Shown here one piece after another: positions 1 through 64,000 of a DNA stretch of 64,000 nucleotides. Position numbers and translations under genes: made by a program. This DNA comes from a virus, in the IMG/VR virus record IMGVR_UViG_3300025652_000043, positions 19,042-83,041 of that record; one strand, given 5' to 3'. The notes beneath the pieces are model-generated. The model searched no databases and was not told the DNA's origin. It saw only the letters and a program-made list of their open reading frames with translations. Position 1 is the first letter of the stretch. The number at the start of each line of letters is the position of its first letter.

Positions 1-3000
1 GTAAATGGTATAACTTATGAAAAAGCCTTAGAGCTTAGAGATATGTTATTAGACAACAGTGATGTTGCATTAAACATAGCTGAAGCTGAAGATGCATATG
101 GAATGGTTAGAGGATTAGTTGCCTTAGAAACTACTAATGGATTAATTGATTATCCAAGTTCAGGAGGAAATAAAAAATATAAAAGTTTTTTAACTAAACT
201 TCTTGAAGACAAGTTAAAGGTTATTCAAAACACTTCTAAAGATGTCCCAACTGCCAGAGGAATTTCAATTAAAAATAATGATGGTACTTTTAAAGTTGAA
301 GTTAAACCTTATGTAGACTTCTTAAAAACTAGACTTTCTACTAATATTATGAGTTATAATATGGGTACAGAAGAAAATTGGGCTTCTACCCATAATATTC
401 AACCTATTATTAAAATTAATCCTGTTAGGTCTGAAGAGGTAAAATCTATACAAGAGAATCAACAAGTTGTAAATGAAACTCCTACAGAAACTAAAGTAGA
501 GGACATTAAAGAGGATGTTGCAAAAGCAAGAGAACTAGAACAGCTTAAGGAATTAGACAAGGAAAAAGACTCTTTCTTAGCAAGTATCAATGCTTTAAAT
601 GAGACTACCCCAAGTACAGATGAACTTTCAGATGAAAGTTTACCTGAAATGGATGATGTTACTTTAATAAGAGACTCTCTTAAAACTATAGGGGATCTTG
701 CTGCTAAAGACCAAAGAGATATTATACAGTTTCTTAGAGATTCTCTTTCATTAGTTGTAGGAGTGTCTAAAAAAGATTATAAAAGAGCTGCAAATAAGTT
801 TTTTAAAGATACTTATGTTCCTACACTTGAAAAATGTAAAGAATATATTGAAAAGTATGAAGGTTTTCATAAAACTTTTCCTGATGATAAAGGTGTACAA
901 GCTACTTTATCTACCTTAAGGTCTCAAGAAATAAATTTTGAAAATATTCTAAAGAATGAAGAGGCATTTTTTGATAAAGCTTATGAAGAAGGATTAAAAA
1001 AAGGTAATATTAAAGATTTAGAGGACACTGATGACACTATTAAAAAGGAAGACTTAGACCATAATGAAGAGGAGTCTTTAACTAGAAATTTCTATAGAAG
1101 TTCTAATGAAGATATACATAAAGAAAAAATAGGAGCTAAATTAAAAAGAGTTTTTACAGGAATACCTACAGGTGAAAAAGGTTTTATGGGTACACCTTTA
1201 TATGAAGATTTTGATATGATTTACAATTTCATAGCTACTTATATCTCTAGTCCATTGCCTACTGATCCATCTTTTAATGAAATGGTTAAAAGACTTAAAC
1301 TTATTGAAGCAAAAGTGCCATGGATGAAAGAAGTTATAAAAAGGTTAGAAGAGTCTCCACAAGATACTAAAGCTAGTTTTGTTAGTAATATGTATAAATA
1401 CTCTGCTAATGCAAAATTTGTAATGTTCAATAAAAACAAAGAAAAAGGTATTGAGTCTTCTTTATGGTTTAGTAATAGAAACAATCATATAAGAAAAATC
1501 AAAGAAAGTTGGAATGAAAATTTTAAAAGAAGTAAAATAGTTAAAGGCAATGTACTTGATAAGAAAATATTAAGGGGTTTAGCAGAGCAATATGAATCTT
1601 GGAATCCACAAAATAAACATTCTGAATCTGATGAGGTATTAAAAGATTGGTTAGCTGCATTTGGATTAGAGTTTTCAGATGGTACATGGGAAGACATAAA
1701 GCTTGGAAAACTAGTGTTAACTCATAAATCAGGTAGTAAGCCAATTAGTTTTGAGAACCTATTTAAACCTACATCAAAAGGTAGAAATTATCAATTATTT
1801 GATTCTTTATATAAATATGCTAGAGATAATTCTAAAAAAGAAGGAGATTTAGATTTTACTGAAAATGCAAAACTCTATCCTTTAGAAGACTTAAGCACAA
1901 CAATAAAAGGATTACTAGATTTAGAAGTGCTTTATAATACTTCTACAAAAAGTATTACAAGAAGAGATGGTGGAAAAACTGTTAGTGAACTGGTATATCC
2001 TAGTTTTTTCTTAGATACTATGAGAAATCTAATTAGTTCTGCAAATGATACTGAAGGTGGACATCAATATATTAAGGATTTGATGAATATACCTTTTAGT
2101 GAGAATTCAATGATACTTGAATTATTGCTTAAAAATAAAAACTTTAAAGATATCTTTTCTTATGGTGAAGTTGGATTAATGTCACTTAGAAATCAATATG
2201 AAAAACCTAATGACTATGCTAAAATAGAAGACTTATCTCCAATTGACTATGTATTTCATCAGATGGCTATGTTTCAAGACATGAAAAATGAAGAAATTTC
2301 AGCTACTAGAAAAGGTTTTAAAATGAGAGTGGGAACAGTATCTACTCCTACCAGTTCAGATAAAGGTAGAATGATGTTACTTAAAACTGCTGTATATGAT
2401 TTTTTCAAAACTGATTTAGCTTTTGAGGGAGATGATTTTAAGTTTACTAAAAGGCTTAAAGAAGTCTTATATGCAGATTTAATTGAACCAGAATTAAATA
2501 GAAAAGTTCAACATACTACTCAAGATGTTAAGAAATATAATATAGGTGCAATGAGGTTTAATAATATGCCTTCACTTAATTATATGGTTAATTCTGAAGG
2601 ACTTACTGTAGAGAAATTTTTTGAAAACATTGAAGTTCGTACTGAAAAAGGAGAAAATTTAAGTTCTGAAGAAATTAAAGCAGAATTTAAACTTCAATTT
2701 TTTACAGAAGCTACCAATATTCTTGAACAATCTATAAACTCAGAGGTAAATAGTGAATTAAAAGACATACAAGAATTTGAAGCCAGCAATGACATTAATT
2801 CAAGTAAAGACGGAATTAATAGTACAACTTATTTAAATAGAAAAGACCCATTAAATGAGAGTGACTCTGCTATGCAGAAGAAAAGAAGAGCAATGTTGGA
2901 TTATGTAATAAATTCTAACATAAGTAATATGAATATTATGCAAACTATTTCAGGTGACCCTGCAGTTTACTATAATTCTAAGGTTACACCTTCAATAAAA

Positions 3001-6000
3001 GAGACACATGATTTATCTTCTAAAGAATTAGGAGTGAATATGGGTAAGAGACTTGCACTTATGATTGCTCCTGGTGTTGCTTTATCTAATTCACATAATG
3101 AACAGTATATTCAAATAATGTTAAAAGATAATGATATAGTAGCTCCAAATATAGAGTTAATTGCAGGCTACCATTATGGAAAAAGTATACTTAAAAAAAC
3201 TTATGAGAAAGAAACTTATAAGGTAATTATGGATAAGATTGCTACTGGAGAATATAAAAATGATAGCCCTCAATATGAAGAAATAAAGAAAAAATTACCT
3301 AAAATAGCACCTTTTTTAAGTATTGAAAATACTGATGCACAGGAATATACAACTCTTGCAGAGCATTTAAGAGTACTTAAAGGTTTGGGTAGAATAAATA
3401 AAGAACAAGAAAAAAATATTTTAGATAACAAGGATAATTTATCTGAAGCTGATATGTCTTTAATTCTACAACCTATGAAACCTGTTTATACAGGGGAGAT
3501 TATAGAAAGAGATGAAAAAGGTAAAGTAATGTTTAAGAGAATGGTTTATATTAAATCATCTTCATTTCCTTTAATACCTGAATTAATTAATGGTACTCCT
3601 CTTGAAGGATTGATGAATACCATGAATGAGATTGAGAAAAAACAAACAAAATTTAATGGTGGTAAATATGTTGGAGTTAGAGCTTCCTATGGTAGTGCAA
3701 ATAAATTAGGCTCTACTGAAAGAGAAATAAATCCTACATCTGAAACTGATTTGGCTACACTACTTCAATCTAGAGAAGATGGTAAAGCACCTAAAAGAAG
3801 TGCTTTATTATTAAATAGATCAGGTTTTAAAATTCAACAAGATGTACCTAATAAATCAGCTAAAAATGGTAGTGACCAAGTATCTATGGGTACACAAATT
3901 TTTAAACTATTATTTGGTGATGGTCTTGCACAACATAGTACTAAAGAGTTTGATGGACCACAATTATTAGAAGACTTTCATAGAGCTTTTTCTAAGATGA
4001 TTAATATTAATAAAGATGCTCTTGTTGAAGAATTAGGTTTAGATGAAAATTATCAACCTAAAGATAAAGAGCAATATATGGAAAAGGTAAAAGCTTTACT
4101 TCTTAGAGAAGCTAAAGAAAGAAACTTTTCTGAAAATGATATGAAATCTTTTGACATTGACTCTAGAAAAAACTCTAAAACTGGAGAGACAATTTACTAT
4201 TTCAAACAACCTTTATGGTTGTCAGGCAATAGTAATAAGATTGAGGCAATGTTTAATGCTATTATAAACAATAAAATTTTTAAGCAAAAATTGCCAGGAA
4301 ATTCATTTGTAGTAGCATCTAATAATGGTATCACTTTACAAACTCAAGAAAATTTTGATAAAAAGAATAATAGTATAGTATACTTAGGAGATTATAAAGG
4401 TGGAGAATTACAAGGTAATGAAGTACTTGCACCATCTAGAATTAAACTTAATGGTACACTTATAGACCTTTTTGAGGTAAGTGAAAGTGGAAACTATAAA
4501 TATGTTATAAAAGATAAAGATGGTAGTTTTACTATAAATGAGAAAGCTATAGACCCTGCTTTATTTGAAAATTTTGTATTTAGAACTCCAACATCTTCAC
4601 ATGGTTCAGGTTCAGGTATTAAAATAGTAGGATTTATTCCTGCAGTATTAGGAGATTTAATGATTACTCCTAGTAATTTTGTAACTCAAATGGGTCAGGA
4701 TTTTGATGTAGATAAGCTTACTGCTTATCAGTATCATCATGTCTATAATGAGAAAACTAAAAGAATAGAAATCTTTAATAAAGGACATAAAGAAGCAAGA
4801 TTAAGAAGTTTTAGAAATAAGTTATCTGAAATTGATAATAAAATAAAAAAAGAAGATGAGCTTTCTAAAGAAGAAAAAGATTCTGTAAATAATTTTCTTA
4901 AAGCTTTACTTGCAGATTTTAAAAGTTTTGATAATGCTGAAGAAGCTATAACACAAGTAGATGAGGTAGTTGATAAAATATTAGAAGATGAAGAAATTAC
5001 TTTAGCAAAGAAAAGGGATTCTCTCTTAGAAAAATTAAGAACTATGCCTGCTAAACTTGATATGAAGTTAGCACAAAATATGTTTATAGGTATACATAAT
5101 AAAATTTACAATAGTACAGATCCTTTTATACAAGCTAAAATTAATAAAGTGCTTTCAATGGATACTGCAACTGAACAAGCAGAAAACATTGATAATAAAG
5201 TGAGTAGCTCTAAAATAGTTAACTTAACTTCTCCTAAATATCAAAGAGAAAAATTAATTTCAGGCTCTACTGGTAATTCTGCTATTGGAGTTTATGCTAA
5301 AGGAATGACTCTTAATTCTCTTATACAACAACAAAAAGAAGGAGATAAACTTGAAATTTTAAATGCAGAAGGAGAGAAAAAAGTAAGATTTATAGGAGAC
5401 TTAAAAACAGAAGGTGAATTTGGTTTACTTCAAAATTTAACTATTTCTCCTAAAAAAGAAAATGGAGAAAGAATTGAAGCTACAGAAGTTGAAAAATATT
5501 TTACCAGACCTTTAGTTGAATCTTTAGATGAAAGGGTGAACACTGCTACTGATAATGAAAAAGCTCAAATCTTAGGTAGAGTAGGTATTACTAATATCAA
5601 AAATGTTGCAGTAGATAATTTCTTAGCTTTACAAGGTATTGATGTTGAAGTAAGAGAATTAGATATAGATAAGGGTGAATATGAGGAAGCTAACCCTTTT
5701 CATAAAATAGGTTATTTGCCAGGCACTACTGAGCCTGTATATTATAGTGAACATTCTATTCCTTACTTATTACACTCTCAACCTATTATAAAAGAGTATT
5801 TTAAAAGGTTAAAGAATGGTAGAGCACAAGCAGGAAACTTAACTAAAGATTTAGAAAAAACTATACTTGCTGAATTAATGGGAGACTACAAGATTCAACC
5901 TAAATTCAGTGAAAATTTTACAGGTAAAAAACTTTTTAATAGTCTGTCTAATAATATAGATTCTGAATTTCAAAAAGAAGTTTTATTTCTATATGCAGAT

Positions 6001-8295
6001 TTAATGAAAGATGCAGATAAGGTTAAAGAAATTCAAAGTTCTATTGACTTATCTAACTTGGGTAAATCTATGTGGGAAGCTAAAGATAAAATAGAAAAAT
6101 TTAAAGATTTAGCAACTAATAAGGACTTCAAAAACTTAAGTAATCTTATAGGTGATTTTAATTATAAGGGTGAAGGGGTTTATTTAGGAGATATAAATAT
6201 AGGAGATGTTAAGAATACTAAAATAGAGGGTCTTTATTTTAAACCCACTACTAATCAAGGTATAATGGTTAGTACAGCAGTGTCTCTTGCCAGAAACTTA
6301 TTTTTAAATAACTTTTTTCCTTATTATGACTCTGCTATTGAGATAGCAATGCAAGATATTATTACTGTTTCTGGTAAAAAAGATACTCCTCAATTTAGAG
6401 AAGAAGTTTTTAATAATATAAAGCAATTTATAACCTCTTCAGATAGTAATGGAATATTCTTAGACACTACTAAAAATGTTAGAGAAGACTTATTATTTGA
6501 AAAAGATGGTCCATCTTTATCTACTTATGTAGCAGACACATTAGGAGTTACTGATAAAGAATATTCAAAAGGTATCAATTTACTTGGCAAAAATATTCTT
6601 ATTACTTCTTTTAGTTATGAGAAAGGAGTAAATGGTAAGCCTAGTTTAATAAAGTATGATAATACTGCTGCAGGTAATACTAATGAAGAAGATTTTCATG
6701 TAGCTATGAAAGAATTGCTAGTAAGTGATTCTCCTTTACCACCTAGAAATGGTAGACCTTATACTACTAGAATGTTAGCTCAAGATTTAGTGTCTTATTC
6801 TTATGTATCAGGTGGTATAATTAGTGAAGCTATACAATTTCATAAATTTATTCCTTTAGAGTATTTTGACCAAATTACTGTAAAACAAGTATATAAAGGT
6901 GGCAGAGTCATAGAAATGCCTGTAACTAAAAAAATGCAAGGTTATGATACTAGGATAATGAATTGGAGTGATATGGGCATTTTAGGTAATTTCACAACAC
7001 AATTTATCCAAAATAATCCTACTTTTTCAAGAGCATTATCTAAAGAAGATATAAAATCTTTAAACTATTTAGACAAGACTAAAAGAAGTTTTGAATATTT
7101 TGTTAAAGAGGGAGAAATTTTACCAGAATTTGTAAGGTTATCTGGTAACAGTAGAGCTAAAAACAAACAAGGAAAAACAAGTCTTTATAAATTAGTTTTT
7201 GGAAATACTTATGAGCAAATAGATGTATTAGGTGAATTTGGAATGACTGAATATAGTGCAAAAGAGTCTGATCTAAAAACATCAATAGGAGTGGCTACCC
7301 CTAGAAAAGTATTTACTAAAAAGAATGGAGGATTTACTTATACTCAACCTAAGACTGCACCTTTTGAAGCAAATACAGGAGATAGTGTACTTACATTACT
7401 TAAAAAAGTAAAAGCAGATAATGCATCTTCTAATCCTAATTTATCTGAAATAGCCTCTACTTTAATAGACTTATTTGGAGATAAGGCAATGGAACTTCAA
7501 ATAAAAGTTGAGGAGGATTTAGGACCTGCAGGAGTTTATAGCCCATCTAATAATACTATAACACTCAAAAAAGGTTCTAAAAACTTGGGAGAAACTTTTG
7601 TACATGAATTTATACATGGAGTAACTTCAAAATACCTTAATCCTTATATAAATCACACTACAGGGCAATTAAAAACTGATATTGAAATTCCTAAAGATAT
7701 TCAAGAGATAAATAGTGTTTTTCTTGAGACTAGAAATTATATTATAGATACCTATAAAGAGGAATATGATAATTTTATGTTCAAATGGGAGACTTATAAA
7801 GATGCAAAAAAGAATAAAGAAGCTTCTGGTGTTATTTTTACTCCGAGAGAGAGAAATTTATTCTATTCTACTGTAAATTTAAAAGAGTATCTTGCAATAT
7901 CATTAGGAAATAATCAACTTTTATTAGAGGAAACTTCAAAAGTACCTTATAAATCTACTAAGATTACATTGTCAGAGAAATTGATGAAAGTCTTAAATAG
8001 AATATTTGAAAGTATGGCAGGAAAAGAGAATAGTTTAGCTGAACAAATTATAGGTAAAAATCTTGATTTTATTCAAAAAAGAGCTAATACTTTAGAAAAA
8101 TCTTCTGAGAAACTTCCATCTGAATTAGATATACAAAGGGATTTAGGTTCTTCTCCAAATTTAGATAACTATTATAATGGAAATGCTCCTCCTCTTGACC
8201 AATATGGAGACTTATTTGGTAATGACCAAGATATTTCTTTTGAAAAATTAGTAGAAACAGTAATGTTACCTCTAGGAACAAAACCTTGTAAATAA
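1..8295 (+). CDS. crAss-like virion RNA polymerase with C-terminal metallopeptidase-like domain (5' end missing)
   Basis: Giant protein, at least 2764 residues; the frame is open to base 1, so the true start lies upstream and Met at base 43 is only the first internal Met. Numbering from that Met, D1553-F-D1555-V-D1557 (bases 4699-4713, in GQDFDVDKL) matches the metal-binding DxDxD signature of YonO/crAss-like single-chain RNA polymerases, and KQKLPG at about 1414 fits the basic motif of the other barrel. Known for the family: the polymerase is packaged in the virion, injected with DNA, and transcribes early genes. Near the C-terminus H2521-E-F-I-H2525 (bases 7603-7617), in a context of the type GETFVHEFIHG, is a zincin-like HExxH motif, suggesting a peptidase domain used in maturation or entry. 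The stop overlaps the next start by one base (TAATG). The polymerase call is firm; the peptidase activity is inference. Confidence 0.85.
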   Translation, partial: VNGITYEKALELRDMLLDNSDVALNIAEAEDAYGMVRGLVALETTNGLIDYPSSGGNKKYKSFLTKLLEDKLKVIQNTSKDVPTARGISIKNNDGTFKVEVKPYVDFLKTRLSTNIMSYNMGTEENWASTHNIQPIIKINPVRSEEVKSIQENQQVVNETPTETKVEDIKEDVAKARELEQLKELDKEKDSFLASINALNETTPSTDELSDESLPEMDDVTLIRDSLKTIGDLAAKDQRDIIQFLRDSLSLVVGVSKKDYKRAANKFFKDTYVPTLEKCKEYIEKYEGFHKTFPDDKGVQATLSTLRSQEINFENILKNEEAFFDKAYEEGLKKGNIKDLEDTDDTIKKEDLDHNEEESLTRNFYRSSNEDIHKEKIGAKLKRVFTGIPTGEKGFMGTPLYEDFDMIYNFIATYISSPLPTDPSFNEMVKRLKLIEAKVPWMKEVIKRLEESPQDTKASFVSNMYKYSANAKFVMFNKNKEKGIESSLWFSNRNNHIRKIKESWNENFKRSKIVKGNVLDKKILRGLAEQYESWNPQNKHSESDEVLKDWLAAFGLEFSDGTWEDIKLGKLVLTHKSGSKPISFENLFKPTSKGRNYQLFDSLYKYARDNSKKEGDLDFTENAKLYPLEDLSTTIKGLLDLEVLYNTSTKSITRRDGGKTVSELVYPSFFLDTMRNLISSANDTEGGHQYIKDLMNIPFSENSMILELLLKNKNFKDIFSYGEVGLMSLRNQYEKPNDYAKIEDLSPIDYVFHQMAMFQDMKNEEISATRKGFKMRVGTVSTPTSSDKGRMMLLKTAVYDFFKTDLAFEGDDFKFTKRLKEVLYADLIEPELNRKVQHTTQDVKKYNIGAMRFNNMPSLNYMVNSEGLTVEKFFENIEVRTEKGENLSSEEIKAEFKLQFFTEATNILEQSINSEVNSELKDIQEFEASNDINSSKDGINSTTYLNRKDPLNESDSAMQKKRRAMLDYVINSNISNMNIMQTISGDPAVYYNSKVTPSIKETHDLSSKELGVNMGKRLALMIAPGVALSNSHNEQYIQIMLKDNDIVAPNIELIAGYHYGKSILKKTYEKETYKVIMDKIATGEYKNDSPQYEEIKKKLPKIAPFLSIENTDAQEYTTLAEHLRVLKGLGRINKEQEKNILDNKDNLSEADMSLILQPMKPVYTGEIIERDEKGKVMFKRMVYIKSSSFPLIPELINGTPLEGLMNTMNEIEKKQTKFNGGKYVGVRASYGSANKLGSTEREINPTSETDLATLLQSREDGKAPKRSALLLNRSGFKIQQDVPNKSAKNGSDQVSMGTQIFKLLFGDGLAQHSTKEFDGPQLLEDFHRAFSKMININKDALVEELGLDENYQPKDKEQYMEKVKALLLREAKERNFSENDMKSFDIDSRKNSKTGETIYYFKQPLWLSGNSNKIEAMFNAIINNKIFKQKLPGNSFVVASNNGITLQTQENFDKKNNSIVYLGDYKGGELQGNEVLAPSRIKLNGTLIDLFEVSESGNYKYVIKDKDGSFTINEKAIDPALFENFVFRTPTSSHGSGSGIKIVGFIPAVLGDLMITPSNFVTQMGQDFDVDKLTAYQYHHVYNEKTKRIEIFNKGHKEARLRSFRNKLSEIDNKIKKEDELSKEEKDSVNNFLKALLADFKSFDNAEEAITQVDEVVDKILEDEEITLAKKRDSLLEKLRTMPAKLDMKLAQNMFIGIHNKIYNSTDPFIQAKINKVLSMDTATEQAENIDNKVSSSKIVNLTSPKYQREKLISGSTGNSAIGVYAKGMTLNSLIQQQKEGDKLEILNAEGEKKVRFIGDLKTEGEFGLLQNLTISPKKENGERIEATEVEKYFTRPLVESLDERVNTATDNEKAQILGRVGITNIKNVAVDNFLALQGIDVEVRELDIDKGEYEEANPFHKIGYLPGTTEPVYYSEHSIPYLLHSQPIIKEYFKRLKNGRAQAGNLTKDLEKTILAELMGDYKIQPKFSENFTGKKLFNSLSNNIDSEFQKEVLFLYADLMKDADKVKEIQSSIDLSNLGKSMWEAKDKIEKFKDLATNKDFKNLSNLIGDFNYKGEGVYLGDINIGDVKNTKIEGLYFKPTTNQGIMVSTAVSLARNLFLNNFFPYYDSAIEIAMQDIITVSGKKDTPQFREEVFNNIKQFITSSDSNGIFLDTTKNVREDLLFEKDGPSLSTYVADTLGVTDKEYSKGINLLGKNILITSFSYEKGVNGKPSLIKYDNTAAGNTNEEDFHVAMKELLVSDSPLPPRNGRPYTTRMLAQDLVSYSYVSGGIISEAIQFHKFIPLEYFDQITVKQVYKGGRVIEMPVTKKMQGYDTRIMNWSDMGILGNFTTQFIQNNPTFSRALSKEDIKSLNYLDKTKRSFEYFVKEGEILPEFVRLSGNSRAKNKQGKTSLYKLVFGNTYEQIDVLGEFGMTEYSAKESDLKTSIGVATPRKVFTKKNGGFTYTQPKTAPFEANTGDSVLTLLKKVKADNASSNPNLSEIASTLIDLFGDKAMELQIKVEEDLGPAGVYSPSNNTITLKKGSKNLGETFVHEFIHGVTSKYLNPYINHTTGQLKTDIEIPKDIQEINSVFLETRNYIIDTYKEEYDNFMFKWETYKDAKKNKEASGVIFTPRERNLFYSTVNLKEYLAISLGNNQLLLEETSKVPYKSTKITLSEKLMKVLNRIFESMAGKENSLAEQIIGKNLDFIQKRANTLEKSSEKLPSELDIQRDLGSSPNLDNYYNGNAPPLDQYGDLFGNDQDISFEKLVETVMLPLGTKPCK

Positions 8296-11200
8296 TGGAT
8301 TGTAAAATAAAATTTAGAAAAGAAGCAGAAAAAGAAGCCTTTGACATTGCAAAATCTAATGGAAAAATAGGTAGTGCAAAAACAAAAGGTCTTCTTGTAT
8401 TTTATCCTGTAAATAAGGAAGGAAAAGTAACTAAAGGTAAAAGTGCAGGGGAAATTGCTAAAAGAAAAGTAAAAGAAATTAATGCACATTTTCAATCTGC
8501 AAGATTTGGAGCTAGTGTAACACTTAATAATGGATTTAATGATGGTGTTGGAATAGATATTAAAATTTCTGAAGCTTATTTAGACTATTTAGTAGCTCAA
8601 AACGAAAAGGCTATTGATATGACTCTTTCAAGAGAAATACAAATTGAAGATGCAAAAAGGGCTGGTATTGAATATGATAATAGATATTTATTTGATGAAA
8701 ATTTACCTGGCAATCAACCTCCAAGTAATACCAATTCTCCTCTTACTCAAAAAGGTATGGAATTTGGAGAATACTATAATAGAAGATTAAAAGCTAAAAA
8801 CTTTATTGAACAAAGAGCTAAAGTTCTTAAAGAGATGAAGGGAAGTCAAAGTCTTCAAAAGAAAAGAGAAATAAAATTTTTTAATGACTTAAAAGATAAA
8901 GAGGAAAATTTATTAAAAAGAATATCAGGAGATATAGCTTCACTTAATACTGGGTCTTATGTCTTAGATAATTTTTTTACTTATTTTAATAGTGATATTA
9001 GTACTATTAATGATATGCTTAATCAAAATCCTAGCCTTGAAAATTTGATGGCTGCTGAAGAGTATATGAAAACTTTAAGATGGGTGTTTAGTGCAGACAT
9101 ATTAGATAGTCCTTTCTTTGCTTATGGTATTGATAAACTAGAAGGAAGTACATTACAAAAATTTAATACGGCATTAAATAGTTTTAAAAAACTTGATAAT
9201 AAATATGTTCAGAAGACCAATAGTATGGCTATGAAAGTATTTAAAGAAGCAGATGAAAATGCAACAGATTTATCTGAAAAAGAAGAGGTACAAAAATTAA
9301 TAGACCTTGTACATAACAGTGAGATAAGTATATTAGAAGAGTATTTTTTACCTTTAGATGGGGATGGCTCTAAAGAAGACACTATTAGAGCTTTAGTTAG
9401 AAAAATATTTGATGACTCTATTTCAAAACAAGAAATAAGCTATCTACAAGATAGGATACTTAATCATAAAGAAAGTTTAGAAAGAGAACTCCCAGTTAAA
9501 AAAAGATCAGGTTTTGGTTTATTATCTACTACATTTGACTATTCAATTTTAAAAAAAACAGCTAAAGATGGTGCTTCAAGACTAATAAGTAAATATTCTT
9601 CTGTTTGGAATGGAGTATTAAAGAATTATAACTATAAAATAAATAGTATAAATTTAAAACTCTCTAAACCAAATAAGACTAGAACTGATTATATAACTAT
9701 AGACAAAATTAGAAAATCTCTTTTTAGAGAATTAAAGAATAATGGAGCTGCATTTATAGCTATAGAATCTTTACCTGAAATGCAAGATTCTGACATGTTG
9801 GAGTCTTTTGAAAGAATAGAAACTTTATTTGCAATACCTAAAGATAACCTTAGAGGGAGATTAGAAGACACTAAAAAAGCTGAAGAATATAAAGAGAGAG
9901 TTATAAAACAACTCCAAGGTAAACATGGTACAAGATTAGTTGCAGAAAGAGAGTATAATAATCTTATAGCAGAGCAAAAAGATAAGATGCTTGATCTTGA
10001 GATTGATTTAGAAAAGGAACTCAATACTGCTCTTGAAAAGGAAGCTAAAAATGTATATTCTGAACTATCAATAGAGAAAAAACAAGAACTAGCAAATTCT
10101 TATCTAAGCAAATCACCATTCTTTCTTTCAAAAAACTTAAAAGAAAAAGGCAATTCTACTATAACTATTCCTCAATATGACCAATCAACTTTAGAGGTAT
10201 CACATTCCTTAGAATATACTACTTTTATACCCTCAAAAGACAATCATTTTGATAAAGATTTCTCTGATAATATTGAATCTAATCCTGTAATTTTAGAAGC
10301 CTGGGAAAATTTTAGTTCTGCACTAAAATATATCAATTCTAATAGAAAGTATATGGACAATAATAAGAATAGAGATACTCTTGATTATATTGATTCATTA
10401 ATTGATACTGCAAAAGAACATAACTTAGAGATAATGGCAAATGCAAGTGCCATAAAAAGGGCACTTAGACCTACTAAAAAATTCTTATATGATGCTTCAA
10501 GTGCTATTACTGAAGCTTTAGGATTAAGAGCACATTTAACTGGTACAACTCAATCTTTAAGAACTGTTTTAACTTCTGTAGATGAGAGAATAAGAGAAAT
10601 TGCACAAGGTTCATATTCATTATTAACTGCAAATGAGATTAAACTCATGAGCAAATATAAAAATGGAATTTTATCAGACAAGGCATTTGAAATACTTCAA
10701 GAACAATTAGGAGTGACTTCAAATAGAATAGACCCTAATACTACTTTAAAAAGACATATTCAAGATATTATAAGAGAAAGAGTCTATAAAAGTCAAGACA
10801 GTAATATGACTAAAGACCTTATAGCTCAACTTGGTATAGTACAAGAGTTTAAAGCTAAAAAAGAAGTTGAGACTAAACTTAAATTTTTAAGGGGATTAAT
10901 TCAAAAAATTAAAGTAGGGTCTAGTATAACTGAAAAATCAAATGTTGCTGAACTTGTTGAAAATTTTATAAATACCCATTTATATGGACATTCTAGAAGA
11001 CCTACAGACAAACTAAAATTATATAAAAGCTATACTGGAGAAGACAAAATGTATATTGAAGCCACTAGAAAGGCTATAGAAGACTTAGAGGAAGTTTTAG
11101 AAATGACTCAAAATGAGTCAGCTAGAAGAAAAATTGAAGCTGATATTAAATCTCTTCAAAAAAATATTGACAATAAGGGACATTTAGTTACAGGACAAAG

Positions 11201-13265
11201 TGTAATAGAAGCTATGTTTGTTAAAACTGCAATTTATGCAGGTTTAGGGTATAATTTTACTTCTCAAATAATCAATAATGCTATAGGTAATTTTGCAGGT
11301 AGACAAAATGATGGTCTACTTTATTCTAGAGGCAATTATCCAAAAGCTCACTCTTATATGAGAACTTGGAAAAGAGCACATATAAAAGGTATGGGCTTTA
11401 GAGGTAAAAAAGCTATTGAAAACAGAAAACTAACTTTGACATTTTTAGATGGACTAGCTTTATATCAAAATTCAGCTAATGATATACAAAATATTGTTAA
11501 TGAGAAGAAATTTGACAGTAAACAGAGGTGGATTTCTCCACTTAAAGCAGTATCAATAACTGAAAGAGAAATACAAAGACCTCAAATATTAGCTATGTTA
11601 GGTGATATGAAAATTACAGATTCACAAGGTAATATACAGCCTATTTTTGATGTAAATAATCATAATAACCCTCATCCTGCTTTTGAATTAATTAATGGTA
11701 ATCTCAAATTAAAAACTGATAAAGATGCACAAGGAAAAAGCATTCCAGGAACAGGATTTGATACTCAAGAAAATAGAGACACTTGGATAAACAAAGTTTC
11801 TAAAGAATATTTAGAATCCTTTAGTGAGTCAGGTACAGTACCTAAAAAAATAGCTGTAATGAATGGTGATTATAGAGACACTTCTACAATCAAATTTAAA
11901 AGACACTTATTAGGTGCAATGGCTATGGTTTTTAAGACTTGGTATTCAGCATATATTTTAAGAAGATATGGAAACGCTTATGGGGTGTATACTAATATGG
12001 CTGATAATCATTCAATAAGGGTTTATACTAATTTAGCAATGAAAGGTGCATTGGCAGGTGCTTTATTAGGTACTGCAACAGCTTTTAGTCCTATTATAGG
12101 TGCAGGAATTGGAATATCAGTAGTGATGTTTAATAAAGCCCAAATGAAAACTAGGATAGAGGTTTTAATCACTAAGATTAAAAAAATGAATAGGACTCTT
12201 GAAGAAGATGTTCAAAAAGATATAGCTAAAATAGCTTTACTTAGTGATAAACTAGCTGAAATAAGTCTTTTATCTGGATTTAGATTGGGTGTCTTATCAG
12301 AAGTAGTTAAATCAACAGTGGGAACTGTTGCAGGAACAGGACTTAAATTAGCTCAATCAACTGTTCAAACACTCACTCCTGGAGGAAAAGCTATACTCAC
12401 TAATGAAATGATTGATAAGGCTCTGTGGATGAGTAAGAAGAAAGGAGAGACAGATGAAGAGTATGAGAAAAATTTAAATAGAGCACATTTCTTATTAGTT
12501 GAGTTGTCTACTACTTTAAAAATGTTAGGTATGAAAAGTTTAGCTCTTGTTTTTTTAAGTGATTTTGGAGATGATGAAGAAGATGAATTTGGGTCTGAAA
12601 CTAATTTTATTAAAAGAATTTGGAATCATCCTAAAATGGCTGCTTATTATGCTGTTACTAATCTTGCTACAAGATTTTCACAAGATATAAATTTAGATGT
12701 AGACCTTGTGTCTAATATAGGACTTATTAATCCTGATATTTTTAAAACTTTAAAAGAGAATTTAACAGCCGTTGGTAAAACAATGATAGGAGATACTAAA
12801 GTAAAAGGAGGTAAAAATGAAGGTAGATATAGAATGGCAGTTGAGTTTAATAAATATGTTCCTATGGGCATAAGAGAAATCACTACTGGTAATGTACCTT
12901 CTCTTGGATTTAAAGGTCTTACTGAAGAGAAAAAATACAATGAAAATTGGATGTCAGAAAGAAGGGATTCTGATGAAGAGCATTTTGATAATATTAAAAA
13001 GAAAACTAGAGCAAAGGAAAAACAAATATTCTTGGAGGATAAAATTGAAGAACATATAAAGAAATTTAAAAAAGAACCTGAAAAAGAAGATATAGAAACT
13101 TATGAAAAAAAGGCATTAAAATATATAAATGCAACATATCCCCCTCTTACTAACTATTTTAAAGAGGATGGGTCTGTTAAAACAGGTTTTGAAAATAAGT
13201 TAGTAAAATATGACACTGACAGAGTAGATGAAATTATAGAAAACAGAAAAAAGAAAAAAGAGTAA
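8295..13265 (+). CDS. giant virion cargo/ejection protein of crAss-like phage
   Basis: 1656 residues, starting on the last base of the polymerase stop codon, so translationally coupled to it. Largely helical and Lys/Glu-rich with long coiled-coil stretches and no recognisable enzyme motif. One clear hydrophobic Gly/Ala-rich segment lies at about residues 1251-1279 and could cross a membrane. The last 150 residues are highly charged. In crAss-like phages large proteins next to the virion RNA polymerase are packaged cargo ejected with the genome; that role is inferred here from position, size and composition. The membrane segment would suit a protein that helps move the polymerase or DNA through the host envelope. 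The gene ends in a bidirectional terminator facing the leftward early block. Confidence 0.65.
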   Translation: MDCKIKFRKEAEKEAFDIAKSNGKIGSAKTKGLLVFYPVNKEGKVTKGKSAGEIAKRKVKEINAHFQSARFGASVTLNNGFNDGVGIDIKISEAYLDYLVAQNEKAIDMTLSREIQIEDAKRAGIEYDNRYLFDENLPGNQPPSNTNSPLTQKGMEFGEYYNRRLKAKNFIEQRAKVLKEMKGSQSLQKKREIKFFNDLKDKEENLLKRISGDIASLNTGSYVLDNFFTYFNSDISTINDMLNQNPSLENLMAAEEYMKTLRWVFSADILDSPFFAYGIDKLEGSTLQKFNTALNSFKKLDNKYVQKTNSMAMKVFKEADENATDLSEKEEVQKLIDLVHNSEISILEEYFLPLDGDGSKEDTIRALVRKIFDDSISKQEISYLQDRILNHKESLERELPVKKRSGFGLLSTTFDYSILKKTAKDGASRLISKYSSVWNGVLKNYNYKINSINLKLSKPNKTRTDYITIDKIRKSLFRELKNNGAAFIAIESLPEMQDSDMLESFERIETLFAIPKDNLRGRLEDTKKAEEYKERVIKQLQGKHGTRLVAEREYNNLIAEQKDKMLDLEIDLEKELNTALEKEAKNVYSELSIEKKQELANSYLSKSPFFLSKNLKEKGNSTITIPQYDQSTLEVSHSLEYTTFIPSKDNHFDKDFSDNIESNPVILEAWENFSSALKYINSNRKYMDNNKNRDTLDYIDSLIDTAKEHNLEIMANASAIKRALRPTKKFLYDASSAITEALGLRAHLTGTTQSLRTVLTSVDERIREIAQGSYSLLTANEIKLMSKYKNGILSDKAFEILQEQLGVTSNRIDPNTTLKRHIQDIIRERVYKSQDSNMTKDLIAQLGIVQEFKAKKEVETKLKFLRGLIQKIKVGSSITEKSNVAELVENFINTHLYGHSRRPTDKLKLYKSYTGEDKMYIEATRKAIEDLEEVLEMTQNESARRKIEADIKSLQKNIDNKGHLVTGQSVIEAMFVKTAIYAGLGYNFTSQIINNAIGNFAGRQNDGLLYSRGNYPKAHSYMRTWKRAHIKGMGFRGKKAIENRKLTLTFLDGLALYQNSANDIQNIVNEKKFDSKQRWISPLKAVSITEREIQRPQILAMLGDMKITDSQGNIQPIFDVNNHNNPHPAFELINGNLKLKTDKDAQGKSIPGTGFDTQENRDTWINKVSKEYLESFSESGTVPKKIAVMNGDYRDTSTIKFKRHLLGAMAMVFKTWYSAYILRRYGNAYGVYTNMADNHSIRVYTNLAMKGALAGALLGTATAFSPIIGAGIGISVVMFNKAQMKTRIEVLITKIKKMNRTLEEDVQKDIAKIALLSDKLAEISLLSGFRLGVLSEVVKSTVGTVAGTGLKLAQSTVQTLTPGGKAILTNEMIDKALWMSKKKGETDEEYEKNLNRAHFLLVELSTTLKMLGMKSLALVFLSDFGDDEEDEFGSETNFIKRIWNHPKMAAYYAVTNLATRFSQDINLDVDLVSNIGLINPDIFKTLKENLTAVGKTMIGDTKVKGGKNEGRYRMAVEFNKYVPMGIREITTGNVPSLGFKGLTEEKKYNENWMSERRDSDEEHFDNIKKKTRAKEKQIFLEDKIEEHIKKFKKEPEKEDIETYEKKALKYINATYPPLTNYFKEDGSVKTGFENKLVKYDTDRVDEIIENRKKKKE

Positions 13266-13290
13266 GGTTTTACCCTTACTCTTTATTTTT
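13257..13290. terminator. bidirectional terminator between convergent blocks
   Basis: AGAGTAAGG pairs with CCTTACTCT around a TTTTAC loop, extended by A-T pairs and flanked by A-runs on the left and T-runs on the right. It ends the rightward cargo transcript (its stop codon lies in the stem) and the last leftward gene (13289-13546). Confidence 0.85.
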
Positions 13291-13546
13291 ATGCCATATA
13301 TCCATAAGTACTAAGATTCATTTCTAACATATTAAATAATTCTTTTAATATGATATTTAGTCCAATTTCTCCTTCAATGTCTAATAATTCATCTGCATAA
13401 GTGGCTTCTTGTCTATATAATTGACCATTAGTAGTTATAGATAATACTACTAAAGTTGCAAAGATGTTTTCTTGTTCAGCTTTTGCTATAGTTACATCTA
13501 CTCCTCTTTCTTTTATTCTTAAAATAGTTTTAATTAAGTCTGACAT
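13289..13546 (-). CDS. hypothetical 85-residue protein, last leftward early gene
   Basis: Small soluble acidic protein with no recognised motif. It opens with MSDLIKTILRIKERG, contains a predicted beta stretch (ATLVVLSITTNG) and ends with a helical segment (GLNIILKELFNMLEMNL). It is the terminal gene of the leftward block, directly before the bidirectional terminator and after its own upstream terminator at 13625-13657, so it may form a separate unit. Function unknown. Confidence 0.6.
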   Translation of the reverse strand: MSDLIKTILRIKERGVDVTIAKAEQENIFATLVVLSITTNGQLYRQEATYADELLDIEGEIGLNIILKELFNMLEMNLSTYGYMA

Positions 13547-13624
13547 TTATTGTAAGTATTAGAAATTAATTTTATATTTGAGTCTTGTTTATTTTTCTAT
13601 AAATAATCTGCTATTATTCAATTC

Positions 13625-13657
13625 AAAAGCCCAAAAATTTGTCTTTTTTGGGCTTTT
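13625..13657 (-). terminator. terminator downstream of the dUTPase pair
   Basis: Read leftward, AAAAGCCCAAAAA pairs with a matching arm ending TTTTTGGGCTTTT, with a short loop and T-rich surroundings. It sits just after the stop of the 56-residue gene at 13660. Confidence 0.75.
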
Positions 13658-13659
13658 AC

Positions 13660-13830
13660 TTATATACTAATTTCTAATTTTACACCTATCATATAATGAA
13701 AATTATTAGGTTTTAAATTGTAGGTCAATAAAATATAATCTATATAGTCAAAAGACTCTTCATCTCCTTTAGGATCTGGTGTACAAATAGTTCTACCTTC
13801 TATGTAGTCTAGTATTGTTAAGTATTTCAT
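13660..13830 (-). CDS. hypothetical 56-residue protein overlapping dUTPase stop
   Basis: Short gene whose ATG overlaps the dUTPase TGA (ATGA at 13830-13827), the usual sign of translational coupling in this genome. The product starts MKYLTILDYIEGRT and ends MIGVKLEISI; it is acidic with no transmembrane segment or known motif. A terminator follows directly. Function unknown; it may simply be co-expressed with dUTPase. Confidence 0.55.
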   Translation of the reverse strand: MKYLTILDYIEGRTICTPDPKGDEESFDYIDYILLTYNLKPNNFHYMIGVKLEISI

Positions 13831-14330
13831 TCTTCTCCTGTGCTACCAAATCCACCATCACCTCTCTCAGTTATATCCAAGTTCTCCTGAACATTCCATA
13901 AAGCATGCTGAAATTTTGTTAATACTCCTTGAGCTAATCTGTCTCCTAAATTAATTTTACAAAGAAAAGGACTATTATTAATAAGAATAAGTCCTATTTC
14001 TCCTCTGTAATCTGAATCAATTATTCCTGGAGCATTAGCAACTATTAATCCCCTTTTTAATGTTAAGCCACTCCTAGAAACAATATTAAGGACATATCCT
14101 TCAGGGATTGCCATAGTAATGCCTGTTCCTATTAAAACTCTTTCAAACCCTCTTAAAGTGATATATCCCTCACTTGTAGATTGCTTTAATTTCTTATCTA
14201 AAGGAACTTCTTTATTTCCTTTAAATAATTTCTTAAAAGATTTAGCTCTCAAATCAAATCCTGCTGAACCTTCACTTTCATATTGAGGAGGAAATACTCC
14301 TTCCTCACATTTAATTTTTACTTTTAACAT
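13827..14330 (-). CDS. dut: dUTP diphosphatase (dUTPase)
   Basis: 167 residues, a typical length for a trimeric dUTPase, which hydrolyses dUTP to dUMP and pyrophosphate. All motifs are visible in order: GSAGFDLRA near residue 22 (motif 1), SRSGLTLKRG (motif 2), GIIDSDYRGEIG (motif 3), GDRLAQ (motif 4) and a C-terminal RGDGGFGSTG (motif 5, the flexible arm closing over substrate). An insert of about 20 residues (KLFKGNKEVPLDKKLKQST) after motif 1 is longer than in compact homologues. Its role is to keep uracil out of phage DNA and supply dUMP for thymidylate synthesis. It overlaps the small gene downstream, and both end at the terminator at 13625. Confidence 0.95.
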   Translation of the reverse strand: MLKVKIKCEEGVFPPQYESEGSAGFDLRAKSFKKLFKGNKEVPLDKKLKQSTSEGYITLRGFERVLIGTGITMAIPEGYVLNIVSRSGLTLKRGLIVANAPGIIDSDYRGEIGLILINNSPFLCKINLGDRLAQGVLTKFQHALWNVQENLDITERGDGGFGSTGEE

Positions 14331-14386
14331 ACTTTTGTTCTTTTAGTTTAATTTTACTTATTCTGTAGGTATAAAAATACTATTTC

Positions 14387-14746
14387 CTATCCATTTAAAT
14401 AAGGTTTAATTAGATTAGTTAGTTTTTGAATAGTGTCAAAAAGATGATTTAACACTTTAATATTAGCTTCTGACTGTGGTTTCCATTCATATTTATACAT
14501 ATGATATCCCTCTTTACCATAAGTGTTTATGGACTTTTCTAGTGGAATTGTATCTGGAGTTATAATCATTATTGCATACACATTCTTTACAGTAAGGATT
14601 AAAGGTTTATTAATCTCTTTCATGTTTTTTATACTGTTTCCTCTAATAGATATGTATGTCTTATTAAAAGTATTATGTATTTCTAATCCTTTAGTTATTT
14701 CAGGATAAAAGAGGAATACACCCTCTTTAAAATCTGCTATCTTCAT
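14387..14746 (-). CDS. hypothetical 119-residue protein
   Basis: Soluble protein with alternating beta-type segments (GVFLFYPEI, PLILTVKNVYAIMIIT) and a C-terminal helix rich in Asn/Leu. No catalytic motif recognised. Its start overlaps the end of the coiled-coil gene upstream by 20 bases, so the two are probably co-transcribed. Function unknown. Confidence 0.55.
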   Translation of the reverse strand: MKIADFKEGVFLFYPEITKGLEIHNTFNKTYISIRGNSIKNMKEINKPLILTVKNVYAIMIITPDTIPLEKSINTYGKEGYHMYKYEWKPQSEANIKVLNHLFDTIQKLTNLIKPYLNG

Positions 14747-15410
14747 TTTCTAAAATTTTAATTAATCTTTTTCTAAACCATAAACCTTTAGGTACATTGT
14801 GAACAATATTTAAGATATATTTTTTATATCTTGTTGAACTCTCTTCAAGTTTAACTATTTTTTTTCTAAGAAGTTTTATCTGATCTAAGTGTCCTGTAAT
14901 TTCTTTATCTCTAATAACTAAAATTTTATTTGCTTTTTGAAGTTCTTCATTTCTAATTTGAAGCTCCTTTTTAATATCACTAAGAGTGTCTAAATCTCTT
15001 TTAGTATCTTCAGATAAAGATTTTTTAAGTTCCTTTTTAATGTCTCTGGTAACTTCATCTAAACCCTTTCTAGTTACAGTTCTATCTGTAGTAAATTCAT
15101 GAGTTTTAGTTTCAAAGAAAGTGTCCAAAAAAGTATAAAAACTTTCTTTATTGTAAACATGTTTTTCATTAGCCCTTAATCTTTGTAAAATTATATCAGG
15201 ATTATGATAAGTTAATTTGGTTTCTGAAGTTCTTTTTAAAACTTCTATAGTTACCATTTTATCGTTACCTCTTAAGAGCTTTATTTTTTCATCTTTTAAA
15301 GCTAATATTTCTAAATTATAAGCTTCATTTCTTGATACTGCCTTTTCAAGTAATGAAGCTTTTTGCTCCATTAATTTATACTCAGTCATATCCATTTCTA
15401 TTTTTGCCAT
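14727..15410 (-). CDS. coiled-coil protein, 227 residues
   Basis: Lys/Glu-rich and predicted mostly helical, with heptad-like stretches near residues 5-50 (LMEQKASLLEKAVSRNEA) and 130-200 (KSLSEDTKRDLDTLSDI and following). The C-terminus is basic (GLWFRKRLIKIL). No enzyme motif. It probably acts as a scaffold or structural partner, but which one cannot be told from sequence. Confidence 0.55.
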   Translation of the reverse strand: MAKIEMDMTEYKLMEQKASLLEKAVSRNEAYNLEILALKDEKIKLLRGNDKMVTIEVLKRTSETKLTYHNPDIILQRLRANEKHVYNKESFYTFLDTFFETKTHEFTTDRTVTRKGLDEVTRDIKKELKKSLSEDTKRDLDTLSDIKKELQIRNEELQKANKILVIRDKEITGHLDQIKLLRKKIVKLEESSTRYKKYILNIVHNVPKGLWFRKRLIKILENEDSRF

Positions 15411-15436
15411 TCTGTTATTCTTTTAAAATGTTATTT

Positions 15437-15553
15437 TTATTTTATAAAGTGTTCATTTATTACTACTAACAGAATAATACCTATTAATATTAGTATAATA
15501 TAAAATGAAACTTTAGCTTTTTGTTCGTACCTTTTTTCTTCTTTTGAGGTCAC
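15437..15553 (-). CDS. small single-pass membrane protein, GTG start
   Basis: 38 residues. It begins with GTG whose last bases overlap the upstream TGA (GTGA at 15553-15550), which decides the start. A charged N-terminus (TSKEEKRYEQKAK) is followed by about 20 hydrophobic residues (FYIILILIGIILLVVI) and a short polar tail. This architecture suits an inner-membrane peptide such as an exclusion or lysis-timing factor, but nothing identifies the role. Confidence 0.5.
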   Translation of the reverse strand: MTSKEEKRYEQKAKVSFYIILILIGIILLVVINEHFIK

Positions 15554-15774
15554 AATTTCTCTATTTCTTGTTTAACTTCTTCTAATTCTTCCATTCTATC
15601 AATTATAAATGACAGTTGAACTCTATCAGATTTTAATTCATCCCAAAATTTATATTCTCTATCCACACAAATCAATGCACATTTTTTAGTTCTATCAAAT
15701 CTAATAATAGTTCCATCTACTTTTCTAAATGTAAACCTATCAATTAACTCTTTTGCTTCTTCTTTTGGTGTCAT
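15550..15774 (-). CDS. hypothetical 74-residue protein
   Basis: A longer frame opens at 15810, but that Met lies inside the groEL terminator stem, so the start MTPKEEAKELID at 15774 is preferred. The product is charged, with a beta-type core (KVDGTIIRFDRTKKCALICVD) and a helical Glu/Lys-rich end (RMEELEEVKQEIEKL). It couples to the following small membrane protein through a GTGA overlap. Function unknown. Confidence 0.55.
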   Translation of the reverse strand: MTPKEEAKELIDRFTFRKVDGTIIRFDRTKKCALICVDREYKFWDELKSDRVQLSFIIDRMEELEEVKQEIEKL

Positions 15775-15790
15775 AATTTCTATTATATTA

Positions 15791-15820
15791 AAAAAGGGGT
15801 AGCTTTTCAACTACCCCTAA
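15791..15820 (-). terminator. terminator downstream of groEL
   Basis: AGGGGTAG pairs with CTACCCCT around an 8-base loop, with A/T runs on both flanks. It lies about 40 bases past the groEL stop and separates the chaperonin genes from the small genes downstream. Confidence 0.8.
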
Positions 15821-15859
15821 AAACATTATCTAAAATTGAAGAGTTCCTAAATCAACCAT

Positions 15860-17485
15860 TTAGAATAATGAACCACCTTGACCTTGTGGCATAGGTGGAT
15901 TTTTCTCCATGAGTGTAGTAATAGTGCACTCTGTAGTTAACAGCATACCTGCTGCTGAAGCTGCATTTTCCAATGCAATTCTAGTTACCTTTACAGGGTC
16001 TATAATTCCAGCCTCTATCATATCAGCTTCATAAGAATTATTCCTTGCATTAAAACCAGAATTTTTCTTTCTTGATTTTAATACATTAGCAATAACTACA
16101 GAACCTTCTGCTCCTGCATTCTCTGCTATACATCTAATAGGGCTTTCAACAGCTTTTAGCACTAACTGTGCTCCAAGCAATAGAGTGCCTGTTAGAGGAC
16201 TTAAATCAACTTTGGCTCTAGCTTGTAAATAAGCTACACCACCACCAGAAACAATACCCTCTTCTAAAGCAGCCTTAGTTGCATTTTTAGAATCTTCTAC
16301 TCTGTCCATTTTCTCTTTCATTTCAGTCTCAGTAGGTGCTCCTACATAAATTACTCCTACACCACCTTTAAGAGAAGCTATTCTTTTTTTAAAGTCATTG
16401 GTTTCATAGTCATTTTCTGCACTTACCATTAAAGATTCAATTTCTTCTACTCTAAAGTTAATAATTTCAGGTTCACCTTTACCTCCTATTAAAATAGTGT
16501 CATGAAAATCAATCCTAACAGAGTCACATTTTCCAAAATCATCAGAAGTTACTTTATTCAAGTATTTACCTCTTTCTTTTGATACAATTTTACCTCCTAA
16601 AACAGTTTGAATATCTTCTAAATAGGCTTTTCTTCTTTCTCCAAATGCAGGTGGCTTTACTATAGCTACTTTCATTTGTCCTTCATAAGCATTAACCACT
16701 AAAGTTTCTAATGCTTGTCCTTCTACATCTCCTATAATCAACAAGGATTTTCCTTGTCCTATAGACTTATCTAAAATGTTTTTTAAAGGTGTACCAAAAC
16801 TATTAAGTTTATCTTCACACATAAGTACATATACATCTTCAAGGTGTACTTCACCTTTCTTTTTGTCATTGACAAAATAAGGAGAGATGTATCCTGAACC
16901 AAATTTCATACCTTCAGCAAGGTCTACATGAGTTGTAGTATCTTTAGATTGTTCTACAGATATAACACCTTCTTTACCTACTTTGGCATAAGCCATACCA
17001 ACTAATTCTCCTATTTCTTCATCATTATTAGAAGAAATAAAAGCAATTTGATTTAGTTCTTCATCTTCATTTCCTATTTCTACTGATAGTTTTTTAAGCT
17101 CATCAATAAGAAGTTCAGCTCCAATTTTAATACCTCTCTGTACTGCTACAGGGTTATGTCCATTAGAAATTAACCTCATACCTAGCTTAATAAGGGATTG
17201 AGTAAGTACTGAAGCAGTAGTAGTTCCATCTCCTGCTTTTTCATTAGTTTTAGATGCTGCAGCTTTTACAAATTGTGCACCCATATTTTGTAATCTATTA
17301 GGGAGTACAACCTCTCTAGCTACAGAAATACCATCTTTAGTAATTCCTGGATCACCAAAAGCTCTTTCAATCATTACATTTCTACCTTGTGGTCCTAAAG
17401 TCACTTTTACTGCATTTGCTAGGGCATCAACCCCTTTTTTCAATTGCTTCTTGGCTTTTTGTCCATGTACAATTTTTTTACTCAT
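15860..17485 (-). CDS. groEL: chaperonin GroEL (60 kDa), phage-encoded
   Basis: 541 residues, full length compared with about 548 for E. coli GroEL. Conserved ATP-site features are present: TLGPQGRNV at 29-37, TKDG at 49-52, GDGTTT at 85-90 and EEGIVSGGG in the C-terminal equatorial domain. The apical domain is complete (PYFVNDKK region). The C-terminus ends MPQGQGGSLF instead of the long Gly-Gly-Met tail of most bacterial GroELs. Family function: a tetradecameric ring that folds proteins in an ATP-driven cycle with GroES. The gene follows groES with an 8-base overlap and ends in its own terminator, so both are made together. Chaperonins are rare in phages; the likely clients are phage structural proteins or the giant cargo proteins (inference). 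Confidence 0.97.
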   Translation of the reverse strand: MSKKIVHGQKAKKQLKKGVDALANAVKVTLGPQGRNVMIERAFGDPGITKDGISVAREVVLPNRLQNMGAQFVKAAASKTNEKAGDGTTTASVLTQSLIKLGMRLISNGHNPVAVQRGIKIGAELLIDELKKLSVEIGNEDEELNQIAFISSNNDEEIGELVGMAYAKVGKEGVISVEQSKDTTTHVDLAEGMKFGSGYISPYFVNDKKKGEVHLEDVYVLMCEDKLNSFGTPLKNILDKSIGQGKSLLIIGDVEGQALETLVVNAYEGQMKVAIVKPPAFGERRKAYLEDIQTVLGGKIVSKERGKYLNKVTSDDFGKCDSVRIDFHDTILIGGKGEPEIINFRVEEIESLMVSAENDYETNDFKKRIASLKGGVGVIYVGAPTETEMKEKMDRVEDSKNATKAALEEGIVSGGGVAYLQARAKVDLSPLTGTLLLGAQLVLKAVESPIRCIAENAGAEGSVVIANVLKSRKKNSGFNARNNSYEADMIEAGIIDPVKVTRIALENAASAAGMLLTTECTITTLMEKNPPMPQGQGGSLF

Positions 17486-17750
17486 CTTCTTTTAGTTTAC
17501 AAATTAAATTATCTTCTGTTGTATGGATGTATTCTACACCCTCAATTGATACTTTAGAAAAGTCATACTGACCATATACTACTATATCTCCTATAGAGGT
17601 ATTTATAACCTCTTCACCTATTCCTACTACTTTACCTGCTAACTTTACAGTATCAGGTTCAACAGTATCAGGAATGATGTAGTCCTCATTTTCAGAGGAC
17701 TCATCTTCCATTTCTATGAGAATTCTTTTCCCATAAATACTTTCAATCAT
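17478..17750 (-). CDS. groES: co-chaperonin GroES, phage-encoded
   Basis: 90 residues, close to the usual 95-97. It has the GroES beta-barrel pattern: GKRILIEMED at the start, a polar stretch with IIP at about residues 25-27 in the mobile-loop position, then GKVVGIGEEVINTSIGDIVV (the conserved GD..V core) and a C-terminal strand. The mobile loop, which docks onto GroEL, is acidic and unlike host-type loops (SENEDYIIPDT), suggesting it is tuned to the neighbouring phage GroEL. It overlaps groEL by 8 bases and the upstream gene by 8 bases. Confidence 0.92.
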   Translation of the reverse strand: MIESIYGKRILIEMEDESSENEDYIIPDTVEPDTVKLAGKVVGIGEEVINTSIGDIVVYGQYDFSKVSIEGVEYIHTTEDNLICKLKEDE

Positions 17751-18348
17751 ATTTTGTTTTCTTTTTAGAATTAATAAATAATTTCAAATTAAAATACTCT
17801 TCTTCATCTTTCAAAGGAAGGTCTAATTCTCCAGTCCAATCATTATGTCCAACATTAGTTTTAAACATTTTGTTAATTTTTTCAACAAAAGGTTCAACAA
17901 GATTTGGATTTTTTAATAAAACATTTAACTCTTCTGGTCTGCTACTGAAAAGTTCAGATGCAACTTCAGAATCATACATTTTACTATAACTACTGATTTG
18001 GAAAAATTCATAAGTTTCTTTAAATTTTTCAGGTACTTTAATGACTATCATATGTAAATGTCCTTTGTGAATATCATCAAAAGGATAATCAAACTCATAA
18101 TAAGGTTGATGTCTCATCCACTGAATAGTAGCATTAAAATTTCTTCTTGAAAATTTAGTATCAATTAAAATGAAAATACTGTGTTCTATGAGTATGCCCA
18201 TATCTATAAGGGCAAAATCTCCTATACCTAAAGCTAACTTAAATAGATTGGTGAACTTCTTTTCAAAAGTTTCACCATAATCTATCAAAGTTGAAAGTAA
18301 ATATTTCTTAGTTTTATTGGTATAGATACTTCCTAACTGTATTTTCAT
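17743..18348 (-). CDS. hypothetical 201-residue protein upstream of groES
   Basis: Mixed alpha/beta protein with no motif I recognise. It contains GIGDFALIDMGILIEHSIFILIDTKFSRR near residues 40-70 (written here as a region; note D, E and D-x-K spacing that could suggest a nuclease-like fold, but without a clear signature). It overlaps groES by 8 bases and sits 6 bases after the RecB-like nuclease gene, so it is part of the same leftward operon. Function unknown. Confidence 0.5.
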   Translation of the reverse strand: MKIQLGSIYTNKTKKYLLSTLIDYGETFEKKFTNLFKLALGIGDFALIDMGILIEHSIFILIDTKFSRRNFNATIQWMRHQPYYEFDYPFDDIHKGHLHMIVIKVPEKFKETYEFFQISSYSKMYDSEVASELFSSRPEELNVLLKNPNLVEPFVEKINKMFKTNVGHNDWTGELDLPLKDEEEYFNLKLFINSKKKTKYD

Positions 18349-18354
18349 TTCTAT

Positions 18355-19524
18355 TTAAATGATTAGGTCTCCATTATTTTCCATGACTACCTTATCCACT
18401 TCATATCCATTTTCCTCATGCCATTTATATAGCTCAAGAGCATATTCAAAACCTATAATAGGTTTATACTTAATAGGATGAAAAGGAGAATGAATTTGTC
18501 CTTTTTCTAAATCTGCTCTACTATGTGAAATTAAATATATTTCTGGTCTTCCATATTTACCTAAATCTAATTGTTCTTCAGATAGTGTAAACATTAGAGG
18601 TGACCCTTGAAAATATTGTGTTTCACCTGTCAACTTATTAGTTTTATACTTAGTAGTTTCAACCATAAACTTAAAAGGTAGTATTTCAAATTCTTCATTT
18701 ACTATTTCTTTTAATTCTATGAGTGTTTCCACATTTTCAGGGTTACTTAACAATGCATTAAGACCTTCTGTATAAAAAGAACCTTGGAAATTATATCCAA
18801 ATTTCTTAACTGCATCAGGGAATTCAACTGGAAATCCTGATGTTGTTTTAAGGTCAATTGGTAATATAGTTTCATTTAGAGTATCAACAATAACTATATC
18901 CAATAAAACTTTACATTCTACATCATCGTAGGTAAAGTATATTGGAACTTGAAAGAAGAAATTAACACCTAATGTACCTACTGTTTTAAGGTATTTACTG
19001 GTATACTTATTAGTTTCTAAAGACATAATAATATTACTTATGATATTTGATTCTACATCAGACAAAATCTGCTTTCCAAAAGCTAATTTTAAATCTTCAA
19101 AATAATCAAATCCCATTTCTGCAATTTTATTAATCCTAGTTTCTTCTTTCCATCTTGTCTGGTATTTATGGTCATCTGCAGAAGCTAGTATTGCATCAGA
19201 CCAACTATGTAGAGTTCCCACATCAATTGAACCTGAAACTTCAACAGCATGATCAAATACTTGATTAATCATACTCATAACTGTATCAGAGGGTTTTATA
19301 ATTCTAGACACATGATATTGCTCATTAAAAGCTTCCTTTCCTTGAGTTATCTGATAATCCACTGCTGAACCTATTACTAGATGTCCTTTTTCTTCATAGT
19401 ACATCTCTTGTTCAGTCTTTGCTAGAAAAGCTATTCCTCTTCTTAAATTCTTTAAATAAGAATTAGATGCTGCTTTTCTTTCAAAATAATCTATTACTTC
19501 TTCTTGTTTTCCTAATCTATACAT
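18355..19524 (-). CDS. PD-(D/E)XK nuclease, RecB/exonuclease-like
   Basis: 389 residues. The catalytic core is visible: LLDIVIVD with D209, then PIDLKTTSG with D224-x-K226, followed by FQGSFY, the QxxxY motif of RecB-family nucleases. This is the signature of metal-dependent exonucleases used in recombination or DNA end processing. The N-terminal part (residues 1-180) is helical and probably forms the rest of the nuclease lobe. It overlaps the Holliday-junction-resolvase-like nuclease gene upstream by 13 bases. Likely role: processing replication or recombination intermediates. Confidence is high for the fold, moderate for the role. Confidence 0.75.
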   Translation of the reverse strand: MYRLGKQEEVIDYFERKAASNSYLKNLRRGIAFLAKTEQEMYYEEKGHLVIGSAVDYQITQGKEAFNEQYHVSRIIKPSDTVMSMINQVFDHAVEVSGSIDVGTLHSWSDAILASADDHKYQTRWKEETRINKIAEMGFDYFEDLKLAFGKQILSDVESNIISNIIMSLETNKYTSKYLKTVGTLGVNFFFQVPIYFTYDDVECKVLLDIVIVDTLNETILPIDLKTTSGFPVEFPDAVKKFGYNFQGSFYTEGLNALLSNPENVETLIELKEIVNEEFEILPFKFMVETTKYKTNKLTGETQYFQGSPLMFTLSEEQLDLGKYGRPEIYLISHSRADLEKGQIHSPFHPIKYKPIIGFEYALELYKWHEENGYEVDKVVMENNGDLII

Positions 19525-19952
19525 AAATCTGCTAGTTTTAAAAGTTCTTTAAAATCATTTAAAGTCATACTGACTATTTCATCAAATTCATTTCTTTTTC
19601 TTCCTCTACCAGTATCCTTTTTATGAATTAGAATATTCATATTCTTTAATTCAGGATAATGTGATGGAAAATTCTTCTTTACTTCTTCTTTAATTTTAGC
19701 CAACTCTTTGCTAACTATAAGACCTCTCTGTTTTCCAGCTTTAATCTGAATATTAAATGGTTCAGTAAAACATAAATCTATGCCTGAATCATCATGCAGC
19801 CTACTAGCTGCTCTTGAGGTTTTACATTTTTCAAATGCTGGTCCTAGTGCCCGAAACAAAGCAGCATAGTGCCTTTCAGCATCATGCCCCTTTGTTCTAT
19901 TCCTACTGCCTTGTGATCTAACTTTTCTCACAGGCTTATTCTCTTCTGCCAT
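19512..19952 (-). CDS. PD-(D/E)XK nuclease, Holliday junction resolvase-like
   Basis: 146 residues with a strongly basic N-terminus (RKVRSQGSRNRTKGHD), E26 in GHDAERHYA, then GIDLCF with D59 and NIQIKAG with Q69-x-K71. The E...D...QxK order and small size match Hjc-like resolvases and related phage endonucleases that cut branched DNA. It starts directly after the stop of the 221-residue gene upstream and overlaps the next nuclease gene. Phages need such an enzyme to debranch DNA before packaging. It could instead be a VRR-NUC type nuclease. Confidence 0.65.
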   Translation of the reverse strand: MAEENKPVRKVRSQGSRNRTKGHDAERHYAALFRALGPAFEKCKTSRAASRLHDDSGIDLCFTEPFNIQIKAGKQRGLIVSKELAKIKEEVKKNFPSHYPELKNMNILIHKKDTGRGRKRNEFDEIVSMTLNDFKELLKLADLCID

Positions 19953-20618
19953 TTATATTGCCTTATTAAAAGCAAATAAATACTCTTTCATTTCTGTAAT
20001 AGACTTAAATTTAAGCCTTTTCAAGTTACTCTTAAAGCACCTATTCACTATATTATTAGTAATAATAACATCTACACCTTTATTAGAGTGAGGTAAAATT
20101 ATCTCTCTATAAAATTTATTGTAAATGGTTTTGTATTGTGCAGAGGTACAAAATTTATTTGACACAAGAATTGCAAATTTAGAATAGTCTAAGGGTCTAC
20201 CTTCCCTATCTTCTTCATGCATTTGCTTTGTATATTCAGTCTTAACAACAACAGAAAATAATATTTCTATATCTTCTTCAATTTTTCTAAAAAGAATACC
20301 TTTCATTGCAAACAATGGCTCTTCCATTGATTTAGTTTTGAAAGCATTAGGAACAGAATTTAAGTCTAAAAATTTATAAAGTAATTTATAACCTTTAGCT
20401 ACATTCTGTCCAGGAAGATAGTTTGGAACTCCATAATGAATTATTTTACCACTGTAGATACCCATATTTATAGTGGATGCCGTAATAGGTATATATTCAT
20501 TATCAGAGGAAATTCCAACAGCATTGCTATAAAACTCCACTGCTTCTCCTGCTCTTTCTTGTCTTTTTTTTAAATTAGAAAAATATTTGTCTCTTTTTAA
20601 TGTTATTAAGTCTATCAT
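19953..20618 (-). CDS. unknown protein co-transcribed with the E1-like gene
   Basis: 221 residues, start overlapping the E1-like stop (ATGA), so tightly coupled to the ubiquitin-like cassette. Predicted alpha/beta; a basic N-terminus (KRDKYFSNLKKRQERAGEA) precedes beta-rich segments and a basic C-terminus (RCFKSNLKRLKFKS). No known domain recognised and no conserved Cys cluster; C189 and C154 are isolated. By position it may be an accessory factor or a substrate of the conjugation system, or just the first gene of the nuclease pair. Confidence 0.5.
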   Translation of the reverse strand: MIDLITLKRDKYFSNLKKRQERAGEAVEFYSNAVGISSDNEYIPITASTINMGIYSGKIIHYGVPNYLPGQNVAKGYKLLYKFLDLNSVPNAFKTKSMEEPLFAMKGILFRKIEEDIEILFSVVVKTEYTKQMHEEDREGRPLDYSKFAILVSNKFCTSAQYKTIYNKFYREIILPHSNKGVDVIITNNIVNRCFKSNLKRLKFKSITEMKEYLFAFNKAI

Positions 20619-21289
20619 GATGTCAAATTTATTGGTATAAAATACTCATGATAAAATGGAACTTGTCTTACTACACTACCTACTTTAATATTAGTCATAT
20701 GATTGGTAAAAAATCCAACCATTAGACTAGCTATCATAGTAGCTGAGTGAGAAGTCTGTTTCATAGTACAATTTTCTTCTTCTACCTCTGAATCATCAAA
20801 TAAATGTTCATCAAAATATTCTCTAGCATTAGTAGGAGTGACACAAAAAATCTGCATTTGCTCCATTAATAGTCTACCGTCTATTAATATTGCATTAGGA
20901 TTTTCACTGTTATCTCTCCACCATACCTCAAACATTTCTTTTCTAGCTTTCATATTATCAAAAGCTGCAAACATGTATTCATGTCCCATTGACTCTAAAG
21001 TGAATGGTTCATTAAATATTGTGATATAGCTGTCAGAGTACTCTAACACAATATTTTTCAAAGCCTCAACTTTGTCTAGTCCTATATGTTTTTTTCCAAA
21101 TAATTGTCCACCTAAATTGTGCTGTTCAATTATATCAAAATCATATACAACAGGACTAAACCCTGCTCTGGCTAATAAGAAAGTTAACCAACTTCCTATT
21201 CCTCCTGCACCACCAATTAAGGTATTAATTTCCTCTTCAGGAAACCATGGTGCATCTTTAAATCTACTTCTTATTTCTGTCTTATTCAT
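20615..21289 (-). CDS. E1-like (ThiF/MoeB-family) adenylyltransferase
   Basis: 224 residues, a minimal E1 adenylation domain. LIGGAGGIGSWL at about 24-35 is the ATP-binding Rossmann loop; VVYDFDIIEQHNLGGQLFG follows, where D-x-D-x-x-E-x-x-N binds Mg-ATP and NLGGQ replaces the usual NLxRQ, losing the Arg. FAAFDNMKARKEM matches the conserved DNxxxR segment. C173 in ENCTMKQTSHSA is a candidate catalytic Cys. Family function: adenylate the C-terminal Gly of a ubiquitin-like protein and pass it on as a thioester. It lies next to JAMM, E2-like and Ubl genes and overlaps its neighbours by a few bases, so it forms part of one cassette. The fold call is firm; the Ubl partner is inferred from context. 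Confidence 0.88.
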   Translation of the reverse strand: MNKTEIRSRFKDAPWFPEEEINTLIGGAGGIGSWLTFLLARAGFSPVVYDFDIIEQHNLGGQLFGKKHIGLDKVEALKNIVLEYSDSYITIFNEPFTLESMGHEYMFAAFDNMKARKEMFEVWWRDNSENPNAILIDGRLLMEQMQIFCVTPTNAREYFDEHLFDDSEVEEENCTMKQTSHSATMIASLMVGFFTNHMTNIKVGSVVRQVPFYHEYFIPINLTS

Positions 21290-22457
21290 GTACTGCTAAT
21301 TTTGTAAGCATTGCTTCTAAAGACATTTTAAGTGGTGCACATATTGGATACACACCCTCAAAATCCTCTAATATTGCCATTACTCCTATTGTTGTATCAA
21401 TAAAAACTTCTGTGTTAATCTCTCCAAATACATCCCAAAACTTTTCAAATAGTGCTGGATACATTATTAGAACTTTATTAATATATTCTTCTGAATGTAC
21501 CATGCCTAAAGTATTTTCAAGTGTATCCTCTAAATCTTCTCTATCATTTATAGGAAGATTACCTAGATTTATTACATTTTGTAAAAAACTTTCCATTCTT
21601 TTTTCTTTAATTTGTACATCAGGTGTCATGGAAAAAGAGTTGTTCCACATATCAGCATCTAAATCTTCCATTTCTTTATCCATCATAGCATCATTAGATC
21701 TAAACCCATTAAAATTACCTGGACTTACATAAGGATTTACTTTTGAAAATGGATTTAAAAGCTTTTGACTTTCAAATTGTTTTACATTTTTTTTAAAAAC
21801 TTTTTGCTTTAAATTAGAAGCATTAATAATCTCTAAAGTTCTATCAGCAAAATCTTTAGGAACTTTAACAAATGTCTTAGGTTCACTAATTTTACAATCA
21901 AAATGAAACATAACTTGTCTTTCTTTTTTCAAAGTTAAATCCCATGGTTGTCCTGCTTCATCTTTACATTCATAAGCTTTTATAGTACCTCTAAAAGCAA
22001 CTTTTGCTACTTTCTCTCCTCTATTATTCACTACTAATGATAGATAATAATTGTGAAATTCAGTATTATCATCTAATTCATCCATATCAGTTCCAGAAAA
22101 ATAACTTTTCATATTATGATGGGAGTGAATCATTCCAATTTTCCAAGCTAAAGTTTCAGGATTATCCATTCTATATGAAATAAAATTTTCTCCTAATTCA
22201 TATCCTGTTGCACCTGTAGTACCTTTATCCATAGGGTATACATCTTGTACAACAAGTTTCATCTTACTAAAATTGGTTATACTACCCTCTACAGTATAAA
22301 ATAAAACTCCTGACCATTCTACTTTATTAATTTTCTGGCATAAATAGTCTATTTTTTCTTGTACTTTCTTTGGTATTTTCAATGGTATCAAGTTGTTCAA
22401 TAATATATCTTCTAATTCTACTTTTTTGAATTTTTGATTCAATTCTTTTTGTGACAT
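21282..22457 (-). CDS. JAMM (Prok-JAB) deubiquitinase-like metallopeptidase with C-terminal extension
   Basis: 391 residues. The full JAMM signature is present: E47 in VEWSGVLFY, then H111-S-H113-x7-S121-x2-D124 (MIHSHHNMKSYFSGTDMDEL). These residues bind zinc and cut isopeptide or peptide bonds after ubiquitin-like C-termini. Residues 200-391 form an extra mostly helical part of unknown function, containing acidic stretches (DKEMEDLDADMWNN). The start at 22457 gives a 131-base overlap with the E2-like gene; the JAMM core needs residues from about 40 on, so at least about 100 bases of overlap are real. Likely roles are maturing the Ubl and removing it from targets. Context (Ubl, E2-like, E1-like) supports this strongly. 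Confidence 0.88.
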   Translation of the reverse strand: MSQKELNQKFKKVELEDILLNNLIPLKIPKKVQEKIDYLCQKINKVEWSGVLFYTVEGSITNFSKMKLVVQDVYPMDKGTTGATGYELGENFISYRMDNPETLAWKIGMIHSHHNMKSYFSGTDMDELDDNTEFHNYYLSLVVNNRGEKVAKVAFRGTIKAYECKDEAGQPWDLTLKKERQVMFHFDCKISEPKTFVKVPKDFADRTLEIINASNLKQKVFKKNVKQFESQKLLNPFSKVNPYVSPGNFNGFRSNDAMMDKEMEDLDADMWNNSFSMTPDVQIKEKRMESFLQNVINLGNLPINDREDLEDTLENTLGMVHSEEYINKVLIMYPALFEKFWDVFGEINTEVFIDTTIGVMAILEDFEGVYPICAPLKMSLEAMLTKLAVHE

Positions 22458-23499
22458 AATCTTTTATTGTTTTAGTTATGAAGAAAGGTTTAACTGTTTC
22501 TTCATTTGGAATTACTTTAAATTTTTTTATTTCTCCTTTAAATATGAAATCAAAATTTCTATATTCTTCTTCTTCAGACATGTAATAAGAAAGGTCTTTA
22601 GGTATATTTCTATAAGTATAGTAATTACCTTTACTGTCTTTTTGTGCAATATGATCAGGTGGATAATCACCATTATGGTCATATATTTTAAGATACTCTT
22701 CAAAAGCAGTATCTTGAGCTATTTTAACATTATCTCTTGTGATTATAAAGTTAATATTAGATGTTCCTTTCTTTTCAATAAGGTCTATATAATATTTTCT
22801 TATATGTTGTGGAGAAACATTTCTACATTCTCCTCCACCTATTACATTAGCAATTTTTATATGTGGTGTACCTTCTAAAGATTCCCAATTTAAATACTCT
22901 TCTAATTGCATTAGAAATAATTTAAATATGTCTGGTTTAAAACCAGAAGACAACATTGTTAATACTTGTCTAATTTCACTTGTACCTAAACAAAATGAAT
23001 TAAATGTTAATCCACTCTTACCTTCTAAAGGAAAGTAACTTTTATAGTTTCTTGATGGTAAATGGCTGTGCTGATAAGAAGAAAATATTTCTCCTTCTGT
23101 AGCTGTCATTCTTTTACCTTGAAAACTATGAAAAGTAAATCCGTTATTATGACTATAAGGTAAAAGCTTAATATATAAATCAACAATTTTATGTCTCATT
23201 CCAGGAGAATTAGTAATATTAATCTCAGGAAAATATAAAATAAAATCTAAAGTAAAATACCTTTCTTTGTCAACTATTAAACCCTCATTTGCATTGACTT
23301 TTTTATTGTACCTTAACAAGATATCCCATTTTTCAGGATATACAGCATCTAAACAAGATGCTATTGAGTCAATTTTCTCATTGACTCCTTTATAATTTAA
23401 ACTAAGTTTACCATATTTCTCTATGGCTTTAACAGACCTAATCTTTTTCTCAATAGAAGACCTGTTAAATGCTTCTATATAAATATCTTTTCTGTTCAT
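22327..23499 (-). CDS. E2-like conjugating enzyme (Prok-E2 family)
   Basis: 390 residues. The central part has YQHSHLP (H144, H146), a conserved aromatic/Gly segment, then NSFCLGTSE with C170. FCLG resembles the active-site CL of eukaryotic E2 enzymes and the Cys of prokaryotic E2 family D proteins found next to ThiF, JAB and Prok_Ub genes in Bacteroidota mobile elements. Family function: accept the Ubl from the E1 as a thioester and transfer it to targets. The C-terminal 150 residues are charged and helical (RIESKIQKSRIRRYI). It overlaps the JAMM gene by 131 bases and is separated from the Ubl gene upstream by a terminator. Assigned by motif and context, not by overall similarity. Confidence 0.7.
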   Translation of the reverse strand: MNRKDIYIEAFNRSSIEKKIRSVKAIEKYGKLSLNYKGVNEKIDSIASCLDAVYPEKWDILLRYNKKVNANEGLIVDKERYFTLDFILYFPEINITNSPGMRHKIVDLYIKLLPYSHNNGFTFHSFQGKRMTATEGEIFSSYQHSHLPSRNYKSYFPLEGKSGLTFNSFCLGTSEIRQVLTMLSSGFKPDIFKLFLMQLEEYLNWESLEGTPHIKIANVIGGGECRNVSPQHIRKYYIDLIEKKGTSNINFIITRDNVKIAQDTAFEEYLKIYDHNGDYPPDHIAQKDSKGNYYTYRNIPKDLSYYMSEEEEYRNFDFIFKGEIKKFKVIPNEETVKPFFITKTIKDYVTKRIESKIQKSRIRRYIIEQLDTIENTKESTRKNRLFMPEN

Positions 23500-23515
23500 T
23501 TTTTTATTTTAAATA

Positions 23516-23546
23516 AAAAGCCAAAGACACTATATCTTTGGCTTTT
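23516..23546 (-). terminator. terminator between Ubl and E2-like genes
   Basis: Twelve-base stem AAAAGCCAAAGA / TCTTTGGCTTTT with a short loop, followed by T-rich sequence on the transcribed strand. It would end most transcripts after the Ubl gene and let a fraction read into the enzymes, giving more Ubl than enzyme. Confidence 0.85.
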
Positions 23547-23563
23547 ATGAGTTATAAATATTT

Positions 23564-24544
23564 CTATCTAACATCATTAAATTGACTTCTCATGTCTTGC
23601 AACTTTTGATTCAATTCATTTTGTTTTTTCTCTTCAGCTTCAGCTTTTTTTCTTTCTTCTTTTTCAGCTTTAGCTTTTAATTCAGCCTCCTCTTTAGCTA
23701 AAGCTTCTTTTAAAGCTATTGCAGCTTTTTCTTTAATCTTTTTAGCTTTCTTAGCTTCTTTTGCTAACTGTTTGGTCCAAATTTTAGTAGCCTTATTAAG
23801 CTTTTTTTCTAGTCTTTTAGTAATAGCTTCTATATCTTCATGTAAGTCTTCATCTAACTCACTAAAATTAACTACTCTAAGTAAAGAAATTGCATCAACT
23901 AAAGAGTCTAAACTAATATGAGAATTATCTTTAAAATGAGCTAAATTAACCTCCTTCTCTTCAGTTGTAGAAATTTTTTGAGCATTTTCCTTTACAGACT
24001 TAACAATATTAACAACTTTTTGAGCTTTTTCAATAATATTATTAATCCTAGTTTCTTCAATATCATCTTTTTTAGGCTTTTCAGCTTTCACCTTTTTAAC
24101 AGGTGTTTTCTTTACTTTTGGTGTAACTGATGTCATACCTAAATCTTCTAAAGCTGGTATTGTACCAGTATAGTTGCTTAATAATGCTCTTAAGATTTCT
24201 GTACCTTTAATGGTGTAATTTTTACCACCTCCATTAAAGTAGTCTTTAGCAGTTCCATCACCAGCCACAAGCTCTTTAATTGTAGCCCTAAGTTGCTTAT
24301 AACTATAAGCTGATACATCTGCACCAGCTTTAGTTTTTTTGTTCATTAGAAATAAGGTAAAACCTTCAGTAGGTAATACAGCTCCATCAGCTTCTAATGT
24401 TAACTTATTCTCTCCAATAACAGCTTTCATCTTGTTATAAGAAACATTATTTGCATCTAAATCATTTTGTAACTCACCCCAATTTTTGGCATCAGTGGTC
24501 ACTTCTTTTTCACCCATTTGGGTGGAGAAAACTTTTACTATCAT
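23564..24544 (-). CDS. ubiquitin-like protein (Prok_Ub-type) fused to a charged helical tail
   Basis: 326 residues. Residues 1-74 read as a ubiquitin-like beta-grasp domain of the Prok_Ub type: MIVKVFSTQMGEKEV as the first hairpin, NWGELQNDLD as the central helix region, then GENKLTLE, AVLPTEGFTLFLM and a basic KKTKAG ending at G74. The match to the Bacteroidota Prok_Ub pattern (..K.WGEL....., LPEG.F.LFLM..KTKAG) is good. Residues 75-140 look like a small accessory domain (YSYKQLRATIKELV, then a Gly-rich turn). Residues 155-326 are a Lys/Glu/Ala-rich coiled coil. There is no C-terminal Gly-Gly, so conjugation would need cleavage near G74, presumably by the JAMM enzyme nearby. The tail could otherwise oligomerise the Ubl. 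Followed by a strong terminator. Confidence 0.72.
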   Translation of the reverse strand: MIVKVFSTQMGEKEVTTDAKNWGELQNDLDANNVSYNKMKAVIGENKLTLEADGAVLPTEGFTLFLMNKKTKAGADVSAYSYKQLRATIKELVAGDGTAKDYFNGGGKNYTIKGTEILRALLSNYTGTIPALEDLGMTSVTPKVKKTPVKKVKAEKPKKDDIEETRINNIIEKAQKVVNIVKSVKENAQKISTTEEKEVNLAHFKDNSHISLDSLVDAISLLRVVNFSELDEDLHEDIEAITKRLEKKLNKATKIWTKQLAKEAKKAKKIKEKAAIALKEALAKEEAELKAKAEKEERKKAEAEEKKQNELNQKLQDMRSQFNDVR

Positions 24545-24565
24545 CTATAAAATTTTTGTTTGTTA

Positions 24566-25624
24566 TTATTTTATTAATTTATTCTCTAACAAGAAGTTTG
24601 TTAGAGGTACTTTACCTTTATTTTTTATAAGGTCTGCAGGATCAGAAATTTTATCTCTTAATAGACTTGTTTTAAGATGAATACCCCTTGATTTTTTAGG
24701 GTAAACACTATTAATTTTATCTACTAATTTTTCTGAAGCAATTATTCCTGCTCTATCATTATCAAAAAATACTATAATCTCCTTAAATCTCTCTAGGAGT
24801 GGATACAATATTTCATCATTTGGGTACATTCCTTCATTTTGAAAAGCTATAACATTTAATCCTTGATTTTTAAGAATTCTCCAATCCTTATAAGATTTAG
24901 TTATTATTAATTGCTTTCCTTTTAAGGGTAAATTATTTAGTCCCCAAATATCATTTGCACAACAATTTGTAGCCCATTTACCTTTTCCTTTTTTATCAGG
25001 TGTATATATTTTAACTCTAGGATTAAAATTACCCACTAGATAAGACCTAGTTTGAGGTCTTATTACTACATGAGACCTTAATCTTTTAGAAAAAACTTTA
25101 TACCAAATTATAGGGAAGACATTATCTTCTATAAGGTCACTCCTACTAATTTCTAAAGGAGACCAGAAATCCTTATCTCCAAGAGAGTTAAACATTCTGA
25201 CTTTAAATGGCATTTCATGTGAGATTTTCTTTTTACTTTTTACTTGAATAATCTCTTTCTTTTTATTGGCAACATAATCAGAGTCATCATGATGACCTGC
25301 TAATAAATTTAGTTTAAAATGGTCATTAACTATTTCTAAAGATTTATAAAAAGATACTTCAAAATGGTCTTGTACCATATTAAAACAATCTCTATGTTTT
25401 CTTTTTTGAATAGGTTCTGCCCAATCTATAAACCAAAAAGTATTTTTATACCATTCAAAATAGCAATCAGGTAGGTTATCTTTTCTAAAAGGAGAATGAA
25501 CATATTGATGTTCTGTAGGCATATAACCTAATATCATTTTAAAAATGTCTTGTTGTGAAATTTTAGCTAATATATCCTCTTTAGATATATAAACTCTTGC
25601 TTCTCTATAACCATATCCACCCAT
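24566..25624 (-). CDS. DNA primase with TOPRIM domain
   Basis: 352 residues. The N-terminal part has a DnaG/CHC2-like feel without a complete zinc finger (HSPFRKDNLPDCYFEWYKNT, then HRDCFNMVQDHF). The C-terminal half carries a TOPRIM fold: QLIITKSYKDWRIL (acidic residue replaced by S/K in the first motif, odd), then EIIVFFDNDRAG, the DxD metal site. Role: synthesis of RNA primers for the replicative DNA polymerase. The helicase-side partner is probably the DnaB-like protein at 27644. The first TOPRIM motif normally has a Glu (E-G-x-x-D); here TKSYKD is degenerate, so catalysis may differ. It starts just after a terminator, suggesting its own promoter. Confidence 0.8.
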   Translation of the reverse strand: MGGYGYREARVYISKEDILAKISQQDIFKMILGYMPTEHQYVHSPFRKDNLPDCYFEWYKNTFWFIDWAEPIQKRKHRDCFNMVQDHFEVSFYKSLEIVNDHFKLNLLAGHHDDSDYVANKKKEIIQVKSKKKISHEMPFKVRMFNSLGDKDFWSPLEISRSDLIEDNVFPIIWYKVFSKRLRSHVVIRPQTRSYLVGNFNPRVKIYTPDKKGKGKWATNCCANDIWGLNNLPLKGKQLIITKSYKDWRILKNQGLNVIAFQNEGMYPNDEILYPLLERFKEIIVFFDNDRAGIIASEKLVDKINSVYPKKSRGIHLKTSLLRDKISDPADLIKNKGKVPLTNFLLENKLIK

Positions 25625-25652
25625 TATTGTCTTTGCTATTTATGTTAATATA

Positions 25653-25683
25653 AAAAGAGGTCAAGTATTAACTCAACCTCTTT
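25653..25683 (-). terminator. terminator after the SSB-like gene
   Basis: Read leftward, AAAGAGGT...ACCTCTTT with a second inner pairing (GAGT/ACTT), followed by T-runs. It separates the SSB-like gene from the primase gene. Confidence 0.8.
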
Positions 25684-25695
25684 CTACTTATTTTA

Positions 25696-26475
25696 TTACC
25701 AATCTCCACCATCAGAAGCTGATGCAGAACTTTGCATAGCAGCACCACCTGCTGATTGAGCTTCTTTTTGCTGATGAGCAAAATTAGATTCCATAAACCA
25801 TCCATTTCTAGTGAAAGGATGCTTATTTCCATCTGTGTCAACATACCTCAATGCAACTTCATTTAAAGCTGCTGCTGGGTTTTGTTGTTTCTCCCATTTA
25901 CCTACAGGAGCAATAGATGCTTGTAACCATCTACCATGCTTCATGTTCTTTGGAAACTCTAAATAAGTGTTCTTAGCTTCTCCACCAATTTGCCATTGCC
26001 ATACTCCAAAGCCATCAAGAGGCTTTGTAGCAAAGTCTTCAGGTAAAAGATTAGCTAAAATGTCACAAAAGTGTTTGAATCCACTTATTTGTGTTTGCAA
26101 AGCAGCTTGAATATCTGCTTTAGGTACAAAACAACCAACAATGTGAGTCAAAATTTGACTTAACAATTGTTTCTCTGCTGCAATAGCAGGATGATTAGGG
26201 TCAGTAACTTCTACTTGTCCCCCTGTAGCTTCATCTTTCACATAAGCTCTTGTGATAGGAAACTTTCTGTATCCTCTATCATTTCCATCAATAGTGAACA
26301 TGATGTCCATTGCTTCTAAATCTGCTCCATCTTTTCCACCATGCATAGTGTGTTGAAACTTGGTAAGTCTTACATTACCTGCATTTAAACCAAAGACAAA
26401 TGAACTCTCTTTAGCTTTATGCTCTGAAAAGCCATACCCTGACTGTGCAGGAGCTTTTGCGTTTGTATTATCCAT
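25696..26475 (-). CDS. probable single-stranded DNA-binding protein
   Basis: 259 residues. No zinc site or enzyme motif. It has several aromatic residues in predicted beta strands (FGVWQWQIGG, YLEFPKNMKHGRW) and a low-complexity Ala/Gly/Ser tail ending in DGGDW, an acidic-aromatic tip like the partner-binding tails of phage SSB proteins. It lies inside the replication block between the primase and an AAA ATPase and has its own terminator, fitting a highly expressed SSB. Codon use is less AT-rich than most neighbours, also consistent with high expression. The call rests on context and tail type; the OB fold cannot be confirmed by eye. Confidence 0.5.
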   Translation of the reverse strand: MDNTNAKAPAQSGYGFSEHKAKESSFVFGLNAGNVRLTKFQHTMHGGKDGADLEAMDIMFTIDGNDRGYRKFPITRAYVKDEATGGQVEVTDPNHPAIAAEKQLLSQILTHIVGCFVPKADIQAALQTQISGFKHFCDILANLLPEDFATKPLDGFGVWQWQIGGEAKNTYLEFPKNMKHGRWLQASIAPVGKWEKQQNPAAALNEVALRYVDTDGNKHPFTRNGWFMESNFAHQQKEAQSAGGAAMQSSASASDGGDW

Positions 26476-26531
26476 AAATTTTATTGAATTTATAAAGTTA
26501 TAAAATTATTTTTTACCAGTCTAATAGATGA

Positions 26532-26849
26532 TTAAAATTCATCTGAAATTTCTGGATCTTGAGCTATAAGTTCTGGTATTTCCATTACCTCTTCCATTAT
26601 TGGTTGTGGGTCTGTAAGCTCTGCTGTTCCAACTTCTTCAGTATCATCTATTAAGACAAATCCTGGGGCAGGAGTAGTTTTTCTTCCTTTCAATTTTTCA
26701 TGAGAAAATAAAGCTTTCATATCTTTTCCTGAAAGCTTGTACTTTGCTTGAATCATTGCTCTTGTTAGCCCATTTCCTAAATCAGCTAATACTCCACTTA
26801 CTGTTAACTGCACTGTTGTTGGTGCAGTATTTTCACTTAAATCTGACAT
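26532..26849 (-). CDS. small protein with helix-turn-helix-like core
   Basis: 105 residues. A central segment GLTRAMIQAKYKLSGKDMKALF resembles a DNA-binding helix-turn-helix (shown here at 22-43 of the protein), followed by a basic patch (KLKGRKTTP) and an acidic C-terminal third (DDTEEVGTAE and on to EISDEF). It sits between the SSB-like and AAA genes. It could be a replication accessory factor or a regulator. Function unassigned. Confidence 0.55.
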   Translation of the reverse strand: MSDLSENTAPTTVQLTVSGVLADLGNGLTRAMIQAKYKLSGKDMKALFSHEKLKGRKTTPAPGFVLIDDTEEVGTAELTDPQPIMEEVMEIPELIAQDPEISDEF

Positions 26850-26879
26850 ATCTGTCTATTTTTAATATTAATTAATAAA

Positions 26880-27629
26880 TTATTGTTTTACTACTTCCTT
26901 TTTTGTTTCAACTCCATGGTTGTAGTTATGTAGAGCTTTTGCCACTGCACCTAAATCATTAAGAATATAAACATCCTCAAACATTCCAACAGGGGACTTT
27001 GCAGGGAATTGTCCATCAAAGTTGGTTACAAATGATTTTGTAACTTTCTTTTCTTTATCATCCCATTCTTGTTTCCCATAAAGAACTATTGTAAACAGTC
27101 CTTCTAAGGTCACTTTACTATCTAGCATTTTACCAATAGTTTTCATTTTATAGCTAGTTTGAAAACTATTCTCAATCACTTCTGAATGAGTAAGTACAAA
27201 GAAGTTTAAATCTTCTCTTCCCATAATTCCAGCATTGATTACATCATAAGCATTTTTGGCAAGTTTATTAAACTTATCAAAACCTGCTTTTAATGCATTA
27301 GCCATAAATTCTTCAGACATTAAATATTGATAATCATCAATAACAATGTTTTGAATATCAGGTCTATTTGCATTAACAAAGTTTATTACTTTGATAATGT
27401 CATAAGGATTAGAACTTCCTAAATAGTTTCCTATTTTAGGTGGTCCTTTACTTATGTCTACTGGTGTGTACTTATTTTTCCATCCTCTAAATGGAAGTGG
27501 TTTACTCTTTACATTAATTAGAAAAGTCTCTTCAGGCTTTAGACCCATAATACCTAGTTCAGGTATATGTCCTAAAGATGTGGTTTTTCCAAATCCACTC
27601 TCTGTTACTACTGCTACTGCATTTGACAT
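26880..27629 (-). CDS. P-loop ATPase (phage AAA type)
   Basis: 249 residues. Walker A is ESGFGKTTSLG near residues 10-20; Walker B is IQNIVIDDYQYL at about 96-107. A sensor-like NFFVLTHSEV follows at about 145. This arrangement matches the compact AAA ATPases phages carry beside recombination or replication genes. It lies between the DnaB-like helicase and SSB-like genes, so it may load the helicase or recombination proteins onto DNA. The C-terminus lists Asn and His (ALHNYNHGVETK). The ATPase call is firm; the role is inferred. Confidence 0.75.
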   Translation of the reverse strand: MSNAVAVVTESGFGKTTSLGHIPELGIMGLKPEETFLINVKSKPLPFRGWKNKYTPVDISKGPPKIGNYLGSSNPYDIIKVINFVNANRPDIQNIVIDDYQYLMSEEFMANALKAGFDKFNKLAKNAYDVINAGIMGREDLNFFVLTHSEVIENSFQTSYKMKTIGKMLDSKVTLEGLFTIVLYGKQEWDDKEKKVTKSFVTNFDGQFPAKSPVGMFEDVYILNDLGAVAKALHNYNHGVETKKEVVKQ

Positions 27630-27643
27630 AAAATTTGTCTCTT

Positions 27644-28822
27644 TTAATAATCTCCATATCCATCTCTCTCTACCAATTCTTCAAACATATTAATGTTTCC
27701 TTTCATGATAGTTCTAAAGTGTATAGGACATTCAGTATCTCTACTTTCTACAAGGTGTATTGAGATATAATTTGGATATAATTCATCATTAGCTGTATTC
27801 TTAATCTGCAAACCAAAGTGCTTAGTAAGACCATATTTATCATCATTAGGATTCATCATTGTAAAGATATAATCTGCCTCCTCTGAAAGGTTTCCTGTCT
27901 CTTTAATGTCATCTCCTGTTGGATAAATAAACTCACTATTATACTTTAATCTTTGCACATCACTCATACCTCTGTTAAGGTGAATAATATCAATAAATGT
28001 GAAACCACACCAATTCCTAAATTCCACTTGATATTCAATCATTTTATCTACAGTCTGCTTCTTGTGAAAATTTCTTTCAGCTTTGAGCTTCCTTAAATGG
28101 TCTGTAATAATAATGGTGAATTTATTGGGGTTATTAGGTATCCAGGATTCTCTTTTCTCTTTCATCTCATAGAGTGGAGAGCCATCATGGTCTTTACCAA
28201 CTTCAATTTTGTAATGGGTTTTATTCCATGTACCATGTTGAGATGAGTATCTTCCTAGATAGTTTCTGATTCCTGTTGGATTATCTCTGACTTCTACAAA
28301 TTCAATTAAACCTTTTTCTAGTTGTTTGCCTTTTTGATCGTACTTACCAAAAAGAGGGATAATTTTATTATTGTATATTTCAAGGACAATTCTTTGATGC
28401 TCTTCTGATGGTATAATAACTTTATCTTCATTATCTCTCATTTTACCCTCAAGGTAATTTGGAGTTAAATCATATACTTCATTTTTCCAATCAAAAGTTG
28501 TAATTCCATAATCTCTTGCCATGAAGAAAGTTACATACTTAAACTCCTTCTTAACTCTACTTATTTCAAATGAAAAATATATCCATTCTACTTCTAAGTT
28601 TTTAGGGTTCCCCCTGTTCAATTCTTCTAGATAATATTCTGATGGACTTATAACAAAACCAAAATCAGTAAAGGTAGTTTTACCTACTTTTGGACCTGCT
28701 GCAATTCCATAGATTGCTTCTCTTTGAATACCTCCAACTAATCTATCTATTTTAGATATTCCTGTAGGTAAACCAAAGTTTAGACCTTTCAGTCCTTGTT
28801 GAAATCTATATTCAAAGTTCAT
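27644..28822 (-). CDS. DnaB-like replicative helicase
   Basis: 392 residues, a RecA-fold helicase domain without the usual DnaB N-terminal domain. GLPTGISKIDRLVGG precedes Walker A AAGPKVGKTTF at about 41-51. VEWIYFSFEISR is the conserved segment after Walker A, PNKFTIIITDHLRKL is the Walker B-type strand, and DDIKETGNLSEEADYI matches the DnaB C-terminal motif (D..R.SG.IE..AD). It unwinds DNA at the phage fork with the primase and DNA polymerase A of this block. It starts two bases before the upstream gene ends, so the two are co-transcribed. Confidence 0.85.
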   Translation of the reverse strand: MNFEYRFQQGLKGLNFGLPTGISKIDRLVGGIQREAIYGIAAGPKVGKTTFTDFGFVISPSEYYLEELNRGNPKNLEVEWIYFSFEISRVKKEFKYVTFFMARDYGITTFDWKNEVYDLTPNYLEGKMRDNEDKVIIPSEEHQRIVLEIYNNKIIPLFGKYDQKGKQLEKGLIEFVEVRDNPTGIRNYLGRYSSQHGTWNKTHYKIEVGKDHDGSPLYEMKEKRESWIPNNPNKFTIIITDHLRKLKAERNFHKKQTVDKMIEYQVEFRNWCGFTFIDIIHLNRGMSDVQRLKYNSEFIYPTGDDIKETGNLSEEADYIFTMMNPNDDKYGLTKHFGLQIKNTANDELYPNYISIHLVESRDTECPIHFRTIMKGNINMFEELVERDGYGDY

Positions 28823-28823
28823 A

Positions 28824-29378
28824 TTATCTCATTTTACTACTTCTACCATCCACTGTACCTGAAACTTTAACTAGCTCAACATACTGTTCCAATAAACTCA
28901 CTCTACTAACTCCTGTACCCTCATAAATAAATTTATGAGCAGATTTTAAATATTGTGGGTCTGAAACAGTTTTGATATAGGCTTCAGTTGCAGCTTTTAC
29001 ATCTTGCATCCTTATTTCAGGGTTTTCTGCAAAAAACTTTTTCATTCTACTTACTACAGCAGATTTAGTTCCTTTTCTATCAGGATTTATCCTTCCAAAA
29101 GTTTCTCTAAATCCCTCAGTCCAAGCAAATGCTTCTTCTTTCTCTTCATTAAACAATGGAACTTTCCATTTTAAGGTATGTGGCTGTGAAGAGTTATCTT
29201 TATAAATTCTTTCCACTATACCTAAAGCATTAACTTGCTTTCTAGTTACTTCTGATATACTCTCTGTGTCTATGCCAAAATAAATGCCTAATAGATAAAG
29301 CTTTGCTTCACCTTTGTTGACTTTATATGAGCTTAAACTAGCAAGTATATCAGAGTTAATTGTTACTATTTTTGCCAT
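28824..29378 (-). CDS. putative replication accessory protein, 184 residues
   Basis: Predicted helical with a segment AVVSRMKKFFAENPEIRMQD and then AATEAYIKTV and HKFIYEG, a pattern I recall from Bacteroidota phage proteins encoded just upstream of a DnaB-like helicase. An N-terminal portion (LSSYKVNKGEAKLYLLGIYF) looks like a winged-helix. It may be a helicase loader or initiator, inferred only from position. It overlaps the next upstream gene by 23 bases. Confidence 0.5.
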   Translation of the reverse strand: MAKIVTINSDILASLSSYKVNKGEAKLYLLGIYFGIDTESISEVTRKQVNALGIVERIYKDNSSQPHTLKWKVPLFNEEKEEAFAWTEGFRETFGRINPDRKGTKSAVVSRMKKFFAENPEIRMQDVKAATEAYIKTVSDPQYLKSAHKFIYEGTGVSRVSLLEQYVELVKVSGTVDGRSSKMR

Positions 29379-29823
29379 TTATTATTTTTATTAAAGGTTC
29401 AGGACTACAAATTCCATATCCTGCAGACATTACATCATTAATAGATAAACAAGGTTTATCCATTAAAACATATTCTTTAGCTTTTTCTACTGTTGAAAAT
29501 GCTTTATAAACACCAGGTTTCCTTTTTATCAAGTTAACATGACTTTTAGAAAAAGGTATACAATATTGATATTTAGCATTAATAACCCATGCAATCTTAT
29601 CACCTTCAAACACATCAACACCATCTTCTGTTATAAGTAATGGTTTTTCAGATATTTTATCATCGTCTTCTGAGCCTAAATGTAATTCAACTTCTGTTAT
29701 TTTTCCTTTCTTGTTAGTGTATGTCCAAGTATTCCAGAGTCCTTGTTCTTTATAAAAGGACTCTTTCATATCTTCTAAATCCTCTTCTGAAAAATATATT
29801 TTAACTTTCATCCTCTTCATCAT
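29356..29823 (-). CDS. hypothetical 155-residue protein
   Basis: Three close Met codons (MMKRMKVK) leave the start uncertain between 29823 and 29811. The product has an acidic N-terminal half (FSEEDLEDMKESFYKE, then SEDDDKISEKP) and a pattern VFEGDKIAWVINAKYQYCI typical of small beta-barrel phage proteins. It overlaps the zinc-ribbon gene upstream. Function unknown. Confidence 0.5.
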   Translation of the reverse strand: MMKRMKVKIYFSEEDLEDMKESFYKEQGLWNTWTYTNKKGKITEVELHLGSEDDDKISEKPLLITEDGVDVFEGDKIAWVINAKYQYCIPFSKSHVNLIKRKPGVYKAFSTVEKAKEYVLMDKPCLSINDVMSAGYGICSPEPLIKIINGKNSNN

Positions 29824-29935
29824 ATCCTACTGGATTTTTAATTATTTCTCCACATTCACATTCTACTCTTGTTGGATTTTCTTTGTCTTTACCAAAATTA
29901 TCTCCACATGTGGGACATCTTAAATCTACTGCCAT
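29801..29935 (-). CDS. 44-residue zinc-ribbon protein
   Basis: Reads MAVDLRCPTCGDNFGKDK at the start; C7-x2-C10 and C28-x-C30 (VECECGEI) make a probable zinc ribbon, with a spacing of 17 between pairs. The tail is acidic (YDEEDES). The stop overlaps the next gene by 23 bases, consistent with the tight packing of this operon. It could bind nucleic acid or a polymerase subunit, as small phage zinc ribbons often do. Confidence 0.6.
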   Translation of the reverse strand: MAVDLRCPTCGDNFGKDKENPTRVECECGEIIKNPVGYDEEDES

Positions 29936-29946
29936 ATCTCTTGTTT

Positions 29947-30126
29947 TTAATTGGTTATAATATAAGCCCTGTCATTAGGCTCAATTGTTATTGATAAATT
30001 TAATGGAATACCTTCAGCTCTTACCCTAACTCTATTTTTCCTGTCTATTCCATCTTCTACAACTACAGCTTTTCTTATAAGACCGTTGTCATTTACTTCT
30101 ACTAAATCTCCTTTTTTAAACTCCAT
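29947..30126 (-). CDS. 59-residue small beta-barrel (SH3-like) protein
   Basis: Starts MEFKKGDLVEVNDNG and continues with alternating strands (AVVVEDGIDR, RVRVRAEGIPLNL). The KKGDLVEV opening and overall strand pattern are typical of KOW/SH3-like barrels. It lies two bases after the next upstream gene ends. No specific role can be assigned. Confidence 0.55.
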   Translation of the reverse strand: MEFKKGDLVEVNDNGLIRKAVVVEDGIDRKNRVRVRAEGIPLNLSITIEPNDRAYIITN

Positions 30127-30128
30127 GT

Positions 30129-30422
30129 TTATTTTTTCTTTTTTAATTTTGGTTTGTCCATTAAACTATTATACCACTTAACATATCTTACTAAGACTTC
30201 ATAAGTGTTTTTTAACATGCTATTTTCAGTGTCTACACACCATATCATGTCATTTTTCCTAATTTGTGATTCAAGGGAATTAACTGTCAGTTCACAATTG
30301 ATTTTTTCAACTATTAACATTAGATACTCCCATGATTCATCAAATTGCATGTAATTCTTAGAATCAACATATTTCTTAGTCTGAATATCTCCTAAGTAGT
30401 CCATTAATAAGACATTGCTCAT
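30129..30422 (-). CDS. hypothetical 97-residue protein
   Basis: Soluble helical protein ending in a Lys-rich tail (PKLKKKK). No motif recognised. The start overlaps the SF2 helicase stop (ATGA-type overlap), so translation is coupled. It may be an accessory subunit of the helicase; inferred only from position. Confidence 0.5.
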   Translation of the reverse strand: MSNVLLMDYLGDIQTKKYVDSKNYMQFDESWEYLMLIVEKINCELTVNSLESQIRKNDMIWCVDTENSMLKNTYEVLVRYVKWYNSLMDKPKLKKKK

Positions 30423-31546
30423 ACTTCAGATTGATTTAACATATTCTTAAATCTTAGATATTCAATTTTAGCTTTATCAAAATTCTCTAAAGTAGATTTT
30501 ATCCAACTTTCATCTTGAGTGCCAATTAATGAAACAATCCAAATGGTTGCTTGATAATCTTTTTGATCTAAGAGTGTTCTAGCTATCTTTTGAGATGTTA
30601 ACCCATTTTTATCTGAATCACATTGAGTTAAAATAAGGTGGTCTATTGCTCTATAAGTAAAGCCTGTTCCACCAGCATTAACCATGGCTATTTCATCAAT
30701 CTCTCCTGCCTGAAACTTCTTTAAATCTATATTATCAGTTTTACTATGATAAGTATGTTCACATAAAAGTTCTGCTTGTGCAATTGTAGCTGAAAAAATC
30801 AATTTTCTACCTATTAAATGTTCTTTAATCAACCACTGTGCAGCTTCAGTTTTAGCAGGAGAGTTCTTAATTGCCCTCATCCTAGCTAAAATTCTAAATG
30901 TCATATCTGACCTTCTTTGAAAAATAGATTGTTGAGCCATATTATGTAAATAAGTATATTGTTTCTGTTCAGAGGTCAAAAACTTTTTATCCTTATTACC
31001 TGCTTCAATCTCCTTCTTAGTGCCCATATCAACTTCTACAACTTTAATACTATAGTTAGCTAAAAGCTTAAGATTCACTGCATTAGTGATACTTATGTTA
31101 ACTAATACTTCAAGGTTTAACTTCTTATAAAGTTCTTTCTTATGGTCATGCTTACTAGCTGTACCTGTCATAGAGATAATATTGACATAATCAATACTTC
31201 TATTTAACAGGTTTTCAAGATTATTTTCAGTTGCAAATTGCTCCTCATCAAGAATAATCATATCAAAAAATCCTACTATTTTATTAAGTGACATCCAAGT
31301 CACAGTAGTAAGTTTTTTCAAATATCTTTTAGCTCCCCAATTTTCAAATTCTGCAGGTATATCTTTCTCAGCTAATTCTGAGGAAGGTGTTACCCATAAA
31401 ATAGATTCTGGTTTTTCTCTCTTAATAATATCAATTCCTATTTTAGTTTTACCTACTCTAGGAGCTAATATTAATCTTCCATGTGGCTTGTGTTCAAGAC
31501 CATCCACAATTTCTTTCTGTATTCTACTTTTTTCTTTGTTGTTCAT
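30419..31546 (-). CDS. SF2 (DEAD/DEAH-like) helicase
   Basis: 375 residues. Walker A LAPRVGKTKIG at about 27-37; motif Ia SILWVTPSSEL; Walker B MIILDEEQF (DEEQ box); motif III ISMTGTAS; a C-terminal motif V/VI region with GGTGFTYRAID and SQKIARTLLD. All seven core motifs are suggested within a short protein, as in phage helicases of the UvsW/SNF2-like group. Probable role: branch migration, fork restart or RNA-DNA unwinding. It overlaps neighbours at both ends. Confidence 0.8.
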   Translation of the reverse strand: MNNKEKSRIQKEIVDGLEHKPHGRLILAPRVGKTKIGIDIIKREKPESILWVTPSSELAEKDIPAEFENWGAKRYLKKLTTVTWMSLNKIVGFFDMIILDEEQFATENNLENLLNRSIDYVNIISMTGTASKHDHKKELYKKLNLEVLVNISITNAVNLKLLANYSIKVVEVDMGTKKEIEAGNKDKKFLTSEQKQYTYLHNMAQQSIFQRRSDMTFRILARMRAIKNSPAKTEAAQWLIKEHLIGRKLIFSATIAQAELLCEHTYHSKTDNIDLKKFQAGEIDEIAMVNAGGTGFTYRAIDHLILTQCDSDKNGLTSQKIARTLLDQKDYQATIWIVSLIGTQDESWIKSTLENFDKAKIEYLRFKNMLNQSEV

Positions 31547-31731
31547 GATTCTTTTAATTCTAATTCTCTATGTTTATCTGATTTATGTGCTACCATTAGT
31601 GTAGCCAAACTAGAATCATCAAAAATCTTAATGTGATTTACAATAAGATTCATACAAATTTTTGTTTGCTCATGAGTTTTACAACTAGATATTATTCTAA
31701 GTATCCATTGAGCCACTTTATATTTATTCAT
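31543..31731 (-). CDS. hypothetical 62-residue protein
   Basis: A longer frame starts at 31779 within the DNA polymerase gene; the start MNKYKVAQWILRI at 31731 avoids that overlap and gives a compact helical protein with two Cys (SSCKTHEQTKICM). Ends with ELELKES overlapping the helicase start by four bases. Function unknown. Confidence 0.5.
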   Translation of the reverse strand: MNKYKVAQWILRIISSCKTHEQTKICMNLIVNHIKIFDDSSLATLMVAHKSDKHRELELKES

Positions 31732-31741
31732 AATTTTAAGG

Positions 31742-33682
31742 TTAGTGAACATCTGCATATGAATGTCCAAATTGGACATCTATATCTAGTGCTCTGTTTA
31801 ATTTTAATTCTTCATTTACTTTTGCTACTGCATTTTTTAAGATATTGGTTGTTACAGTTCTATGTAATATATCATCTACAACAGGGGCAACCACTTCATC
31901 ATGAAATTGTCCACACATCTTAACTCCTTCATCTCTACAGTTTTTAACCCATCTATCAAAGGCATACACTCCTGTTCCTTGATTAAGAGTAGAAAACCTA
32001 TCCTTATAGAACCTTAGTGAATACCAAAATTTAGATACTGGATTATATAGCCACATTTGAGTGCCAACTTCTTTAGTTATACAAGCTTTTGCTATTTCTT
32101 TTACAGACCAATTCTTTTTCCAATAAATCTTTAATAAAGTAGCACACTGTCTAACTGGCATACCTGTTGTTCTAGACATAGTAAGCTCTCCAACACCATA
32201 AACTGCTCCATAATTAACAGTTTTAAAATTTGACCTTTCTTTATTTATGATAGTATGTTTAGTAATATCATGCTCAGAATATTCTGCATCATGATTCCAA
32301 AGCTTAAACCATTCTATATTCTCAATTGAAAGTCCCATTTCTCCATTAGTCACTTCATAACCAAGTTCTGCTAAATCTAAATGGGGATCAAATCCAGGAA
32401 CATTCATCACTTCAACATATTCAGGGTCAAAGAAATATATATAGTGTTGTTTAGTTCTATCTTCTAATGAAGACATATCTGAACCACATAATACATAACC
32501 TTCTTCAGCTACCAAGCACCCTCTAATATGTACACCATCTCTCCAATCATTTTTACCTGTTGGTTTTGGTAAGTTTACAATTATAGAATGTTTAAATCTT
32601 AAAGTATTTGTTATTCCTGCTATTTTAGCTTGTAAAAAACCTTCTTCATCTACATCTCTTAGAAAACCTTTTAAAAGTCCTATTCTATGTTTAATGACAT
32701 AGTACATATCTAACTGTTCTAAAGTTGGTTCTACCTCATATAATAGCTTAATTGAAGGACATAATCCCTCTCCTCTAGGTAAAGACATTTGTTCTATCTT
32801 CCTAATGCTACCATCATCTTCTTTTTCATATTTAAAAGTTACAGGAATCCAACCTAAACTATAGAACCAATTTTTAAGTTGTAAAGGAGAATTAGGATTA
32901 CCAGGCTCTCTATTTTTCTCTATTTTTAGAGGTCCTTCAAAGTCTTCATCTAACCCTAATTCATCTAATAAAGATAACCAATTCTCTCCTAATTTACTAA
33001 CAGTATTATCTCTCTTTAGAAACTTTTTTGGCTTGTGAATAGATTTATAATTGATTTTTTCAGGCATAATATCTACTAGAATTTCTTTTCTAGTTTCAAA
33101 TTCTGTTTCAAATAAATTTAAGTTACTATTACACAATGGAATATCAAGTTTCCATCTCATTTCTTCTTGCTCTCTTGCACAGTCCATTTTATACATCAAG
33201 TATCCAATAAACCTTTTAATTTGCTTATCATCATTGTCATAAATAACTCTAAGATGAGTTATTTGCATATTAAACAGTGAAAGATTAATTTTTACATCTT
33301 CTCTTACTCTATTAATATAAACTTCAATAGGTTGTGTAGTCCAATCTGTTACCTTTGGCTTGGGGATGCCAAACATAGCACCATAATTATCAAGACCATG
33401 GCTGTTTCTTTCAGGCTCTAAGTACCAAGACAAAATAAGAGTATCAATTAATCTAATGTCTTTGTTCACTCCTAAAATCTTTTTCCACACAACACTATCA
33501 AATCTTGAAATGTTATGACAAATTAAAGTTAAATCATCTTGTAAAAGAAATCTCTTCATTTGCTCATAATCAGTAATTTCACCTGATTTTCCTGTATCTA
33601 AATTATGCCAACCTAATACATGAATTTTAGTAATAGTATCTAATAAACCATCAGTTTCTAAATCAATTATATATTTTCCCAT
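31742..33682 (-). CDS. polA: family A DNA polymerase with 3'-5' exonuclease domain
   Basis: 646 residues. N-terminal exonuclease: IIDLETDG with D7 and E9 (ExoI), HNISRFD with N57 and D62 (ExoII), and a D/Y pair near 98-100 (ExoIII). Polymerase motifs: A at CGSDMSSLEDR with D402; B with R483, K487 and Y491 (NYGAVYG); C at FHDE, 593-596. This is the replicative polymerase expected in crAss-like phages that use PolA rather than PolB. The domain order and spacing are complete and there is no 5'-3' exonuclease domain. It acts with the DnaB-like and Dda-like helicases, primase and SSB of this block. Confidence 0.95.
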   Translation of the reverse strand: MGKYIIDLETDGLLDTITKIHVLGWHNLDTGKSGEITDYEQMKRFLLQDDLTLICHNISRFDSVVWKKILGVNKDIRLIDTLILSWYLEPERNSHGLDNYGAMFGIPKPKVTDWTTQPIEVYINRVREDVKINLSLFNMQITHLRVIYDNDDKQIKRFIGYLMYKMDCAREQEEMRWKLDIPLCNSNLNLFETEFETRKEILVDIMPEKINYKSIHKPKKFLKRDNTVSKLGENWLSLLDELGLDEDFEGPLKIEKNREPGNPNSPLQLKNWFYSLGWIPVTFKYEKEDDGSIRKIEQMSLPRGEGLCPSIKLLYEVEPTLEQLDMYYVIKHRIGLLKGFLRDVDEEGFLQAKIAGITNTLRFKHSIIVNLPKPTGKNDWRDGVHIRGCLVAEEGYVLCGSDMSSLEDRTKQHYIYFFDPEYVEVMNVPGFDPHLDLAELGYEVTNGEMGLSIENIEWFKLWNHDAEYSEHDITKHTIINKERSNFKTVNYGAVYGVGELTMSRTTGMPVRQCATLLKIYWKKNWSVKEIAKACITKEVGTQMWLYNPVSKFWYSLRFYKDRFSTLNQGTGVYAFDRWVKNCRDEGVKMCGQFHDEVVAPVVDDILHRTVTTNILKNAVAKVNEELKLNRALDIDVQFGHSYADVH

Positions 33683-33964
33683 TTATTTTTCTTGATTAAG
33701 TTTAAAAATTTTCTCTAATAGTTTATTGTTCTCTGCTTGAAGCATCTTATTCTTTTTGTGTGCTCCTATCATTTCTTGTCTATAAGAAACTAACCTAGAA
33801 AATCTTGAACTATATGTTTTGAAATCTTTTATGAATTTTAATTTATTATCATTTATGATTTTAACATTTTGTTCTTGTCTTCTAAGTTGTTTCTTGAGTT
33901 CTTTTATATAAGAGTTAGCTATTATTAGCTTCTCATAGTCTGTAAGTCTATTATACTTAAACAT
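33683..33964 (-). CDS. coiled-coil protein, 93 residues
   Basis: Lys/Asn/Leu-rich, predicted as one long coiled coil (SYIKELKKQLRRQEQNVK, then MLQAENNKLLEKIFKLN). It overlaps the Dda-like helicase stop by 8 bases and directly precedes the DNA polymerase, so it may be an accessory factor, though no family is recognisable. Confidence 0.55.
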   Translation of the reverse strand: MFKYNRLTDYEKLIIANSYIKELKKQLRRQEQNVKIINDNKLKFIKDFKTYSSRFSRLVSYRQEMIGAHKKNKMLQAENNKLLEKIFKLNQEK

Positions 33965-35234
33965 TATACAAAATCACTAAATTAGATGCTCTAGTCACTG
34001 CAGTGTATAAAAGTCTATTTCTTTCTTCTAATACTCTGTTTCTCATAACATCTTTAATATTAATCACAACATCTTTATAAGTTGAACCTTGACTCTTATG
34101 CACTGTAATTGCATGGTTGTATTTATAACTTAAAAACTGTTCTGAAAATTCATAATACTGTCTCCAATCAATAGCTCTACTAATCGCCATAGCTTTTAGT
34201 TTTCTTACATTATTATGGTGAAGTCCTATAAAATTTTCATGTATAGCATAAATATTACCATTCACAACATAAACTTCATATTCAAAAGCCTCTTGAGCAC
34301 AATAGAAATTTCTAATAGTAGTCTCTAGTGTCTCCACTTTAATCTCTTGATTATTGTGTAAAATATCATCTTCAGATATAATATAAGGTGCATTAAGTAC
34401 AAGAGTCTCTCCCCTTTCAATTAAAGCAGGAGTGCCATATATAGTAGCCCTTACTGAAAAGTTAATAGAATCAACTTCAGCATTAGTCCAAGCTAAATAT
34501 TTAAGATTGTCAGTACCATTTTCTTCAGCAAGTTTATAAATAATTTTTTGCCTATCATTGGAGTATAAATATCCTCTTCTTTGGTCTGCTTCCCCCACTA
34601 CATCCTCTTTTTTACTTTGAATAAGAGGTAAATTTCTACTCAAATCAATAATAGAATTTCCTTCTGCTTGTCTAATTATTTCAGTAAGTTCAATAGTAAA
34701 CCAGTTTTGATGAAATACAGGTGAATGTACTTCCTTAACAGGATTAACTTGTTTCTCATCTCCAATAAAAATAACAGGAAAATTATATTGTTCTAGTAAC
34801 CCCAATTGATAGTCATTAAGCATAGAAGCTTCATCAATAACTAATAAACTACATCTAGCAAAAGGTGGATCACTTTTTCTAAAACTCTGTACAAATCTTT
34901 TGACTCCTGTTCTCTTATCAATTTGAGGTTTAAGCTTTAAACCTGCATGAACAGTACAAAAAACTACAGGGTCTTTATCCTCTTCCATAGCAATTTTAGT
35001 CTTTAAAACTGATAATGCTTTATGAGTAGGTGCTGAAATATAAACATAACCCCTATTTTGTGGGCTTTTCATAAACTCATCTAATAGAAAGTTTACTAAA
35101 GTAGTTTTACCTACTCCTGCAGAACCAGTAAGAACTATTCTTTTTCTCTGGTCTGATAATTCAAATAGTACTTTTTCTAACCTTTCTTTTTGATGGTCAG
35201 TTAAAGTAATATTAATTAGTTTTCTTGTCTCCAT
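33957..35234 (-). CDS. SF1B Dda/RecD-like helicase
   Basis: 425 residues. Walker A TGSAGVGKTTLV at about 36-47; motif Ia ISAPTHKALSVL; Walker B LLVIDEASMLN; motif III VIFIGDEKQVNPV; and C-terminal HAITVHKSQGSTYKDV plus LLYTAVTRASNLV (motifs V-VI). This motif order is diagnostic for 5'-3' SF1B helicases such as T4 Dda. Probable roles: replication start and removal of proteins ahead of the fork. It follows a strong terminator, so it is likely the first gene of the polymerase transcript. Confidence 0.9.
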   Translation of the reverse strand: METRKLINITLTDHQKERLEKVLFELSDQRKRIVLTGSAGVGKTTLVNFLLDEFMKSPQNRGYVYISAPTHKALSVLKTKIAMEEDKDPVVFCTVHAGLKLKPQIDKRTGVKRFVQSFRKSDPPFARCSLLVIDEASMLNDYQLGLLEQYNFPVIFIGDEKQVNPVKEVHSPVFHQNWFTIELTEIIRQAEGNSIIDLSRNLPLIQSKKEDVVGEADQRRGYLYSNDRQKIIYKLAEENGTDNLKYLAWTNAEVDSINFSVRATIYGTPALIERGETLVLNAPYIISEDDILHNNQEIKVETLETTIRNFYCAQEAFEYEVYVVNGNIYAIHENFIGLHHNNVRKLKAMAISRAIDWRQYYEFSEQFLSYKYNHAITVHKSQGSTYKDVVINIKDVMRNRVLEERNRLLYTAVTRASNLVILYNV

Positions 35235-35246
35235 GTTTTAAGTGTT

Positions 35247-35279
35247 AAAAACCCTAAACTAGACACAGTTTAGGGTTTT
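35247..35279 (-). terminator. strong terminator before the Dda-like helicase gene
   Basis: Thirteen-base perfect stem AAAACCCTAAACT / AGTTTAGGGTTTT with a 6-base loop; T-rich on the transcribed strand. It ends transcription of the small gene at 35300. Confidence 0.9.
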
Positions 35280-35299
35280 ATTTATAATAAAAGAGACAA

Positions 35300-35680
35300 T
35301 TATTCCTCTTCTTCTGTTGGCTTATTGAGAGCACTATCACCTGAAGCAATAGCATCTCTAGTTAATAGCATAAGAGTTTCTACTTGAATTTCTTTTTTCT
35401 TTAAGTCTTCAATAAGTTTTTCAATATGGTTTTGATACATATTACTTCTGCTTTTAGCATTAATAGCTAAAAACATTAATTGATAAGCACTAAGGGCATG
35501 TGAATTATAAAATTCAATAGCTTCCACTATGTTAGTGATTTTTGATGCGGGATTAGCTGAGGTTTTTTCTACTCTTATTGCTTGATCTAAATCTTTTTTC
35601 AATAATCCAAACTTACTCTCTAATTGTTCTAGTACAAAAGCCTCTTTTGGGTCTAGTGTATCTTCTTCTACTTTTTTCAT
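35300..35680 (-). CDS. hypothetical 126-residue helical protein
   Basis: Predicted alpha-helical throughout with an acidic C-terminus (KPTEEEE). Contains LESKFGLLKKDLDQAIR and a later Lys/Glu helix (HIEKLIEDLKKKEIQVE). No motif recognised. It has its own terminator downstream. Could be a small regulator or DNA-mimic type protein; unassigned. Confidence 0.5.
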   Translation of the reverse strand: MKKVEEDTLDPKEAFVLEQLESKFGLLKKDLDQAIRVEKTSANPASKITNIVEAIEFYNSHALSAYQLMFLAINAKSRSNMYQNHIEKLIEDLKKKEIQVETLMLLTRDAIASGDSALNKPTEEEE

Positions 35681-35694
35681 TAATTACTTTAAAT

Positions 35695-36228
35695 TTATAT
35701 GGTTTTTACTAGTTTACTATGGATATGGTATCTTTTTTCTACTGAAGGAAAATATACTACTAAATTAGAGTGGTGGTCATGTTCACAATGTCCACAATTA
35801 AAAGTAAAATCTTCTTTTGCAACTACAATTCCTGGTACTTCTAAAAAAGACTTTTCAGGTAAGTCATGATTCTTACTTAACTGATTTTTACTTAGATATT
35901 CATGCATGTAACATCCTGCAAATTCATCTATCAAAATTACAGAATCTCCAATTTCTTTATCTTCTCTATTAAATTGTGTTTCTGTTGCTATAGAATTTTT
36001 AAGTGCTTTTAAAATTCTCTGCATTTCTTTTTGAGTATTTTCTTTACTAAAACCTATATGATTTACTTCAACACCAATGCCTACTTTAGCTAGAGCATCT
36101 TTAAATACTTCCATAAATCCATCAATCTTGAATTTTTTCTGTTCTTTTGACAAATAATCTTTTAATTGATTATCAAGAAAGTTTTTTAATTTCTTCTTAC
36201 TCTCTTCAAATTCTTCTGTGCTTTCCAT
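35695..36228 (-). CDS. hypothetical 177-residue protein with Cys/His cluster
   Basis: The N-terminal 60 residues are charged and helical (STEEFEESKKKLKNFL). The C-terminal part holds NCGHCEHDHH, a C-x2-C-x-H-x-H-H cluster likely to bind zinc, followed by strands (LVVYFPSVEKRYHIH). No known family recognised. It ends two bases before the small membrane protein gene. Confidence 0.5.
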   Translation of the reverse strand: MESTEEFEESKKKLKNFLDNQLKDYLSKEQKKFKIDGFMEVFKDALAKVGIGVEVNHIGFSKENTQKEMQRILKALKNSIATETQFNREDKEIGDSVILIDEFAGCYMHEYLSKNQLSKNHDLPEKSFLEVPGIVVAKEDFTFNCGHCEHDHHSNLVVYFPSVEKRYHIHSKLVKTI

Positions 36229-36229
36229 A

Positions 36230-36418
36230 TCAATTAAAATGATTAATATCCTCTTGGATAGATTCTAAGTCTTTTTGAAGCTGAATTTCTCTTTCAGTTT
36301 TTTGTCTCTTCTCTTTCTTTTTTAGCTTTATTTGTAGAATAAAAACTACTAAAGCCACTATTATACCACATAAAAGTGCTATAATATTTATACTAGTTAT
36401 TAGTAAGTCTGTTTTCAT
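36230..36418 (-). CDS. small single-pass membrane protein, 62 residues
   Basis: An N-terminal hydrophobic helix (ITSINIIALLCGIIVALVVF) is followed by a basic Lys-rich stretch and an acidic coiled-coil tail (ERQKTEREIQ and on). The architecture resembles small spanin- or exclusion-type membrane proteins, but nothing specific identifies it. It starts inside the small basic gene upstream. Confidence 0.55.
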   Translation of the reverse strand: MKTDLLITSINIIALLCGIIVALVVFILQIKLKKKEKRQKTEREIQLQKDLESIQEDINHFN

Positions 36419-36521
36419 TGTTTTCTGTTTTAAAATATTTGCTTTTAACTATAATTCTTCTACCTTTTCTTTTTAGATTGGTAGTAAACTGTTGTACTAG
36501 TACTGGAACTCTTTTTCTCAT
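36393..36521 (-). CDS. small basic protein, 42 residues
   Basis: Reads MRKRVPVLVQQFTTNLKRK at the start and is rich in Lys/Arg/Asn, ending NNENRLTNN. Its ATG overlaps the stop of the gene upstream (ATGA, 36521-36518) and its stop lies within the next gene, so it is one of a chain of overlapping small genes. A nucleic-acid-binding role is possible from charge alone. Confidence 0.45.
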   Translation of the reverse strand: MRKRVPVLVQQFTTNLKRKGRRIIVKSKYFKTENNENRLTNN

Positions 36522-36685
36522 GGTCTTTTATATGTTAGTATTTGCATTGTAAAAACTAAAAAGGATATATTTAATACCCACTTTAGTCTAGGATTGAAAT
36601 TGTATTTAACTGCTGATATTGATGGTGTAAAATAGAAAGCTTGTATTCTATAATTATACATTGTATATTTAAATGATATTTTCAT
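36518..36685 (-). CDS. small hydrophobic protein, 55 residues
   Basis: Starts MKISFKYTMYNYRIQAF and has one hydrophobic stretch near the end (WVLNISFLVFTMQIL). Start and stop codons overlap those of its neighbours (ATGA at 36685 and at 36521), which supports it as a real coupled gene. Probably membrane-associated; function unknown. Confidence 0.5.
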   Translation of the reverse strand: MKISFKYTMYNYRIQAFYFTPSISAVKYNFNPRLKWVLNISFLVFTMQILTYKRP

Positions 36686-37353
36686 AATAAGTTTTCTTTA
36701 ATCCAATCTATGTTATCAATAGAGGCTTGAATACTACGAGTATTTGGAACCCATCTGTCATCTTCTAACATTTCAAAATCTTCTTTTAAGTTAGATAACC
36801 TTCTCAATATTTCTTCTCTATCGTACACCTTCTCTTCAATTGCACTAAGTATAATACAGTTGTTTGAGTCTAGTTTAAGTATATCATTTCCTTCAAAGTA
36901 TCCTAAACAATTAGATGATGTATTAATACAGTCCTCTTCAAGCTTACCACATTTATAACATTTAATTATTTCTTCACACTCAACTTCCCAATCTTCCTTA
37001 CCACCTGATTCAACAAATGCTTTAAGAAATGATTGTGATACATTAGATAATGATGTATAAGGGATAATATCTTCTTTAGTAAATAAATTATCATCACTAG
37101 TTGCTATGATTTTTAACCAATCTACCCAACTATTAGTAAGTACACACTTGACTTTTTTAACTTTGTTTAGATGATATTTATGTACCATCCAATCCCCCTC
37201 TTCAATATTTTCATCTGATGTGATGTAGATATGTTGATATTTTAAACCAAATCCTATTAAATTATTACTGTAATGTAAATGTTGAAAATTAGTTTGAAAT
37301 ATATGTGTCTTATCTTTTGTTGGCAATAATATTGCCTTTACTTGTTTTTTCAT
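36682..37353 (-). CDS. zinc-binding hypothetical protein, 223 residues
   Basis: Contains a four-Cys cluster, IKCYKCGKLEEDCINTSSNC (two C-x2-C-type pairs around residues 131-150), probably a zinc knuckle. The N-terminal half reads as a beta-rich domain (AILLPTKDKTHIFQTNFQ) and the C-terminus as helical (LSNLKEDFEMLEDDRW). It lies just downstream of the iteron array and could be expressed from it. Function unknown. Confidence 0.5.
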   Translation of the reverse strand: MKKQVKAILLPTKDKTHIFQTNFQHLHYSNNLIGFGLKYQHIYITSDENIEEGDWMVHKYHLNKVKKVKCVLTNSWVDWLKIIATSDDNLFTKEDIIPYTSLSNVSQSFLKAFVESGGKEDWEVECEEIIKCYKCGKLEEDCINTSSNCLGYFEGNDILKLDSNNCIILSAIEEKVYDREEILRRLSNLKEDFEMLEDDRWVPNTRSIQASIDNIDWIKENLL

Positions 37354-37390
37354 TCTATTAGTTTTTCTATACTTTTGGATATATATGTAT

Positions 37391-37440
37391 CATAATCGTA
37401 TCACTATCGTATATTATCGTGTCTTATCGTATCTCGTTAC
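37391..37440. repeat. iteron array of ATCGT/ACGAT repeats
   Basis: Four exact copies of ATCGT at 37395, 37406, 37416 and 37426, spaced 11, 10 and 10 bases, and a degenerate fifth (CTCGT) at 37433. On the minus strand each reads roughly AYACGATAAK. Spacing of about one helical turn puts the copies on one face of the DNA, typical of a protein-binding origin or operator. It lies between the 34-residue membrane gene and the 223-residue gene and directly upstream of the latter. Confidence 0.65.
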
Positions 37441-37541
37441 CAAGCACGAAACCCATATAAGTTAATCATAATAGCAAACAACGTTATAATTATAATTGTT
37501 GCTACTATTAATACTTTTACTTGTAAGCTCATATTTTTCAT
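37437..37541 (-). CDS. 34-residue membrane peptide
   Basis: Reads MKNMSLQVKVLIVATIIII followed by more hydrophobic residues and ends LYGFRAW; one transmembrane helix covers most of it. A second Met at residue 4 could be the true start. Its stop lies at the end of the iteron array. Evidence is a clean short frame in a gap otherwise without genes. Confidence 0.45.
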   Translation of the reverse strand: MKNMSLQVKVLIVATIIIITLFAIMINLYGFRAW

Positions 37542-37543
37542 AA

Positions 37544-38263
37544 TCAAGGTATTTTAAATAAATAAATTCTAACTCCTACTCTAACATCCCATCGTAATGC
37601 TTTCATTTCATTACCAAAGTTATCAAATTTTTCTGCTGTAAATACATTAGTATTTGCTATAAGAGTGGCATAACTATTTAAATGATATCCAAATGTAAGA
37701 TTAGTACCAATAGATAAATTTGTCTCTGGTCCAAAATAACTATTATCTCTACTATATGGTCTTGAATCTACTCTGTTAATAACAGATAATTCTATACCAA
37801 TAGAAGTTTCAAATAAATGGTTAATAATATTAGGTTTATAATCTATACCTAAATATGTATATTTTTGATATTCAATTTCTTTTAGGTATTCATATCCAGC
37901 CCATATATTTACATCTAAATTAGGAATTGTAACACCAAATATAAATTCAGGATTAAATACTCCTCCTTCTCCATGTGGTCCTTCAATTACCATTTTCATA
38001 TCTACTGCTCCAGATACAAAGAATGTTGGTACTCTTTCATGTTTTAACTGTGCTTGTACATTAAAAGAGAATGCAAGAAATAAAATTAGTAATTTAATTA
38101 TTTTAGCTCTTTTGGCATATCTTATAAGATTCTTTATCTCATTTTCTTCCATATAAATTACTTTATTTTCATGGTGATTTACTGCTAGACATATTCTGTA
38201 CCCTTCATCATGAATGTACACACCATCTCCAAGGTGTTCAGGTTTTAATAATTCTTCTGCCAT
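37544..38263 (-). CDS. soluble phage protein fused to signal peptide and outer-membrane-like beta-barrel
   Basis: 239 residues in three parts. Residues 1-45 (with LGDGVYIHDEGYRICLAV) resemble small soluble phage proteins of the pattern LGDGVY...GY.I.L. Residues about 50-71 are a hydrophobic stretch ending NVQAQ, a typical Bacteroidota signal-peptide cleavage site. The remaining 170 residues show alternating strands with aromatic girdles (FVSGAVDMKMVIEG, VRVGVRIYLF), as in a small outer-membrane barrel. An internal Met at about residue 36 (MEENEIKNL) would give a free signal-peptide version. So one frame may make either a cytosolic fusion or an exported barrel. A role in blocking superinfection at the host surface is plausible but inferred. 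Preceded by a conserved box and hairpin. Confidence 0.6.
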   Translation of the reverse strand: MAEELLKPEHLGDGVYIHDEGYRICLAVNHHENKVIYMEENEIKNLIRYAKRAKIIKLLILFLAFSFNVQAQLKHERVPTFFVSGAVDMKMVIEGPHGEGGVFNPEFIFGVTIPNLDVNIWAGYEYLKEIEYQKYTYLGIDYKPNIINHLFETSIGIELSVINRVDSRPYSRDNSYFGPETNLSIGTNLTFGYHLNSYATLIANTNVFTAEKFDNFGNEMKALRWDVRVGVRIYLFKIP

Positions 38264-38316
38264 TGTTTTTTGTTTTTAATTAATTAATATAACCCTCTTT
38301 CTTATTAGCTGTATCC

Positions 38317-38358
38317 CTTTTAAGTTCAACATTAAAGGCTAATAAGAGTAGGGTCACG
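38317..38358 (-). promoter_or_regulatory. box-B element plus hairpin upstream of the barrel gene
   Basis: On the minus strand, box GTGACCCTACTCTTATTA (38341-38358) is followed two bases later by a hairpin with arms CCTTTAA and TTAAAAGG (38317-38339), then the barrel gene start about 53 bases on. The same box occurs at 39166-39183. Confidence 0.55.
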
Positions 38359-38638
38359 TAGTTGCTATTCATTACTAGTTCATTTGTATGAACCTTAACT
38401 ACTTAACATACTACTAGGATTCCTCCAAACTTTGTTTATAGGTTGCATTCAACCACCAGGAATATTATTGAGAGCTTCCTGAAGTTTTTTCTCTCTAGTT
38501 TACCCTGTCAATTCAGGATTAGTATCTTTATGTGAATATTACTCAGGTTCCAACCACTTAGGTAACCAATCAATAGATTGATAGCCCTACTGAGCTAGTA
38601 AGTGTCATGTCTATTCTAAATTCACAAAGGTTCAATGT
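38359..38638 (-). ncRNA. structured non-coding stretch containing an H-type pseudoknot
   Basis: 280 bases without a convincing gene on either strand. Four arms interleave: CAGGAA (38457-62) with TTCCTG (38476-81), and GAGAG (38470-74) with CTCTC (38491-95), forming an H-type pseudoknot on the minus strand (and equally on plus). A separate hairpin GGTT-GAATGC-AACC lies just downstream on the minus strand. It may be an RNA from the leftward transcript, a long 3' UTR of the gene at 38639, or a regulatory RNA. Confidence 0.45.
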
Positions 38639-38965
38639 TTAGCCATTATTTTTAATTCCTTTTAATAAAGTAGCACCTGTAATATTTAATTTATATCTTC
38701 TAATATCACTAGGATAACCTTTGAATGTTATATCAACCAAAGGTGTCCATCTACTACTCCAGACACAACCATCTTTATCAGTATCTTTTATCCAATTATA
38801 TATTTCTATACACTCTTCAGCATCTTGTTGGTGCTCAGGGTCTTTTAATTGTCTGGTTAAGTGGTTCATTAATTTTCCCATATTTTCTATTTTATTAAAA
38901 ACTCTTTGCCCAAATTTCAGTAGGATATTGATTTGGCAAGGATGAAAGTCCTCTCTTGTACCCAT
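38639..38965 (-). CDS. hypothetical 108-residue protein
   Basis: A longer frame starts with GTG at 38992; the ATG at 38965 (MGTREDFHPCQINILL) is preferred. The product is soluble, with helical and charged segments (HLTRQLKDPEHQQDAEECIE) and a Trp-rich patch (GCVWSSRWTPL). Function unknown. A long structured leader (38966-39165) and box B precede it. Confidence 0.5.
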   Translation of the reverse strand: MGTREDFHPCQINILLKFGQRVFNKIENMGKLMNHLTRQLKDPEHQQDAEECIEIYNWIKDTDKDGCVWSSRWTPLVDITFKGYPSDIRRYKLNITGATLLKGIKNNG

Positions 38966-39165
38966 AAGCACCAACACATCTACAATAAACACAACTGCTG
39001 ATACAGTTTGTATAATATTGTAAGAGCATTTATAGTCTTACATTATATCGTTTATCTTCAAATCAAAGAGTTTAATTATTGGACCCTTGTATCTCATTAG
39101 TTTAGTGCACAAAATAATTGGCTATTGCTATTTCAAAAGCTTAGTGCAAAAGTTGAGGCTATCAC
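38966..39165 (-). other. structured leader of the gene at 38639
   Basis: About 200 bases between box B and the gene. Read leftward it contains hairpins GTAAGA/TCTTAC and AACTG/CAGTT close to the gene start, and further pairing near the box. No gene seen. It may control translation or stability of the short downstream gene. Confidence 0.4.
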
Positions 39166-39183
39166 TAATGAGAGTAGGGTCAC
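39166..39183 (-). promoter_or_regulatory. box-B element
   Basis: Minus-strand GTGACCCTACTCTCATTA, differing at one position from the copy at 38341-38358. It is the start point of the leader before the gene at 38639 and lies about 25 bases past a terminator, as expected of a promoter. Confidence 0.5.
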
Positions 39184-39206
39184 TATTATTGAAGTAATTA
39201 TACTAA

Positions 39207-39252
39207 AAATCTAAAAGGCTTTGTGTCTCGTTTCACTCTACCTTTTAGATTT
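39207..39252 (-). terminator. terminator after the gene at 39318
   Basis: Twelve-base arms AAATCTAAAAGG / CCTTTTAGATTT around a 22-base loop, followed on the minus strand by T-rich sequence. About 65 bases downstream of the stop at 39318. Confidence 0.75.
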
Positions 39253-39317
39253 AATACTCATGACTAATAAACTAACCAAACCAAATTTAAACATGAGCAT
39301 ATAACAAATATAATTAA

Positions 39318-39578
39318 TTAATCAATATAATTTGATGCATTCTCTAAAACATACCATTGTTTAGGTCTACCATCATCATATTTAAAAGCTTTCCATTCTC
39401 TTTCATCAAATGCATATCCTGCTGCTGCAAAATGTCCATTATCTACTACTACTACCATTCCAGGTAGGAATTTCTCATCTGTCACTTTTACTGCTCCTGC
39501 AGCTTCTAAATTGTGACATTTTGATGCAAATGAAGCACCAATATGTACTCCATTAATAACATTAATATACTTTCCCAT
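39318..39578 (-). CDS. hypothetical 86-residue protein
   Basis: Small soluble beta-rich protein (YINVINGVHIGASF, then PGMVVVVDNGHFAAAGYAF). No motif recognised; one Cys and one His in ASKCHNL. It begins three bases before the upstream gene's stop codon region ends, so the three small genes here form one unit. Function unknown. Confidence 0.5.
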   Translation of the reverse strand: MGKYINVINGVHIGASFASKCHNLEAAGAVKVTDEKFLPGMVVVVDNGHFAAAGYAFDEREWKAFKYDDGRPKQWYVLENASNYID

Positions 39579-39580
39579 TT

Positions 39581-39895
39581 TTATTTGGTTTTAAGCTTAA
39601 ACTTTTGATGAAATTCATGAGACTCTCTCACAAACATTAGTCCGTTTCTTTTATATGCCACCATGGTGCTATCATCTTCACATCCATTTGTTGCATTAAT
39701 TACTTGAAGATTAACAAGAGTGTATTCATCTCCTGTCTTCTCATGTATATATTTTACCATTTCTTTTTGGTTTTGCAATAAGGATATTTTATTCTTTTTA
39801 TTAATATTTCTCCTTACTTGTGCTTTAAACATTAATAATATTAATATGACTACTAATGTTGACATCACAATGTTTACTATTTTACTTGTATCCAT
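39581..39895 (-). CDS. small membrane protein, 104 residues
   Basis: One N-terminal hydrophobic helix (VNIVMSTLVVILILLMF) followed by a basic segment and a soluble tail (KEMVKYIHEKTGDEYTLVN). The start lies just past the stop of the 30-residue membrane peptide. Probably an inner-membrane protein with a cytoplasmic or periplasmic domain; function unknown. Confidence 0.55.
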   Translation of the reverse strand: MDTSKIVNIVMSTLVVILILLMFKAQVRRNINKKNKISLLQNQKEMVKYIHEKTGDEYTLVNLQVINATNGCEDDSTMVAYKRNGLMFVRESHEFHQKFKLKTK

Positions 39896-39897
39896 TA

Positions 39898-39990
39898 CTA
39901 TTTGGTTTTATTATTAAAGAACAATATGATTATTAAAATCCATATCATCATAAGATAATCCCATATATTAAAAAAACTATCTGCATGCAT
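39898..39990 (-). CDS. 30-residue membrane peptide
   Basis: Reads MHADSFFNIWDYLMMIW and then ILIIILFF, ending NNKTK. A single transmembrane segment with a short basic end. It precedes the 104-residue membrane protein by two bases, the usual spacing for coupled genes here. Confidence 0.4.
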   Translation of the reverse strand: MHADSFFNIWDYLMMIWILIIILFFNNKTK

Positions 39991-40003
39991 AATTTAGCTA
40001 TAT

Positions 40004-40231
40004 TTAATTGTTATCAAAATCATCTTCTAAGGCAGATTCAGGGAACATTTTATCCCAATCTTCTTTGGTATTTCCTGTCATTATGAACTCCCTTTGTTCT
40101 GCATTTAAATTAGGGAATACATCTTGAATACATTTGACTCCTTTAGCATACTCATATAATTGAGCTTGAGTTACTGGTAAGTCCATTACATTGGCTTTCC
40201 CCGTTATAGGGGATACTTTACTTACTTTCAT
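40004..40231 (-). CDS. hypothetical 75-residue protein
   Basis: Acidic at the C-terminus (SALEDDFDNN) with a helical centre (LYEYAKGVKCIQDVF) and NAEQREFIMTGNTKEDW. No motif recognised. A structured leader with two hairpins precedes it. Function unknown. Confidence 0.55.
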   Translation of the reverse strand: MKVSKVSPITGKANVMDLPVTQAQLYEYAKGVKCIQDVFPNLNAEQREFIMTGNTKEDWDKMFPESALEDDFDNN

Positions 40232-40285
40232 TTGATTAAAATTTAACAGTTATTATTTGGATTTGTGCTTGAGAACTTGTAATAT

Positions 40286-40346
40286 TGATATCTCAATATC
40301 ACTTTGTTGGGCTACTAACTATGTTTTAGACCACAAGGGTCTAAAA
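40286..40346 (-). promoter_or_regulatory. structured leader with two hairpins
   Basis: Minus-strand hairpins TTTTAGACC-CTTGT-GGTCTAAAA (40324-40346, 9-base stem) and TGATAT-TGAG-ATATCA (40286-40301). They lie 55-115 bases upstream of the gene at 40231 and just past the terminator of the preceding unit. The rest of the 232-430 gap shows no gene. Confidence 0.5.
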
Positions 40347-40430
40347 GTCTTTTGAAGGTGCAGGAAACTTTGCTTTATAAAAGCTAAATTTAGAGTAAAA
40401 AAAAAGAATTAGTTAGGGTAAAATAATAAT

Positions 40431-40462
40431 AAGAGTAAGTACAGTTATTTGTACTTACTCTT
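40431..40462 (-). terminator. terminator after the gene at 40480
   Basis: Twelve-base arms AAGAGTAAGTAC / GTACTTACTCTT around an 8-base loop, followed by T-rich sequence leftward (complement of an A/T-rich plus strand). Confidence 0.85.
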
Positions 40463-40479
40463 ATGTATTATAGAGGAAA

Positions 40480-41097
40480 CTAGTTTCCTACTAATGCTTG
40501 ACCTGCAACTACATTTTCTCCTGTCATTTCTGATTGGATAACTTGTGAAGCATAGAAATCATCTGCTACAGAGTTTCTATTGTCAACATCTTCTTTTGCA
40601 ACCATTGAAAAGAATACTGATCTATACTGAGGCTTATTGTTATCATCTAAGATAAGCTGACCTTCCTTTGCATGATTTTCACCATATCTCACAACTTGTG
40701 AGTCTGCAAATTCATCCATTGTTCTTAGTCCTTCTTGTATAGCATAAGCTTGGTTAGAAGTTAAGATTGGATGATTAGACATTATTCTATATAAACATGA
40801 AGTAGAAGGAATTTTCCCTATTACGTCATCTATTGATGCTACTGCAAAAGGAACATCAATCCAACATACTCTGTTTTCTTCATTTGTGAACTCTTGTTCA
40901 GCAAATCCGAAATCAGCAAGTGCAAATGGGTTATCTTGCAAATCATTCTTGATTTGTTTAGATGGGTAATAACTGACAGTTTTAATAACTTGTCTCAATT
41001 GGGCAGTTTTAGTGCCTTCTTTTTGGTACTCTCCTACATAAAGTTTGTCAACACTAATAGGTGTTGCATTTGTAGTTTTTCTAATTGAATTTTCCAT
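40480..41097 (-). CDS. hypothetical 205-residue protein, single transcription unit
   Basis: Soluble protein with no recognised domain. It opens MENSIRKTTNATPISVDKLY, has aromatic residues scattered in the first half and ends with a Gln/Ala-rich segment (NVVAGQALVGN). Codon use is slightly less AT-rich than in its neighbours, and it has its own box-A element and terminator, so it may be strongly expressed early. The AT content and Gln-rich end would fit an SSB- or recombination-like accessory, but no motif supports it. Confidence 0.55.
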   Translation of the reverse strand: MENSIRKTTNATPISVDKLYVGEYQKEGTKTAQLRQVIKTVSYYPSKQIKNDLQDNPFALADFGFAEQEFTNEENRVCWIDVPFAVASIDDVIGKIPSTSCLYRIMSNHPILTSNQAYAIQEGLRTMDEFADSQVVRYGENHAKEGQLILDDNNKPQYRSVFFSMVAKEDVDNRNSVADDFYASQVIQSEMTGENVVAGQALVGN

Positions 41098-41331
41098 GGT
41101 CTTTGTTTTAGATGGAATTAATAAAAATGTGTTTTGGTCTCTAGTTTTACAAGTGAGAAGCTTGGCATATTAGGCTATGTTACAAAATGTATTTGAATTT
41201 TGGTATTGCTAAATATAGTGGTTATTTGGTGACTGTGTTCTATTGCACACATTATCAGCCTGTTAGCCTTAATACTTGAAGTAATACTTTAACCAATTAC
41301 ATTCTACTTAACAGCTTAACTTTTACTGCTT
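41098..41331 (-). other. 233-base leader without a gene
   Basis: Between box-A copy 1 and the gene at 40480. I see no convincing frame on either strand; the longest minus-strand frame is 25 codons (MCAIEHSHQITT). It reads as a long untranslated leader or a degenerate gene, since the conserved start region reads AATGTAA, with a stop right after ATG. Confidence 0.4.
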
Positions 41332-41357
41332 GAATTAGTGAGGGTATTGCATTGGGA
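41332..41357 (-). promoter_or_regulatory. box-A element, copy 1
   Basis: Minus-strand TCCCAATGCAATACCCTCAC and following CTAATT. Core CAATACCCTCACTAATT matches the family consensus CAATACCCTNACTAGTTT. The adjacent hairpin is weak in this copy. Confidence 0.6.
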
Positions 41358-41371
41358 AAAACAAATTGATT

Positions 41372-41415
41372 AAAAAACCACTCCTATTTAGTTATTCAAC
41401 TAATATAAGAGTGGT
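41372..41415 (-). terminator. terminator for the small unit started by box-A copy 2
   Basis: Minus strand ACCACTC pairs with GAGTGGT, with an inner hairpin TAGTT/AACTA, followed by TTTTTTAA. It is the clear end of a short transcript that begins near 41600. Confidence 0.85.
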
Positions 41416-41438
41416 CTGAGTCATTTTTCCATTTTTAT

Positions 41439-41561
41439 TTAATAGGTACAAAGAAAGCTACCAATAAACTCAATTCTATTTACACACATCAGGATGTTAA
41501 ATAGTATGGTAGTAAACCAAATCCCTAACAAGCTATGTAGCCTGATCTGAATTAAATACAT
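41439..41561 (-). CDS. possible 40-residue hydrophobic protein
   Basis: Minus-strand frame MYLIQIRLHSLLGIWFTT continuing to a TAA at 41439; rich in Leu/Ile/Phe with a plausible membrane segment. It is the only frame in a unit that has a box-A element, a leader hairpin and a terminator. Alternatively the unit makes a non-coding RNA of about 200 bases. Confidence 0.35.
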   Translation of the reverse strand: MYLIQIRLHSLLGIWFTTILFNILMCVNRIEFIGSFLCTY

Positions 41562-41565
41562 ATAT

Positions 41566-41627
41566 GCAAGGACTACATTAAGTTAGTACTTTGCCTTGCT
41601 TAAATTAGTGAGGGTTTTGAACTGGGA
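41566..41627 (-). promoter_or_regulatory. box-A element, copy 2, with hairpin
   Basis: Minus-strand TCCCAGTTCAAAACCCTCAC and following CTAATTTA (41602-41627), then a hairpin with arms GCAAGG / CCTTGC (41566-41599) starting three bases past the box, as in copies 3 to 6. Confidence 0.65.
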
Positions 41628-41705
41628 GTTAATAAATAAATAATCCTTTATACCTTTAATAGAGTATAAGTTGGGGTATTGAATAAAAAATAAAATAGAA
41701 AAGAA

Positions 41706-41735
41706 ACAAGATGTCTAATTAAAGACACCTTGTTT
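41706..41735 (-). terminator. terminator after the gene at 41739
   Basis: Minus strand ACAAGGTGTCT pairs with AGACATCTTGT across an AATTAA-type loop, one mismatch; T-rich next. Confidence 0.75.
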
Positions 41736-41738
41736 ATT

Positions 41739-42047
41739 TTAAAGCTCTTGTTCATACTTAGCAAGAGCTACTTTATCTATTGATTCTTCTGATGCAAATA
41801 AAACATTATGTACTTGCATAGATGATTTAATATCTTTAGTAATCTTGTTTATTAATACTTCAAATGTATTAATATGGTTTTCCAAAAGAATAACTCTTGA
41901 CTTTTTGTGTGATGGTGTGTTTACCTCCATCTCCACAAATGCCATAGTTAATTCATCCCATTGGTCTCTGATTGCTATTAATTCTTGAGTTGACAAGTCA
42001 ACTGTTTTGCCTACAATGGCATCTGCTCTTCTAAGTTTTAAGTCCAT
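41739..42047 (-). CDS. hypothetical 102-residue protein
   Basis: Predicted helical (LSTQELIAIRDQWDELTMAF, then NHINTFEVLINKITKDIKSS). No motif recognised. It is a single unit with box-A copy 3 and a hairpin upstream, and a terminator downstream. Function unknown. Confidence 0.55.
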   Translation of the reverse strand: MDLKLRRADAIVGKTVDLSTQELIAIRDQWDELTMAFVEMEVNTPSHKKSRVILLENHINTFEVLINKITKDIKSSMQVHNVLFASEESIDKVALAKYEQEL

Positions 42048-42067
42048 ATTTATATGTATTTATGAAT

Positions 42068-42107
42068 GACAATGTTGTCTATAATTAGTGGGGGTCTTGA
42101 ATTGAGA
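42068..42107 (-). promoter_or_regulatory. box-A element, copy 3, with hairpin
   Basis: Minus-strand CTCAATTCAAGACCCCCACT plus AATTA (42082-42107), then hairpin GACAA/TTGTC (42068-42079) and an AAATACATATAA leader before the ATG at 42047. Confidence 0.65.
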
Positions 42108-42119
42108 TTAAAAGAAAAA

Positions 42120-42149
42120 GAATCCAGGTACATTGCTGTACCCAGATTC
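42120..42149 (-). terminator. terminator after the gene at 42157
   Basis: Minus strand GAATCTGGGTAC pairs with GTACCTGGATTC (two mismatches in the middle), loop 6, then T-rich sequence. Confidence 0.75.
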
Positions 42150-42156
42150 TAACATG

Positions 42157-42411
42157 CTAAAACTCTGCTACTGTATTAGAGTCTTTGATGTTTATCATAC
42201 ATGCTTCCATGTAATCCCCATCCTCTACTAGAAATGCTATTTCAGCATTTATATCAAGGTCTCCTTGAGCTTTGTAGGTTTTCCCACTTGCTCCTACTAC
42301 GAAGAACTTACCATTTTTAGGGTTTTTCTTCAACTTCATGCTTGGCTCATTAGCCAATGATTTGAACTCACTAATTGTTAGGAATTCAATGTTACCTGAT
42401 GTATTTTCCAT
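42157..42411 (-). CDS. hypothetical 84-residue protein
   Basis: Begins MENTSGNIEFLTISEFKSLA and includes KNGKFFVVGASGKTYKAQ, a Lys/Gly-rich strand pair, then an acidic helical end. Small soluble beta-rich protein, no motif recognised. Own promoter-like box and terminator. Confidence 0.55.
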   Translation of the reverse strand: MENTSGNIEFLTISEFKSLANEPSMKLKKNPKNGKFFVVGASGKTYKAQGDLDINAEIAFLVEDGDYMEACMINIKDSNTVAEF

Positions 42412-42425
42412 AATATATGTATTTA

Positions 42426-42476
42426 GACGACTTTTAGTTTATATCGTCATAAACTAGTAAGGGTTTTGAATTGGGA
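42426..42476 (-). promoter_or_regulatory. box-A element, copy 4, with hairpin
   Basis: Minus-strand CCCAATTCAAAACCCTTACT then AGTTT (42451-42476), then hairpin arms GACGA / TCGTC (42426-42448) and an AAATACATATATT leader directly before the ATG at 42411. Confidence 0.7.
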
Positions 42477-42554
42477 AATGAAGAAAAAATAAACAATATA
42501 CCTCCACTACTACACTATATTATTATCAACTAATAACCTTATAAAGGTTTAAAA

Positions 42555-42588
42555 AATAACCCAAGTGTATCTCTACACTCAGGTTATT
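42555..42588 (-). terminator. terminator after the gene at 42594
   Basis: Minus strand AATAACCTGAGTGTAG pairs with its near-perfect complement ending GGGTTATT; T-rich next. Confidence 0.8.
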
Positions 42589-42593
42589 AGTTA

Positions 42594-43010
42594 CTACATT
42601 TTGTCTATGACCTTAGAGGCTTTATGAGATATAGCTTTGTCCTTGAACATCTCTCTCTTCTCATCAACAGACAACAAGTCTTCACACTCATAGTACAGTT
42701 CTCTTTCCTTAGCAAGGTCATTCATTAAGTTTATAATGACAGACTGATGCTTATAAGCTTTGATAAACTCTGCCAAGTCTTTATCACAAGACTCTATAAG
42801 GTCTTCACTTTCCAATAGTTTAGCACCTACTAATCTAGATTGTAAGATACTAATAAGGAAAACAGATTGACTATCACTAACTGTTTGACCAAAGTCAAGT
42901 CTAGTGTTACCAACATTGAATACTGTTCTGAGTTCAACAGCTCTAGCTTCTTGTAGATTAACATTGATAGTGTCTACACTCAATTTCAACTCAATAAATA
43001 ATTCTAACAT
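42594..43010 (-). CDS. hypothetical 138-residue helical protein
   Basis: Helical throughout, Leu/Glu-rich, with SILQSRLVGAKLLESEDLIE and a C-terminal stretch of charged residues. No motif recognised. Single transcription unit with box-A copy 5 and its own terminator. Function unknown. Confidence 0.55.
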   Translation of the reverse strand: MLELFIELKLSVDTINVNLQEARAVELRTVFNVGNTRLDFGQTVSDSQSVFLISILQSRLVGAKLLESEDLIESCDKDLAEFIKAYKHQSVIINLMNDLAKERELYYECEDLLSVDEKREMFKDKAISHKASKVIDKM

Positions 43011-43025
43011 AATACATGTATTTAA

Positions 43026-43076
43026 GATAGTAAATTCAGCTTACTATCTCAAACTAGTCTGGGTATTGAAATATGT
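43026..43076 (-). promoter_or_regulatory. box-A element, copy 5, with hairpin
   Basis: Minus-strand CATATTTCAATACCCAGACT then AGTTT (43051-43076), then hairpin arms GATAGTA / TACTATC (43026-43048, seven-base stem) and a TTAAATACATGTATT leader before the ATG at 43010. Confidence 0.7.
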
Positions 43077-43088
43077 AAAAAACATAAA

Positions 43089-43122
43089 AATAACCTAAGT
43101 ATATCTCTATACTTAGGTTATT
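43089..43122 (-). terminator. terminator after the gene at 43128
   Basis: Minus strand AATAACCTAAGTATAG pairs with TATACTTAGGTTATT; T-rich next. Confidence 0.85.
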
Positions 43123-43127
43123 AGTTA

Positions 43128-43487
43128 CTACTTTTCAATATCAAAGCTCTTATGAACTTTGTTTAAAGTCTTCTTCATACCTATAGTAGGTATAATTGCA
43201 AAGACAACACCTGAAGAGTAGAATGTCAACATGTCTTTTTCAGGTGTACCATGCATACACTTAGGATAGAGACCAATACCTGAAGTAGAAGTATGTCCAT
43301 CTTTCTCTTCAAGATGTACTACCATAGAATATCCTTCCTGATTCTCCATCCACTCTATGTCAGTAGATATGCCAACTACAGTTTCACCATAGTTATCTCC
43401 TCCAAATAGGAAAGCAGAGATGACTAGTTTCTCTAAATCAGAATAGTAAGTTGCTGTTTCCTTGTTAATGTCAATAAGATTCTTCAT
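43128..43487 (-). CDS. hypothetical 119-residue protein
   Basis: Mixed alpha/beta protein with a Gly-rich middle (GDNYGETVVGISTDIEWM, then VVHLEEKDGHTSTSGIGL). One Cys (YPKCMHG). No motif recognised. Own box-A element and terminator. Confidence 0.55.
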   Translation of the reverse strand: MKNLIDINKETATYYSDLEKLVISAFLFGGDNYGETVVGISTDIEWMENQEGYSMVVHLEEKDGHTSTSGIGLYPKCMHGTPEKDMLTFYSSGVVFAIIPTIGMKKTLNKVHKSFDIEK

Positions 43488-43502
43488 AATATATGTATTT
43501 AA

Positions 43503-43553
43503 GATAGCTTTTAGATTATACTATCATAAACTAGTGAAGGTATTGAAATATGT
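43503..43553 (-). promoter_or_regulatory. box-A element, copy 6, with hairpin
   Basis: Minus-strand ACATATTTCAATACCTTCAC then TAGTTT (43528-43553), hairpin arms GATAG / CTATC (43503-43525), then the AAATACATATATT leader before the ATG at 43487. Confidence 0.7.
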
Positions 43554-43562
43554 AAAAAAGAA

Positions 43563-43587
43563 AAGAGTAAGCCAGAAGCCTACTCTT
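43563..43587 (-). terminator. terminator after the gene at 43594
   Basis: Arms AAGAGTA / TACTCTT plus a GC-rich inner pair (GGC/GCC), loop of about 4, T-rich leftward. Confidence 0.7.
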
Positions 43588-43593
43588 GTTCTC

Positions 43594-43917
43594 TTAGATA
43601 CCATGTGTTGTGTAACATGTATCCATCATCTCATTTAATGTCCACTCTACTTCATGTTGAAGTTCTTCTTCAGGTGTATAGTCTTCATCAGGATATTCCA
43701 CTTCTGCTAGAGTTTCATAAGACTCTCCAGTTTCATGGTCTTTCCAAGTTAAGACATACTGGTCTTCACTTATTCTATTAACAGTGATAGAACAACATCC
43801 TCTCTTACTTTGTAAGATGTAATGGTCATTTGATGGTTTGCTTAGGAGAGTCAGTCCAACTAGGACTGCAACAACTAAGACTAGTACGGGCAATATATAT
43901 TTGTCTTTCATATTCAT
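43594..43917 (-). CDS. small single-pass membrane protein, 107 residues
   Basis: An N-terminal hydrophobic helix (ILPVLVLVVAVLVGLTLL) directly after a basic start (MNMKDKY), then a soluble tail with two Cys (KRGCCSITVNRISEDQ). The tail is acidic (PDEDYTPEEELQHEVE). The start could be at 43917 or 43911. Probably inner-membrane; function unknown. Box-A copy 7 lies immediately upstream without a hairpin. Confidence 0.55.
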   Translation of the reverse strand: MNMKDKYILPVLVLVVAVLVGLTLLSKPSNDHYILQSKRGCCSITVNRISEDQYVLTWKDHETGESYETLAEVEYPDEDYTPEEELQHEVEWTLNEMMDTCYTTHGI

Positions 43918-43940
43918 AAATTAGTTAAGGTATTGAGTGA
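43918..43940 (-). promoter_or_regulatory. box-A element, copy 7, no hairpin
   Basis: Minus-strand TCACTCAATACCTTAACTAA then TTT, ending exactly at the ATG of the gene at 43917. Unlike the other copies there is no hairpin and no leader, so this copy would give a leaderless message or is not used as a promoter. Confidence 0.45.
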
Positions 43941-43947
43941 TAGTTAA

Positions 43948-43975
43948 AGGGAGGTGATACTATACCACCCCCCTA
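43948..43975 (-). terminator. terminator after the gene at 43982
   Basis: GGGAGGTG / CCACCCCCC-type pairing around a TATAGTAT loop on the minus strand, then T-rich sequence. GC-rich compared with its surroundings. Confidence 0.65.
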
Positions 43976-43981
43976 TTGGTA

Positions 43982-44284
43982 TTATGTACAGTTATGTACC
44001 CAATACTTATGTCCACATATAGGACATTGATGATACTCCAACCAAGCATAGTATGGAGTGCTATCTAAACCAAGTAGTACTGTCTCAGTTCTATGAATAG
44101 CTTCCATCATCTCAGGTACAGGAGCATCACATTGTACACAATGAGTATGAGCATTCACCTCAATGTTTTCTATCTTGTCTGTACTACAGTCAACAAGATC
44201 TCTCCAATCTCTACTGATATGGTCTATAGCATGTATAGTACCATCTATACTCCATATAAGAGTATAACTTCTTCTTGTGTTCAT
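43982..44284 (-). CDS. zinc-ribbon hypothetical protein, 100 residues
   Basis: Two C-x2-C pairs: HTHCVQCDAPVPE around residues 47-57 and YHQCPICGHKYW at 88-96, the classic pattern of a zinc ribbon. The middle is acidic. It may bind nucleic acid or a protein partner. Unit with box-A copy 8, a seven-base hairpin and an AAATACATATGTG leader upstream. Confidence 0.6.
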   Translation of the reverse strand: MNTRRSYTLIWSIDGTIHAIDHISRDWRDLVDCSTDKIENIEVNAHTHCVQCDAPVPEMMEAIHRTETVLLGLDSTPYYAWLEYHQCPICGHKYWVHNCT

Positions 44285-44304
44285 TACACATATGTATTTA
44301 ATAT

Positions 44305-44360
44305 GGCTCTCACTTGTGGGCAGAGAGCCTACTCCCTTACTTAGTCAAGGTGTTGTCACC
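44305..44360 (-). promoter_or_regulatory. box-A element, copy 8, with hairpin
   Basis: Minus-strand GGTGACAACACCTTGACTAA then GTA (44338-44360), then a hairpin with seven-base arms GGCTCTC / GAGAGCC (44305-44329) and a TTAAATACATATGTG leader before the ATG at 44284. Confidence 0.65.
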
Positions 44361-44587
44361 TAGAATGGCAGGTCATCATACAATTCCCTGTCATCTAGAT
44401 TACAATCATCCTCTACATCATACCAGTCCTCACATTCAATGTCTTCTGGTATATCATTCCCTATGTAGTAATAGTCTACATAGTGATACACATCAGATAG
44501 ACACTCTCCTGTTGAGAAAGTCTGACCATGATAAGTGTCACACTCCTTGGTGTCACACATAGATTGATAGATAAATACTAGATCCAT
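44360..44587 (-). CDS. hypothetical 75-residue acidic protein, first leftward gene
   Basis: Very acidic with many Asp/Glu/Tyr/Cys (DVYHYVDYYYIGNDIPED, DWYDVEDDCNLDD). This composition resembles DNA-mimic proteins phages use early to block host DNA-binding enzymes, but no family match is claimed. It is the first leftward gene from the divergent control region. A possible 9-residue leader peptide precedes it. Confidence 0.55.
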   Translation of the reverse strand: MDLVFIYQSMCDTKECDTYHGQTFSTGECLSDVYHYVDYYYIGNDIPEDIECEDWYDVEDDCNLDDRELYDDLPF

Positions 44588-44598
44588 GTCTCTATAGG

Positions 44599-44628
44599 TT
44601 AATACTCTCCACCATAATATATATTCAT
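44599..44628 (-). CDS. possible 9-residue leader peptide
   Basis: Minus-strand ATG followed by NIYYGGEY and a stop, ending 12 bases before the ATG of the 75-residue gene. The run of Tyr and Gly codons just upstream of a gene could allow attenuation-type control, but a short chance frame is equally likely. Confidence 0.2.
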   Translation of the reverse strand: MNIYYGGEY

Positions 44629-44648
44629 GGCTGAGAATACTTGGTTAT

Positions 44649-44700
44649 CTCCCAATTCAAGGGGGGAGTTTCCCTTTCCTAAAACTAGTGGGGGTGTTGT
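44649..44700 (-). promoter_or_regulatory. box-A element, copy 9, with hairpin
   Basis: Minus-strand ACAACACCCCCACTAGTTTT (44682-44700 region), then hairpin arms CTCCC / GGGAG (44649-44668). This is the outermost copy, next to the divergent control region, and presumably drives the first leftward gene. Confidence 0.6.
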
Positions 44701-44809
44701 TATAATAGGCATACATATTCCATAACCCTACAAAAATTTTTTTCTAAATAATTTTTAGATATTTCACTTAATACTTAAATTGTATTAATATTTTTCTTAA
44801 CTTTGATTT
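44701..44809. other. divergent control region
   Basis: About 110 bases between the leftward early block and the rightward late block with no gene. It is very AT-rich (a run of T at 44737-44743) and contains the 20-base candidate late promoter (44773-44792) at its right end and box-A copy 9 at its left end. Confidence 0.55.
44773..44792 (+). promoter_or_regulatory. candidate late promoter, copy 1
   Basis: ACTTAAATTGTATTAATATT, differing at one position from 53281-53300. Both lie just upstream of rightward morphogenesis genes and nowhere else that I found, so they are candidate late promoters. The spacing to the ATG is 18 bases here. Confidence 0.5.
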
Positions 44810-45649
44810 ATGATGACACCAGAAAAACAAAAAAGAGAATTAGACCGTTGTAAAAATGGTCATAAGGATATGACAGGAGAAGAGTACTTTTTCTATAATT
44901 ATTTTAAGATAGGTGGACAGTTGCCTAATCCTAGAACATATACCAAAGAAAGGTTCAAAAAACATAAGGAAGCTATTGAAGCAGATAGAATTTTATGGGA
45001 CACTAAGGTAAGGAGAAATAGAATTCATAGTGGTAGACTAGCAACAACAATGAAAGCAAGAGCTGAATTTCTAGCTAAGTTTCCATTGACCCCAGAAGAA
45101 GCATTTACCACTAAATCTTGGTTTGAGAAGGAAGTAGATAATAAGAGTAAAGAGTTTTGGGAGACAGTTAAGGTATCTCTTAGTAAAGAGGAACTTTTAA
45201 ATGGTGGAAAACCATTATCATTTCTACCTAATAAGTTGACACAAGCACAGGTAGATAATTTTATTAAACAGTGGAAAGATGCTGTACCAATTTGGAAGGA
45301 CAATTTAGTAGGTCCTCCTATTGTAACAGGTACAGCAGGGGAAATACCAAATTTTGAGGATAGAAGGAATCATCCTGATTTTAAAGGAAAAGAGTTTTGT
45401 GAAAGATGTGAAATGTATCCTCAATATAAAGATGGGTTTTGTGCATCCTGTATACATTCAGGAGAAGTTTCTATAGTTGAGAAAATGAAACCTCTGCAGT
45501 ATTTGAATAACTTTAATATGGCTATGTCTCAGATTGAAGGACTTAGTAGTAATGAAGAAAAAATAGAAGCTTATAAAGATGTTTGGATAAAAATATCTAA
45601 ACTGTTAGCTAAAGAAGGAATTGACTTTAAACCGAAATTTAAGAATTAA
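44810..45649 (+). CDS. first morphogenesis gene; terminase-large-like protein lacking the ATPase core, with zinc ribbon
   Basis: 279 residues. The opening (DRCKNGHKDMTGEEYFFYNYF) resembles the N-terminus of the large terminase of this phage (KRCQEGY...VTGHHYMYMNF). Further on, KFPLTPEEAFTTKSWFEKEV matches the pattern at the nuclease/ATPase junction of large terminases (here: ALKPSEAF). No Walker motifs are present between. The C-terminal part holds FCERCEMYPQYKDGFCASC, a four-Cys zinc ribbon. So it looks like a terminase relative that lost its motor core, or a protein evolved from such a fragment. It could act in DNA recognition during packaging, a small-terminase-like role. The start (ATGATG) leaves Met 44810 or 44813. 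Inference; the homology needs a profile search. Confidence 0.55.
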   Translation: MMTPEKQKRELDRCKNGHKDMTGEEYFFYNYFKIGGQLPNPRTYTKERFKKHKEAIEADRILWDTKVRRNRIHSGRLATTMKARAEFLAKFPLTPEEAFTTKSWFEKEVDNKSKEFWETVKVSLSKEELLNGGKPLSFLPNKLTQAQVDNFIKQWKDAVPIWKDNLVGPPIVTGTAGEIPNFEDRRNHPDFKGKEFCERCEMYPQYKDGFCASCIHSGEVSIVEKMKPLQYLNNFNMAMSQIEGLSSNEEKIEAYKDVWIKISKLLAKEGIDFKPKFKN

Positions 45650-45661
45650 AAGAAAAAAAGT

Positions 45662-46018
45662 ATGGCAACAATTAAAAAGAAATTAACATTACCCAAGAAT
45701 GAATATTACTCTAAACATTTGAGTATAGTGAATGTATTTCTTCCAGTGAAGATGACACCTAAAGAAATTGAAGTGTTAGCTTGTTTTATGTCTTTGGAAG
45801 GGGATATTGCAGAACAAAGATTTGGTACTTCAGCTAGGAAACTAGTTATGAGTACTATGAATCTTAAACCAGGAGGTTTAGGTAATTATTTTAAGTCTCT
45901 TAAACAAAAGAAGTTTCTTAAAGAGTTAGGACATAATAAGTTTGAAATATTATCTATGTTATATCCAACTCCAGAATATCAGAACTATATGTTTCAACTT
46001 ATAAAGGTAGAAGATTAG
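45662..46018 (+). CDS. hypothetical winged-helix-like protein, 118 residues
   Basis: Basic at the start (TIKKKLTLPKNEYYSKH), then a segment of the type MTPKEIEVLACFMSLEGD and LGNYFKSLKQKKFLKEL that reads as a winged helix. Such proteins occur before the terminase in several Bacteroidota phages, sometimes as the DNA-recognition part of packaging or as regulators. Its stop overlaps the next start by one base (TAGTG). Confidence 0.5.
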   Translation: MATIKKKLTLPKNEYYSKHLSIVNVFLPVKMTPKEIEVLACFMSLEGDIAEQRFGTSARKLVMSTMNLKPGGLGNYFKSLKQKKFLKELGHNKFEILSMLYPTPEYQNYMFQLIKVED

Positions 46019-46446
46019 TGGCTAGAGTAGTTTACACAGAGGAGTTGATAAGGAAATTTTATGAAGAAGTTTCTAAAGAGTATCCAGAATATCCTATGGC
46101 TACAATTGATAAGATTGTAAGAGCAGAGTTTAGAATGGTGAAAGATAAAATGACCAATGGTGAACTAGAGGATATTAGGTTACAGTATTTATTTAAACTA
46201 ACAGTGTCTCCACAAAGAGTTATGAAGCAATTAAGATTTATGACTTTAAAAGAGGTAGGAATGTCTTTAAGTAAAAGGCAGTATTATATGGAGTTACTAT
46301 TGAATCATGTTAAAAAGAACAAGAAAAAATTTAAAAAGTATGAAGGAAGAATTAAAAAGTACACAGGATACACAAGAAAGCAAATTGATAGGGGGGAATA
46401 TCTTAGTGATGGACATAGCAGCCCTACCAAAAGCACAAGGACTTGA
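46018..46446 (+). CDS. HU/IHF-like or related DNA-binding protein, GTG start
   Basis: 142 residues with GTG start overlapping the TAG of the gene before. The part TIDKIVRAEFRMVKDKMTNG then LEDIRLQYLFKL and SPQRVMKQLR follows the helical-hairpin plus arm pattern of DNABII proteins (HU/IHF), and crAss-like phages are known to carry IHF-like genes. The Lys-rich end (KKNKKKFKKYEGRIKKY) is a further DNA-binding feature. Probable role: bending DNA at packaging or replication sites. The C-terminal 40 residues overlap the next frame. Confidence 0.5.
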   Translation: MARVVYTEELIRKFYEEVSKEYPEYPMATIDKIVRAEFRMVKDKMTNGELEDIRLQYLFKLTVSPQRVMKQLRFMTLKEVGMSLSKRQYYMELLLNHVKKNKKKFKKYEGRIKKYTGYTRKQIDRGEYLSDGHSSPTKSTRT

Positions 46447-46744
46447 TGTAGAAAAATGGGCTACTATTATTAGGGAAGAGGGAGTTTTGTTTTATGACTC
46501 CAAAGCTGGAGATAAGCCAGAATTTATAAACCCTGATGAAAAGATTGTGATGTATGATGTTAAGGATGAACAAGTGATGAAAGATTTAGAAGAGATTTTA
46601 AATTCAAAAGAAGTGAATCCTGAATATAAAGGTGAGTCAGAGGTATTGGAGGATGGAACTATGACAGGGAATTTTGAGACAACATTTCCAATAGAAAATT
46701 TAGAAGAAGTACATAATCAATTAGAACAAGAGTTAGATGACTAA
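46409..46744 (+). CDS. portal-fragment-like hypothetical protein, 111 residues
   Basis: Starting at the Met of MDIAALPKAQGLDVEKW (frame open back to 46307). That segment closely resembles a stretch of the portal protein of this phage (MNINAIPKSAGISMEKW): Pro-Lys, Gly, Glu-Lys-Trp line up. The rest is acidic and helical (EQVMKDLEEILNSKEV). It overlaps the gene before by 38 bases, and six G bases at 46391-46396 could allow a frameshift between the two. So it could be a fragment of portal ancestry or a small packaging protein that shares a portal motif. The function is unknown. Confidence 0.5.
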   Translation: MDIAALPKAQGLDVEKWATIIREEGVLFYDSKAGDKPEFINPDEKIVMYDVKDEQVMKDLEEILNSKEVNPEYKGESEVLEDGTMTGNFETTFPIENLEEVHNQLEQELDD

Positions 46745-46958
46745 TCTTATTTATGATCCAATATTAGGTTTAGTGGGGTGGGAATTTATTAATACTGAAG
46801 AGCCTATTATAGGTGTTCCCTCTGAGACTAAAGAAGCCATTAAAAAAATATTAGAAAATAGGTCTAATCTTATGAAAAATATTATAAACAAAATGCCACC
46901 TAATAGAAGAGTTAAAATGCAGAAAGATTTTCAGTGGCAATTAAGAAAGTTTAAGTGA
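46737..46958 (+). CDS. hypothetical 73-residue protein
   Basis: Starts MTNLIYDPILGLVGWEF and ends with a basic helical stretch (NRRVKMQKDFQWQLRKF). Overlaps its neighbours by a few bases. Function unknown. Confidence 0.5.
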   Translation: MTNLIYDPILGLVGWEFINTEEPIIGVPSETKEAIKKILENRSNLMKNIINKMPPNRRVKMQKDFQWQLRKFK

Positions 46959-47380
46959 TGAATAGATATTATTTACCAACAGAAGAGGAGTTTGAAGTTG
47001 ACCTAGAGTTAGAAGTATATGATGAAGATGAAAATTCATGGTCTCCACATACTCTCAATTCAAATTCTAAGAGTGCTTTTCTACCTCTACTTAAGTCTGG
47101 AGATATTAGAGTTAAATACTTAGATTCTCAGGATTTTGGAAAATTAGGTTACACTGTAAAAAAGACCTTTTTACATGAACAAGAAAATATTATTGGATAT
47201 AGTGGAGAAGTTCCAGTAACGGAGATAATTAATGTTTATGATGAAGAAGCTTTAGGTGTATATAAAGGTGGAACTGAAATAGGGATATTTTATCCTTTTG
47301 ACCCTAAGATTAATCTTAAGATTAATAGTAAGAAGTATTTAATTAAAAACTTAACCAAGTTAAGAGAAATATTAAAATGA
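46958..47380 (+). CDS. hypothetical 140-residue protein
   Basis: The preceding GTG at 46955 is less likely than ATG at 46958, which overlaps the TGA of the gene before. Acidic N-terminus (EEEFEVDLELEVYDEDE) and beta-rich middle (VPVTEIINVYDEE). No motif recognised. Possibly a small virion protein. Confidence 0.5.
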   Translation: MNRYYLPTEEEFEVDLELEVYDEDENSWSPHTLNSNSKSAFLPLLKSGDIRVKYLDSQDFGKLGYTVKKTFLHEQENIIGYSGEVPVTEIINVYDEEALGVYKGGTEIGIFYPFDPKINLKINSKKYLIKNLTKLREILK

Positions 47381-47766
47381 AAGCAAAAATAAATTATGTT
47401 AATATAAAGTCTTACCTTGTAGGCAATTTTAGGTATAGACTTTATTATAGTAAATTTAAGTGGTTAATAAAGAATCACATAGTAGAGCAGATTGATTGGA
47501 GAACTCAAGTAATGGACAAGCAATGTTACGACCAAGGTTCTTGTATATTATGTGGATGCCCAACAATTGCATTACAAATGTCAAATAAAGCTTGTGATAA
47601 ACCTTGTTATCCTACTATGATGAATAAGTCTGATTGGTTTGTTTTTGAACATGGAGGGGTAGTTTATGATAAAGAGACAGATTTTTGTTGGCAAATGATA
47701 AATAAGGAGTTTATAAAGTTTAAAACTAATACTGAAAGAAATAATGAGTTGGAAAAACGCAAATAG
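47377..47766 (+). CDS. Cys-rich hypothetical protein, 129 residues
   Basis: Six or more Cys in the central part (QCYDQGSCILCGCP, then NKACDKPCYP), probably a zinc- or metal-binding module or disulfide knot. Located beside the DUF1573 gene and overlapping it by 23 bases. The remaining parts are basic and aromatic. Function unknown. Confidence 0.55.
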   Translation: MKAKINYVNIKSYLVGNFRYRLYYSKFKWLIKNHIVEQIDWRTQVMDKQCYDQGSCILCGCPTIALQMSNKACDKPCYPTMMNKSDWFVFEHGGVVYDKETDFCWQMINKEFIKFKTNTERNNELEKRK

Positions 47767-48037
47767 AGATTTAGGAGCTGTTAAAGTAGGAAGTGAAACT
47801 AAACTAGTTTATGAATGGTCAGGTGCAGAAATAAAGATTTATCATTTGATTAGTTCTTGTGGATGTACTACTCCTGTATTTGATAAAGAGTCTCAAGAAA
47901 TAAGAGCTGTATATAAAGCAGGAAAAGTGCCTAAACATTTAAAACATATTGGAAGATACACTACTAAAAAGAAAATAAGGATAACTAGTTCTAAAGGAGA
48001 GCATGAATTAACTTTTAAAGCAATAGTCATAGAATAA
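47744..48037 (+). CDS. DUF1573 domain protein
   Basis: 97 residues covering one DUF1573 (Ig-like) domain: RDLGAVKVGSETKLVYEW at the start and the hallmark SSCGCTTPVF in the middle, then strands to VIE. The family is common in Bacteroidota, usually as secreted or surface proteins, but this copy has no signal peptide and sits in the morphogenesis block. A role as a virion decoration or adaptor is inferred. Confidence 0.75.
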   Translation: MSWKNANRDLGAVKVGSETKLVYEWSGAEIKIYHLISSCGCTTPVFDKESQEIRAVYKAGKVPKHLKHIGRYTTKKKIRITSSKGEHELTFKAIVIE

Positions 48038-48597
48038 TGGATTTATTTAAAGTAGAAGGGAATTTAGTTGTACCTACAGAGCATGCTTTGATAATACCAC
48101 CTTATAGTGATATTTGGAATAGAGATAAAGATGCTGAAAAGTTAACTGCTAAAAGAGAGTTTGCTTATATTGAACTCATGTGTAGTTATAAGAAGAGCAA
48201 TGTTTTTAGAGGTTATTCAGAAGATAAAAGACATACAGAAATCTTAAAGGCTATTTATAAAGAAGATGCTGAAAGTTTTATAGTAGATGAATTAATAAAA
48301 GAAGGTATAAAACTTTATGAAAAACTTAGAGTAGAAGCCTCTCCTACATTACAGTATTATTTGTCAGCAAAAATAGGTGCTGAAAAAATGGTTGAGTGGT
48401 TGTCTACATTTGATATGGAAACTACAAATGAAAGAACTGGTTTGCCACTTTATAAACCTAGAGAAATAACCTCAGCATTAAAGGATAGTTATGATGTAAT
48501 GAAAACTTTAAATGCTATGGAAGAAAAAGTAAATGAACAGATATTTGAATCTGTCAAGACTATAGCGAACAAAGAAATTAATCATTTTGAAATGTAA
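48037..48597 (+). CDS. hypothetical 186-residue protein before terminase
   Basis: Helical with charged surfaces (EDKRHTEILKAIYKEDAESF, LYEKLRVEASPTLQYYL). No enzyme motif. It begins on the last base of the DUF1573 stop (TAATG). In crAss-like phages genes here are often small packaging or head proteins. Function unknown. Confidence 0.5.
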   Translation: MDLFKVEGNLVVPTEHALIIPPYSDIWNRDKDAEKLTAKREFAYIELMCSYKKSNVFRGYSEDKRHTEILKAIYKEDAESFIVDELIKEGIKLYEKLRVEASPTLQYYLSAKIGAEKMVEWLSTFDMETTNERTGLPLYKPREITSALKDSYDVMKTLNAMEEKVNEQIFESVKTIANKEINHFEM

Positions 48598-48601
48598 GCA
48601 T

Positions 48602-48751
48602 ATGATAGTAACAGAAGCACTTAATGAACATATAGTTGAAAAAATATCTTTTCATGAACAGAAGAGAGTTTTTTGTGAAAGTATAGAGGATTATGAACAA
48701 TGTGTGTATCATAGAAATGAAATAAAAAGACTAAAAGATATGTTACATTAA
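48602..48751 (+). CDS. 49-residue coiled-coil protein
   Basis: Reads MIVTEALNEHIVEKISFHEQ and ends EIKRLKDMLH; Glu/Lys/His-rich, with a short helical segment similar to UVR-type motifs. It fills the gap before the terminase and ends two bases before its start. Probably a real small gene. Confidence 0.5.
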   Translation: MIVTEALNEHIVEKISFHEQKRVFCESIEDYEQCVYHRNEIKRLKDMLH

Positions 48752-48752
48752 T

Positions 48753-50825
48753 ATGGAGATAGCCCCAGAAATTGATATGGTCAGAGCACCTGATGGTAAA
48801 TGGATAGACACTACTGTGTTTAGAAAAGAAGCTATTAAGTTTAAGAAGTATGGCTACTTCTGTTCAGATTATTGGGGGACCCCAGGTTGGCAAGACTATT
48901 GGGAAGAACAGTTAAAAAGATGTCAAGAAGGTTATGAAGTAAACGGACACAAAGTTACAGGACATCACTACATGTATATGAACTTTTGTCAGATACAAGT
49001 AGTAAAAAAATTAGAGGGCAAGAAAGCATCTAAAAAAGAAACTACTTTCCCAGATTTCTGGGATGGAGATTATGACTATTTTTGGTCACTGGAAATTGCT
49101 AGAAATGGTATTACTCCAGAAGAACTAGAAAAGTTAGCTCTAGAGGTACAACCACATCCAAATCATTTGAAAGGTGGGTATCATATGATAGTAGGAAAGA
49201 GTAGAAGAAAAGGTTATAGTTATAAGAATGGAGCAATTTCTGCTAACTATTATAATACTGAAAGGAAGGCTCAAGTAATCATTGGAGCTTCTGAAAAGAA
49301 GTTTTTATATCCAAAGGGAACAATGGGTATGACAAGTGATTATTTGAATTTCTTAAATGAGTTTACAGGATGGAGAAAATCCAGAGATTATGTAGACAAA
49401 CAAGATCATAAGAAAGCTTCTTACAAGAAGAAAATCAATGGGGTAGATATTGAGTCTGGTTATCAGTCTGAAGTATTTGCCCTAACCTTTAAGGATAATG
49501 CAGATGCAGCAAGGGGTAAGGATGGAGTAGTTGTCCTCCTGGAAGAAGCAGGTGCATTCCCAAACTTAAAGGCATCTTATGCAGCAATCAAACCAGCACT
49601 TACTGCTGGACAATACATTACAGGACAAATCATTATTTTTGGAACAGGTGGAGACATGGCAAGTGGAACAGTAGATTTTGCTGATATGTTTTATAATCCT
49701 TTAGCTTATGGTATTATGCCATTTGTTAATATATGGGATGATAATGCAGAAGACACTTCATGTGGTTTCTTCCACCCTGTTACAAAAAATCTAGAAGGAT
49801 TCTATGATTTACAAGGTAATTCTGATACTGAAGCTGCATTAGAGTTTGAAACAAAAAGAAGAAAGACAATACTTGAGAGCAGTAACAACACTTCTGCATA
49901 TCAGCAACATATACAAGAGTTTGCTCTCAAGCCGTCTGAAGCTTTCCTTACAGTATCAACCAATGATTTTCCAATAATAGAGTTAAGAGCACAACTTAAC
50001 AGAGTTATAAGAGGGAAGTTAATGTTAACTAAAGGTACTCCTGTAACATTAAGAAGAAGTGAGGGTAAAATATTGGCAGAACCTGATTTAATTAATAAGT
50101 TAAATCCTATAATACATTATAAGGTAAAGCAAAAAGATTTAGTGTCTTGTCCTATTATATATGAGTTTCCCTCTAATCCCCCTAAAGGCTTATATAAAAT
50201 AGGATATGACCCTTATAGACAAGACCAAACTACAGGAGTTTCTTTAGCTGCAATTTATGTATATAAAACAGTTCAAAGAGGAAACTCTACTAAAAATATT
50301 ATTGTAGCACATTATGTGGGAAGACCACAAACTGCAGACTCAGTAAATAGAATAGCTGAAATGTTAGCTGAACTTTATAATGCAGAAATAATGTATGAGA
50401 ATGAAGTTCCTGATGTTAAGAAGTATTTTGAAAGACGTAAAAAATTAAGTTTATTAGCAGCACAACCTGATGGGGTAATATCTAAGAATATTAAGAATTC
50501 AAGAGTGGCAAGAATCTATGGCTGTCACATGAATGAGAAACTTAAAGATGCAGGTGCAAAGTATATTAAACAGTGGCTATTAGAGGAGAGAGATTTTGAT
50601 GAACATGGTAATGTATTAATTAATTTAGATTTTATATATGATATTGGTTTATTAGAAGAGTTGATACTTTATAATAAAAAAGGTAACTTTGATAGAGTTA
50701 TGTCACTTATGATGGTTATGTTCCAAATAGAGGAAGATGAACTTGGAAAGGAACATGGAGAAACTGGAGAGATAAATCAAAATGCAGTAGACTTACTAGC
50801 ATTAGACCTATATAGTAGAAATTAA
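48753..50825 (+). CDS. terL: large terminase subunit
   Basis: 690 residues. N-terminal ATPase: GKSRRKGYS at about 149-157 as an unusual Walker A, and VVLLEEAG at about 262-269 as Walker B plus catalytic Glu. FGTGGDM serves as the coupling motif. The C-terminal nuclease domain starts at KIGYDPYRQD (first Asp), with EIMYENEVPDVKKYF and VDLLALDLYS supplying further acidic residues. The protein powers DNA packaging through the portal and cuts the concatemer. It follows the 49-residue gene and is 12 bases before portal. Confidence 0.9.
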   Translation: MEIAPEIDMVRAPDGKWIDTTVFRKEAIKFKKYGYFCSDYWGTPGWQDYWEEQLKRCQEGYEVNGHKVTGHHYMYMNFCQIQVVKKLEGKKASKKETTFPDFWDGDYDYFWSLEIARNGITPEELEKLALEVQPHPNHLKGGYHMIVGKSRRKGYSYKNGAISANYYNTERKAQVIIGASEKKFLYPKGTMGMTSDYLNFLNEFTGWRKSRDYVDKQDHKKASYKKKINGVDIESGYQSEVFALTFKDNADAARGKDGVVVLLEEAGAFPNLKASYAAIKPALTAGQYITGQIIIFGTGGDMASGTVDFADMFYNPLAYGIMPFVNIWDDNAEDTSCGFFHPVTKNLEGFYDLQGNSDTEAALEFETKRRKTILESSNNTSAYQQHIQEFALKPSEAFLTVSTNDFPIIELRAQLNRVIRGKLMLTKGTPVTLRRSEGKILAEPDLINKLNPIIHYKVKQKDLVSCPIIYEFPSNPPKGLYKIGYDPYRQDQTTGVSLAAIYVYKTVQRGNSTKNIIVAHYVGRPQTADSVNRIAEMLAELYNAEIMYENEVPDVKKYFERRKKLSLLAAQPDGVISKNIKNSRVARIYGCHMNEKLKDAGAKYIKQWLLEERDFDEHGNVLINLDFIYDIGLLEELILYNKKGNFDRVMSLMMVMFQIEEDELGKEHGETGEINQNAVDLLALDLYSRN

Positions 50826-50837
50826 AAAAATAAAAAA

Positions 50838-53240
50838 ATGGCTGAGATGACAACAGGAAAGGTTAGGCTTTCTTTAAGAGAAAAAAATTCCAATAAAAAA
50901 CAATGGTTTAAAGATAAAGCCGATAAATTGAAAGGTGCTGCTTTTGGAGATTCAGGGCATTCTTTTGATGGTGCAATTTCAGAATATAAAAGAAAGAAAG
51001 TAAACTATGATTTGTTTAATAATATTGTAAACAAAGAAGACTTTCAATATGTATGTAAACCTTTTGGTGCAGAAGCAGGGGACTTACCTGCAAACTTTAC
51101 TAATAAAGATATAGTGTCTCCAAGAATAAAGGCTGCTTTAGGTATGGAAATGAAAAGACCTTTTTCTTTTAAAACCTTAGCAGTAAACGAGGAAGCCACT
51201 ACCAGAAAAGAACAGCATAAATTTAGTTTAATTAAAGAGTATACTGTCTCTACAATTATGCAACCTATACAAGCTGAAATAGAAGCTAAGTTTCAAGAGC
51301 AAACTAAAGGGAGAGAACTTACTGAAGATGAGCAAGCACAAATTAATCAGCAAATGGCTGAAGAGATGAAAGCTATGACTCCACCTGAAGTACAGAAATA
51401 TATGGAGAGAAAACATCAAGATCCTGCTGAAGCACAAATGCATCAGATATTGCAAGGTATTGCACAGAAAGAAGATGTTAAAAGAAAGTTTGACAAAGGC
51501 TGGAAACATGCTTGTTTATCAGGGGAAGAGGTATATTGGGTAGGTCAGGTTAGAGGTAAACCTAGTTTAGGAGTGACTAACCCTATTAGATTTGATTATG
51601 ACAAATCACCAGACATGGACTTTATTGAAGATGGAGAATGGGGTGTTGCAGAATATAGAATGACTCCTAGTCAATTAGCTGCACATGCTGATGGAGAACT
51701 TAGTAACACTCAACTTGATGAAATTTTTAGTGATGGGGGAGGTGCTCAATCTTACGATTCAGAATGGAATTTTAGTGATGCTGAATCTAAATCAGATAAT
51801 ACTGTATCTGTATATCATTGTGTATGGAAAGATTTAAGAAGAATAGGATTCTTAACTTTTATAGACCCAAAAACAGGAGAAGAACATGAAACTGTTGTAG
51901 GAGAGGATTATAGAAAGAATTTAGATGCAGGAGATATTAAAATAGATTGGGAATGGATACCAGAGACCTATGAAACTTTTATAGCACAAAATGATATTTA
52001 TTTTAAAATGAGACCTATAGAAGGTCAACATAAAGATTTAAATAATCTGTTTGAATGTAAGCTACCTTATTATGGGGCTGCTTATGATAACCTTAATTCT
52101 GAAACTACTTCATTGATGGATAGAATGAAAGTATGGCAATACTATTACAATATTATTATGTATAGAATAGAATTGCTTATGGCTTCAGATAAAGGTAAAC
52201 TAATGCTTATGAATATTAATGCTATACCAAAATCTGCAGGAATATCTATGGAGAAGTGGTTGTATTATGCTGAAGCTTTAAAGATAGGTTGGATTAATCC
52301 TAATGAAGAAGGTAATAAAGGTTTAGATGTGACTAACATGGCTAAACAAATGGATATGTCTTTAATGTCTGATATTCAAAAATATGTAGACTTGGCAAAT
52401 TATATAGATTCTCAATGTGGTAAATCAGTAGGAATTACTGAAACTGCATTAGGTCAAATGGAAGAAAGACAAGCAGTGGCAAATACAAGACAAAGTAATG
52501 TTGCTACTTCTAATATATTAGAGCCTTATTTTGATTTACATAATCATGTAAAAAGAAATGTACTACAGGCTTTAGTAGAACAATGTAAAATTAGTTATGT
52601 AGATTCTGATGATGATTTCTTAACATTTACTTTAGATGATTTATCAGTTCAAATGCTTAAAATAGATGGAGAATTATTAGACTCTTCTACTTATGGTATT
52701 TTTGTAACTAGCTCATCTAAAGCTCATGAAGCTGTAGAACTAGTTAAACAATTGGCACATGCTGCTCAACAGAACAATGCAATTAAAATGTCTTCTGTTA
52801 TTAAGGTAGTAAGAAGTGAAGGTATTCAAGAAGCTGAAGAGCTACTTGAAACAGGAGAAAGAGAACAAAGTGCAGAACTACAACAAAATCAATTACAAGC
52901 TATTCAAGAGCAAGGTAAGAATGATGAGAAAGCTAGACAATGGGCTAGAGAAGAAAAGGAAATTGATCAAGCTAATATACTTGAACAAATTGCAGCTAAA
53001 GGTGTACTTGACTTACAAAAACAAGCAATGTTATCTATGGGATTCAATGAAGACAAAGATATGGATAATGATGGTGTCCCTGATGTACAAGAAATATTTA
53101 GAGATGGGGTAGATGCGAATCTTAAAATGAGAAAACAAGACTTGGATGAAAAGAAATTTGAAGAAGATAAAAAACAAAATAAAGCTAAAAATGCTATTGA
53201 AAATAAAAAGATAGATAAGGCTACAACTAAGAAAAGCTAA
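50838..53240 (+). CDS. portal protein
   Basis: 800 residues, typical of crAss-like portals. The N-terminal part is basic (KKQWFKDKADKLKG). A central part has the long helix and wing pattern of portals (MKVWQYYYNIIMYRIELLMA), then MNINAIPKSAG, the segment echoed by the gene at 46409, and ITETALGQMEERQAVAN. A Gln/Glu-rich C-terminal coiled coil (from about 690) ends in a Lys-rich tail. DNA enters and leaves the capsid through this ring, which sits between terminase and the tail. Gene order supports the call. Confidence 0.85.
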   Translation: MAEMTTGKVRLSLREKNSNKKQWFKDKADKLKGAAFGDSGHSFDGAISEYKRKKVNYDLFNNIVNKEDFQYVCKPFGAEAGDLPANFTNKDIVSPRIKAALGMEMKRPFSFKTLAVNEEATTRKEQHKFSLIKEYTVSTIMQPIQAEIEAKFQEQTKGRELTEDEQAQINQQMAEEMKAMTPPEVQKYMERKHQDPAEAQMHQILQGIAQKEDVKRKFDKGWKHACLSGEEVYWVGQVRGKPSLGVTNPIRFDYDKSPDMDFIEDGEWGVAEYRMTPSQLAAHADGELSNTQLDEIFSDGGGAQSYDSEWNFSDAESKSDNTVSVYHCVWKDLRRIGFLTFIDPKTGEEHETVVGEDYRKNLDAGDIKIDWEWIPETYETFIAQNDIYFKMRPIEGQHKDLNNLFECKLPYYGAAYDNLNSETTSLMDRMKVWQYYYNIIMYRIELLMASDKGKLMLMNINAIPKSAGISMEKWLYYAEALKIGWINPNEEGNKGLDVTNMAKQMDMSLMSDIQKYVDLANYIDSQCGKSVGITETALGQMEERQAVANTRQSNVATSNILEPYFDLHNHVKRNVLQALVEQCKISYVDSDDDFLTFTLDDLSVQMLKIDGELLDSSTYGIFVTSSSKAHEAVELVKQLAHAAQQNNAIKMSSVIKVVRSEGIQEAEELLETGEREQSAELQQNQLQAIQEQGKNDEKARQWAREEKEIDQANILEQIAAKGVLDLQKQAMLSMGFNEDKDMDNDGVPDVQEIFRDGVDANLKMRKQDLDEKKFEEDKKQNKAKNAIENKKIDKATTKKS

Positions 53241-53280
53241 ATTTGGCTATTAGGGATAATCTCTAAAAGTTAAGTTTTAA

Positions 53281-53300
53281 ACTTAAATTATATTAATATT
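53281..53300 (+). promoter_or_regulatory. candidate late promoter, copy 2
   Basis: ACTTAAATTATATTAATATT, one base different from 44773-44792. It lies 20 bases upstream of the next ATG (53321) in an 80-base AT-rich gap, in front of the acidic protein and the major capsid gene, where a strong late promoter is expected. Confidence 0.55.
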
Positions 53301-53320
53301 AATACTTAAATTTACGTAAC

Positions 53321-54481
53321 ATGCCAAAAGAAAAAGATACCCAAAAAGAGTCTACAGAAGCATCTGTAGCACAAGAAACTGCACTAGAAAATTTTGAATG
53401 GGATGAAGGTGGAGGAGACTTCTTTGGAATTGATGATTCAGCAATAGAAAAAGAAGATGTAGTTCCTGTTAAAAAGGAGGATGAAGAGGAAGATGTCTCT
53501 AAAACAAAAGAAGAAGAGGAAGACAATGAAGAAGAAGAAAGTTTTTTTGGCTTAGATGAAGAAGACATTAAAAGTGGTGAAGAGGATGATAATGAAGAAA
53601 TCACTCCTAAAAATAAAACTGAAGAGGATTTAAACTCCTATGCAGAAAAACTGAAAGAGAATGGAATCTTTCAGAATATTGAAATTCCTGAAGAGGAATT
53701 GACAGAAGATAAGTTCATTGAATTACAGGATTTAGAGATAGAATCAAGAGTAGATGAAGCTTTTGAAGGTTTCTTCAAAGAGATGGATGATGATGGTGCT
53801 GCTTTTCTTAAACATAAAAAGAACGGTGGTAGTACAGAAGACTTTTTTAAAGTTTATGGTACAACATCAGAATTACCTGAAGGAGATTTGGATGATGAGC
53901 AGTATCAAGAAAAAGTCAGCAGATATTATTATGGGCAAGTAGAAGGTGATTCTACAGAAGACATAGATGATAAGATTGAGTGGCTTAGAGATACTGGCAA
54001 ATTAGAGAAATACTCTCAAAAATTTGATTTGAAAATCAAAGAGAAAGAAACTAAAGATAAAGAGGATTTAGTAAAAGCCAACAAAGCAGCAGAAAAAGTT
54101 TCTGATGCTAATAAAAAAGCTTTTGCAAATAGTGTCCAAGAGGCTTTGGATAACACTGACCAAGTGGACAACTTTACATTTACTAAAGAAAGTAAAAAAA
54201 GTCTATTACCTTTTATCACTAAACCTACTGTAAAAATTGGTCCAAACAAGTATATAACAGGCATGCAGAGTAGATTAAGCACAGCACTTAAAAACCCTGA
54301 AAAAATGCTAGTACTTGCACAATTATTACAGAATGATTTTGATGTCAGCACTATAATACAAAATGCTACTACTGTGAAAACAAAGAAGCTAAAAGCTGAT
54401 ATTCAAAGAAAGAAATCTGTTAAACCTAGTAGTTCAGGTAGGACAGGGCACAAAAGAAGTTTAGCTGATGTAAACTTTTAA
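53321..54481 (+). CDS. acidic protein before the capsid gene, probable scaffold or capsid partner
   Basis: 386 residues. The first 110 residues are extremely acidic (EDVVPVKKEDEEEDV, then EEEDNEEEESFFGL) and low in complexity. The remainder is helical (KIKEKETKDKEDLVK) with a basic C-terminus (QRKKSVKPSS). Position directly before the major capsid protein and the charge pattern fit a scaffold or internal capsid protein; crAss-like phages have such a gene. No protease motif is visible. Inferred role. Confidence 0.6.
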   Translation: MPKEKDTQKESTEASVAQETALENFEWDEGGGDFFGIDDSAIEKEDVVPVKKEDEEEDVSKTKEEEEDNEEEESFFGLDEEDIKSGEEDDNEEITPKNKTEEDLNSYAEKLKENGIFQNIEIPEEELTEDKFIELQDLEIESRVDEAFEGFFKEMDDDGAAFLKHKKNGGSTEDFFKVYGTTSELPEGDLDDEQYQEKVSRYYYGQVEGDSTEDIDDKIEWLRDTGKLEKYSQKFDLKIKEKETKDKEDLVKANKAAEKVSDANKKAFANSVQEALDNTDQVDNFTFTKESKKSLLPFITKPTVKIGPNKYITGMQSRLSTALKNPEKMLVLAQLLQNDFDVSTIIQNATTVKTKKLKADIQRKKSVKPSSSGRTGHKRSLADVNF

Positions 54482-54517
54482 AAATAATAATTAATTAAAA
54501 ATTAAAACTTTCAAATT

Positions 54518-55975
54518 ATGGCAAAAGGATTAGTAGGTAATAAGCTTATTACCAAACAAATGCCTTGGCATGCAAACATGACTGAACTCAATCATTTGGG
54601 TAAAGCTCTTATTGCAAAGCCAGATAAGTTTGAATCCAAAATTGGGCAGTTATTTACTGCCGAAAGGTATTCAGATAATCCTTTGACAGCTATGGCTATC
54701 AAAGAGGGCAGACAAGAAAACACCAATTCCTCTATGTGGGAATGGGACATGAGACCAGCTACAACTAGACCACTAGTGGTTTTAGAAGATGTACAAGCAG
54801 GTGACACAACTAAAGGTAAATACAAAGCAGTATTTAAAATTAAGTTGGATGAAAACTGGTATGAGCCAGGAGATATTATTACTCCAGGAACTTCTAATAA
54901 GAAGTACCAATGTAGAGTACAAGAGGAAAGAGTTCCTCATGGAAAAGGATACATCTATACATTACGTTTAATGTCAGATAATCCTCAGCTTTTTGTCCCA
55001 GTACAATATTTTAAAGCAGGAACACAATGGGGGAAACTTTACTCTCAATATGCTGAAGCTGAAACACAATCTGGTAGCACACAATATGCTTTGCCTATCT
55101 CTATGGCAAACAGAATGTCAAGATTCAGAAAGAAATACAAAGTAACAGGAGATGCTCATGATGAAGTATTAGCTGTGAAAATTCCAGATTCAATGGGCAC
55201 GTACCATGATTCATGGGTTAAGTTTGCTGAAGTTGAATACTGGCAACAGTGGTACAGAGAAATTGAAAGAGGATATTGGTACTCACGTAGTACAGATACA
55301 GTTCTTTCAGCTAATGGTAGACCATTAAGAACAGGACCAGGATTACAAGAGATGTTAGAAGACTCTCACGTTCAAAGATTCTCACATTTAACTGCAAGGT
55401 TAATTGAAGAATATTTGATGGGTATTTTCTACTCTAGAGTTAAGCCAGGTGCAGCAAGAAAAATTAAAGGATATTCAGGTGAATATGGAATGATTAACTT
55501 CCACAGAGCTATTCAAGATTGGGCACAAAAAACTGGATTTATTCAGGTAGTTGACCAAATGTTTATTCAAAAAGGTAGTTCAAGCTATAATGATAACTCA
55601 TTATCTGCAGGTTACCAATTCACTAAGTATAGAATGGCTAATGGAGCTGAACTAGAATTGATTCACAATCCTCTTTATGATGATAGAGAAATCAATTTTG
55701 AAATAGACCCTGTTACAGGTTATCCTTTAGAGTCTCAAAGAATTACATTCTTAGATTTCTCTGGACAAGGAAAATCATCTAACTGTAGAATTGTTAACAA
55801 GAATAAGTCATATAAACTTGGGTATGTTGCTGGTTTATGTAATCCTTATGGACCTAATGATGGTAAATTAATGAGTCACTCAGGTAACTTCTATGAAATG
55901 CATGTTGAGAAACAATCAGGTATGCATATTGAAGATATTGGAAGATGTGGTGAATTGATTTTATCAAGAAACTAA
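54518..55975 (+). CDS. major capsid protein (HK97 fold, crAss type)
   Basis: 485 residues, the expected size for crAss-like major capsid proteins (about 490). It starts MAKGLVGNKLITKQMPWHAN and continues with beta-rich and aromatic stretches (YWQQWYREIERGYW). It is followed by a terminator, as is common for this highly expressed gene. Codon use is less AT-rich and more uniform than in neighbours, consistent with strong late expression. Assigned from position, size and resemblance to crAss-like capsid N-termini. Confidence 0.8.
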   Translation: MAKGLVGNKLITKQMPWHANMTELNHLGKALIAKPDKFESKIGQLFTAERYSDNPLTAMAIKEGRQENTNSSMWEWDMRPATTRPLVVLEDVQAGDTTKGKYKAVFKIKLDENWYEPGDIITPGTSNKKYQCRVQEERVPHGKGYIYTLRLMSDNPQLFVPVQYFKAGTQWGKLYSQYAEAETQSGSTQYALPISMANRMSRFRKKYKVTGDAHDEVLAVKIPDSMGTYHDSWVKFAEVEYWQQWYREIERGYWYSRSTDTVLSANGRPLRTGPGLQEMLEDSHVQRFSHLTARLIEEYLMGIFYSRVKPGAARKIKGYSGEYGMINFHRAIQDWAQKTGFIQVVDQMFIQKGSSSYNDNSLSAGYQFTKYRMANGAELELIHNPLYDDREINFEIDPVTGYPLESQRITFLDFSGQGKSSNCRIVNKNKSYKLGYVAGLCNPYGPNDGKLMSHSGNFYEMHVEKQSGMHIEDIGRCGELILSRN

Positions 55976-55994
55976 GTCTAAGGGAAAAGATTAT

Positions 55995-56020
55995 AGGGGG
56001 TAATTGATTTTACCCCTTTT
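55995..56020 (+). terminator. terminator after the major capsid gene
   Basis: GGGGTAA pairs with TTACCCC around a 6-base loop, followed by TTTT. About 20 bases past the capsid stop. Confidence 0.85.
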
Positions 56021-56113
56021 AATTAATCAGAGAAGATGTAAAAATCAAATGCACACTAACACAACATATAGTGTGATTAAAAGAAAATAAGTATTAAACT
56101 AAAAGAAAAAATT

Positions 56114-56908
56114 ATGTCAAAAGTAGAAATTAGACCATTAAGCATCCCTAAATGGCATGGTAAAGAAGGTCAAGAAGCTTTCACACAACCTCATACAATA
56201 GAAGCGTTATATGACCATAATAGTGGTGGTTATGCAACTGGATTAACTGAAGGAGAAGTAGAAAAGTATCAAAAGAAGTTAAAGGTAGACTTATCAAGCA
56301 CTTTCAATCAAGAAGAACCCCATCCTTTCTGGAATAGTAAAATGGCTAGGGTTAAATTGGAGAATGCAACTATGATTCTTGATGATAGTATAGCCCTTGA
56401 ATTTGTCAAAGTTAAAATGTTAAAAGCTAGTAAGTATGTGGCTAATAGTATGAAAGAATGGGAAGATGGATTGTTTCCTGAAGCAACACATGTAATATTT
56501 GATGAAACTGAAGAAGAAGACATCAAAGCAAGTAAAGCTAAGAAAAGACAGGAAGCAGTTAAATTGTCCCTAGACCTCTCAGCAGAAGCACAAGCTAATA
56601 TCATTCAGATATTAACTAATAAATCTGTTAGAGGTAAAAGTGCCAACTATTTGGTTGGAGAGATTGATGATCTGATTCAAGACAGATTAAGTGATTTCAT
56701 AAGAGAAGCAAAGAAAGATAAGAAAGACTTATATACAACTGCTGCAGTTATGGAAGCTATTCACAGAAATGTTTTGACAAAAGAAGGAACAGCAATTTTC
56801 TATTTATCAGATAAAATTGGCTATGACTTTGAATCTGCTGTTGAGTGGTTTAAAGACCCACAAAACCAAAACATGAAGACTAGTATATTAGGGAAACTTA
56901 ATAATTAA
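56114..56908 (+). CDS. hypothetical structural-region protein, 264 residues
   Basis: Helical and Lys/Glu-rich with a central acidic/basic mix (VIFDETEEEDIKASKAKKR). No motif recognised. It follows a hairpin-containing leader (56021-56113; arms CACACT/AGTGTG). Genes here in crAss-like phages encode capsid or neck components. Confidence 0.5.
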   Translation: MSKVEIRPLSIPKWHGKEGQEAFTQPHTIEALYDHNSGGYATGLTEGEVEKYQKKLKVDLSSTFNQEEPHPFWNSKMARVKLENATMILDDSIALEFVKVKMLKASKYVANSMKEWEDGLFPEATHVIFDETEEEDIKASKAKKRQEAVKLSLDLSAEAQANIIQILTNKSVRGKSANYLVGEIDDLIQDRLSDFIREAKKDKKDLYTTAAVMEAIHRNVLTKEGTAIFYLSDKIGYDFESAVEWFKDPQNQNMKTSILGKLNN

Positions 56909-56927
56909 TCTTCTAAATACAATTAGA

Positions 56928-57647
56928 ATGAATATTAAAGAGATGCATTATGATTTCAAGCAAAAGCTAAATAAGGTTGACTCTCAACAGTATAGGAATT
57001 TAAAAGTTCCTGAAATTGATTGGAAACTAAATGAAGCTATTGTGTTATTTGTTAAAATTGTAGCAGAGCCTAAGCATGCAACAAAGCTTGGGTTTGAAAC
57101 TAGTCAGAGAACTATAGATGATATTAGAACTCTAGTTGTTAATGATGAAAATTTAACGCTACTCTTTACTGAAACTGAGTCTGTTTCTTTTGAATTACCT
57201 GATAATTATTTTGATTATATAGGTACTCAAAAGCTAATGATAGAGAAAAATGGATGTGAAGCTTCTGCAATAAATGTAATTCTAAGACAACATGATGATA
57301 ATTTTGAAGCTAGTCCATTTGATAGAAGTTCTTTTCTTTGGAGAGAAGTAAATATCAGATTTAATGAAGATGGCATTAAAGTTTTTACATCAGGAGAATT
57401 TGAAGTTCCTAGCTTAAGTATTAATTATATTAAACAACCTGCATCTGTCAATAACAGTGAGAGTTTTGTAGGAGGTCAATATATAACTTTAGCAGGAGTA
57501 ACTTTAGACACTAATGTAGATTGTGATTTGCCTTGGCAAGTCCACAATGAAATTGTAGATTTAGCAGTAGCTATAACTACAGGAGATTTACAAATACCTG
57601 ACTATGCAATAAAGAAAGATAAGTTGAATTATAATCAACTATCATAA
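56928..57647 (+). CDS. probable head-tail connector or neck protein
   Basis: 239 residues: a helical N-terminus (MHYDFKQKLNKVDSQQYR) with a DWKLNEAIVLFV segment, then a beta-rich domain (VSFELPDNYFDYIG, VFTSGEFEVPSL). This helix-plus-beta layout and position after the capsid fit an adaptor/ring protein of the neck. Inferred; no family match by eye. Confidence 0.5.
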   Translation: MNIKEMHYDFKQKLNKVDSQQYRNLKVPEIDWKLNEAIVLFVKIVAEPKHATKLGFETSQRTIDDIRTLVVNDENLTLLFTETESVSFELPDNYFDYIGTQKLMIEKNGCEASAINVILRQHDDNFEASPFDRSSFLWREVNIRFNEDGIKVFTSGEFEVPSLSINYIKQPASVNNSESFVGGQYITLAGVTLDTNVDCDLPWQVHNEIVDLAVAITTGDLQIPDYAIKKDKLNYNQLS

Positions 57648-57673
57648 GTCAAACAATTTAAAAATTAAAAATT

Positions 57674-58711
57674 ATGTCAAGAAATAATGATGTATTTCAA
57701 GTATTAGTTCCAACAGCAGCAGTAGCCGTAACAGGTGGAGTTGCAACAGGAACTACTTTAGATGCTTTAACAGAAGGACAAATTGGTGCTTTTGGTTATG
57801 AGAGTAATGTAGCATTAGATCCTACAGCTAAACCAACAGTTCCTTTTTACTTAGCTGTAAAAGTGTTGAACCTAGATGGACAAGAGGATATTGTAAAGTC
57901 TACTGGACACAGTATTAATCCTAAAAATGAAGTGAGTTATACTCACAAAGCATATACTGCTCCAGTGCAGATGGTGACCTCAAGCCCCTTTAAAGTAATT
58001 CAATGTGGGAATGAAGTTGGAGTTAAAATTGAGATTAGAAATCAAGAAGCATACAGATTAAATGGTTATAATCAAGTTGTAAAAAACTTTATTGTTCCTA
58101 CATCTGAATGTATAGATTGTGAAACTAGTTGTCAAGATGGAAATTGTACTGATGTTTTAACAGCATTAGTTGCTTTAATTAACTCTGATGAAGATGGTTT
58201 AGTTGTGGCAACACAAACTGCTCCAACAGCTACAGACCCATTAGAAGCATGTGATTCAACTGCTGCTGGATATGTAGCAGGAGAGTTGATTTTAACTGTT
58301 CAAGCAAAAGCTTTTGCAGATTGGTGTAGCATTAACTTAAACTATTTTTCTCCAAGACAGACAGAGATAATTGTAACTCCTATTGATGGATTTGAAGCTA
58401 CAGTTATTGATACTGCAATGGTATATGAAGATGGTGCAGGTTATGATGTTAAGCAAATGGAGTATGAAGCAGGTGGATGGAATGGGAAACCAGGACCATA
58501 TAGAGCTTCTGATTTAATGGGAGTAGCTTTTGAAGGCTTTCAGTATTTTGCTGATGCAAGTAAAAACTATGATGTTTATCATGCTTCTTATGACTTAGTA
58601 TCTGTTTCAGGATGGAGAAAAGATGACCATTTTGCAAGAACTGTTGTAGCTGCAGAAAACGGAGCTACTGCAACTTTGATAACTACTTTCTTAGATGTTA
58701 TCTTTGGATAA
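57674..58711 (+). CDS. probable major virion protein (tail or head decoration)
   Basis: 345 residues, beta-rich, with Ala/Thr/Gly-rich strands (AVAVTGGVATGTTLDAL). A Cys cluster around 143-155 (SECIDCETSCQDGNC) could form disulfides or bind metal. The C-terminal part is typical of virion surface proteins (GWNGKPGPYRASDLMG). It has a strong terminator right after it, as for an abundant protein. Related genes with a CIDC-type motif are recalled from Cellulophaga phages. Function inferred. Confidence 0.5.
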   Translation: MSRNNDVFQVLVPTAAVAVTGGVATGTTLDALTEGQIGAFGYESNVALDPTAKPTVPFYLAVKVLNLDGQEDIVKSTGHSINPKNEVSYTHKAYTAPVQMVTSSPFKVIQCGNEVGVKIEIRNQEAYRLNGYNQVVKNFIVPTSECIDCETSCQDGNCTDVLTALVALINSDEDGLVVATQTAPTATDPLEACDSTAAGYVAGELILTVQAKAFADWCSINLNYFSPRQTEIIVTPIDGFEATVIDTAMVYEDGAGYDVKQMEYEAGGWNGKPGPYRASDLMGVAFEGFQYFADASKNYDVYHASYDLVSVSGWRKDDHFARTVVAAENGATATLITTFLDVIFG

Positions 58712-58738
58712 GAACTAAATAGTTAGTAATATTTATAT

Positions 58739-58776
58739 AAAAAGAGGCTTGGGCACTTAGCCTTAGCCTCTTTTTT
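58739..58776 (+). terminator. terminator after the 345-residue virion protein
   Basis: AAAGAGGCT pairs with AGCCTCTTT, with an inner pair GGGC/GCC, followed by a T-run. Confidence 0.85.
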
Positions 58777-58810
58777 ATTACCTTATACACATCAATTAAA
58801 AAATACAAAA

Positions 58811-59506
58811 ATGGCAGAAGTAAGTTATACTTTAACTAGAGTTCAAGATAAATATTATATAGAAAATACTCAAGGAACAATACTTAACTATTCCTTAATA
58901 AAAGTTCACTCTATCATAGGAGAAGAAACCATATCTGAAGGCACTATTGCAATAGGAGGTACACTTACAGTTCCAATTACTAAAGATGGAATATATAAAG
59001 TAACTCTTACTGAGGGGATTAATTCAAGTCTAATTGACTTGGAATATTATTTAAACCTACAAGTATCAGCATTAGAAGATATCTTTACTACACTATGTCC
59101 CTGTGATTGTGGATGCAATGATTGTACAGAAAAAGAATTGGATTGTTGCAATATAGTAACAACAAAAGATAAAATAGATACTTATAACATGCTTACAAGT
59201 CCTGCACTTGCAAACTATTTTAATGTAGTTAATGGACAAGCTTTATCACTTATAGAAGAACAAACATATTGTATTATAAATGAAGAACACATTTATGGAA
59301 CTTCTATGTATAATAATAAATTAAGTAAGCAAATAGTTGCTTTAAACTATATGGCTTGGTATTTATATGAACTTGATACTTTTGGAACTGATGATACTCA
59401 AATAGCTTATATTAAAGCTAAATTTAAACAACAAAGTATTTACTGTTGTATTTATAAATTAGGAATAGATATTAAAGCTATTGAAGAAGCAGTAGCACTC
59501 ATTTAA
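58811..59506 (+). CDS. Ig-like plus Cys-rich virion protein
   Basis: 231 residues. The first 90 residues are beta-rich (VQDKYYIENTQGTIL, DGIYKVTLTEG) and look Ig-like. A tight Cys cluster follows at 96-113 (CPCDCGCNDC then DCCN), eight Cys in about 18 residues, suggesting metal binding or a disulfide knot. The C-terminal half is helical. Probably a tail or neck protein; inferred from position. Confidence 0.5.
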   Translation: MAEVSYTLTRVQDKYYIENTQGTILNYSLIKVHSIIGEETISEGTIAIGGTLTVPITKDGIYKVTLTEGINSSLIDLEYYLNLQVSALEDIFTTLCPCDCGCNDCTEKELDCCNIVTTKDKIDTYNMLTSPALANYFNVVNGQALSLIEEQTYCIINEEHIYGTSMYNNKLSKQIVALNYMAWYLYELDTFGTDDTQIAYIKAKFKQQSIYCCIYKLGIDIKAIEEAVALI

Positions 59507-59525
59507 AAATATTTAATAAAATAGT

Positions 59526-61037
59526 ATGGCAAGTATAATAAAACAAATAGCGTGGTTATATGGCAGAGTAAAATGCCTTACTGAAGAGATACAAGAATGT
59601 TGTGGTTTAAATACTGGTAATAGAATATTATCAGGAAATTTACGTTGGGATACTGGATACAGATATCAAGTTGTAGGATTAACTTATGAATTTGAAGGAA
59701 GTACTTATGAAATACCAACTACACTATTAACTTTTTCTCCCCCTATAGAAGGGCTTTCAAGACAAGATGTTGTTTATGTAAACAGTCAAGGTCAACTAGG
59801 AATATTAGAAGGGGAGTCTGCTCTTATTTCTGCTGAACCCATTTTAAATGAAAGCATACAACTTAAGTTTACTGTAATTGATATTAACTCTGTAACCTCA
59901 AACTCTCAATCCAATAAGATATTAACTGGAGGTTATATTTCATGGAGTGGAGGATTTACACATTTTATAACCCCTTTAACTTATATTATTCAAAATGACT
60001 CATATGCAAGTTTAGGAGGTAGTGTCACTTTTACAGATAGTGATGCCACATATAATAGAAAAGATGCTTTAGTAGTAGATACTAATGGTGACTTAATAAT
60101 TATTACAGGAGTGCCTTCAGAAATACCTGCAGAGCCAGTTATAGATGAACTATTGTATTGTTTAATATCTTATGTTTCTATTCCAGCTAATTCAACAGTA
60201 ATTGAAAATGTTGCACAAGAAGTTGTATACAGAGAAAATGCTGGAGACCCTACAGAATGGGAAACAAGTACAGATTCACTCCTAATAGCATTTGAAGATA
60301 ATACTTTCCCTAATAATGGTGTAAACTGTATTATACAATCAGAAGAAAATATAGCTGCTTCACTTAAATCAATTACATTTAAAAAACCTTCTACAGTTAC
60401 TTTTTCAGATTATACTGCATTAGAATTTTATATTAGATTAGATAAAGCAGTACAAAATAATGATTATCTTATTTCAATATCAATGACTGTTGATGGAGAA
60501 ACTGCTGTTGATAGACATATTTTATTAAGTGGAAATAGTAATTATGACCAAACTTTAGCAGGGGAATATCAAAGAGTTGTAATACCTATGGAATTTTTTA
60601 CAAATGTTCCTGCAGAATTTGATTCAATAATATTTACTTTTACAGATGGGTATCATGGAGTTTTTAGATTAGATGATATTTCTCTTGTAAGTGGAATTGG
60701 AACACCTCCTACTTCAGTAAATACTTATTTAACATTAGAAGATACTGATGATATAAACTATTCAGGAAAACAAGACTATGTTCCACAAGTAAATCAGTCA
60801 GAATCAGGACTTATTCTTGTAAGAAAGTATTGGATTAGAATAGATAATAATGATATTAGTGCTGACTTACATAAAGCAGAAGGTAATAGAAGTCTAGGAG
60901 ATATAGAAGATGGAGACATTGTAAGAAGTGCAATATTTAAAAGTAGTAATATATTTTTACCTTATGGTGAATATGATTCTGGAATAGGTCTAAGTACAGA
61001 TATAGACTCTTATATTATACCTTTAATGTTTAATTAA
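59526..61037 (+). CDS. tail/baseplate protein with duplicated domain and CBM-like C-terminus
   Basis: 503 residues. After a short start with two Cys (QECCG), two copies of a beta domain follow: residues about 33-113 (NRILSGNLRWDTGYRY to ESALISAEPIL) and 131-212 (NKILTGGYISWSGGF to SEIPAEPVI). The C-terminal part (about 255-395) includes LEFYIRLDKAVQ and VFRLDDISLVSG, a jelly-roll pattern like carbohydrate-binding modules. The very end is a separate tail (VRKYWIRIDNNDISADLH). It may be a baseplate or fibre-attachment protein that binds host polysaccharide. Inferred function, structural pattern seen. Confidence 0.6.
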   Translation: MASIIKQIAWLYGRVKCLTEEIQECCGLNTGNRILSGNLRWDTGYRYQVVGLTYEFEGSTYEIPTTLLTFSPPIEGLSRQDVVYVNSQGQLGILEGESALISAEPILNESIQLKFTVIDINSVTSNSQSNKILTGGYISWSGGFTHFITPLTYIIQNDSYASLGGSVTFTDSDATYNRKDALVVDTNGDLIIITGVPSEIPAEPVIDELLYCLISYVSIPANSTVIENVAQEVVYRENAGDPTEWETSTDSLLIAFEDNTFPNNGVNCIIQSEENIAASLKSITFKKPSTVTFSDYTALEFYIRLDKAVQNNDYLISISMTVDGETAVDRHILLSGNSNYDQTLAGEYQRVVIPMEFFTNVPAEFDSIIFTFTDGYHGVFRLDDISLVSGIGTPPTSVNTYLTLEDTDDINYSGKQDYVPQVNQSESGLILVRKYWIRIDNNDISADLHKAEGNRSLGDIEDGDIVRSAIFKSSNIFLPYGEYDSGIGLSTDIDSYIIPLMFN

Positions 61038-61038
61038 A

Positions 61039-64000
61039 ATGAAAATTAAAATGAAAAAATATTTAAGCCTTTTAGTCTTGTTGATGCTTACCATTAATAT
61101 GGTTCAAAGTCAACAAACAGAAAGAATTAGTGCAAGTCATAATGCTGTTTTATATAGAGAATCTAGTACTACTTGTAATGACCCTATTATTTATGAAATA
61201 CCTAATCAAACAGTTGTTTACAAAAACTATTGTCTAGATAAATTTAGAGAATGGACAGGAACACTTTGGAGAGATTTTGGCAATAATAAACTATATAAAA
61301 CATATTCTCATAGTGTACAAAAATTTGATGCTGGTCAAGGTCCTATAGATGTTTGGTTAGGAATGAAAACATTGACTACTTCTAGTCCTGTATTTAATGT
61401 AAATACTGGTCAAGCAGATTTAGTAAATGTAGTTGCTTCAACAGCTATTAGTTCTTCTATGCTTTCTCCTAGAGATACTTATTTATCTAATATTCAATTT
61501 CAAGGAAATGTAGGTACTCCTATTTCTATAGCTTTAATAATGTTATATGATAGTACAACAACAATATTATATGAAAATAATACTGTAAATGATGAGAGCA
61601 ATGCTAATTTTCTTTATGACCCTGATACTACAACTGTAATACCAGAAGGAGCAATATTATATTTTTTAATAAAGCCTTCAAGTACAGGACTATATGGTTC
61701 TTTTCAATTTCATATAACAGAAGTTTTAGGAACAGAGTTATCTGAATATGATTCAGGAGGAGGAACTGGAGTGTCTAATCATGCTCTTTTAACTAATTTA
61801 GATTATTCAAATGCAGCACATACAGGTTTTGAGCCAGAAAAAGGTGCAGATGATTTTTATGTAACTGGTGCTGAAAAAGTAGTTTTAAGTAATACAAGTA
61901 ATTCAAATTCAGGAGATCAAGATATTGATGGAATAGTAGATAATGCTACTGCAATAGGAGTTATACAAGGAGAACAAACTACTCAAAATACTAATATCTC
62001 TAATAATGCAACCAACATAGGAGATAACATAACTAATATAGGAGATAATACTACTAATATAGGAAATAATACTTCTAACATCTCTACTAACACCACTAAT
62101 ATAACTAACAATATAGATAATATCTCTACCAACACAACAGATATTTCTAATAGAGTTCCTTATGAAGGGGCTACTACAGATGTAATTTTAGGCAATAATA
62201 CCCTTACTTCTATAGACTTTATTGATAGTGATGGTACTCTTACCTTAACAGGTTCTACTGTAAGTTTAGATAATAATATTACAGGTAATATTTATTACTC
62301 TAATGCTGATCCTAGTACTGCAACATCATTAAGTGTAGCTAATTTAAAGAAGGGTGGGTTTGCAGTTTATTATTCTAATACACCAACTATAGCACCTAGT
62401 TTTTCTAATGCCACTATTTATGGGGTAAACACATGGCAAGCAAATGTAACTTTACAAATTTATGTTTATTCTCATGATGGTATAACTGCTCAATATTTCT
62501 TTGCCAATGCAATAGCAGGTGTAGAAGGAGGTGGGTACGTACCTTATATCAATGCTGTAGATGATGTTAATTTAGGTCTTAATAATATTCTAGCTACAAA
62601 ATTTATAGATATTGATGGTACTGAAAATAAAACAGGTGCAGTTATAGAATTAGATGATAATGTAACAGGTACAATTTATTACACTAGAGCAAATCCTAGT
62701 GATAGTTTGACTTTAAGTGTGACTAATTTAAAAGCAGGCGGTTATTCTGTTTACTATTCTAATACTGAAACAAAGCCAGAATTTACTAATGCTACACTAA
62801 ATGGTACAAGTACTTGGGTAGCAAATGTAACTATGCAGATTTTTATATATACTCATGATGGAACTACTGCTGAATACTTCTTTGTTAATGCAACATCTAC
62901 ACCCACTTTAGATGAGGTTTTAACAACAGGAAACATAGGCACTACTGGTATACCAATAATACTCAAGGGAATAGGGTCTAGTGAAGCGAACTATACAGGT
63001 GATTATGCAATATTTAATTCTAGTTTAGGGCAGGGAGCAATTACCTCTTTGTTTTCAAGAATGAGTGCGTTAAATGGTGATTATACTGATTACAGACATA
63101 ACAATATTGTTTTTGCAGACTCTACTTTAAATATTTCGCAAACGTTAAACATGTCTAGTGTTATACAAGATGGTACAATTACAATACCTAATGTAACTGG
63201 TGAAATGGGGATAGTAAATGGTTATAAACTTCCATTAGCAGATGGCACAGCAAATCAAGTAATTAAAACTGATGGTGCAGGTGTATTAACTTTTGGAGAT
63301 GAATCTCCTAGTGAAGCTGAAACAGACCCTACATTTACAGCTTCTCCTGCTTTTTCAACTACAAATGCAAACGGAACAAATACAGGTGATAATGCAAATA
63401 ATTCTCAGTATTCAGGTCTTGTTACTAATGCCACTCATACTGGTGATGTAGCAGGTTCTACTGCTCTTACAATACAGACTGATGCTGTTGATATTTCAAT
63501 GCTATCTGCAACTGGAGCTGCAGGCAGTACTACCTATTTAAGAGGTGATAATACTTGGGCAGTAATACCACCTGCTGGAGCAGAAATTAATGATCTAACA
63601 ACAGAAGTAACTTGGACTGATATACCAATAGACAATGTACCAACAGGAACAACAGGTACAACTGTTGCCTTTGGAAATCATTTACATAATAACGTTTACC
63701 AACCTCTTTTAGAAATCTATTCTGAAAGTGGAACTTTAGCAGGTGGAGATGGTATAGGTCTTATAGGAGACTTTAATCCTGTTGGAAATACTGGCTCTGG
63801 TATATATTTTGACCAAAATTATGATGATGGTAAATCTTTTATAGATTGGATAGAAATACATTCAGCAGATGACCTTTCAATATCTTCTATTGGTTCTGAA
63901 ATTTCAATGGGAGGAGGAATTAATTTGACAGGTAATTCAATAACTTCCACTTCTACGGGTAGTCAAGAACATACTGGTTCTAATTTAACTTTTCAAGCTA
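61039..64000 (+). CDS. long tail fibre with signal-peptide-like N-terminus (3' end beyond window)
   Basis: At least 987 residues, open to the window edge. The N-terminus MKIKMKKYLSLLVLLMLTI then a VQSQ|Q site looks like a Sec signal peptide. Residues about 315-375 hold repeats of the type NIGDNTTNIGNNTSNI and then NISTNTTDIS, seven-residue-like Asn/Ile/Thr repeats typical of trimeric fibres. Two copies of a beta domain follow (about bases 62161-62540 and 62541-62910; both contain TGxIYY and VYYSNT). Later the pattern GAAGSTTYLRGDNTWAV is a classic phage fibre repeat. It probably binds the host surface. The signal-like start is odd for a cytoplasmically assembled fibre. Confidence 0.75.
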   Translation, partial: MKIKMKKYLSLLVLLMLTINMVQSQQTERISASHNAVLYRESSTTCNDPIIYEIPNQTVVYKNYCLDKFREWTGTLWRDFGNNKLYKTYSHSVQKFDAGQGPIDVWLGMKTLTTSSPVFNVNTGQADLVNVVASTAISSSMLSPRDTYLSNIQFQGNVGTPISIALIMLYDSTTTILYENNTVNDESNANFLYDPDTTTVIPEGAILYFLIKPSSTGLYGSFQFHITEVLGTELSEYDSGGGTGVSNHALLTNLDYSNAAHTGFEPEKGADDFYVTGAEKVVLSNTSNSNSGDQDIDGIVDNATAIGVIQGEQTTQNTNISNNATNIGDNITNIGDNTTNIGNNTSNISTNTTNITNNIDNISTNTTDISNRVPYEGATTDVILGNNTLTSIDFIDSDGTLTLTGSTVSLDNNITGNIYYSNADPSTATSLSVANLKKGGFAVYYSNTPTIAPSFSNATIYGVNTWQANVTLQIYVYSHDGITAQYFFANAIAGVEGGGYVPYINAVDDVNLGLNNILATKFIDIDGTENKTGAVIELDDNVTGTIYYTRANPSDSLTLSVTNLKAGGYSVYYSNTETKPEFTNATLNGTSTWVANVTMQIFIYTHDGTTAEYFFVNATSTPTLDEVLTTGNIGTTGIPIILKGIGSSEANYTGDYAIFNSSLGQGAITSLFSRMSALNGDYTDYRHNNIVFADSTLNISQTLNMSSVIQDGTITIPNVTGEMGIVNGYKLPLADGTANQVIKTDGAGVLTFGDESPSEAETDPTFTASPAFSTTNANGTNTGDNANNSQYSGLVTNATHTGDVAGSTALTIQTDAVDISMLSATGAAGSTTYLRGDNTWAVIPPAGAEINDLTTEVTWTDIPIDNVPTGTTGTTVAFGNHLHNNVYQPLLEIYSESGTLAGGDGIGLIGDFNPVGNTGSGIYFDQNYDDGKSFIDWIEIHSADDLSISSIGSEISMGGGINLTGNSITSTSTGSQEHTGSNLTFQA

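Follow-up and report, generated by a model that had tools for sequence, protein, structure and literature searches.

Sec-type signal peptides on fibre-like genes of a crAss-like phage and other Bacteroidota phages

Tailed-phage assembly is taught as a cytoplasmic process. What, then, is a predicted signal for export doing at the start of a long fibre-like gene among the structural genes of a crAss-like phage, a type of phage with relatives that are abundant in the human gut? The gene lies at the end of an 83,041-base IMG/VR contig, the final 64 kb (64,000 nucleotides) of which is the stretch of DNA analysed here and is referred to as the window. The original prediction recognised a good Sec signal on an otherwise fibre-like protein, presumed cytoplasmic assembly of fibres, and proposed that the segment may be a membrane anchor or a trimer-registering hydrophobic tip, or derive from a host surface-protein gene.

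Judged by its proteins the window phage is crAss-like: the capsid protein matches the Crassvirus family (E 2.5e-134), and PHROGs has families that match the portal and large terminase. Among named phages its closest relatives are those of Flavobacterium psychrophilum, Fpv3 being one example (61% capsid identity). The host is probably a Bacteroidota bacterium.

Most signal peptidase I substrates of Bacteroidetes are described as exposing a Gln that is then cyclised – the Q-rule (PMC5837995, PMC10653852) – and the window signal has this form. Signals in phage proteins have been touched upon from several sides. Signal peptides in two Bacteroides phages are mentioned in general terms (PMC5723332), and five genes of Porphyromonas gingivalis phages that follow the same rule, without assigned function, are interpreted as host-envelope modifiers rather than fibres (PMC10367356). 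A one-sentence remark notes that the lyase-bearing proteins of Cellulophaga phages Ingeline and Nekkels carry ‘signaling peptides’ (PMC8776804); these are, as in the window, signals in large phage proteins, and the text around the remark does not discuss the Q-rule, export or assembly. The expectation in another study, where the lack of signal peptides in phage DGR target proteins is taken as support for their phage origin (PMC6199706), is the opposite of signal-bearing phage fibres. Searches with narrow phrases, covering few subscription journals, did not turn up signal-bearing virion fibres described as a class, or described in crAss-like phages. Such signals are thus mentioned in passing in one paper, and the pattern of signal-bearing fibres in Bacteroidota phages appears to be new.

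The fibre-like gene and its predicted signal

The features of the locus, all on the plus strand, are as follows.

54518..55975, plus strand: major capsid protein, Crassvirus family
59526..61037, plus strand: adaptor-like fibre protein of 503 aa, lacking a signal, with a weak DUF4815 match
61039..64000, plus strand: fibre-like ORF of at least 987 aa, its 3′ end missing at the contig end
61039..61110, plus strand: predicted signal peptide for Sec and signal peptidase I, 24 residues long, with cleavage predicted at VQS|QQ and Q at +1
61111..61758, plus strand: start of the predicted mature protein and N-terminal region
61939..62163, plus strand: Asn/Thr/Ile-rich repeat of the NTTNIxN type, stalk-like
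62158..62904, plus strand: tandem domain of ~120 aa, two copies, 55% identical
63538..63558, plus strand: single LRGDNTW motif, residues 834-840

Gene order places the ORF within the structural cluster (capsid, portal, terminase). The stop codon of the adaptor-like gene ends at 61037 and the ATG of the fibre-like ORF follows at 61039, leaving 1 nt between them; the frame is still open at the window end, which is the contig end. ‘Fibre’ is a working description with no family assignment behind the name, as no fibre family was matched in Pfam, PHROGs or NCBIfam; we use it because of the position of the gene, its repeat, the 55% domain duplication, and a 29-residue segment in common with a fibre-like ORF of another phage (see below). 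The Asn/Ile repeat originally noted is real (Asn/Thr/Ile), and the supposed LRGDNTW repeat occurs just once in the part of the gene present, at residue 834. No homologues of the fibre were found in phages by tblastn, and none were confirmed in viral contigs by pattern search; one weakly similar stretch (30%, E 0.001) was seen, in the contig called G010, within a set of 40 records comprising the window's contig, Fpv3, and 38 of 80 capsid-bearing contigs. A 32-base stretch near the end of the gene has no exact match in any viral contig that would continue it. Single-sequence structure predictions for 61111..61758 (pLDDT 45.1) and for the duplicated domain (pLDDT 37.5) are unusably poor.

The N-terminus reads MKIKMKKYLSLLVLLMLTINMVQS|QQTERIS. 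Its n-region is rich in K, the core spans nine residues with a mean hydropathy of 3.21, and a -3/-1 site precedes a Q. Small residues at -3 and -1 together with Q at +1 give VQS|QQ the Q-rule form, and it is a better site than the VQSQ|Q originally proposed, from which it differs in lying one residue earlier. No lipobox was found at this position, where +1 is Q and our scorer gives a Q site. With that scorer – our own, not SignalP – none of 50,000 shuffles of the first 45 residues reach the score of the ORF, and its 5.31 is the highest of the contig among ORFs of at least 90 codons between stops, the second (4.04) belonging to a 107-aa minus-strand ORF. The signal that was originally recognised lies far above chance. 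The simplest reading of the sequence is a working Sec/signal peptidase I signal, which we regard as very probable, and export of the window fibre is well supported by the sequence. The 107-aa ORF (43594-43917, minus strand) has a strong N-terminal hydrophobic segment and could either encode a small membrane protein or have arisen by chance.

Could the hydrophobic segment instead stay on the protein, anchoring it to a membrane or acting as a trimer-registering tip, with the fibre never leaving the cytoplasm? A 24-residue hydrophobic N-terminus could, on sequence grounds, associate with a membrane, but both versions leave unaccounted for the signal-peptidase site that different fibre genes of Bacteroidota phages keep, and the Gln that follows it, a residue with a known importance after cleavage, and close sibling phages have fibres without a signal in the same slot, so that no tip is needed there. 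We consider retention improbable.

The third proposal, taken in the form of a recent capture from the host that left the signal as a functionless relic in the phage, draws on the resemblance of the signal, stalk-like repeat and head-like domains to secreted Bacteroidota adhesins and on a more AT-rich start (GC 0.285 in the first 240 codons vs 0.335 in the remainder). Against it, codon usage follows that of the neighbouring phage genes (r = 0.98) and gives no sign of recent capture, a single scan of contigs from bacterial genomes turned up nothing related to the duplicated domain, and many phage fibre genes keep signals. We rate recent capture as very unlikely, although a host gene is possible as an old origin.

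Signal-bearing genes in other phages

Signals on fibre genes recur, patchily, in crAss-like phages. A capsid scan yielded 80 loci, 24 of them continuing for 8 kb or more downstream of the capsid gene, and among 1262 ORFs from these loci and a stretch of Fpv3, 13 score at least 3.6. Two of the 13, in contigs G011 and G010, are fibre-like.

G011 (L032 19361-end, extended in L106:8001-11795): fibre-like ORF of at least 1265 aa with NTAIG-type repeats, predicted signal SLTQA|QTAEF
G010 (L030 822-1793, the same as L086 10875-11846): fibre-like ORF of 323 aa, predicted signal LVVKA|QDTIT

Both lie directly behind other fibre-like genes and end the cluster, as in the window, and both have Q-rule signals. 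The G011 protein has the 29-residue segment in common with the window fibre (52% in direct comparison), and its N-terminus is weakly similar (38% over 47 residues, E 0.003 in a three-sequence set); its body is otherwise unlike. Direct comparison of the G010 protein with the window fibre gave no significant similarity, and its fibre cluster, unlike that of the window, lies upstream of the terminase gene. The window contig (at 64000) and the G011 contig (at L106:11795) both stop inside the signal-bearing fibre gene, which may reflect a gene that is population-variable and breaks assembly.

The closest siblings of the window phage (L007-L009, capsid 93%) have the same structural neighbourhood and the same motif at the N-terminus of the adaptor-like protein (MASIIKQIxxLYxxVKCL, variants of which recur in L007-L009 and L013), but the fibre behind their adaptor lacks a signal. 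Fpv3 likewise has this structural gene neighbourhood, with a fibre in the slot in which no signal was found; its gp20 begins, by eye, similarly to the adaptor motif. Elsewhere in crAss-like contigs, Q-rule signals occur on proteins of 160-163 aa encoded upstream of the capsid gene (L033:3173-3664, L034:3175-3666 and L072:3591-4073), which are outer-membrane-like by eye, and on a 135-aa protein outside the structural cluster of G037 (L102:15591-17134), beside two ORFs with lipoprotein-like N-termini. The crAss-like Cellulophaga phage phi14:2 encodes a protein annotated with an OmpA domain (gp002, L116:283-1278) that has a signal-like start followed by ...NAQ.

Cellulophaga phage Ingeline_1 was reached by a search with the body of the G011 fibre (L032). 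Three to five clustered signal-bearing genes are present in each of six Cellulophaga phages, which belong to three families (Duneviridae, Assiduviridae and Pachyviridae).

Ingeline_1 gp31-34: four consecutive signal-bearing genes
phi19:1 gp101-104: signal-bearing fibre-cluster genes
phi10:1 gp091-095: signal-bearing fibre-cluster genes
phi19:3 gp087-090 and gp094: signal-bearing fibre-cluster genes
phi13:2 gp084, gp086 and gp087: signal-bearing fibre-cluster genes
Nekkels_1 gp53-55: signal-bearing fibre-cluster genes

These are the phages with signal-bearing fibre-cluster genes among 20 named Bacteroidota phages. In the other 14, no signal-bearing fibre was found with the strict scorer in the stretch fetched (Fpv3, immuto_13-6C, phi12:1, phi17:2, phi14:2, crAss001, phi38:1, 11b, phi18:1, P2559S, P12002L, P12024S, RAP44 and B40-8). 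Six of 20 is not a frequency, because many of the phages were read in part and the sample is partly hit-led. The strict core rule missed phi19:1 gp104 and phi10:1 gp095, which a looser rule found, so that a negative in the other phages applies to the strict rule. Outside Bacteroidota, relatives of the G011 fibre in Pelagibacter, Roseobacter, Prochlorococcus and Methylophilales phages lack a signal in all four cases examined (87 records matched), as does the relative of its body in Flavobacterium phage immuto. A search for phi19:1 gp102 in bacterial genome contigs gave no relative.

Are these signals more than chance hydrophobic starts? In all, 32 of 1168 distinct ORFs of at least 200 aa score 4.0 or more, compared with a mean of 0.50 for shuffled N-termini. 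Because this first scorer rewards Q at +1, the Q site was tested without that bonus and free of circularity, N-termini being chosen by charge and hydrophobic core only, with the cleavage site ignored. Selection on n- and h-regions gave 44 ORFs with 33 unique N-termini from 1131 distinct ORFs of at least 200 aa. A valid -3/-1 site followed by Q is present in 22 of the 33, against a mean of 4.53 and a maximum of 12 when the residues of the same segments were permuted 1000 times, though these are non-independent events, several N-termini being variants of one module. The Q site is found in 21 of the 23 N-termini of proteins of at least 300 aa, and nine of the 11 N-termini lacking it come from proteins of 253 aa or fewer. 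To judge from these sequences, the signals look used.

The signal also appears to move with what follows it. Residues 1-58 of Ingeline gp33 match the phi13:2 and Nekkels lyases at 67-69%, and the remainder of the query is unmatched there; a signal and adjoining stretch in common, with the rest differing, suggests that signal and docking N-terminus travel as one unit in Cellulophaga phages. Separately, a 65-bp stretch is 91% identical between phi14:2 gp092 (record 72808-72872, L117), a virion protein gene of a crAss-like phage that lacks a signal, and the signal-bearing phi19:3 gp087 (L109:6722-6786), a trace of module exchange between these unrelated phages.

Virion annotations and the fate of the exported proteins

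Phages phi19:1 and phi10:1 (KC821607 and KC821618; Assiduviridae) are siphovirus-like and their fibres have no detectable homology to the window fibre, but they resemble it in having clustered fibre- or lyase-like genes with Sec-type signals. For phi19:1 gp101-104 and phi10:1 gp091-094 the mass-spectrometric evidence is a GenBank note, ‘annotation based on experimental MS/MS proteomics analysis’; the window protein carries no such note. Among the phi19:1 proteins noted as MS-detected or part of the virion, exactly gp101-104 of 13 examined have a signal (the tape measure gp096 being omitted as its sequence was cut), and among those of phi10:1 exactly gp091-094 of 11 (gp087 omitted for the same reason). 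Seven of the eight MS-noted signal-bearing proteins have Q at +1, and phi19:1 gp104 has K. These relatives cast doubt on the premise of cytoplasmic fibre assembly, and it is by analogy with their annotations that window-type fibres would be placed in virions.

The main rival to a place in the virion is an exported protein that acts on the infected cell, at its envelope or surface – in receptor masking, capsule degradation or help in release – and whose relatives reach virion preparations by carry-over. The signal itself indicates export, some of the relatives are annotated as pectate lyases, and the Q-rule proteins of P. gingivalis phages have been suggested to be host-envelope modifiers (PMC10367356). 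Yet the bodies of these proteins resemble tail fibres and are encoded in tail or fibre gene clusters, and all signal-bearing ORFs of at least 300 aa in the phi19:1 and phi10:1 clusters are MS-noted except phi10:1 gp095, which is annotated by similarity only. Three small signal-bearing genes (phi19:1 gp061, phi10:1 gp058 and phi10:1 gp106) have no MS note, a pattern that argues against simple carry-over of exported proteins, weakly so because small proteins easily escape MS. A secreted role outside the virion is, in our estimate, less likely than the account favoured below, by about half.

A possible route of assembly

We favour, at about an even chance for the account as a whole, the reading that this crAss-like phage infects a Bacteroidota host and that the protein, as its fibre or receptor-binding protein, is exported, cleaved and capped, and joins the virion outside the cytoplasm. 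A working Sec signal would take the fibre to the periplasm, signal peptidase I would cut at VQS|QQ, and the new N-terminus would be capped as pyroglutamate. Given the virion labels on its relatives, the fibre would reach the particle only once exported. The simplest occasion would be lysis, with the collapse of the inner membrane bringing exported fibres together with particles that bear an adaptor made in the cytoplasm (the product of 59526-61037, for example); this signal-less adaptor would be the docking site. We infer cleavage in vivo, the presence of the window protein in the virion, and the place and time of attachment. The signal-less slot of L007-L009, the 14 of 20 named phages in which no signal was found, and the K at +1 of phi19:1 gp104 count against this account, as do the lack of signal peptides reported for phage DGR target proteins (PMC6199706) and the non-independence of the 22 Q-site N-termini.

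More tentatively, and with a likelihood somewhat short of even, some Bacteroidota tailed phages may use two compartments. Heads and tails would be built in the cytoplasm, while fibres would take the host's route of Sec, signal peptidase and glutaminyl cyclase, reach their mature form beyond the cytoplasm, and be picked up by virions as the cell lyses; the signal, together with the docking segment at the mature N-terminus, would be exchanged as a unit. Coat proteins pIII and pVIII of filamentous phages are virion proteins made with Sec signals, as proposed for the window fibre, but these phages are extruded through the membrane, an assembly principle unlike that of tailed phages. Were fibres to be exported and attached at lysis or later, they could be exchangeable between particles or co-infecting phages, and could fold with periplasmic chemistry, decoupled from particle assembly, with a bearing on the host range of crAss-like phages. 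The two-compartment idea is directly testable with cultured Cellulophaga phages.

Two reasons for export were considered and are not supported. Disulfide formation was prompted by the only two cysteines in the part of the window ORF present (residues 46 and 65, within 61111..61758), but mature signal-bearing fibres have 0-5 cysteines with inconsistent parity; as a group they have 2.98 cysteines per 1000 residues vs 6.53 in comparison proteins, a difference we disregard, the comparison set being small and mixed. Periplasmic O-glycosylation would use the motif D[ST][AILVMT], found 38 times vs 62.4 expected in 19 signal-bearing proteins, and 40 times vs 46.4 expected in a comparison set of 18 that includes phi19:1 gp104 and phi10:1 gp095, later found to be signal-bearing. 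No NCBIfam match to a type IX C-terminal sorting domain was found in 10 signal-bearing proteins, those of the window and G011 lacking their 3′ ends.

A small gene with a hydrophobic N-terminus lies directly before the signal-bearing cluster in phi19:1 (gp100, L110:6871-7020), Nekkels_1 (gp52, L115:6963-7106) and phi19:3 (gp086, L109:5680-5892). A role for these small membrane-like proteins as assembly helpers is possible.
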